The notes beneath the pieces were generated by a model. The model worked only from the letters and a program-made list of their open reading frames with translations, did not search any database and was not told the origin of the DNA. This document shows positions 1 to 25,976 of a DNA stretch of 25,976 bases, one piece after another. Source of the stretch: a virus. The stretch spans positions 1-25,976 of IMG/VR virus record IMGVR_UViG_3300025630_000049; one strand, 5' to 3'. The translations under genes were made by a program, and so were the position numbers. The stretch's first letter is position 1. Every line of letters starts with the position of its first letter.

Positions 1-332
1 CTATAACCGATCTATATGAGTTTATACGGTTAAACCTTGGTCTAACGATCACTGATTTTGCTAAGGTGATGAAAATACCTTACCAGTATTATAGTGCACG
101 ATATAGGAATAGAAATAAACATTTCAAAGTGATTGATATTGATCGCTTACTAGCATTGCAAAAGTTGAGCGGACTATCGCAATCACAATTTTTCGATCTA
201 CTTAAAGAATTTGATAACGGGACAATCACCGTACCTAAGATTCGTAAGTACGACATCGAAGAGCCTGTCCCAGTACTAATCGTTAAGCAGGATTCCATTC
301 CCCTAACCCGCTTCAACGATAAGATTGCTTGA
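1..332 (+). CDS. Partial small HTH-like protein, 5' end outside window
   Basis: The frame ending in TGA at 330-332 is open back to the window edge, so the true start probably lies upstream. A GTG-ATG pair at 66-71 would give 88 residues, but it has no well-spaced ribosome binding site. The upstream codons read as a sensible amphipathic helix (DLYEFIRLNLGLTITDFAKV). The segment that follows, LTITDFAKVMKIPYQYYSARYRNR, has the spacing of a Cro/XRE-type helix-turn-helix, and the next stretch is also helical and charged. Inference: a small DNA-binding regulator at the end of an upstream transcript. The family is not recognised with certainty. It is followed by a 107-base gap before the packaging operon. 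Confidence 0.5.
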   Translation, partial: ITDLYEFIRLNLGLTITDFAKVMKIPYQYYSARYRNRNKHFKVIDIDRLLALQKLSGLSQSQFFDLLKEFDNGTITVPKIRKYDIEEPVPVLIVKQDSIPLTRFNDKIA

Positions 333-358
333 CCCGATCAGCGTAAAATAACTATTAC
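329..358 (+). promoter_or_regulatory. Weak sigma70-like promoter candidate for the late operon
   Basis: The only sizeable gap on the left side (333-439) contains TTGACC at 329-334 and TATTAC at 353-358, separated by 18 bases. The -35 box matches the consensus well and the -10 box only moderately. The -35 box overlaps the end of the preceding gene. The position suits transcription of the packaging and head genes, but phage late promoters often depend on phage factors that cannot be seen here. Nothing else is evident in the gap except the ribosome binding site at 425-430. Confidence 0.25.
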
Positions 359-424
359 TTATGATCGCAATGGTTTACACTAACAGTAAGCAACGATAAC
401 GATTACTGAAAATTTTAGCAGCAT

Positions 425-430
425 AAGGAG
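425..430 (+). promoter_or_regulatory. Ribosome binding site deciding a TTG start
   Basis: AAGGAG lies 9 bases before the TTG at 440-442. No ATG or GTG is equally well placed, so the small terminase candidate most likely starts at TTG. Confidence 0.7.
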
Positions 431-439
431 ATCAATAAC

Positions 440-1051
440 TTGCCAAGACGACTCCCCGATCCTTTTGGTGATGCTACTGAACCTAAGCAAATATCTGCAT
501 TATCTAAACAAAAGATCAGATCACTTGCAGCAATGGAAAAGATGCTACCTCATGAGCTGTTACTTTATTGGGCAAACGGGATCAGCGTAGCCGGATTTAC
601 ACCTAACCAAGCGCAACAGTTAGCAGCAGCAATGGCAGCAGCACCTTATTATGCGCCTAAATTAGCGAACATAGAGATGAAACAGGATGTAAGGGTAAAG
701 GCCGTAATAGCAGCTAGAAGCATGACAGCGGAAGAGTGGTCAAAAGAATATTTACCACAGCAAAATGATCAGGGGGAGGGGGGATCGTTAGTGAAACAGA
801 ATCCTAAAACTATTTCAGTAACAGATGCAGAGATACTACCTACTACCTCCCTACCTACTGAACAAAATGATCGCGCTTGTATAGGTGGCAACTCTCAATT
901 GCAAAACTGCCACCTTGATACCGCCGGTAGCAAAAATATTTTAAATCGGAAACCGTTGGAGTCCCATGACCACATACACCCATCCACAGCAGATGCCAAT
1001 TTTGACTGTTCTACTCCTCATAACAAAGTTATAGATGATGACACGCTATAG
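440..1051 (+). CDS. terS: Terminase small subunit candidate
   Basis: 203 residues from a TTG start with a good AAGGAG site. It lies upstream of the large terminase, separated by one gene. The N-terminal half is helical and alanine-rich; the segment around AAAMAAAPYYAPKLANIE (about residues 67-84) is the pattern seen in small-terminase-like proteins, which recognise the packaging site and load the large subunit. From about residue 115 the protein becomes low-complexity, polar and probably disordered. A G5-A-G6 tract at 772-783 encodes part of the junction and looks like an internal ribosome binding site. The 3' end overlaps the next gene by 17 bases. The assignment rests on position and one motif, so another DNA-binding packaging accessory is possible. 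Confidence 0.6.
   Translation: MPRRLPDPFGDATEPKQISALSKQKIRSLAAMEKMLPHELLLYWANGISVAGFTPNQAQQLAAAMAAAPYYAPKLANIEMKQDVRVKAVIAARSMTAEEWSKEYLPQQNDQGEGGSLVKQNPKTISVTDAEILPTTSLPTEQNDRACIGGNSQLQNCHLDTAGSKNILNRKPLESHDHIHPSTADANFDCSTPHNKVIDDDTL
775..793 (+). promoter_or_regulatory. Internal Shine-Dalgarno plus in-frame GTG within terS
   Basis: A perfect GGAGG core (775-779) sits inside a purine tract of five G, one A and six G. An in-frame GTG follows at 791-793, after 11 bases. Initiation here would give an 86-residue C-terminal product made only of the polar tail of the small terminase candidate. This is seen directly in the sequence; use in the cell is inference. The tract may instead be a chance coding sequence or a sequencing-sensitive homopolymer. 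Confidence 0.35.
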
Positions 1052-1589
1052 CCTTGTAGGTGAGTTACCACGGCATATTTATTGTTATGTAGATGCCGTT
1101 TATACGCACAAAAATGGCGTAGGTTTCATTCCTTGCGTATGGTTCGGGTTAGTGTCGTATCCTGGTAGAGTTTGGGGCTGTACGGTGATGCTGGAGAGTG
1201 GTGCTATTTATCGCAATGTTCCTGTGCATGGTATAGCTTTTACGGATAGTCCTGCGGATTGGGATGTAAAGGATGCACAAACCTGGGATTGCTATGGTAG
1301 TGATTTTACGGTTTTGGAATATCGGTATTTGAGTGGTTTAGATTGCAAGGTACGAGCTAATGGGAGGGAGCATGAGGGTAGTTATTTATTTAGTGTAGCT
1401 CCTATTGGTGATGGTTTTAGTGCTTATCCTGAGCAAGCTAAGGAGTTTTGTTTTGTTGAGCTGGTAAATGGAAGGTTAAGTGTGCAGCCTACAAATCATG
1501 TTGTGTTTAAGGAAGTAAGTTTTACCTCTAGTAAACTAGAGTTTCCTTTTGGTATGAAGCGGCAAACGGAGATTTACAGTGCAGAGTAA
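1035..1589 (+). CDS. Phage protein of unknown function between terminase subunits
   Basis: 184 residues, starting at either of two adjacent ATG codons (1035 or 1038) inside the end of the previous gene, which suggests translational coupling. No good ribosome binding site is visible. The protein is rich in aromatic residues, valine and glycine, has several cysteines, and looks like a compact all-beta fold without a signal peptide or membrane segment. The N-terminal stretch (VGELPRHIYCYVDAVYTHK) and the WGCTV segment look conserved in style, but I cannot name a family. Its place between the two terminase genes suggests a packaging or DNA-metabolism accessory role. Confidence 0.7.
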   Translation: MMTRYSLVGELPRHIYCYVDAVYTHKNGVGFIPCVWFGLVSYPGRVWGCTVMLESGAIYRNVPVHGIAFTDSPADWDVKDAQTWDCYGSDFTVLEYRYLSGLDCKVRANGREHEGSYLFSVAPIGDGFSAYPEQAKEFCFVELVNGRLSVQPTNHVVFKEVSFTSSKLEFPFGMKRQTEIYSAE

Positions 1590-1595
1590 AGTTAA

Positions 1596-3008
1596 ATGAC
1601 GGCCTCTGAACCTGAGTTAAATATTGTATGGACTCCACAAAAGGGTCCACAACAGGCGTTAGTTGACTGTCCGTTGCCGCTAATTGGGTACGGTGGTGCT
1701 AGAGGTGGTGGTAAAACGGATGGTGTCTTGGGTAAGTTTGGTATCCTTGCTGAGATGCTTGGTGAGCGTTTTAACGCGATATTTTTTAGACGTGAGCTAC
1801 CACAAGCAGATGATTTAATTGAGCGTGCCAAACAGATATATTTGCCTTTAGAGGCACATTATAATGATCAGAAGAAGCAGTTTACGTTTGCTAGTGGAGG
1901 TAGGTTAAGGTTTAGACCATTGGGTAGCAATGCTGATGCGGAGAAGTATCAGGGTCAGAATTTGAGTCATGCTGCTATAGAGGAAGCTGGTAACTATCCT
2001 ACTCCAGAGCCTATATTTAAGTTGTTTGGTGCATTGCGTGGTACAGAAACGCAGATGATATTGACGTTTAATCCTGGTGGTCCTGGGCATAAGTGGTTGA
2101 AGGATTTGTTTATAAAACCGGCACCTAAAGGGTGGAAGGTGTTACAGTGGAAGATTACGGAGGATAAGTCGGTACCGTATATTTATATACCAAGCAGGGT
2201 ACAGGATAATCAGATATTGTTGCAAAAAGATCCTGGGTATATTGATCGGTTACACATGGTGGGTAGTCCTGAGTTGGTTAGGGCGTGGTTGGAGGGTGAC
2301 TTTGAGATACACGAAGGTAGTTATTTTCCTGAGTTTAGCACTAAACATATTATTCGGCCTTTCAATGTACCCAAGCATTGGCCTCGTTATCTTGGTTACG
2401 ATTGGGGTTATACTAGTAACTTTGCTGCCGTTTGGGGTGCTGTTTGTAGTGGCAAGACAGACGAAGGGGAGAACATTGAATTGCCGAAAGGGGCAATTGT
2501 CATATATCGGGAGCTGTACGGCAAACAGATTGAAAACAAAGACCAAGCAGAAAGGATAGCTAGTTTGAGTGTCGGGGAAGATCCTATCTCAGTGGCTGAC
2601 CCTAGTATTTTTAATAGTAATGGTGGTCCTACTATAAATGACCAATTTGCAGCCGTATTTAGCAAATATAATCATCCTATTTTTAGAAGGGCTGATAATG
2701 AAAGGGTCAGTGGATGGACTCAGATCAGACGACGATTACAGGCAGAAGCACCATTATTGTATATTTTTGACACGTGTACTTACTTAATTGAGACGCTACC
2801 TAGCTTACAGATGGATAAGAGGCAGATGGAGGATGTTGATAGTACAGGTGACGACCATGCGGCTGATGCGTTAAGATATCTATGTAAAGAACGATTAATG
2901 GATTCCACGTTTTCTTCTGCCGTGCCCAAGAGCGTTCATAGAGGCAAAGTACATCTACAATTGTATGTTAATGAAATACGTAAGAATCAGAAAAGGACTG
3001 TTATCTAA
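1596..3008 (+). CDS. terL: Terminase large subunit (packaging ATPase/nuclease)
   Basis: 470 residues, a normal length. This is the motor that drives DNA into the procapsid through the portal and cuts the concatemer. The Walker A-type loop GGARGGGKT is at residues 33-41. A Walker B-like AAIEEAG is at about 126-132, and the coupling motif TFNP at 157-160. The RNase H-like nuclease domain is marked by GYDWG (Asp269), VADPS (Asp335) and the C-terminal DDHAADALRY (about 419-428). All expected acidic residues are present, so it looks functional. The ATG lies six bases after the previous stop. The TAA overlaps the portal ATG by one base, indicating coupled translation of the two packaging partners. 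Confidence 0.96.
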   Translation: MTASEPELNIVWTPQKGPQQALVDCPLPLIGYGGARGGGKTDGVLGKFGILAEMLGERFNAIFFRRELPQADDLIERAKQIYLPLEAHYNDQKKQFTFASGGRLRFRPLGSNADAEKYQGQNLSHAAIEEAGNYPTPEPIFKLFGALRGTETQMILTFNPGGPGHKWLKDLFIKPAPKGWKVLQWKITEDKSVPYIYIPSRVQDNQILLQKDPGYIDRLHMVGSPELVRAWLEGDFEIHEGSYFPEFSTKHIIRPFNVPKHWPRYLGYDWGYTSNFAAVWGAVCSGKTDEGENIELPKGAIVIYRELYGKQIENKDQAERIASLSVGEDPISVADPSIFNSNGGPTINDQFAAVFSKYNHPIFRRADNERVSGWTQIRRRLQAEAPLLYIFDTCTYLIETLPSLQMDKRQMEDVDSTGDDHAADALRYLCKERLMDSTFSSAVPKSVHRGKVHLQLYVNEIRKNQKRTVI

Positions 3009-5488
3009 TGGCCAAGAATAGCAAGAATAAATACACAGGCAGTTGGTGGCATTCACAAATTAGCAATGCTGAGGATAGACATAAGAAGTTTTTTGAACAG
3101 TGCCAAGAGAGCATTAAGGTTTATAAGGCTGAAAAAGATTTATCTGATACACAGCGGAGATTGAACGTTTGGTGGTATATCGTTAATACCCTACTCCCTG
3201 CTTATTATTCCAGTACGCCGAAGGCAGAGGTTAATCTTAGAAAGAGGGTGGGTGGATTAAAATATGAACTGGGTGCGGTTATATTAGAGCGTAATACCCA
3301 GTTTTCCATGGATGAGCATTTTGATTTTGATACGGTTGGTTACAATGCGGCATTGCAATTTTTACTGACTGGTAGAAGCGTATTATGGGCTAGGTACGAA
3401 GCAGAGTTTGAAAAAGAATTGATGGATTTTGCGTTAATACGCAATGAAGCCGGTATACTTGTTAATGCACAGGGTATGCCGTTTGAAGGCGATGAAGCTA
3501 CGTTAGTTACTACTCCTGAAGGCATTATTATTGGTCAGATGGAGATTGAAGTAAAAGATGATGAAAGAGCTATTTTAGAGAATGTACATTATAATGATTT
3601 TCTCACTGCTGATGCTAGAAGCGAAAGTGAAATTGAATGGAAGGCGAAACGAGCATTTTTAACTAAGTACCAGGCGGAGGAAAAGTTTGGTTCTGATGTA
3701 GCTAAGAATATGAAGTTTGATAGCTACCCTGAAATATTGAAGAGCAACTACTGGAATGATTCCAGTAAGTACGAGGGTAAGGCAGAACTGTGGGAGATTT
3801 GGTGTAAAGAAAGCGATAAGGTGTATTGGTTGCAGAAAAACGGCGACCAAAGCATGCTTGAAGAAGGTGAGCCACCAGTTGAGTATGAAGGTTTTTGGCC
3901 GTGTTCTGTTATAAGCCAAAGCACTGATCCTAATTCAGTTATTCCTGTTTCAGATTACGTACATGCTAAAGACCAGATTTTAGAAGTAGAAAGAATTACA
4001 ACTAGATTAGCTGCAACTGTACAGGCTGTTAGAACTAATGCTTTGTATGATGCCACGATGGGCGTACAAGTAGAACAGTTATTACAAGGCGATTTAAAGT
4101 ATATTCCTGTTAATAACTGGCCTAGTTATAAGGGTAGAGGTGGTCAAGCTAACGGGATTGAGTATTTAGATATTAGACCATACGTAGAGGCTATTAGCGT
4201 ATTACAAGCTGCAAGAACTGAAGCACTAAATCAATTGTATGAGACATTAAAGGTTAGTGATCTACTACGTGGCACCTCTGCTGAGTATAAAACTGCAACT
4301 GCTAATAGGTTAGAAAATGCCTGGAGCAGTCTAGGGTTAATTGTAAGACAGAATCAGTTTGCTAAATTTATCAGCGACGGTGTGAATAAGTTAGGCACCA
4401 TTATTGCTGAGAATTTTAGCGCTGAGACATTATTTGCGGTATCTGATGCCGATAATTTAATTGGTCAATTGTTGCCTGAACAAGCTGATCCGATCATGCG
4501 GATGCAGCAATTAGACATGATTAAAGGTGATATCATCGACGTTCTACAAGATGATGAAGATCGTATTTATCGCATTGTTATTGCCACCGATAGCATGGTG
4601 GCTCTTGATCAAGCACAAGATAAACAAGATGGTTTGCAGCTGTTGGAAACCTGTGGACAATTTTTTGAGCAATTAAAATCAATGACCGAAGCATACCCAC
4701 CATTAGCTGGTTTTGGTATGGAACTCATGCAAAACATGATTAGGCGCTTTAAGGGTGGTAAAGAACTAGATGGTCTGTTTACCAAAGCATTAGGTGACGT
4801 TAGAGTGATTGCTGATCAAAAATCACAACAAGCTCAACAAGCACCTTCCGATCCTCTTGTACTACAAGTAGAGCAACAGCGAGAGGCTGCACAAATAAAA
4901 GCACAACTAGAAATGCAGCGTATGCAAATGGATGCTCAAGAGATGCAACAAAAGGCATATATGGCTCAGTTAGATGCACAAGCTAGGATGGCTCAATCAC
5001 AAGCTGAAGTAGAAGTTGCTTACAGAAAAGCTCAGTTAGATGAGTTTATCGCACAGCAGAACGCTATGGTTGATAGTCAGAAATTACAGCTTGAGCAACA
5101 ACGCTTGCAGCTAGAAATGATGAAGATTCAATCTGAAACCGCCGTAAAAGCTGATAGCACCGAAGCTAAGAGAGAGGCAGATAGAGTAGCTCAGATTATT
5201 GACCTTCAACGCCTAGAGCTAGAAAACATGGCGGTTAGAATGAAGGAATCTGAGAAGTTGTTAGAAGAGCGTAGACTCAATCAAGAACAAGAGCTGGAGA
5301 AACTTAGACTTGCTGCTCAAACACAAATGCAAATCATGCAGCCTCCTCCAGTAGCACAACAAGCTCCATCAGAACCAGTGGTTATCAACAACATTGTTCC
5401 ACAACAAAAATGGAATAAGCGAGTTGGTAAAATAGTAACTGACGCTGATGGCAATCCATCAATAGAAATATTTAACGTGGAAAGTTAA
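3008..5488 (+). CDS. Portal protein with long C-terminal coiled coil
   Basis: 826 residues, at the long end for portals. The ring of twelve forms the DNA gateway at one capsid vertex, docks the terminase and later the tail adaptor. The N-terminal region (LNVWWYIVNTLLPAYYSSTPK) and the central part have the style of P22-type podovirus portals. From about residue 614 to 770 the chain is almost entirely Gln, Glu, Ala, Met and Lys with heptad spacing. That is a very long helical barrel or coiled coil, followed by a proline-rich linker and a short C-terminal domain ending IEIFNVES. It directly follows the large terminase with a TAATG overlap. Assignment is from position, length and architecture. 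Confidence 0.88.
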   Translation: MAKNSKNKYTGSWWHSQISNAEDRHKKFFEQCQESIKVYKAEKDLSDTQRRLNVWWYIVNTLLPAYYSSTPKAEVNLRKRVGGLKYELGAVILERNTQFSMDEHFDFDTVGYNAALQFLLTGRSVLWARYEAEFEKELMDFALIRNEAGILVNAQGMPFEGDEATLVTTPEGIIIGQMEIEVKDDERAILENVHYNDFLTADARSESEIEWKAKRAFLTKYQAEEKFGSDVAKNMKFDSYPEILKSNYWNDSSKYEGKAELWEIWCKESDKVYWLQKNGDQSMLEEGEPPVEYEGFWPCSVISQSTDPNSVIPVSDYVHAKDQILEVERITTRLAATVQAVRTNALYDATMGVQVEQLLQGDLKYIPVNNWPSYKGRGGQANGIEYLDIRPYVEAISVLQAARTEALNQLYETLKVSDLLRGTSAEYKTATANRLENAWSSLGLIVRQNQFAKFISDGVNKLGTIIAENFSAETLFAVSDADNLIGQLLPEQADPIMRMQQLDMIKGDIIDVLQDDEDRIYRIVIATDSMVALDQAQDKQDGLQLLETCGQFFEQLKSMTEAYPPLAGFGMELMQNMIRRFKGGKELDGLFTKALGDVRVIADQKSQQAQQAPSDPLVLQVEQQREAAQIKAQLEMQRMQMDAQEMQQKAYMAQLDAQARMAQSQAEVEVAYRKAQLDEFIAQQNAMVDSQKLQLEQQRLQLEMMKIQSETAVKADSTEAKREADRVAQIIDLQRLELENMAVRMKESEKLLEERRLNQEQELEKLRLAAQTQMQIMQPPPVAQQAPSEPVVINNIVPQQKWNKRVGKIVTDADGNPSIEIFNVES

Positions 5489-5497
5489 GGAAAATTT

Positions 5498-5923
5498 ATG
5501 GCAAACGTATTATATCCAAAATTTAAAGAGAAGTTATTAAATCCTGGTACTGCAGGTATTAACTCAGGTGCTCAGGTTGATATGGATAGCGACAACATTA
5601 GGGTGGCACTTATTGACACTGGTGTATATACCTACAATGCTTCTCATGAGTTTTTAAGCAGCGCGTCAGGTGCAACAGTAGGTACAGCACAGCTTCTTGG
5701 CTCTAAAACAGTAACAAACGGCGTGTTTGATGCTGGTGACGTTACATTTACTGGATTAACCGGAAACTCAGTTGAGGCATATATTATCTACAAGGATACT
5801 GGTACAGCCTCCTCTAGCCCATTGATTGCTTATTTTGACAGCGCGACTTCTGGATTACCACTTACTCCTAACGGCGGTAACGTGACAATCCAATTCAACG
5901 CATCAGGCATCTTTGCATTGTAA
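5498..5923 (+). CDS. Phage virion protein, decoration-like
   Basis: 141 residues, preceded by an AAGGA-type site after the portal stop. It reads as a small all-beta structural protein. An N-terminal MANVLYPKFKEKLL helix is followed by DNIRVALIDTGVYTYNASHEFL, then threonine/glycine-rich strands and the PNGGNVTIQFN segment near the end. This layout matches a widespread family of phage proteins that includes the pattern (D)DIRVALVDTG...HEFL, generally annotated as hypothetical or head-associated. Inference: a capsid decoration or head-surface protein. It is the first gene of the block between portal and scaffold and is followed by a weak hairpin. Confidence 0.75.
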   Translation: MANVLYPKFKEKLLNPGTAGINSGAQVDMDSDNIRVALIDTGVYTYNASHEFLSSASGATVGTAQLLGSKTVTNGVFDAGDVTFTGLTGNSVEAYIIYKDTGTASSSPLIAYFDSATSGLPLTPNGGNVTIQFNASGIFAL

Positions 5924-5933
5924 TTATAAAGCT

Positions 5934-5955
5934 AGGGGCACTAATAGGTGCCCTT
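5934..5955 (+). terminator. Weak intergenic hairpin after decoration-like gene
   Basis: The arms AGGGGCAC and GTGCCCTT form an eight-pair stem (one G-U pair) around the loop TAATAG. It is followed by GCTACATTT rather than a true T-run, so it is either a weak terminator or an mRNA-stabilising hairpin at a processed 3' end. Confidence 0.45.
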
Positions 5956-5975
5956 GCTACATTTAGGTAGGTATC

Positions 5976-6836
5976 ATGGCTGCTATTGCGGATTTAAGCA
6001 CACTAATAAACAAAGTCTCTGGTGGCGGTGGAGGCACGAGAGAAACTATTTTCCTTTTTAAAACCAATAGAGTGGCTGGAGCAACTGCAAGCGTATTGGT
6101 TACTGGCAGATTAAATTCTCTTTGGCGTATGGATGGAACTCCGCAAGGTGGTGATGTTCCTACTTCAGCAGCTATTCCCGACAACACGACTAATGGATCA
6201 TTAAAGCAGACTAGCAATACTTCTGGATACGAAAAGTTTATTTACAGCTACTGTATGTCCAGCTTAAATGCTGCTTCGTTTATTTTATATGACCGATTGA
6301 TGCACTGTGGTGGTTTAAGTGGAACGGTAACAACTGCACAAACTGTCCAAGGTGATCCAGCGTCACCAGGATTAACTCGTTACAATACAAACTCAACTTG
6401 CGTCGGTAACATGATAATGGTTGAAATTTACACTGCACTGGGTACGACTCAAAGAACTATTACCGCTTCATATACTAACCAGGCTGGTACAGCTAATCAG
6501 ACTACTATAGCTACGCCGATTGGTTCTGCTAACTTTAATAACGCTTATCGTGCATTTTTCTTACCATTAGCTGATGGTGATACAGGCGTACAGGCAGTTA
6601 AAGACGTAACAATATCGGCATCTACAGGCGGACCGGGTAACTTCGGTGTTTCAATAGTGAGACCACTAGCGATGATAGGCACAATGGAAACTGGCGGTAC
6701 AGGATTCAGAGATTTTACAGTAGGTTTACCTGGTCTTCCTGAAGTGGAAAGCGGTGCTTGTCTAGCTATGTTAGTTATTCCTAGCAATAACGCTAACTAC
6801 GAGTGCTACGGCGGTTTATCTCTAGTGGAGAGTTAA
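5976..6836 (+). CDS. Virion protein, first of two tandem paralogues
   Basis: 286 residues. A GGTAGGT sequence precedes the ATG. The N-terminal 100 residues, with a G5 run at 16-20, differ from its neighbour. From residue 106 it shares an ordered motif set with the next gene: DRL (106-108), LSGT, LTRY, SYTNQAG (165-171), LADGDTGV (198-205), STGG (216-219), then GISI/GVSI-type strand and P(L/G)LPE. It is glycine/threonine-rich and predicted beta-rich, with no signal peptide or enzyme motif. I infer a head-surface or vertex structural protein, because it lies between portal and scaffold. The family name is not known to me. Confidence 0.72.
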   Translation: MAAIADLSTLINKVSGGGGGTRETIFLFKTNRVAGATASVLVTGRLNSLWRMDGTPQGGDVPTSAAIPDNTTNGSLKQTSNTSGYEKFIYSYCMSSLNAASFILYDRLMHCGGLSGTVTTAQTVQGDPASPGLTRYNTNSTCVGNMIMVEIYTALGTTQRTITASYTNQAGTANQTTIATPIGSANFNNAYRAFFLPLADGDTGVQAVKDVTISASTGGPGNFGVSIVRPLAMIGTMETGGTGFRDFTVGLPGLPEVESGACLAMLVIPSNNANYECYGGLSLVES

Positions 6837-7652
6837 ATGGCATACGCCGATTATAACGCCTATAAAAATTCAACGATTCAAAGCGCACAGAGAAGCGATA
6901 CAGGATTTAGAACCTTCAATGCGGCTGGTGGCAATCAAGCTGGACGATTACTTGATATGTTTACCTATGCCTATCCCGATGTTGATACACCTACCGTCCC
7001 AGAAGTGCCAACTCAAGCTTTAATAGGTGCTCTTCCCTTGGCAAATGCTGGTACTGGCCGATTAGTTGTTAATTCGATTAACGCATCAGGTTTTGTTCCA
7101 GGGATGCACATACTTTGCGATAGACTTTCGCACCAAGGCAATTTGAGCGGAACCTTAAACACCACGCAGACAACTAATCTGCCAACCGCAGCTCTTACAC
7201 GTTACACCGATGGGCAAGGTGTTATGGCTTTGGTCACAATTTGGTCACAAATTGGAACGACCGCTACGACCTACACAATCAATTACACTAATCAAGCAGG
7301 TATAGCGGGGCAAACTTCAGTGGCTCTAGATGTATCAGGCAGTTATGAAAAGAGATGGTTTGGCAGAGCTTTCGTTACACCTCTTGCTTCTGGTGATACT
7401 GGAGTAAGATCTGTTGAAAGTTTTAAATTGGCTGCTTCAACTGGTGGTGGTACCTTTGGCATTTCTTTAATAAAGCCGCTGCTATTTATGCAAGTAACGC
7501 AGCGTGGTAATACCAACCAAGCTGACTTTATGACAAACAATTTACATGGCGGACTACCAGAAATATTAGATGATGCTTTTCTATTCTGGCTAAGTATTCC
7601 AGGCCCAGGAACAACGGCAGCAACAGGTCAAGTTAACTTCTCAGAGGTTTAA
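6837..7652 (+). CDS. Virion protein, second of two tandem paralogues
   Basis: 271 residues, starting immediately after the stop of its paralogue with no intergenic base. The conserved C-terminal half carries DRLSHQGNLSGT (95-106), LTRY (120-123), NYTNQAG (149-155), LASGDTGV (183-190) and STGG (201-204), in the same order and nearly the same spacing as the upstream gene. The N-terminal part is unrelated, beginning MAYADYNAYKNSTIQSAQR with tyrosine-rich helix-like sequence. The pattern suggests duplication followed by exchange or fast divergence of the N-terminal anchor. Role inferred: virion surface component that may form mixed or alternating assemblies with its partner. Confidence 0.72.
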   Translation: MAYADYNAYKNSTIQSAQRSDTGFRTFNAAGGNQAGRLLDMFTYAYPDVDTPTVPEVPTQALIGALPLANAGTGRLVVNSINASGFVPGMHILCDRLSHQGNLSGTLNTTQTTNLPTAALTRYTDGQGVMALVTIWSQIGTTATTYTINYTNQAGIAGQTSVALDVSGSYEKRWFGRAFVTPLASGDTGVRSVESFKLAASTGGGTFGISLIKPLLFMQVTQRGNTNQADFMTNNLHGGLPEILDDAFLFWLSIPGPGTTAATGQVNFSEV

Positions 7653-7654
7653 AC

Positions 7655-8881
7655 ATGACCATAAAGCGATTTTTTGACGGAGCAGCAGTTGAGCTAGGGC
7701 TACTTCCAGCAGAATCGCTTGATCAAGAAATGGTCGCTTCGTTCCTATCATCGGGCGAAACACTTTATCTTGCTACTATTGAATCTGAATACATAATTGT
7801 ATCGGATACGATTGCTACTACTGAGATACTTTACGACGCTGACATAACTAGCGAATATACAGTAGAAGCTGATTATTTGGCATCAGGCGAGCAGCTTTTT
7901 AATGCTACGGTAGAAGCCACGAATGACATTGTAGCAGATTATCTACCCTCTGGTGAGACACTCTACGATGCTGTTTTAGATTTTACCGACATCATAGATG
8001 CAGAGTTTTTAGCAAGCACAGAAATAGCCTATGACACTACACTTACCGCTACTAATCAAATTGATGCAAATTACTTAGATAGCCAAGCGGTACTTTACAA
8101 TGCAACAATTAATACAGGTCAGCAGATAGATGCTCAGTATTTAGACTCTACAGCCGTACTTTACGAAGCGGTAGTTTACCTACCTCCTACTCAAGATATT
8201 TTATCCGAAACAATATCTGGTACACAGCTATTTGAAGCAGTGGTCTATCTGCCACCTACCCAAACAATAGAATCTAACACGATTTCTGAGACACAATACT
8301 TCTTAGCTACAATTGGTGAAGTAGTCTATTTTATTAATTCTGAAACTATTACTGGCACTGTACTTTACGAAGCTGCAATAAACCAAGCACCGACGCAGAC
8401 AATTCAATCCCAATTTATAAGCGATACCCAGTTGTTTGACGCAGTAGTTTACCTGCCGCCAACACAAACAATCCCAAGCGAGATTATAAGTGAAACTGTT
8501 TTATATCCAGCATTGGTTTCATACCCACAAACTTTAGCAGCTGCTTTTTTACCATCTGGTGCAATTTTATACCCTGCTGTAATTGAAAACATACTGATAA
8601 ATGACGACGCTGAACCGCATGGCGTAAAGAAGCGTAAAAAGCGTAAGAGCGAAGAAGAACTATACGAAGAGCAGTTAGCAGCAAAAATCCTTGAAGAAAG
8701 GATGAAAGGTCGTAATCCTTTACAACAAGAAAAATCTATAAATCGTATTAGTTTTACTGACGTTTTAAATGCAAATTATGCAGCCACACAAAATCCAATA
8801 GAAGCAATTATAGCGCCTATAGCAAAAAAAGAAGTTGATAAAGTAAAACTTCTAATGTTAATGGCTGCCATGGAGGATTAA
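7655..8881 (+). CDS. Repeat-rich virion protein (about 13 beta repeats)
   Basis: 408 residues. After a short N-terminal segment, residues 27-312 consist of about thirteen degenerate repeats of 21-24 residues. The core is roughly (A/S)x(Y/F)(L/I)xSxxxLY(D/E)Axxxxxxxxx(I/V). Several repeats carry the insert VYLPPTQ (residues 174-180, 197-203 and 264-270). Such repeats should stack into an elongated beta structure and occur in other phage or prophage structural proteins. A basic cluster KKRKKRK (325-331) separates the repeats from a charged helical C-terminus. Inference: a fibrous or decoration virion protein. The function is not established, and its place before the scaffold is unlike that of a classic tail fibre. 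Confidence 0.75.
   Translation: MTIKRFFDGAAVELGLLPAESLDQEMVASFLSSGETLYLATIESEYIIVSDTIATTEILYDADITSEYTVEADYLASGEQLFNATVEATNDIVADYLPSGETLYDAVLDFTDIIDAEFLASTEIAYDTTLTATNQIDANYLDSQAVLYNATINTGQQIDAQYLDSTAVLYEAVVYLPPTQDILSETISGTQLFEAVVYLPPTQTIESNTISETQYFLATIGEVVYFINSETITGTVLYEAAINQAPTQTIQSQFISDTQLFDAVVYLPPTQTIPSEIISETVLYPALVSYPQTLAAAFLPSGAILYPAVIENILINDDAEPHGVKKRKKRKSEEELYEEQLAAKILEERMKGRNPLQQEKSINRISFTDVLNANYAATQNPIEAIIAPIAKKEVDKVKLLMLMAAMED
7733..8590 (+). repeat. Degenerate coding repeats, 63-72 bases each
   Basis: About thirteen in-frame units encode the repeated strand-turn-strand pattern of the 408-residue protein. DNA identity is low between most units, so this is an old expansion. Three units share a more similar stretch encoding VYLPPTQ near 8174, 8243 and 8444, pointing to later local duplication. 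Confidence 0.7.
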
Positions 8882-8885
8882 CTTT

Positions 8886-9077
8886 ATGATAGATAAAGCA
8901 ACCATGTATGTACTTCCATTACGTACAACTCAAACACTCTACAACCTGTTAAGCAAAGTAAGTTTGCAGATTACATCGCCGTCGTTTAAGGAGGATGCCG
9001 ACATTTTGTATGAAGCAAAAGTAGAACTAGAAAAGATTTTAAAATATTACCAAACCGACAACACAAAACCTGAATAA
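8886..9077 (+). CDS. Small unknown phage protein (63 aa)
   Basis: The ATG at 8886 follows a GGAGG at 8873-8877, and the stop lies one base before the next gene's start. The 63 residues are mostly helical and hydrophilic (TTQTLYNLLSKV, then EAKVELEKILKYYQ), with no membrane segment. It is in the tight head operon, so it is likely translated. Possible roles are a chaperone or minor head factor, but nothing specific can be claimed. Confidence 0.6.
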   Translation: MIDKATMYVLPLRTTQTLYNLLSKVSLQITSPSFKEDADILYEAKVELEKILKYYQTDNTKPE

Positions 9078-9078
9078 T

Positions 9079-9417
9079 ATGGCAAAAAAAGAATTAGTTT
9101 GGCCTACTCGTTTTGGCAAACTGGGTGAAAAAGTATTTGGTGAAAATGATCCATTTAACCAACCTACAGACAAAACATCATGGGCAATTAACAATTATCC
9201 CCAAGATGAAATAAAGCCTACTAAGAGTCCTATTACGGGACGCTATTACACTAGTAAGGCAGCTTTACGTTCAGAGTATAAAGCATACGGCGCTGAAGAG
9301 ATTGGCACAGCCTATGAACATGGGTATGAGCCTGAAAAAGAACGGAAGCGCGAAAATGCTGAACTTGTACGTAAACTAAATGAAAAAATAATAGATAGGT
9401 ATAGAAATGGAAGATAA
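9079..9417 (+). CDS. Small basic phage protein preceding the scaffold
   Basis: 112 residues, basic and hydrophilic. The central segment SPITGRYYTSKAALRSEYKAYGAEEIG (about 50-76) resembles a recurring pattern in small phage proteins encoded near scaffolds (TG..Y.SK...R.EYKA.G..E.G). The rest is charged and helical. It overlaps the scaffold gene by 11 bases and is probably co-translated with it. Function unknown. Confidence 0.65.
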   Translation: MAKKELVWPTRFGKLGEKVFGENDPFNQPTDKTSWAINNYPQDEIKPTKSPITGRYYTSKAALRSEYKAYGAEEIGTAYEHGYEPEKERKRENAELVRKLNEKIIDRYRNGR

Positions 9418-10441
9418 TACACCAGTAGAGTCCAATTCAAATGAAATGATAGCCAATCCAGAAAAGATTGGTATTTCTTTGCGCAGTAACTTAGAAGCTA
9501 ATTTTGATGCCAACCAGGAAGCAGATCGTGTCGTTCCTGACAAAGTAGAAATTGAGGGTGAGACTGAAGAACCAGCAGCAAGTGAACCTGCTGCAACCCC
9601 TACACCTAAAGTAGCAGTAGCACCACCAGCCGACATGAACAAAGCAGAGCGCGAGGCATTTTTAAATCCTACTGCTGAAAATGCTCATGTTTTACAAGGT
9701 TACTTGAGTCGTAGAGCTTACGAGTACCGTACTGATTATCAAAAACAAACTGCCGAATTAAATCAAACTAGGCAAAAAGTTGATGGATTTTATAACGTAA
9801 TGAAAGATTATGAATCTGATTACGTAAAACGTGGACTCAATATAACTGATGTTGCCCGACGAAGTATTGAATGGGATAGAGCCATGCAAATGAATCCAGT
9901 TGAAACAGCACTGGAATGGTTAGATGCCTATGGTGTCAATCTGCATGATCTAAGCAATTATTATCAGAATGGTTATTCTACTCAACAGCCGGTAGAGTAT
10001 CTGACTAAGGAACAAGCTGAACAAATTGCTCAACAAAAGATTGAAGCAATGATAAACGAACAGCGTCAAAGCACTATTGCCTACAATAACCACAATGCCG
10101 TACAATCGTTTATAGGTAACAAGCCTTTGTTTAAAGACCCAGGCACGGCAGCGCAACTAGAAGAGGCGATGGCCCCTATAGTAGCTGCTCTTAGTAACCA
10201 AGGCGGCTCTCCTCAAGAGATCCTTGAAACCGCTTATAATTACGTTACTAAGGGGCACCCAACATTTTCCGCTTTATCTCAAAAGTTAGAAGCGGCCTCG
10301 TTGGCAGAAAAGAAAGCAGCAGAAGCTCAAAAAGCTAAAGCAGCTACAAAGTCAATCACTGGCTCCGCAGGTAGCGGTACTCCCAGAACAAAAATAAAAG
10401 ACTTAGGCGAAAATTTACGCCGACGTTATAAAGGTGAATAA
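9407..10441 (+). CDS. Capsid scaffolding protein candidate
   Basis: 344 residues directly before the major capsid gene, the usual scaffold position. The N-terminus is acidic, followed by an Ala/Pro-rich linker (EEPAASEPAATPTPKVAVAPP, about 57-77) and a long hydrophilic, Gln-rich helical body. The C-terminus is strongly basic (KIKDLGENLRRRYKGE). A basic C-terminal helix is how P22-type scaffolds bind the coat protein. No protease motif is seen. Scaffolds guide shell assembly and leave before or during packaging. The assignment rests on position and composition. Confidence 0.78.
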   Translation: MEDNTPVESNSNEMIANPEKIGISLRSNLEANFDANQEADRVVPDKVEIEGETEEPAASEPAATPTPKVAVAPPADMNKAEREAFLNPTAENAHVLQGYLSRRAYEYRTDYQKQTAELNQTRQKVDGFYNVMKDYESDYVKRGLNITDVARRSIEWDRAMQMNPVETALEWLDAYGVNLHDLSNYYQNGYSTQQPVEYLTKEQAEQIAQQKIEAMINEQRQSTIAYNNHNAVQSFIGNKPLFKDPGTAAQLEEAMAPIVAALSNQGGSPQEILETAYNYVTKGHPTFSALSQKLEAASLAEKKAAEAQKAKAATKSITGSAGSGTPRTKIKDLGENLRRRYKGE

Positions 10442-10461
10442 TTTAATTTTATTGAGGAAAT

Positions 10462-11418
10462 ATGGCAAATTTAGAAGAAGCCGTCGTCACTACTCTCTTT
10501 GATCAAAGCGAAGAGATTGCGGATGCGGTGATGCATCACAACCCTGTTTTGGCAGCATTGCAAGAACAAGGATTAGTAAGAAGAATCAGTGGTGGCTACG
10601 AGCTACGTAAACCAATTATGTATAATGACACCCAAGTTGGTGGATTCTACAGTGGTTACAGCTCATTTAATTTGGATGCAATTGATGACATCACAGCATT
10701 CAGATTCGCTATCAAGCAAGTTTACGAACCAATGAGCATTTCCGGTCGTGAGCGCAGAGCCAACAGAGATGAAGCTCAATTGCTTGATCTTGTACAAAGC
10801 AAGATGGAAGCTACAATTGCTAGGTTGAAGAATACTGTTTCTACTTCCCTTCGTGGAGATGGAACAGGTTCTAGCGGTTTGGAGTTTGATGGTTTGAAGA
10901 AAGCTATCTCTACTTCTCCAACATCCGGAACCTACGGTTCTATCGACCGTACATCTAACACCTTTGCTCAAAACGTAGCTGTCAACGTGACTCTCTCTGC
11001 ATCTAACGTGCAAGAGCAAATCACTGACGCTATCTCTAGAGTAACTCGTGGTGACGAGATGCCTGACCTTGGCATCATGGATAGAACAGCATGGAAATAT
11101 CTCCACAGCTCTCTAACCGCGATCCAAAGAATACAGCTTCCTACCAAGAAAGCAGTAGCTGGTTTCCGCGCTCTTGAGTATGATGGTTGTTCATTTGTCT
11201 TCGACGGTGGTTATGATTCCGCTGTTCTTGAGACAAACAGCTGCCGCTTACTCAACACCAAGTATTTCACATTTGACATGGTACGTGGTGCTGACTTCAA
11301 ACCACTACAAGATCAGATGGCAAGGCCGGTTGATCAAGATGCTTTCTTCACTGTGGTTATTTGTGAAGGAAACCTCTGTTGTTCAGCTCCAGCTCTGCAA
11401 GCTGTTATTTATCAATAG
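10462..11418 (+). CDS. Major capsid protein
   Basis: 318 residues, consistent with a HK97-fold coat protein without a long N-terminal delta region. It follows the scaffold and a GAGG ribosome binding site. The sequence has the style of podovirus or siphovirus coats: an N-terminal helix (EEAVVTTLFDQSEEIADAV), the stretch DDITAFRFAIKQVYEPMSISGRE, and the domain around DLGIMDRTAWKYLHSSL. Codon choice shifts here towards C-ending codons (by my count 9 of 12 Asn codons are AAC, while AAT dominates in the ejection genes), as expected for the most abundant virion protein. Assignment from position, length and neighbours. Confidence 0.88.
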   Translation: MANLEEAVVTTLFDQSEEIADAVMHHNPVLAALQEQGLVRRISGGYELRKPIMYNDTQVGGFYSGYSSFNLDAIDDITAFRFAIKQVYEPMSISGRERRANRDEAQLLDLVQSKMEATIARLKNTVSTSLRGDGTGSSGLEFDGLKKAISTSPTSGTYGSIDRTSNTFAQNVAVNVTLSASNVQEQITDAISRVTRGDEMPDLGIMDRTAWKYLHSSLTAIQRIQLPTKKAVAGFRALEYDGCSFVFDGGYDSAVLETNSCRLLNTKYFTFDMVRGADFKPLQDQMARPVDQDAFFTVVICEGNLCCSAPALQAVIYQ

Positions 11419-11441
11419 TCTAAAGAGTAAAGGAGAAATAT

Positions 11442-11927
11442 ATGAGTGGTTCAGGATCATTCGGATTAAATTATAACAAAACATGGGATGGTGTAACAAT
11501 TCCGCTACCTGCAAAGGTAACTGATATCGGACACTGTCCAGAGGGAACATTCATGTTCGTTCAGGCTGACGGCGCAATCGATCAATACGCTTTCGTAGTG
11601 ATCACAAACGCTGGCCAAGCTGACATGATGACAACTACAACTGCTACATCTGGCAACCTACTTGTAGGTATTGCTCAGGTAGCTGCTGCCGATAATGAAT
11701 ATCTGTGGGTATTCGTCGGTGGTGTAGGTGGTGCAGGAACTGGCTCTGGTATCAAAGGTAAGTATATCAACTATACTGCTCTTGCTAATACTCAGACCAC
11801 TGCCACCGATGGTGTAGCTGATGATGCTTCTACTACGCTCGTAAAGAACGTAGTTGGACTAACAACTGTAGCTGGCACTGCCACTGCTGTTGAAGTTGCT
11901 ACAACCAACATCATGACTGTGAACTAA
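11442..11927 (+). CDS. Head decoration protein candidate
   Basis: 161 residues with an AAGGAG site. It lies right after the coat gene and before a strong terminator, so it shares the high-expression part of the operon. The sequence is small-residue-rich and beta-type, with GHCPEGTFMFVQADGAI (26-42), LLVGIAQVAAADNEYLWVFVGG and a threonine-rich C-terminus. This composition and position fit trimeric capsid cement or decoration proteins that plug the shell surface. The codon pattern is C-ending, like the coat gene. The family name is not certain. Confidence 0.72.
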   Translation: MSGSGSFGLNYNKTWDGVTIPLPAKVTDIGHCPEGTFMFVQADGAIDQYAFVVITNAGQADMMTTTTATSGNLLVGIAQVAAADNEYLWVFVGGVGGAGTGSGIKGKYINYTALANTQTTATDGVADDASTTLVKNVVGLTTVAGTATAVEVATTNIMTVN

Positions 11928-11932
11928 TAACT

Positions 11933-11955
11933 AGGGGGCTTCGGCCCCCTGTTTT
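11933..11955 (+). terminator. UUCG-loop rho-independent terminator 1
   Basis: The perfect stem AGGGGGC/GCCCCCT (11933-11939 with 11944-11950) closes an ultra-stable TTCG loop and is followed by GTTTT. It lies just after the coat/decoration pair. The short T-run suggests partial termination, because the next gene starts only 13 bases later with no promoter visible. Confidence 0.88.
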
Positions 11956-11967
11956 AAGGAGATTTAT

Positions 11968-12273
11968 ATGGCAGGTGCATCTACATTAATTGGTCTAGGT
12001 ATGCCTGCAGAGTTGGCTTCCGCAGTATCAGATGGTGTTTTCACTGGTACTATAGACGCTTCCGCTGCTGGTATTAGAACCGAAATGGCCATTAATAACG
12101 TAAACGATACCACTCCTACTGCTGCTGAGTTGACTACCTCTTTTGGTACTCCAGCCGCTGTTGGTTCTGGATTTATAGGTATAGTAAAGGATAACGATAC
12201 TGACACAAACGGATTTTTAGTGTTCAGTAATGGAACCTCTTTCTACTATTTGAAGTTTACCAAAGCTCTTTAG
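11968..12273 (+). CDS. Small virion-associated protein of unknown function (101 aa)
   Basis: The start is set by AAGGAG at 11956-11961. The N-terminal half is helical and alanine-rich (ASTLIGLGMPAELASAVSDGV). The C-terminal half is beta-like with GFLVFSNGTSFYYLKF. It is isolated between two identical terminators, so its transcript level depends on readthrough of the first and is limited by the second. A structural or assembly role is likely from context. Confidence 0.65.
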   Translation: MAGASTLIGLGMPAELASAVSDGVFTGTIDASAAGIRTEMAINNVNDTTPTAAELTTSFGTPAAVGSGFIGIVKDNDTDTNGFLVFSNGTSFYYLKFTKAL

Positions 12274-12285
12274 TGTGACGGGCTC

Positions 12286-12308
12286 AGGGGGCTTCGGCCC
12301 CCTTTTTT
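12286..12308 (+). terminator. UUCG-loop rho-independent terminator 2
   Basis: The same 18-base hairpin as at 11933-11950 (AGGGGGC stem, TTCG loop), but here followed by a strong run of six T at 12303-12308. This makes it the stronger of the two. It lies 12 bases after the stop of the 101-residue gene and 14 bases before the next ATG. Confidence 0.92.
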
Positions 12309-12322
12309 AGGAAAGGAATTAT

Positions 12323-12640
12323 ATGACTGCGTATTCTGGAATTGCTACAACAACCACCCCTACTATAGCAACAGCTACAAGCACTCAAGTTTTAGCAGCT
12401 AATCCGTTCCGTAAGTTGTTAATTATAGAAAACGTTAGTGCTGCTCATATTGCAATAGGCTTAAATGGTGAGACACTGACAGGATTAGCCCCCACCTCTA
12501 CTAATAAGTGTATAAATTTAACTAATAACGATAATGCAAATAAATTAATTTTTACTGATGGATTTATACCATCTGGGCCAATAACGGTTTATCAAACCAG
12601 CGGTGCTCCAATTAACACTATCGTAGTTGTGGAAGGATAG
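12323..12640 (+). CDS. Small beta-rich virion protein (105 aa)
   Basis: An AGGAA site precedes the ATG. The sequence is rich in Thr, Ile, Val and Asn and starts with a low-complexity TTTTPTIATATSTQVLAANPFRK segment. Alternating hydrophobic strands follow (KLLIIENVS, HIAIGLNG, GPITVYQTSG) and it ends INTIVVVEG. This reads like a small beta-sandwich structural protein of the type often found beside capsid genes. The exact role is unknown. Confidence 0.65.
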   Translation: MTAYSGIATTTTPTIATATSTQVLAANPFRKLLIIENVSAAHIAIGLNGETLTGLAPTSTNKCINLTNNDNANKLIFTDGFIPSGPITVYQTSGAPINTIVVVEG

Positions 12641-12680
12641 GGTATATACATGCCATTAATGCCTAAGCATAGGAGATACT

Positions 12681-13328
12681 ATGGCAACTATTGATTGGAA
12701 TGCTGTTTATAACGGTGAATCCTCTAAACGTAATAAATGGAGTGGCTGTAACGTAAAGATATTTAACGTAGCCCGAAAGAACGAAGCTAAGACAGCACAA
12801 GCTGGCAGAGATATTTACGATGAAATTCCCTCTATTTCTTTTCAGTGGCCTGGTGGCGATGAGACTGTTAGGGCACTAGACGATAGAGACAAGAGAGAAC
12901 ATCCTGAACTGTTTGCTGCCTATCAAGCAGGTATTGGTCCTGTGCAAAGCGGATTCCCATTAAAAGAGTGGACTAAAATATCTACTAGCGCATTACATGA
13001 GTTGGGCTATTTGGGATTTAGAACAGTTGAACAACTTGCTGAAGCTAACGATGAAGTAAAGCGTAGAATGGGCCCATTGTCGAAATTTGTAAAAGAGGCA
13101 CAAGAGTGGTTAGAAGCTGCTAATTCAGCACAGAGCCAAGTTGTTTCTCTACGTGAGTCATTGGAGCGAGAGAAAGTCAGAGCTGACCGATTAGAAAATC
13201 AAATAGAATTATTGATTCAACGTATCGAAGCCAATGAAGGTATAAAAATAGAACGTGATCAAAAAACAATTAATTTAACTGACGACGATACCAGCCTAAA
13301 AAAAGCAAGGGTACGAAAGGATAATTAA
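12681..13328 (+). CDS. Coiled-coil phage protein between head and tail genes
   Basis: 215 residues, preceded by AGGAG. The N-terminal domain contains NEAKTAQAGRDIYDEIPSIS and the WPGGDETVRALDDRD segment. Residues around ELGYLGFRTVEQLAEANDEVKRR resemble a helix-hairpin-helix-like segment. The C-terminal 70 residues form a heptad coiled coil (SAQSQVVSLRESLEREKVRADRLENQIELL). I recall this architecture as recurrent in podovirus structural blocks, always without assigned function. The TAA overlaps the ATG of the gp4-like adaptor gene, suggesting a linked role in head completion or assembly. Confidence 0.68.
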   Translation: MATIDWNAVYNGESSKRNKWSGCNVKIFNVARKNEAKTAQAGRDIYDEIPSISFQWPGGDETVRALDDRDKREHPELFAAYQAGIGPVQSGFPLKEWTKISTSALHELGYLGFRTVEQLAEANDEVKRRMGPLSKFVKEAQEWLEAANSAQSQVVSLRESLEREKVRADRLENQIELLIQRIEANEGIKIERDQKTINLTDDDTSLKKARVRKDN

Positions 13329-14182
13329 TGACGTTAGCGACCATTGTAGCGAATGTTGCGGCAGAAGCAGGGTACACAGTTGATACGAACATTATTAATT
13401 CAACTGAAGTCACTACAAAGCAGCTTCGCACAATGGTGCAAAGAATTAACCGTGAGATGGGCGAGAAGTATCTTTGGCCCATCTTATTTGCTTCAGGCAG
13501 TTTTACTTTAACTGCTGGTCAAGCGACTTACCAACTACCATCAGCTTTTAGCATGTATCACTACAATTCCTTTTGGAATAGTAGCACAAGGTGGCGTGTA
13601 CTTGGGCCTATGTCCGAACAGGAGTACGCTGAAATTATCGGTTACGGATTAAATACAACCGTTTATCAGCGGTTTCAATTTAGAGGTTTAAGCAGCAATC
13701 AAATCCTAATTAGTCCTACACCCACTACTTCAGGCGATGTAATTATATTTGAATATATAGCAGAACGGTATGCTCGTCCTGCTACGTGGGTAACAGGAAC
13801 CAACTATGCTGCTAATGCATATACGTTTTATAACGGAAACTATTATCAAACGACATCTGGTGGCATTAGTGGTGCTACTCCTCCTACTCACACTTCTGGC
13901 AGCGTTAGCGACGGTGGTGTTACCTGGACTTACTACAGTGGCGCATATCCAGAATTTTTAGCAGATAGTGACGTTTCAGTTTTTACTGAAAAAACGATTG
14001 AACAGGGTGTACTTGAGCGTTTTGCTGAAATACACGGATTAACTGTCGTGCCTAAATTTGAATTGCAGATGAACGAGGATTTTAGCAAGCAGAATCCTGG
14101 TAAAATATTATATGCAGGCGGATTTAATCGTAACTTAATTTTCGCAAGGGATGGCGTAGCTACTTTCGGTACGTTTATATAA
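13328..14182 (+). CDS. Head-tail adaptor (P22 gp4-like) with carbohydrate-binding-like insertion
   Basis: 284 residues. The N-terminal helical part (VTTKQLRTMVQRINREMGEKYLWP) and the strands that follow (FTLTAGQATYQLPSAF) have the pattern of gp4/gp11-type tail accessory adaptors that bind under the portal. Residues 152-204 differ: TWVTGTNYAANAYTFYNGNYYQTTSGG through SDGGVTWTYYSG reads as a small aromatic-rich module like those of chitin-binding CBM5/12-type domains, inserted before the C-terminal helices (EKTIEQGVLERFAEIHGL). The adaptor role is inferred from motif style and order before the nozzle gene. The module could add a glycan-binding surface to the tail. Confidence 0.75.
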   Translation: MTLATIVANVAAEAGYTVDTNIINSTEVTTKQLRTMVQRINREMGEKYLWPILFASGSFTLTAGQATYQLPSAFSMYHYNSFWNSSTRWRVLGPMSEQEYAEIIGYGLNTTVYQRFQFRGLSSNQILISPTPTTSGDVIIFEYIAERYARPATWVTGTNYAANAYTFYNGNYYQTTSGGISGATPPTHTSGSVSDGGVTWTYYSGAYPEFLADSDVSVFTEKTIEQGVLERFAEIHGLTVVPKFELQMNEDFSKQNPGKILYAGGFNRNLIFARDGVATFGTFI

Positions 14183-14185
14183 AAC

Positions 14186-15532
14186 ATGACACCACTAGAA
14201 GCATATCAAAATTACGTAAACATGGTCACTTCGGGTGTCGATCAGAGTACTGCTTATCAGCAATCTGGTCTTTCTCAAGCTCAAGAGGATAGACGACGAG
14301 CACAATCAAAAGCCGAACAAAAAGTAGGAATGGGTCAGATTGGCGGTTTATTGACTGGTGCATTGGGCGTTCAAGCAGGAAAAGATATACTAACCGGCAA
14401 ACCGATATTAGGTGATTTGAGAACTGGTTTCAGAGAAAGCACACAAAACTTACAAAAGTTATTTTATGGCGAGCAACCTAGCGCAATAGACAGATTATTC
14501 ATGAGTCCAGAAAATATGCCACCTACTGGCAGCGTCCCTTCCGTTGAGATGGTTGATGCTATGCGGTATCCAAGCGCACAGAATGTTGTTCCTAGCGAAA
14601 CAGGTAATATGCCCACTGCTGGATGGGGTGATTATGCTCAAGGCGCACTGGGTGGCTATAACGTTTATCAGGGTCTTCGTGAATTACAAAGCGGAAACAA
14701 ATTAGCTGGCGCATTAGGTACAGCAGCAGGTACCACACAATTAGCCGGTGCCTTAACTAATATTGCTCCTGAGTTAGCTAGTCAGATAGGCGCACAATCT
14801 ATCGGTCAATATGCAGGTCCAGTAGGCGCACTTTATGGCGGATACAACTTAGGTAAATTGGTAGCTGATGGCGATGTTTATACTAGCCAAGCTGGAAGCT
14901 CTGCTGCTTCTGGTGCCGCTTCTGGTGCTGCTATTGGCTCGTTTATTCCAGGTATTGGTACAGCCGTAGGTGCCATAATCGGTGGTTTGATTGGTGGCAT
15001 AAAAGGATTGACAGGTAGCAGCAAGGGACAACGCCAATTAGTACGAGATAAGTGGCGTGAAGAGATGGACAAAGCTGGTGTTGGTCTTTGGCAAAAAGAT
15101 GAAAAAGGTCATCTATGGGGCACTATGCCTGATGGCACAACTTTTGACTGGTCAAAAGATAGATTTGATTTTGGCACCAATGAAGAGAAAGGTGCAATTA
15201 ATCTAAAAGAAAATCCAATTCATGGACAGGCAGCTGGTTACGGCAATTTGATGTCTACTTTGATGGGTGTTGGTCAAGGTAAGGCTGGTGAGGCTATTGC
15301 AGCACAATACACACTGGCTAGTTTAGCTGATAACGAAGGAAGCACTGCAAATGCCACTGATCAGCAAGTAAGGGATCGTTATAAGTATTTTCTAGAAAAG
15401 AACGGATTTACTTACGATCAAGCTGCACAGCAATTAGGTGCGATGTTCGATGAGGGTAAGATAAACAAAGAGTTTTACGATATTCAATTAAACAATTTAA
15501 ACCAGTTAATACAACCAACGGAGCAAGCATAA
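14186..15532 (+). CDS. Internal virion/ejection protein candidate with glycine-zipper segment
   Basis: 448 residues. The N-terminus is helical and polar, with an RRRAQSKAEQ segment. The middle is Gly/Ala-rich, and residues about 238-275 form a hydrophobic glycine-zipper stretch (AAIGSFIPGIGTAVGAIIGG) able to enter membranes. The C-terminus is a soluble helical domain. Podovirus ejection proteins, which leave with the genome and build a channel across the host envelope, commonly show such segments. It starts 3 bases after the adaptor gene. No lytic transglycosylase motif is visible. Confidence 0.65.
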   Translation: MTPLEAYQNYVNMVTSGVDQSTAYQQSGLSQAQEDRRRAQSKAEQKVGMGQIGGLLTGALGVQAGKDILTGKPILGDLRTGFRESTQNLQKLFYGEQPSAIDRLFMSPENMPPTGSVPSVEMVDAMRYPSAQNVVPSETGNMPTAGWGDYAQGALGGYNVYQGLRELQSGNKLAGALGTAAGTTQLAGALTNIAPELASQIGAQSIGQYAGPVGALYGGYNLGKLVADGDVYTSQAGSSAASGAASGAAIGSFIPGIGTAVGAIIGGLIGGIKGLTGSSKGQRQLVRDKWREEMDKAGVGLWQKDEKGHLWGTMPDGTTFDWSKDRFDFGTNEEKGAINLKENPIHGQAAGYGNLMSTLMGVGQGKAGEAIAAQYTLASLADNEGSTANATDQQVRDRYKYFLEKNGFTYDQAAQQLGAMFDEGKINKEFYDIQLNNLNQLIQPTEQA

Positions 15533-15533
15533 T

Positions 15534-16244
15534 ATGGCACAAGGTATGGCAGGACGTTCACCAACCACAGGTGGTCCATTGAGGATGAATAAAAATATTA
15601 ATCCGGAAACAGGCGAGAGATATAAGCGCACTATTGGAGAATTGCGTGGTATGCAAAGGATGGGCGAAGAGTTAAATCCTATGCAACAACAACGCTTACA
15701 AGCTGCTGGCGCAGATTCATTTCAACGCTTATCACCTGGAGTCTATAGAGATCCACAGGGCAATCTAAGAGGCGCACAAGGACAGATGCTACAAGCACCA
15801 GCTCCGCAACCTCAAATGCCTCAAAATGTCGGAATTGGAATGGGTGGTTTAAATTACAATTTGCCTCAAAAACAAAGCACCCCAATGAGTCCTGAAACAC
15901 TTGCAAATCTACAGACATTACCTCAATTGTTTGGCCCCAACGATCCAAGAGCACAGCAAGGAGTTGGTGCGTTGTTGCAACCAGGTACTTTGCAGGCAAT
16001 GTTTCCAAACAATATGCCCATGCCGCAACAAGCAATGCCAAGGCCAACACCACAAACCATGCCGATGCAGCAAGCACCATTAATGCCTAATCTGCCTGGA
16101 TTAAATCAAAAGCAGAGTGAAAATATGTATAATTCCGCATTAGCAGCACAGATGCTTGGTAAACGTGGCTCCGTTAGAAATCCACAATTTGAGCCATATT
16201 TGCAGAATTATTTTGCTCAAATGATGCCTGCAACAAATGCCTAA
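15534..16244 (+). CDS. Gln/Pro/Met-rich internal virion protein candidate
   Basis: 236 residues, one base after the preceding stop. Composition is extreme: Gln, Pro, Met and Asn dominate residues about 80-200 (PAPQPQMPQNVGIGMGG, MPMPQQAMPRPTPQTMPMQQ). This is an intrinsically disordered linker with a short ordered C-terminus. An antisense open frame runs through this composition but is a shadow. Its place between an ejection candidate and the nozzle gene suggests a minor virion protein carried with the tail or DNA. No family recognised. Confidence 0.6.
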   Translation: MAQGMAGRSPTTGGPLRMNKNINPETGERYKRTIGELRGMQRMGEELNPMQQQRLQAAGADSFQRLSPGVYRDPQGNLRGAQGQMLQAPAPQPQMPQNVGIGMGGLNYNLPQKQSTPMSPETLANLQTLPQLFGPNDPRAQQGVGALLQPGTLQAMFPNNMPMPQQAMPRPTPQTMPMQQAPLMPNLPGLNQKQSENMYNSALAAQMLGKRGSVRNPQFEPYLQNYFAQMMPATNA

Positions 16245-16256
16245 TTAGGAATACAA

Positions 16257-17783
16257 ATGCAATATGAGGGATTTACAATACCACCTCCCTATAAAGGGCT
16301 GGATCTAGTTAGTCCAATAGATGGCATGGATCCAGCTACTGCGCTGGAGTTGGTAAACGTTTTCCCTGGAGCTACGGCTCCTATTACTCGTCTTGGTTAT
16401 ACTGAACTAGTAAACCTATCGGCATCTAATACAGGCGTAAAGACTCTCACTGCATATAATAAAACTGACGGCACTAGCGAAATTATTGCTGTTTCTGATG
16501 GTGGTACAAAAAAGATATTTAAGGTGGTGGCTGGTGTTGGCACCGATATTACAGGCACGACAGCTATTACCGAACCGAACATGCAAACGGAGCAGTTTGG
16601 GAGTAGGCTATATTTCTGTAATGGTACTGAAGCTGTTCAGGTGTACGACGGTAGTACAGTTGCAGATTCTACATTCACCTTTCCTGGTGGCAGCGGAGTA
16701 ACCTTAGCTAATCTTATAAACGTTAGCAGCTACAAAGAACGGCTATACTTTGTTCAACAAAACAGCCTTAAATTCTGGTACGGAAACACTCAAGCAGTAG
16801 GCGCATCTCAACTAACCGCTTTTGACTTGCAGTATGTAATGAAGGGTGGTGGTCGATTGCTTTTTGCTGGCAGCTATACCAATGCTACAGCTCAAACAGC
16901 TACAGATTTATTCTGGGCTATCAGTAGCGAAGGGGAGATTGTATTTTACGCTGGTAGCTCTCCTTCAGACACAAACTGGGCATTAGTAGCTCGTTATGTA
17001 ATTGGCAAACCTCTTGGTTATCGTGCTTTTTTAAGGGTGAATAATGATGTTTGGATACTCACGCAACAGGGTGTGTTACCGCTTTCTGCTTTATTTCAAG
17101 CTGATCCTGAGAAAGCTATTACGTTAATTAGTGGCTCCGTAAATCCTTATATTTCCACCTATAGCAGTGTAATTGATTTTAGCGCAAGGTGGCATGGAAT
17201 GTTTTGGCCACAAGGTAGACGAGTATTTATTAATGTTCCCAAAAGCGAATCTCAAAGCACTATGCTGGTATTTAGCATAGATACTAATGGCTGGTGCGTG
17301 TACGAATTATTTGATCAAGAAGACAGCAACACTATCTCTGTGGTGGACGGCGTACCTTACTATGGCAGCAATCACGGATATATTTACACAGCTGAAAATG
17401 GCTACACCGATAAGGGCAATGCAATAAGTTTCAGCGCAAGAACGGCATTTTCATTTTACGGTAGCAGAGGCAATTATAAAGCCTTTAAAGACATAAGACC
17501 ATTACTACTAACTAAAAAAGGTCTAACTATGTCATTAGGTATAGATACGGACTTCCAGCGAAAGCTAACTGTTGATACAGTAACTACAGGTACCTCTGTA
17601 AACACGCCGTGGGGGTCTCCCTGGGGGTCTCCCTGGGCATCGCCTACTGAATATTTATTTAATCGTTACGCAGTGAGAGGCCAAGGACACAGCGCCGCCG
17701 TGCGATTTGGCGGTAGCGTAAATTCGGCACAATGTCAGATATTTGGGTTTGAAATTAGATTTGATTTAGGTGGACAGGTTTAA
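16257..17783 (+). CDS. Tail nozzle/stabilisation protein (P22 gp10-like)
   Basis: 508 residues. It begins MQYEGFTIPPPYKGLDLVSP, then DGMDPATALELVNVFPGA and ITRLGYTEL, the opening typical of gp10-type packaged-DNA stabilisation proteins that plug the short tail. The body is all-beta with repeated Tyr/Phe strands, consistent with a propeller-like nozzle. Near the C-terminus there is a PWGSPWGSPWASP loop (about residues 451-463) coded by a 12-base repeat. No membrane segment. It lies three genes after the adaptor. Assignment is from sequence style and order. Confidence 0.78.
   Translation: MQYEGFTIPPPYKGLDLVSPIDGMDPATALELVNVFPGATAPITRLGYTELVNLSASNTGVKTLTAYNKTDGTSEIIAVSDGGTKKIFKVVAGVGTDITGTTAITEPNMQTEQFGSRLYFCNGTEAVQVYDGSTVADSTFTFPGGSGVTLANLINVSSYKERLYFVQQNSLKFWYGNTQAVGASQLTAFDLQYVMKGGGRLLFAGSYTNATAQTATDLFWAISSEGEIVFYAGSSPSDTNWALVARYVIGKPLGYRAFLRVNNDVWILTQQGVLPLSALFQADPEKAITLISGSVNPYISTYSSVIDFSARWHGMFWPQGRRVFINVPKSESQSTMLVFSIDTNGWCVYELFDQEDSNTISVVDGVPYYGSNHGYIYTAENGYTDKGNAISFSARTAFSFYGSRGNYKAFKDIRPLLLTKKGLTMSLGIDTDFQRKLTVDTVTTGTSVNTPWGSPWGSPWASPTEYLFNRYAVRGQGHSAAVRFGGSVNSAQCQIFGFEIRFDLGGQV
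17607..17642 (+). repeat. 12-base tandem repeat coding PWGS units
   Basis: Three units start at 17607, 17619 and 17631. The first two differ by one base (CCGTGGGGGTCT and CCCTGGGGGTCT); the third diverges after CCCTGGG. They lie inside the nozzle gene and encode Pro-Trp-Gly-Ser repeats. In-frame slippage would change loop length without breaking the gene. Confidence 0.75.
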
Positions 17784-17785
17784 TT

Positions 17786-18673
17786 ATGGCAGAGAAACAA
17801 GCAGCTGGAGCATTAGCAGCAAGCCCGAAAAAGTATAAATATACGCTTAAACAGCTTGAAAAGAGACAGGCTGCCGGTATCCCTTTAGGTCAAAGGCAGG
17901 TTGGTAGATTGCAACGCGCAGGCCGTATAGCTCCATCTCAAGCTACTCCGACCGAACAGCTCACCCCACAACAAATAGAACAGCGGATAGGAGCTGAAAC
18001 TGGTGCAGGTGCTGGTCAGTTTATGGACATCATTCAGCAGCAAGGTGCTTTCCAACCTGGCTCATTCCAAGAGCAAATGGACGCTGCCTACCAAAATGTA
18101 ATGAAACAATATGAACAAACTATGGGGCCTGAACTAGCTAGAGAACAGGCTAATTTTCAGCAAATGGCAGCAGAAAGAGGATTAGATCCAAACAGCGAAG
18201 CCTACAAAACATTGCAGAGTCAATTAAATCAGCGCCAAGATTTAGCTAGACAAGGCGCAATGCAAGCCGGTTTGCAAGCTGCACAAGGCGTACAAGCGCA
18301 AGGATTTGGACAAGCTCTACAGGGCTATCAAGCTCCTGCTCAAATGCTGCAAGCATTCACCCCATATTACAATATCTTTGGTCAACGAATGGGTGAACAA
18401 GAGCAGCTTGATTTGGCTAATAGACAGTTAGCTCAAGACTGGCAGAAAGCTCAGTTGGCTGCACAAACAGGAATTACTCAAGCGCAGTATGGTGCCACAG
18501 GTGCCTTAACCTATCCACAGCAATTAGAACTAATAAAGAACAAGTATTTGCTAGAAGGTGGATTAAAGGCGATGCCAAGCGGCGATCAGCCAAGATATCC
18601 AGGCGCTGGAGCAGGGTTTGCATCTGGTTTAGGCACTGGAATAGGTGCTGGAATAACAAAAGCTGTTTTCTAG
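17786..18673 (+). CDS. Helical Gln/Ala-rich internal virion protein candidate
   Basis: 295 residues. The basic N-terminus (KKYKYTLKQLEKRQAAG) is followed by a long Gln/Ala-rich helical region containing QEQMDAAYQNVMKQYEQTMG and an AGLQAAQGVQAQGFGQALQG segment. The C-terminus is glycine-rich and hydrophobic (GAGAGFASGLGTGIGAGI), suggesting membrane contact. Architecture and position fit the ejected core proteins of podoviruses. No enzyme motif is visible. It starts two bases after the nozzle stop. Confidence 0.65.
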   Translation: MAEKQAAGALAASPKKYKYTLKQLEKRQAAGIPLGQRQVGRLQRAGRIAPSQATPTEQLTPQQIEQRIGAETGAGAGQFMDIIQQQGAFQPGSFQEQMDAAYQNVMKQYEQTMGPELAREQANFQQMAAERGLDPNSEAYKTLQSQLNQRQDLARQGAMQAGLQAAQGVQAQGFGQALQGYQAPAQMLQAFTPYYNIFGQRMGEQEQLDLANRQLAQDWQKAQLAAQTGITQAQYGATGALTYPQQLELIKNKYLLEGGLKAMPSGDQPRYPGAGAGFASGLGTGIGAGITKAVF

Positions 18674-18679
18674 GAAAAT

Positions 18680-20206
18680 ATGGCAACGAGCGACTTATTC
18701 AAAGCTCTGATGAGCGAAACAAAATATGGATATTCTCCAAGTGAATCTATGATGGGTATCACTTCTGCTGGAGTAGCTCAAGCTCTACCTAGCTTAGTTA
18801 ATCCTTATGGTAGTACATCGGGTAATATTGCTCGTGTTTTAGGTGGTGCATTGTTAGCTGGTTTAATGGGCTACAGCGCTAAAAAAGAAGCCGAAGAAAA
18901 GAATGCATTGTTGTTACCGCAATTGCTAGATATTGCTCAAGCACAATCTCCTGAACAGATTCAAACTATGCTAGGCGAATCTGAATATAAATCTAAATTG
19001 CTGCCGGTTGCATTGCAAAGAATGAGCAGCTTAGAGAGTCAAAAAGAAAGATTAGCCAAAGCTCTTCAGCAAGAGAGTCTATACAGAAATAGATTCCTCT
19101 GGTCAGAAAATATTAAGAATCAAAATTCGTTAGCACAAACCTACAATTACGCTAGTGCTCAAGACATGGCAGAAAGCAATCCAGATTTATATAACGCATT
19201 ATTTGGTGGAGAGCCTACCATGGGCACTGGTGTGTCTATGCCTGCACAAACTATGACACCTTCTGCTCCTTCCGTGCCAACAATGGCAACTGAAGCATTA
19301 GAAACTACTTACGCAGCACCTAATTTAGTACAAGCATTAGAAGGAGGTGAGGAACCAGCTGGACAATCGGTGCTATCAACTATTGCAGAGGAACCAACGG
19401 CAGCTGCTGCTGCAATCGCAGAACCTGTACCTGCTCCTACTTTAACTCCTGCTGCACAAAAGATGCCGCAAGAAGAACCAGCAAGCGAGTTTGATGTATT
19501 TGCCGACGTACCACTTGCAACGCAATTAGCTAATATTAAAAAAACTAATGATTATGGTCGTCCATTACCTACAAAAGAAATTGAAAATAGACGAAGTACG
19601 GTTAGCAACCTTTATAAGGCACAATTAGACCAAGTTAAGGAAGCAAAAGAAAGAGTAAAAGATATTGCCAAAACTTGGAATGAAACCAATCAAAACTATT
19701 TAAAAGCTCAACAATTATCTAAAGGTAAAGAAGCAGCTTACAACGATGCGTTAATTTACGTAGTAAGAAAAGCATTTGATCCGCCATCCACAGTTACTAT
19801 TCCAGAATTTGAATTAACTGGTGACATTCAAGATGTTTACAACGAAATGAAAGGATTGGCAGCAAAAAAACTTTTAGGCTATGGCAATTTATCAGATAAA
19901 GCAAAAGCTAATCTGGTTGATACTGTAAAAATAATTAGAAAATATGCTGGTAAAGCATATAACGATGCCGTTGATAAGGAAGCACAATATTTAAAGGCAA
20001 ACAGAGTTGTAAAAAAAGCAACCGCGCTTTATCCGTATCCACGTTTCATTACTAGCGACAATGCTTTAAAAATTAAAACATTGATGGAACGTAGTGAGAT
20101 GTCAAAGGATCCAATCTTTAAAAAGATGGTACAAGATAGTATTGCTCAAGAAGTTGGTAATGACAATTGGACAGGCGACATCATTAGCCGATACATGGAG
20201 GAATAA
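18680..20206 (+). CDS. Large helical internal virion/ejection protein candidate
   Basis: 508 residues. An N-terminal Gly/Ala hydrophobic patch near residues 48-65 (NIARVLGGALLAGLMGY) is followed by charged helices. A Pro/Ala/Thr-rich linker covers about 190-270, and the C-terminal half is a coiled coil (KAQLDQVKEAKERVKDIAKT). This mix resembles gp7/gp16/gp20-class ejection proteins, but sequence identity to a named one is not recognised. The stop overlaps the next ATG by one base (TAATG), so the two are probably made in fixed ratio. Confidence 0.62.
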   Translation: MATSDLFKALMSETKYGYSPSESMMGITSAGVAQALPSLVNPYGSTSGNIARVLGGALLAGLMGYSAKKEAEEKNALLLPQLLDIAQAQSPEQIQTMLGESEYKSKLLPVALQRMSSLESQKERLAKALQQESLYRNRFLWSENIKNQNSLAQTYNYASAQDMAESNPDLYNALFGGEPTMGTGVSMPAQTMTPSAPSVPTMATEALETTYAAPNLVQALEGGEEPAGQSVLSTIAEEPTAAAAAIAEPVPAPTLTPAAQKMPQEEPASEFDVFADVPLATQLANIKKTNDYGRPLPTKEIENRRSTVSNLYKAQLDQVKEAKERVKDIAKTWNETNQNYLKAQQLSKGKEAAYNDALIYVVRKAFDPPSTVTIPEFELTGDIQDVYNEMKGLAAKKLLGYGNLSDKAKANLVDTVKIIRKYAGKAYNDAVDKEAQYLKANRVVKKATALYPYPRFITSDNALKIKTLMERSEMSKDPIFKKMVQDSIAQEVGNDNWTGDIISRYMEE

Positions 20207-22359
20207 TGAATCTAGATGAACTGTTAGCTTTGTCAGAAGAACAACTAGCAAGCGAAGGTATTCAACTAGGTCCTGTACCTGCACCAGTACCAACTCCCAT
20301 GGGTACAACCATGCCTACTACAGATGTTGATCTGGCTGGTAAATTTACTGGTGGATTTACAGAAGGATTACAAAGTTTGGGTGGATTGGTTGATGTAGGT
20401 CAAGCATTAATGACTCAACCAGGCAGAGAAGCAATTTATAAACAAGTATCAGAATTACCACCTGAAGCATGGGCAAGAGGTGTTACTAGAGAAGCATTAG
20501 GTACTGCTGGCGCTGGAGCAGCCTTGGCTGTTCCTGTTGTAGGCCCATTATTAGCCCCTGGTGCTTATGCTGTGGGACGAACTGCCGGTGACATTTTATT
20601 AAGTGCATTAAAATATCAGGAACCTAAAACACCAGAACAGTTTGCTGAACAAATGGCAACCGAAGCAGGCGGTGCTTATGGCGGTGAATTATTGACCAGA
20701 GGATTAGGTAAAGTATTAGGCAAAGTACCAAGCACGGTACAAGCGGTTAAGCGTAAAACAACTGAATTTATGGGACCAGCGACACCTCAAGCCGCTAAAG
20801 AGGAAGTTGGTAAAATACTATTAGAGCAAGGTTATAATCCTGAAGTAGCACGGCAAATCAGAACAGAAGCTGGTAAAGCTGTACCTAGCACAGCTGGTGG
20901 TATGACTACAGCTGAAACATTTCAAGCAGGGGGTGGTTCCAGACAGCAGGTAGGTCAATTAGCCTCGTTAGAAGATGTTATGACGACGCAATTACCTCAA
21001 GAAGCGCCTGCATACGCAGCATTTAAACAATCGCAAGAAGAAGCACGACAATCAGCTATAGCTAGTTTAGGTAAGGGTGAAGATTTAAATCCCGCCACTA
21101 CTGGCACGCAAGTAATGAATATAATTGAACAGGCTCAAGACGAAAGCCAAAAACTAGTTGATCAATTATATGAAGCAATTCCAGCTGATATTACCATTGA
21201 TGTTAGAAAAGGTGATTTGAAAGGTAAAATAGCTAAATTAAAAGAGAAAACCTACAAACCACAAACAACGAAAGGTGGTAAAACAAAAGAAACAGGCACA
21301 CCACCTCCTGCTGATTTGCAAAATTTAATTGATAATTTTCAGCAATCAGAAGCCTTACTCACTCCTGGACAATTGCAAAAGTATTATTCCGATTTTGGTG
21401 CAGCTGCTAGAAAATATTCTGGCAATGCCAATTTAGACAATCGGGCAGCAGCCTTAGCAACGCAAATAAAAGGTTTAATACGTAACAAACTAGAGAGCGT
21501 AGGTGGCGTATCAGAACCATTTATTGCAGCAAATAAAGCAGCATTTGAGCATGCTAAAACGTATTATGAAGGACCATTGAAAAATTTGGCTGCCAAAGAT
21601 TTACAAGGTGATCAAGTTGTAAAACTAATTACTGGATCAAATCCAGCTGTAGAGCAATTTTTTAAGATGATCGGAAAAGATAGTCCAGCTCATGATTTAA
21701 TCAAAACTCAGTACGTTAGCGACGTAATGAGTACAGTTAATAAAGATGTTACTACCGTTAACAAACTACGCCAAAAACGATTTATTAACAGAGCATTGTT
21801 TGGCGAAGAAGCACAAACATTTGACGATTTGATAAATGATGCAGCTGTTAGAGCTAAAACAAAAAGAGCTGGTACAGCTGCCGGTGGTTCACAAACTGCC
21901 GCAAGATTACAACCACAGATAACAAGATTATTTAAACGAGCAGAACTACCGAAAGAAACCGAATGGACCAAACTTGTTACAGCTTCCTCTGCTGCCGGAC
22001 TTTTGGGTGGTATGGGTATGGGATTACCAGGAGTTGCAATGGCTGGTGTCCCTGCTGCTTATAATTATTTAAGCCAAGCACGGAAAGCTGCTGTATCTTC
22101 CGAACTAGGTAAAGCAATTAGGGAAGCTCTGTTGAATCCTAGAAAATTTGAGGAGACTTTAAAAGCTGGTAGGAAAGCCAAAGCATTAGAGGCACGGCAA
22201 GCTGTTCGTGCTAGACAAACTGGGGAAACAATAGAAGATGTCTTAACCAGAGCTGCCCCTATTAGTCGTAGGGTAGGTGCTTACAGTGCTAGTGGCACTG
22301 AAACAGAACCGGCGATGACTGAAGGTGAACAGTTACAACAATTCTTTAGAGGGAGATAA
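20206..22359 (+). CDS. Largest ejection protein candidate (717 aa)
   Basis: 717 residues, mostly helical. There are two hydrophobic glycine-rich stretches: about 99-130 (AGAGAALAVPVVGPLLAPG) and about 591-620 (GLLGGMGMGLPGVAMAGVP). Between them lie charged helices and a Lys/Thr-rich loop (TYKPQTTKGGKTKETGTPPP). The two membrane-capable segments fit a protein that spans the host envelope during genome delivery. I see no lysozyme or transglycosylase signature. It is the last gene of the ejection group and directly precedes the fibre. Confidence 0.62.
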   Translation: MNLDELLALSEEQLASEGIQLGPVPAPVPTPMGTTMPTTDVDLAGKFTGGFTEGLQSLGGLVDVGQALMTQPGREAIYKQVSELPPEAWARGVTREALGTAGAGAALAVPVVGPLLAPGAYAVGRTAGDILLSALKYQEPKTPEQFAEQMATEAGGAYGGELLTRGLGKVLGKVPSTVQAVKRKTTEFMGPATPQAAKEEVGKILLEQGYNPEVARQIRTEAGKAVPSTAGGMTTAETFQAGGGSRQQVGQLASLEDVMTTQLPQEAPAYAAFKQSQEEARQSAIASLGKGEDLNPATTGTQVMNIIEQAQDESQKLVDQLYEAIPADITIDVRKGDLKGKIAKLKEKTYKPQTTKGGKTKETGTPPPADLQNLIDNFQQSEALLTPGQLQKYYSDFGAAARKYSGNANLDNRAAALATQIKGLIRNKLESVGGVSEPFIAANKAAFEHAKTYYEGPLKNLAAKDLQGDQVVKLITGSNPAVEQFFKMIGKDSPAHDLIKTQYVSDVMSTVNKDVTTVNKLRQKRFINRALFGEEAQTFDDLINDAAVRAKTKRAGTAAGGSQTAARLQPQITRLFKRAELPKETEWTKLVTASSAAGLLGGMGMGLPGVAMAGVPAAYNYLSQARKAAVSSELGKAIREALLNPRKFEETLKAGRKAKALEARQAVRARQTGETIEDVLTRAAPISRRVGAYSASGTETEPAMTEGEQLQQFFRGR

Positions 22360-22361
22360 AT

Positions 22362-23486
22362 ATGGCCTGGTCAGGTGGAACATTTACAAGAGCTAATGGT
22401 AGCACAGAGTGGCAAGACGATGCGGCATTAGGTATCGGCATTGAAGCTGCGATTCATGATGCTCAGGATAATGACTTGGCTACAGGTATCAATAACTGCT
22501 TAACTAAGGATGGTCAGAACACTCCTACCGCTAATTTGCCGATGGGTGGCTACAAGCATACAGGCGTGGCAAATGCTACGGGTTCGGGACAGTACACTAC
22601 TTATAATCAGTTACAGGACAATACATTCCAGGCATTTTTAAAACAGGCGAGTGTTAATGAGACAGGAGGAGCTAGACCAGTTTTGCAGGCTACGAGTTGG
22701 TCGAATGATACTCAGCGAGCTACTATATATCTAAATAAATCTAGAGGCACTACAGTTGGTGATTATACCATTGTAAATAATGGTGACACTTATGGCGATA
22801 TTATTTGGCGTGGTTGTAACGGCACAGATTTTGATATTGCTGGACGTATAAGAGTAGTTTGCACCAATACTCCAGGTGCTACCAATGATATGCCTGGTAC
22901 TATGCTATTTGACACAACTGCTAACGGTAGTAGTACGGTTACCGAAAGAATGAGAATAGATTCAGAAGGAAAGGTTGGCATAGCGATGACTCCTGTTTCT
23001 GCTCAACTAGCAATTACAGCCGAATTAAACACCAGTGCGGCGGTTCAAACCTGGAGCGTGACAGGTGATGTCGCTCAGGCCGCGATTGAAATATTAAAAT
23101 TTGATAATAACAGCACAACAACCCAAAATTTTATTCATTTCTGGATAAACAACGGCGTAGCGCAAAGTGGCAAAATAACCGCCAACGGCGCAAACCAGGC
23201 AACTTTTACAAGCACTTCTGATGAGCGACTAAAAGAAAATATCGTTGATTTACCGCCTCAGTTGAACAACATCCTAAATCTAAGACCAGTTGAATTTGAT
23301 TATAAGGATGGCTCAGGGCATCAAACTGGATTCATTGCACAGGAGGTGCAGCAAGTTTATCCCGACTTAGTATCTCAAAACGATAATGGATTTTTGGATT
23401 TGGCAGGTTTAGGCAAATTTGAAGCACGTTTGATAAAAGCAATTCAAGAGTTAGAAGCAAGAGTAGCAGCACTTGAGGCTCCATAA
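22362..23486 (+). CDS. Tail fibre with C-terminal S74 self-cleaving chaperone
   Basis: 374 residues. The N-terminal 90 residues (MAWSGGTFTRANGSTEWQDD) look like a tail-attachment domain, including MGGYKHTGVANATGSGQYTTYNQL. The middle is beta-rich. From about 283 there is an intramolecular chaperone of the peptidase S74 type: TSDERLKENI gives the Ser286-Lys291 dyad, followed by LRPVEFDYKDGSGHQTGFIAQEVQQVYP and a closing heptad coil (LIKAIQELEARVAALE). In this family the chaperone drives trimer folding and is then cut off just before the serine, leaving a mature fibre of about 285 residues. It is short for a receptor fibre. Confidence 0.88.
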   Translation: MAWSGGTFTRANGSTEWQDDAALGIGIEAAIHDAQDNDLATGINNCLTKDGQNTPTANLPMGGYKHTGVANATGSGQYTTYNQLQDNTFQAFLKQASVNETGGARPVLQATSWSNDTQRATIYLNKSRGTTVGDYTIVNNGDTYGDIIWRGCNGTDFDIAGRIRVVCTNTPGATNDMPGTMLFDTTANGSSTVTERMRIDSEGKVGIAMTPVSAQLAITAELNTSAAVQTWSVTGDVAQAAIEILKFDNNSTTTQNFIHFWINNGVAQSGKITANGANQATFTSTSDERLKENIVDLPPQLNNILNLRPVEFDYKDGSGHQTGFIAQEVQQVYPDLVSQNDNGFLDLAGLGKFEARLIKAIQELEARVAALEAP

Positions 23487-23797
23487 TGAAAATTGTAAAC
23501 GGCGAAGATACAAGCTGTAACGTGGCAATCGAAGAGTTTGTTCAGTTGCAACGAGAAATGACTCGTATGCACGACAAATTAGATCATCTTCAATACCTAC
23601 CCAAGATAGCACACAGCCTTGAGACGCTTACAGATAGGTTAGTAAAACCTGCCACTGATAAGACTGGCACTCTTTTAGTGTCTGCAATCTTAGCTGTTTT
23701 AGTTATAATTCTTGTGCTTAAGGATTCAGATAAGGGCGTAGAGATTACATCCAGTGGAATAAAGATGGGAGCAAGAGGTGAAACTAACGCTCGTTAG
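23486..23797 (+). CDS. Coiled-coil/single-TM protein of the lysis block
   Basis: 103 residues, with the ATG overlapping the fibre stop (TAATG). The N-terminal 50 residues form a heptad-like helix (EFVQLQREMTRMHDKLDHLQ). Residues 61-78 are one clear membrane span (GTLLVSAILAVLVIILVL), followed by a 25-residue polar tail. The order, coil then TM, resembles XhlA-type lysis accessory proteins rather than an i-spanin, where the TM comes first. It could be a holin partner or antiholin. Membrane location is well supported; the role is inferred from the neighbours. Confidence 0.7.
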   Translation: MKIVNGEDTSCNVAIEEFVQLQREMTRMHDKLDHLQYLPKIAHSLETLTDRLVKPATDKTGTLLVSAILAVLVIILVLKDSDKGVEITSSGIKMGARGETNAR

Positions 23798-24176
23798 GAT
23801 ATCCAAGCTACCTGATGCCATTTTAGGCGTGCTTTGTTTCGACGAAACTGCACGATTAGTTACCTTAGAATTACCTTATCGCAATAACGCTACAGATATT
23901 AGCTGCATACCAGCTGGGAATTATAAATGTAAACCAGTTGATAGCCCTAAATTTGGTAAAACCTGGCAGGTGTTAAACGTGCCCAAACGTGAGCATATCC
24001 TGTTTCATCGTGGCAATACTCATAAAGACACACATGGTTGCATTCTAATTGGACAAAAGTTTGGTACTGAATCAGGTACTGCTACCATTATTCACAGCAC
24101 ACTGGGTATGGAAACAATGATGCGATATTTACAAACAGAACAGGAAGTAGATTTAACTATAAAGGAGATAGCATGA
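23778..24176 (+). CDS. DUF5675 family protein, candidate cell-wall enzyme
   Basis: 132 residues, starting at GTG with GGGAG six bases upstream and overlapping the previous gene by 20 bases. The layout is that of DUF5675: LPYRNNATDISCIPAGNYKC (33-52), then HILFHRGNTHKDTHGCILIG (73-92). The HxGN...THGC arrangement, with Thr85-His86-Gly87-Cys88, resembles the S/T-H-G-C active site of YkuD L,D-transpeptidases. It sits in the lysis block beside the holin, and no lysozyme, amidase or transglycosylase is seen in the window. Family assignment is good; catalytic activity and a lytic role are inference. Confidence 0.85.
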   Translation: MKLTLVRISKLPDAILGVLCFDETARLVTLELPYRNNATDISCIPAGNYKCKPVDSPKFGKTWQVLNVPKREHILFHRGNTHKDTHGCILIGQKFGTESGTATIIHSTLGMETMMRYLQTEQEVDLTIKEIA

Positions 24177-24400
24177 AATCATGGCTACTAAAGAAAATAA
24201 GTGATGTTTTTCTAGGCGATTACCTGGGCAGCATCGTTCGTCACGTCATGACTTTGGTTGGTGGATTTTTGATTGCCAAGGGGTTGGCTACTGAAAGCGC
24301 CGTTGCTCAAGCTTTGCCCGAAATGGTTGAGCTAGTGATAGGTGTAGTCACTGCATTGGTTGCTCAGGGTCTATCCCTTGCCAATAAAAAAACCACATGA
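24173..24400 (+). CDS. Two-TM holin candidate
   Basis: 75 residues. AGGAG precedes the ATG, which overlaps the previous stop as ATGA. There are two hydrophobic spans, about 20-38 (SIVRHVMTLVGGFLIAKGL) and 50-69 (EMVELVIGVVTALVAQGLSL), joined by a short polar loop, with a basic N-terminus and a KK tail. This is the usual size and topology of class II phage holins, which permeabilise the inner membrane at the end of infection. Location in the lysis block supports the call. Confidence 0.82.
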   Translation: MKSWLLKKISDVFLGDYLGSIVRHVMTLVGGFLIAKGLATESAVAQALPEMVELVIGVVTALVAQGLSLANKKTT

Positions 24401-24428
24401 GATACGGCAAAGGTAAAGGTTGAACTAA

Positions 24429-24457
24429 AGAGGTTGTGTCGGTGAAACGACAAACCT
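24429..24457 (+). promoter_or_regulatory. Hairpin enclosing the lipoprotein start codon
   Basis: Bases 24431-24441 pair with 24448-24457 (ten pairs, one bulged G at 24436) around the six-base loop GTGAAA. The likely GTG start (24442) is in the loop and most of the AGAGG binding site (24429-24433) is in the stem. It could hold back translation. It has no T-run, so it is not a clear terminator. Confidence 0.45.
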
Positions 24458-24642
24458 GCAAAATCTTATGTTCTTTCCTTTGCCTATCTCACCTCGTCGG
24501 CTGCAATCTGACGATTGAGGATAAGAGATACTACGGTTTGGAATATAAAACTAAGCCTAGCCCAAGATTGTGCCCAACTTTGTGGATTGATCACTCCAAG
24601 TATGGTTGGTTTGATACCAATCTTTACTGCTTTCTAGTTTAG
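24442..24642 (+). CDS. Small lipoprotein, possible o-spanin
   Basis: 66 residues from GTG 24442, chosen because AGAGG lies 8 bases upstream; the in-frame GTG at 24436 is too close to that site. The N-terminus is a lipoprotein signal: MKRQ, hydrophobic CKILCSFLCLSHL, then the lipobox LVGC with Cys21 as the lipidation site. The mature part would be about 46 residues and lacks the proline-rich stretch of classic Rz1. It follows the holin, so an outer-membrane spanin role is plausible. No partner i-spanin is evident. The last 9 bases overlap the convergent gene. Confidence 0.6.
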   Translation: MKRQTCKILCSFLCLSHLVGCNLTIEDKRYYGLEYKTKPSPRLCPTLWIDHSKYGWFDTNLYCFLV

Positions 24643-25116
24643 TTTCTGTTTTTCTATCTTGTCTGAGATGTCTGCCATAGGGCCGTACTTCTGATACAAA
24701 TCGTACACTTCTGTTAAACAGGAGCAGGTTTTATTCTTTTCAAGATTCTGCACATGAAACTTAATCAGATTCTTTCTAGTTGTTTTTAAACTAGATTCAT
24801 TTTCATGTAGGCAATGCTCAAATACCCATGCAAGGTTAAACTCTTGGGTATTATCACTAAAGAGAAACCAGCGTAACCAGTTTAATTCTAAACTTTGTTT
24901 AGTGCGTAATGTTTTCCTACGCTTCTTTGTTTTACTCATCCTTATATTTTGACCGTCAATAACGATCCACTGATCGAAGAACTTTACGTAGTCCGTAATG
25001 GCTCTGGTCATAACTGCTGTCCAAAGTTTATATTCCGGACACTGACTGCGATGATCTACTGATTCTTGTTCTGACTGAAACATAATAAGCTGTTTTTTAT
25101 TTACAGTATCGTCCAT
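24634..25116 (-). CDS. Unknown phage protein downstream of RuvC-like gene
   Basis: 160 residues from the ATG at 25116; a TTG at 25125 would add three residues, and neither has a clear binding site. It overlaps the resolvase gene by about 20 bases, suggesting coupling. The segment CPEYKLWTAVMTRAITDYVKFF (about 26-47) and the later SLELNWLRWFLFSDNTQEFNLAWVFEHC reflect a pattern I associate with uncharacterised phage proteins (PEY.LW.AV...A..D, then W.....F...C). It is basic and helical, with a KTKKRRKTLRTK cluster that could contact nucleic acid. It is the last gene of the leftward operon. Confidence 0.65.
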   Translation of the reverse strand: MDDTVNKKQLIMFQSEQESVDHRSQCPEYKLWTAVMTRAITDYVKFFDQWIVIDGQNIRMSKTKKRRKTLRTKQSLELNWLRWFLFSDNTQEFNLAWVFEHCLHENESSLKTTRKNLIKFHVQNLEKNKTCSCLTEVYDLYQKYGPMADISDKIEKQKLN

Positions 25117-25513
25117 AGTGTGCAATCAAAATTGCATCAGCAATTGCATGGGTTATTTTCAGTTTAGGGTATAACTCCTGAGCACGTCTTTTCGATACAT
25201 TCTTATCACCTTTAGTTTGACATTGTAACGCTTTTTGCCACTTTTGGGGGGTCACTGTCTCAAATGGAATAGCTGCTGCAACCAAGGCCATTCTAAGCCC
25301 ACCGTACCCCATGCCGAAGGTGAACATAGAAGTTACTCCCTGCCCTGGCATGGCGTGTACCTGTTCTATTATACAGAACGCGTCTTCTGAATTATCTTTT
25401 AGATAGTCGTAAATATCGCGCTCTGTTTCTGGCATAGGTATGGCAAAGCATTCATCGTTAGAGATGATTGCAATACCTCCTGACTTACCAGGATCTATCC
25501 CTATCAATTTCAT
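25097..25513 (-). CDS. RuvC-like Holliday junction resolvase
   Basis: 138 residues, close to other phage RuvC-like enzymes. Signs of the RNase H-like nuclease fold: IGIDPGKSGG (Asp7), the second acidic strand CIIEQVHAMPGQG (Glu50), a VTPQKWQKAL segment (87-96), and the C-terminal helix HAIADAILIAHYG with Asp126. These would bind two metal ions and cut four-way or branched DNA. In phages this resolves recombination and replication intermediates before packaging. The ATG overlaps the preceding small gene's stop as TAATG. Confidence 0.88.
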   Translation of the reverse strand: MKLIGIDPGKSGGIAIISNDECFAIPMPETERDIYDYLKDNSEDAFCIIEQVHAMPGQGVTSMFTFGMGYGGLRMALVAAAIPFETVTPQKWQKALQCQTKGDKNVSKRRAQELYPKLKITHAIADAILIAHYGRYCK

Positions 25514-25644
25514 TACTTTTTCTTAGTAACACCTTTTATGTTACCTTTGTTTTCGCTGGCATAAAACACGGCTTTACCACGTTTTTCCCCATAAAACTTC
25601 TGCATGGCTTTACGAATCTTAACTCCCTTTTTTGTGAGTGGCAT
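25513..25644 (-). CDS. Small basic phage protein (43 aa)
   Basis: 43 residues starting MPLTKKGVKIRKAMQKFYGE and including GKAVFYASENKGNIKG, with a lysine-rich end. AAGGAG lies before the ATG at 25644, and the stop overlaps the resolvase start by one base. This pattern (TKKG.KI..AM...YG.KKG..VFYAS.NKG.I.G) recurs in small phage proteins of unknown function and supports a real gene despite its size. It is strongly basic, so nucleic-acid binding is possible. Confidence 0.82.
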   Translation of the reverse strand: MPLTKKGVKIRKAMQKFYGEKRGKAVFYASENKGNIKGVTKKK

Positions 25645-25655
25645 AACTTTTCTCC

Positions 25656-25898
25656 TTACTCGTCTACCTTATCAGGAAGCTCAGGAGTTGGCATCCAAAA
25701 AGTAACAGAGTGCCGACCGCCTCCAATGGAATACGGCTCAATGTCCCAATGTTCACCGAAAATATTATCCCTGACAGGGATAAACTTCATTTGTTTATCG
25801 TCGTATCTAACGAGGTCTATACCAATCCATCCGTCACCAGTGACCAATACCTCCTGACCATCCTGGGGAAACTCATCCTCTAATCTTATCCAAGTCAT
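25656..25898 (-). CDS. DUF551 domain protein
   Basis: 80 residues. It opens with MTWIRLEDEFPQDGQEVLVTG and closes with FWMPTPELP (67-75), the paired signatures of DUF551 (W-x-P-x-DG-x-x-VLV at the start, WMPLPxxP at the end). The function of the family is unknown; it is common in early regions of phages and prophages. The ATG overlaps the stop of the gene before it (TAATG), and the stop lies 11 bases before the next start. GGAG precedes the start at a suitable distance. Confidence 0.88.
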   Translation of the reverse strand: MTWIRLEDEFPQDGQEVLVTGDGWIGIDLVRYDDKQMKFIPVRDNIFGEHWDIEPYSIGGGRHSVTFWMPTPELPDKVDE

Positions 25899-25976
25899 TA
25901 CTCATTCTCCTTCGGAGAGTCTGCTATTTGCTCCAATAATCTTAGTATCTCTATTCTGAGAACATCACTTAAATCA
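25898..25976 (-). CDS. Partial gene entering from the right edge
   Basis: The frame is open from the window edge to a TAA at 25898-25900 that overlaps the DUF551 ATG. The visible 25 C-terminal residues read DLSDVLRIEILRLLEQIADS and end PKENE, an amphipathic charged helix. The TAATG junction matches the others in this operon, which supports a genuine coding end. The product cannot be named from this fragment. Confidence 0.6.
   Translation of the reverse strand, partial: DLSDVLRIEILRLLEQIADSPKENE

Follow-up and report, generated by a model that had tools for sequence, protein, structure and literature searches.

A paralogous beta-sandwich gene pair and a tagged repeat protein as a probable mobile adhesion-appendage cassette of tailed phages

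The window analyzed here is a stretch of viral DNA of 25,976 nucleotides (IMG/VR record IMGVR_UViG_3300025630_000049, positions 1 to 25,976), in which we located the genes for TerL (1596-3008), the portal (3008-5488), and the major capsid protein (10462-11418). The genes considered in this work are all on the plus strand. They encode a putative appendage arm or adaptor protein of 141 amino acids (5498..5923), paralog A of 286 amino acids (5976..6836), paralog B of 271 amino acids (6837..7652), and a protein of 408 amino acids (7655-8881). The open reading frames of A and B abut directly. The 408-residue protein begins with a putative docking tag (7655..7714; MTIKRFFDGAAVELGLLPAE), and its remainder, a proposed swappable shaft and tip (7715..8881), consists of 22-residue repeats and a charged C-terminal tail.

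An earlier note, made from the DNA letters of the window, had described A and B as tandem paralogs sharing six motifs in a common order. Indeed, all six are found in the same order in both proteins, at positions 106/95 (DRL, in A/B), 114/103 (LSGT), 133/120 (LTRY), 166/150 (YTNQAG), 201/186 (GDTGV), and 216/201 (STGG), and the two proteins align by BLASTP with 39% identity over 219 amino acids at an E-value of 6e-33, far beyond chance. The same note regarded the first ~95 residues of the two proteins as unrelated, a view that has to be abandoned. The pairwise BLASTP alignment already begins at A60/B50, and profiles made from only the residues that precede DRL, separately realigned for each of the two clades described below, detect the opposite clade with best E-values of 3.6e-14 and 3.7e-15. 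Matches below 1e-3 were obtained for 28/80 and 84/87 sequences of the opposite clade, and the lowest E-value of the reversed-sequence controls was 0.024, which rules out unrelated N-termini. When compared with hhalign, the two N-terminal profiles match at 98.6% (E-value of 1.3e-15), while the full-length profiles match at 100% (E-value of 9.5e-73), with residues 1-280 of A aligned to residues 1-272 of B. These comparisons indicate that the N-termini of A and B are homologous. The earlier impression arose because the N-terminus of B is fast-evolving and that of A is not: the mean top-residue frequency of B is 0.41 in the N-terminus versus 0.60 in the C-terminal part, whereas A is equally conserved in both parts (0.64 and 0.66, respectively).

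Relatives of A and B are encoded on >500 viral-contig stretches. The loci analyzed (prefixed L) represent the closest relatives, sampled by rank, and the frequencies given here describe that sample. In a single FastTree phylogeny of 209 distinct family members from these loci, on which the A and B labels depend, 87 sequences form an A clade (support of 0.95) and 80 form a B clade (support of 1.0), with low support (0.42) for the node joining the two. The separate clades point to an ancient duplication at the origin of A and B. The order of the two genes is fixed, as none of the distinct arrays of classified members has B preceding A; 69 of these arrays are plain A-B, and the others are AAB, AABB, A..B with a gap, lone A or B, and arrays of other clades. 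The divergence of A is correlated with that of its partner B (Mantel r of 0.88; maximum of 0.20 in 999 permutations), although co-inheritance in one operon may alone produce such a high value. The mean identity is 53% for A and 41% for B, across very different phages. Some relatives, found in Rhodobacter, Microcystis, and Pseudanabaena phages, are single-copy and are not accompanied by the tag. One locus carries a second family pair belonging to neither the A nor the B clade (L007:10589-12600), ~3 kb past its first A-B pair, and the last copy of this second pair has an insertion of ~90-100 residues.

Both A and B are missing from the family libraries searched. Neither protein has a match at E<1 in Pfam or PHROGs, and searches with 62 A members against PHROGs and 62 B members against Pfam returned only scattered matches of one or two members with E-values above 0.01. 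Neither A as a single query nor the profiles of A and B yielded anything useful in sequence searches of the PDB, the one hit being a designed protein with an E-value of 0.09.

When predicted separately with AF2, A (mean pLDDT of 95.6, pTM of 0.93; from an alignment of rows taken from the loci, two phage-record rows being left out) and B (mean pLDDT of 89.9, pTM of 0.90) both adopt a beta-sandwich, each model being one compact beta-rich fold that has a short helix at its N-terminus. The N-terminal residues are thus predicted to lie within the common fold and not to form a separate anchor. Of the earlier proposal of one beta-rich head on two different anchors, the common beta-rich fold therefore survives, but the two anchors do not, as the N-termini are homologous and belong to the same domain. 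No confident solved structure was found for either model when the PDB was searched with Foldseek. Only jelly-roll-like matches were returned, the best of them to birnavirus VP2 (TM-score of 0.1-0.2, probability up to 0.57), and these matches of low TM-score were not taken as evidence of kinship. In BFVD, the confident matches of the B model were exclusively uncharacterized phage proteins, seven of them with E-values of ~1e-12 or below.

The tag of the protein encoded after B is ~20 residues long and fits the near-invariant consensus MASRRLFDGAQIEIGxLPIVG (position 12 is also given as x). A distinct B is present in 75 loci; the protein encoded directly after it starts with the tag in 59 of them and lacks a recognized tag in 16. 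Recognition of the tag relied on a brief motif (F, optional F/Y, D/N, G, A) at roughly the right position, and a few of the 59 may therefore be due to chance. The strongest sign that the tag and A/B belong together comes from the reverse search, in which a 24-residue tag was used alone as the query. Of the distinct loci found in this way, 43 extend far enough upstream to be informative; in 41 of them, a family member ends 0-34 bases upstream of the tagged gene, and a 42nd case (L231) was found on inspection, leaving L206 as the only tagged locus without an upstream family member. Based on this co-occurrence, we infer that the tag may dock into a base formed by A and B.

Beyond the tag, these proteins are hypervariable. 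The first 19 residues have a median identity of 53% (ungapped count), and the next 100 residues have a median identity of 22.5%, versus 22.0% for shuffled sequences. This near-shuffled identity is observed even in several pairs of loci whose A proteins are 95-97% identical (L075 and L025, among others). No relative of the 7715-8881 part was found among phage records. Some tagged proteins have 61-73 residues and end in three WIKVSGVWK-like units, and nothing convincing was found for these short forms in the PDB; others have hundreds of residues in tandem repeats. In most of the long forms, the repeats are best described by a period of 20-24 residues or a multiple thereof, and the protein of the window (listed as L004, the same phage) has an autocorrelation period of 22 with a z-score of 10.4, composition shuffles being the only null for these periods. 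Exceptions are L062 (period of 14), L052 (26), and L054 (58), and several proteins have no clear period. In two cases, a recognizable domain follows the tag: the protein of phage ctCJ8213 has the tag, repeats, and then a C-terminal Pfam Alginate_lyase domain (E-value of 1.3e-18), and that of L048 has the tag followed by a DUF1349 domain (E-value of 4.3e-8).

The ends of some of these proteins also resemble each other. The 408-residue protein of the window ends in a charged, Leu/Met-rich segment (...KVKLLMLMAAMED), and similar acidic plus Leu-rich tails close the tagged proteins of L016, L042, L050, and L036. Two proteins without the tag, RcZahn gp41 (L173:8728-8973) and RcPescado gp14 (L003:9722-9970), are encoded directly after the single-copy family members gp40 and gp13, respectively, RcPescado being a Rhodobacter RcD phage. 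Both end in KVWxGSAWVxKP-like repeats that resemble the WIKVSGVWK units.

Upstream of A, the 5498-5923 protein matches phrog_644 (E-value of 3.2e-31), and its best phage match is an annotated minor tail subunit of Pseudanabaena phage Pam2 (57%). A profile of four of its relatives matches PDB 9d93, 'Tail wing arm, gp31' (E-value of 1.2e-5). We take this protein to be gp31 of mycobacteriophage Bxb1, since the same profile matches the gp31 open reading frame of the Bxb1 record; the Bxb1 wing arm would thus be a sequence relative of the arm protein of the window. A phrog_644 relative lies at most three genes upstream of A in 20/75 loci, and a phrog_644, phrog_3758, or Gp80-like gene does so in 27/75. 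In the other 48, the upstream genes are small or unrecognized, and no recognized arm or head family is present. The upstream slot of several loci is filled by homologs of fiber I (Gp80) of the Ralstonia phage GP4 (PF23140, E-value of 3.7e-20; PDB 8jou, E-value of 1.6e-5), which mostly adjoin family members that belong to neither the A nor the B clade. The 5498-5923 protein itself has no match in Pfam, PF23140 included; that family was matched by a neighboring gene in L167.

The earlier note had placed A and B between the portal and scaffold genes and found this unusual. The position is correct, the scaffold gene being putative, but it is less odd than it seemed, as terminase and portal genes are found upstream elsewhere too. 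Within the fetched flanks of the 83 A-containing loci, a terminase gene lies upstream in 19 and a portal gene in 16, and tape-measure or baseplate genes lie downstream in 6, counts that are bounded by the flank length and by the gene clusters of our own analysis. In both RcZahn and L010, family members have tail-tip genes as neighbors; the RcZahn member, the single-copy relative gp40, comes after genes for distal-tail and GTA TIM-barrel proteins. The RcZahn gp37-41 block recurs in the same order as genes 10-14 of the RcD phages, where it is listed with no known function (PMC8601537). A direct relation to the RcGTA head spikes was considered and rejected, as RcGTA spike matches are reported for other phages only (PMC8601537). 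The cassette of ctCJ8213 is located past recT and a KilA gene. Given these varied surroundings (portal region, tail-tip block, past recT and KilA), the cassette is not tied to one place.

Other genes of the window are also of note. A separate tail-fiber-like protein, which ends in a Peptidase_S74 chaperone domain, is encoded at 22362-23486, so the cassette would specify a second appendage. The gene beside the terminase gene (1035-1589) matches phrog_3704 (E-value of 6e-21), whose ferredoxin label seems odd. The 508-residue product of 16257-17783 has a full-length match to phrog_5107 (E-value of 1.2e-65), labeled as an amidase; this label is worth checking given the late structural genes in its neighborhood.

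Taken together, the genes at 5498-8881 probably constitute a mobile adhesion-appendage cassette composed of an arm, a paralogous A/B base, and a tagged, swappable fiber. In many tailed phages that are unrelated to one another, such a self-contained cassette would sit among the late genes. Its arm protein would connect the appendage with the neck or tail. A and B, which share one predicted beta-sandwich fold, would assemble with each other to give a conserved base or collar, into which the near-invariant 20-residue tag would dock. The rest of the tagged protein would be a swappable shaft built of ~22-residue repeats and would carry a tip, for which the alginate lyase domain of ctCJ8213 is an example. 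We infer the physical contacts between A and B and between tag and base, for which co-occurrence is the basis, as well as the place of the appendage in the virion, its symmetry, and its role in adhesion. The mixed structure of A and B suggested in the earlier note fits their beta-sandwich folds, their fixed-order co-inheritance, and their correlated divergence; the head role suggested for them is unlikely, as the variable, tip-like element is the 7655-8881 protein. We put forward more tentatively, as a reading with somewhat less than an even chance, that the A/B base is a universal appendage socket that recognizes one 20-residue tag, with which many lineages would swap unrelated fibers, most of the long forms keeping a period of ~22 residues.

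It could be argued instead that A and B are the receptor-binding heads, arranged in a mixed lattice or in mixed trimers, and that the tagged repeat protein is a mere spacer or cap. Beta-sandwich folds are common among phage receptor-binding proteins, and B weakly resembles the carbohydrate-binding module 1v0a (Foldseek probability of 0.51, rank 29). We nevertheless consider this unlikely, as A and B are conserved (53% and 41%) where a receptor-binding tip should vary, and the tagged protein, which is swapped even next to A proteins that are 95-97% identical, varies where a base should not. In addition, the one clear enzyme domain is the C-terminus of a tagged protein. A and B would thus form a base and not a receptor-binding head, because the next gene couples a conserved tag to unrelated repeats.

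The cassette might also specify a capsid decoration or head fibers and not a neck or tail appendage, which would suit its position in the window, between the portal and major capsid genes. Moreover, phrog_3758 and phrog_240, both labeled as head proteins, occupy some of the upstream slots, and the C-terminal domain of RcZahn gp38, whose gene precedes that of a family member by two positions, matches PDB 9nx3, 'Capsid decoration protein'. However, where solved structures are available for the upstream relatives, these are of tail parts (the Bxb1 wing arm and GP4 tail fiber I), and the family is found in the tail-tip block of RcZahn and L010, making a location on the head rather improbable. About as unlikely is that A and B are assembly chaperones of the tagged fiber and stay outside the virion: obligate linkage to a hypervariable fiber-like gene, as seen for A and B, is typical of tail-fiber chaperones, and one tag bound by one conserved pair would suit a client signal, but two co-retained paralogs with an all-beta single-domain fold would, to our knowledge, be unusual for a chaperone, and the relatives lie among virion genes and adjoin tail-tip genes.

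The proposed appendage cassette has partial parallels in known systems. In the mycobacteriophage Mysterious, a gp35/gp36/gp37 heterotrimer accompanies a gp40 trimer; gp35-37 are encoded by adjacent genes of similar length and are similar beta-sandwich subunits of a hetero-oligomeric baseplate accessory that sits beside a small fiber-like protein (PMC13252515). A and B resemble this type as adjacent paralogs with one predicted beta-sandwich fold. Compared by description, Mysterious differs in having three subunits of ~205 amino acids, and the relevant passages mention no tagged repeat protein (PMC13252515). The tail protein regions of the mycobacteriophages Bxb1 and Catdawg gave no A/B match, so that Bxb1, despite its related wing arm, has no detectable A/B homolog in the region examined. 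Likewise, the GP4 structure has no sequence match to A/B or the tag, and the arm of the window belongs to phrog_644 and not to PF23140.

Other parallels concern the fiber. The gp82-gp81-gp80 neck fiber of Anabaena phage A-1(L) is encoded by a stand-alone trio of genes away from the other structural genes, and the trio self-assembles into a long appendage of anchor, beads, and tip (PMC10966104). The likeness lies in the stand-alone fiber module; in A-1(L), the beads are many copies of one protein, whereas here the repeats are within one chain. No Anabaena phage was found among the A or B matches. The 'extra structural module' of LSH1 (gp34-gp36) comprises three virion genes, which only half of the related genomes have; its payload is a lyase-like beta-helix, and its fibril is GP4-like (PMC13243795). 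Likened here by description, it differs from A/B in that no paralogous pair is described. The tagged proteins also resemble fibers with a conserved N-terminal anchor and a variable tip, as they share a short conserved N-terminus and have an unrelated remainder. By these analogies, the heteromeric beta-sandwich accessory and the stand-alone fiber module appear as kinds that are already known.

If the cassette functions as proposed, A/B together with the tag would provide a sequence handle for the host-contact fiber and its tip domain, and this handle would reach phages whose fibers cannot be recognized by homology. The tagged proteins would also be a clear case in which the sequence is free and the repeat length is constrained.
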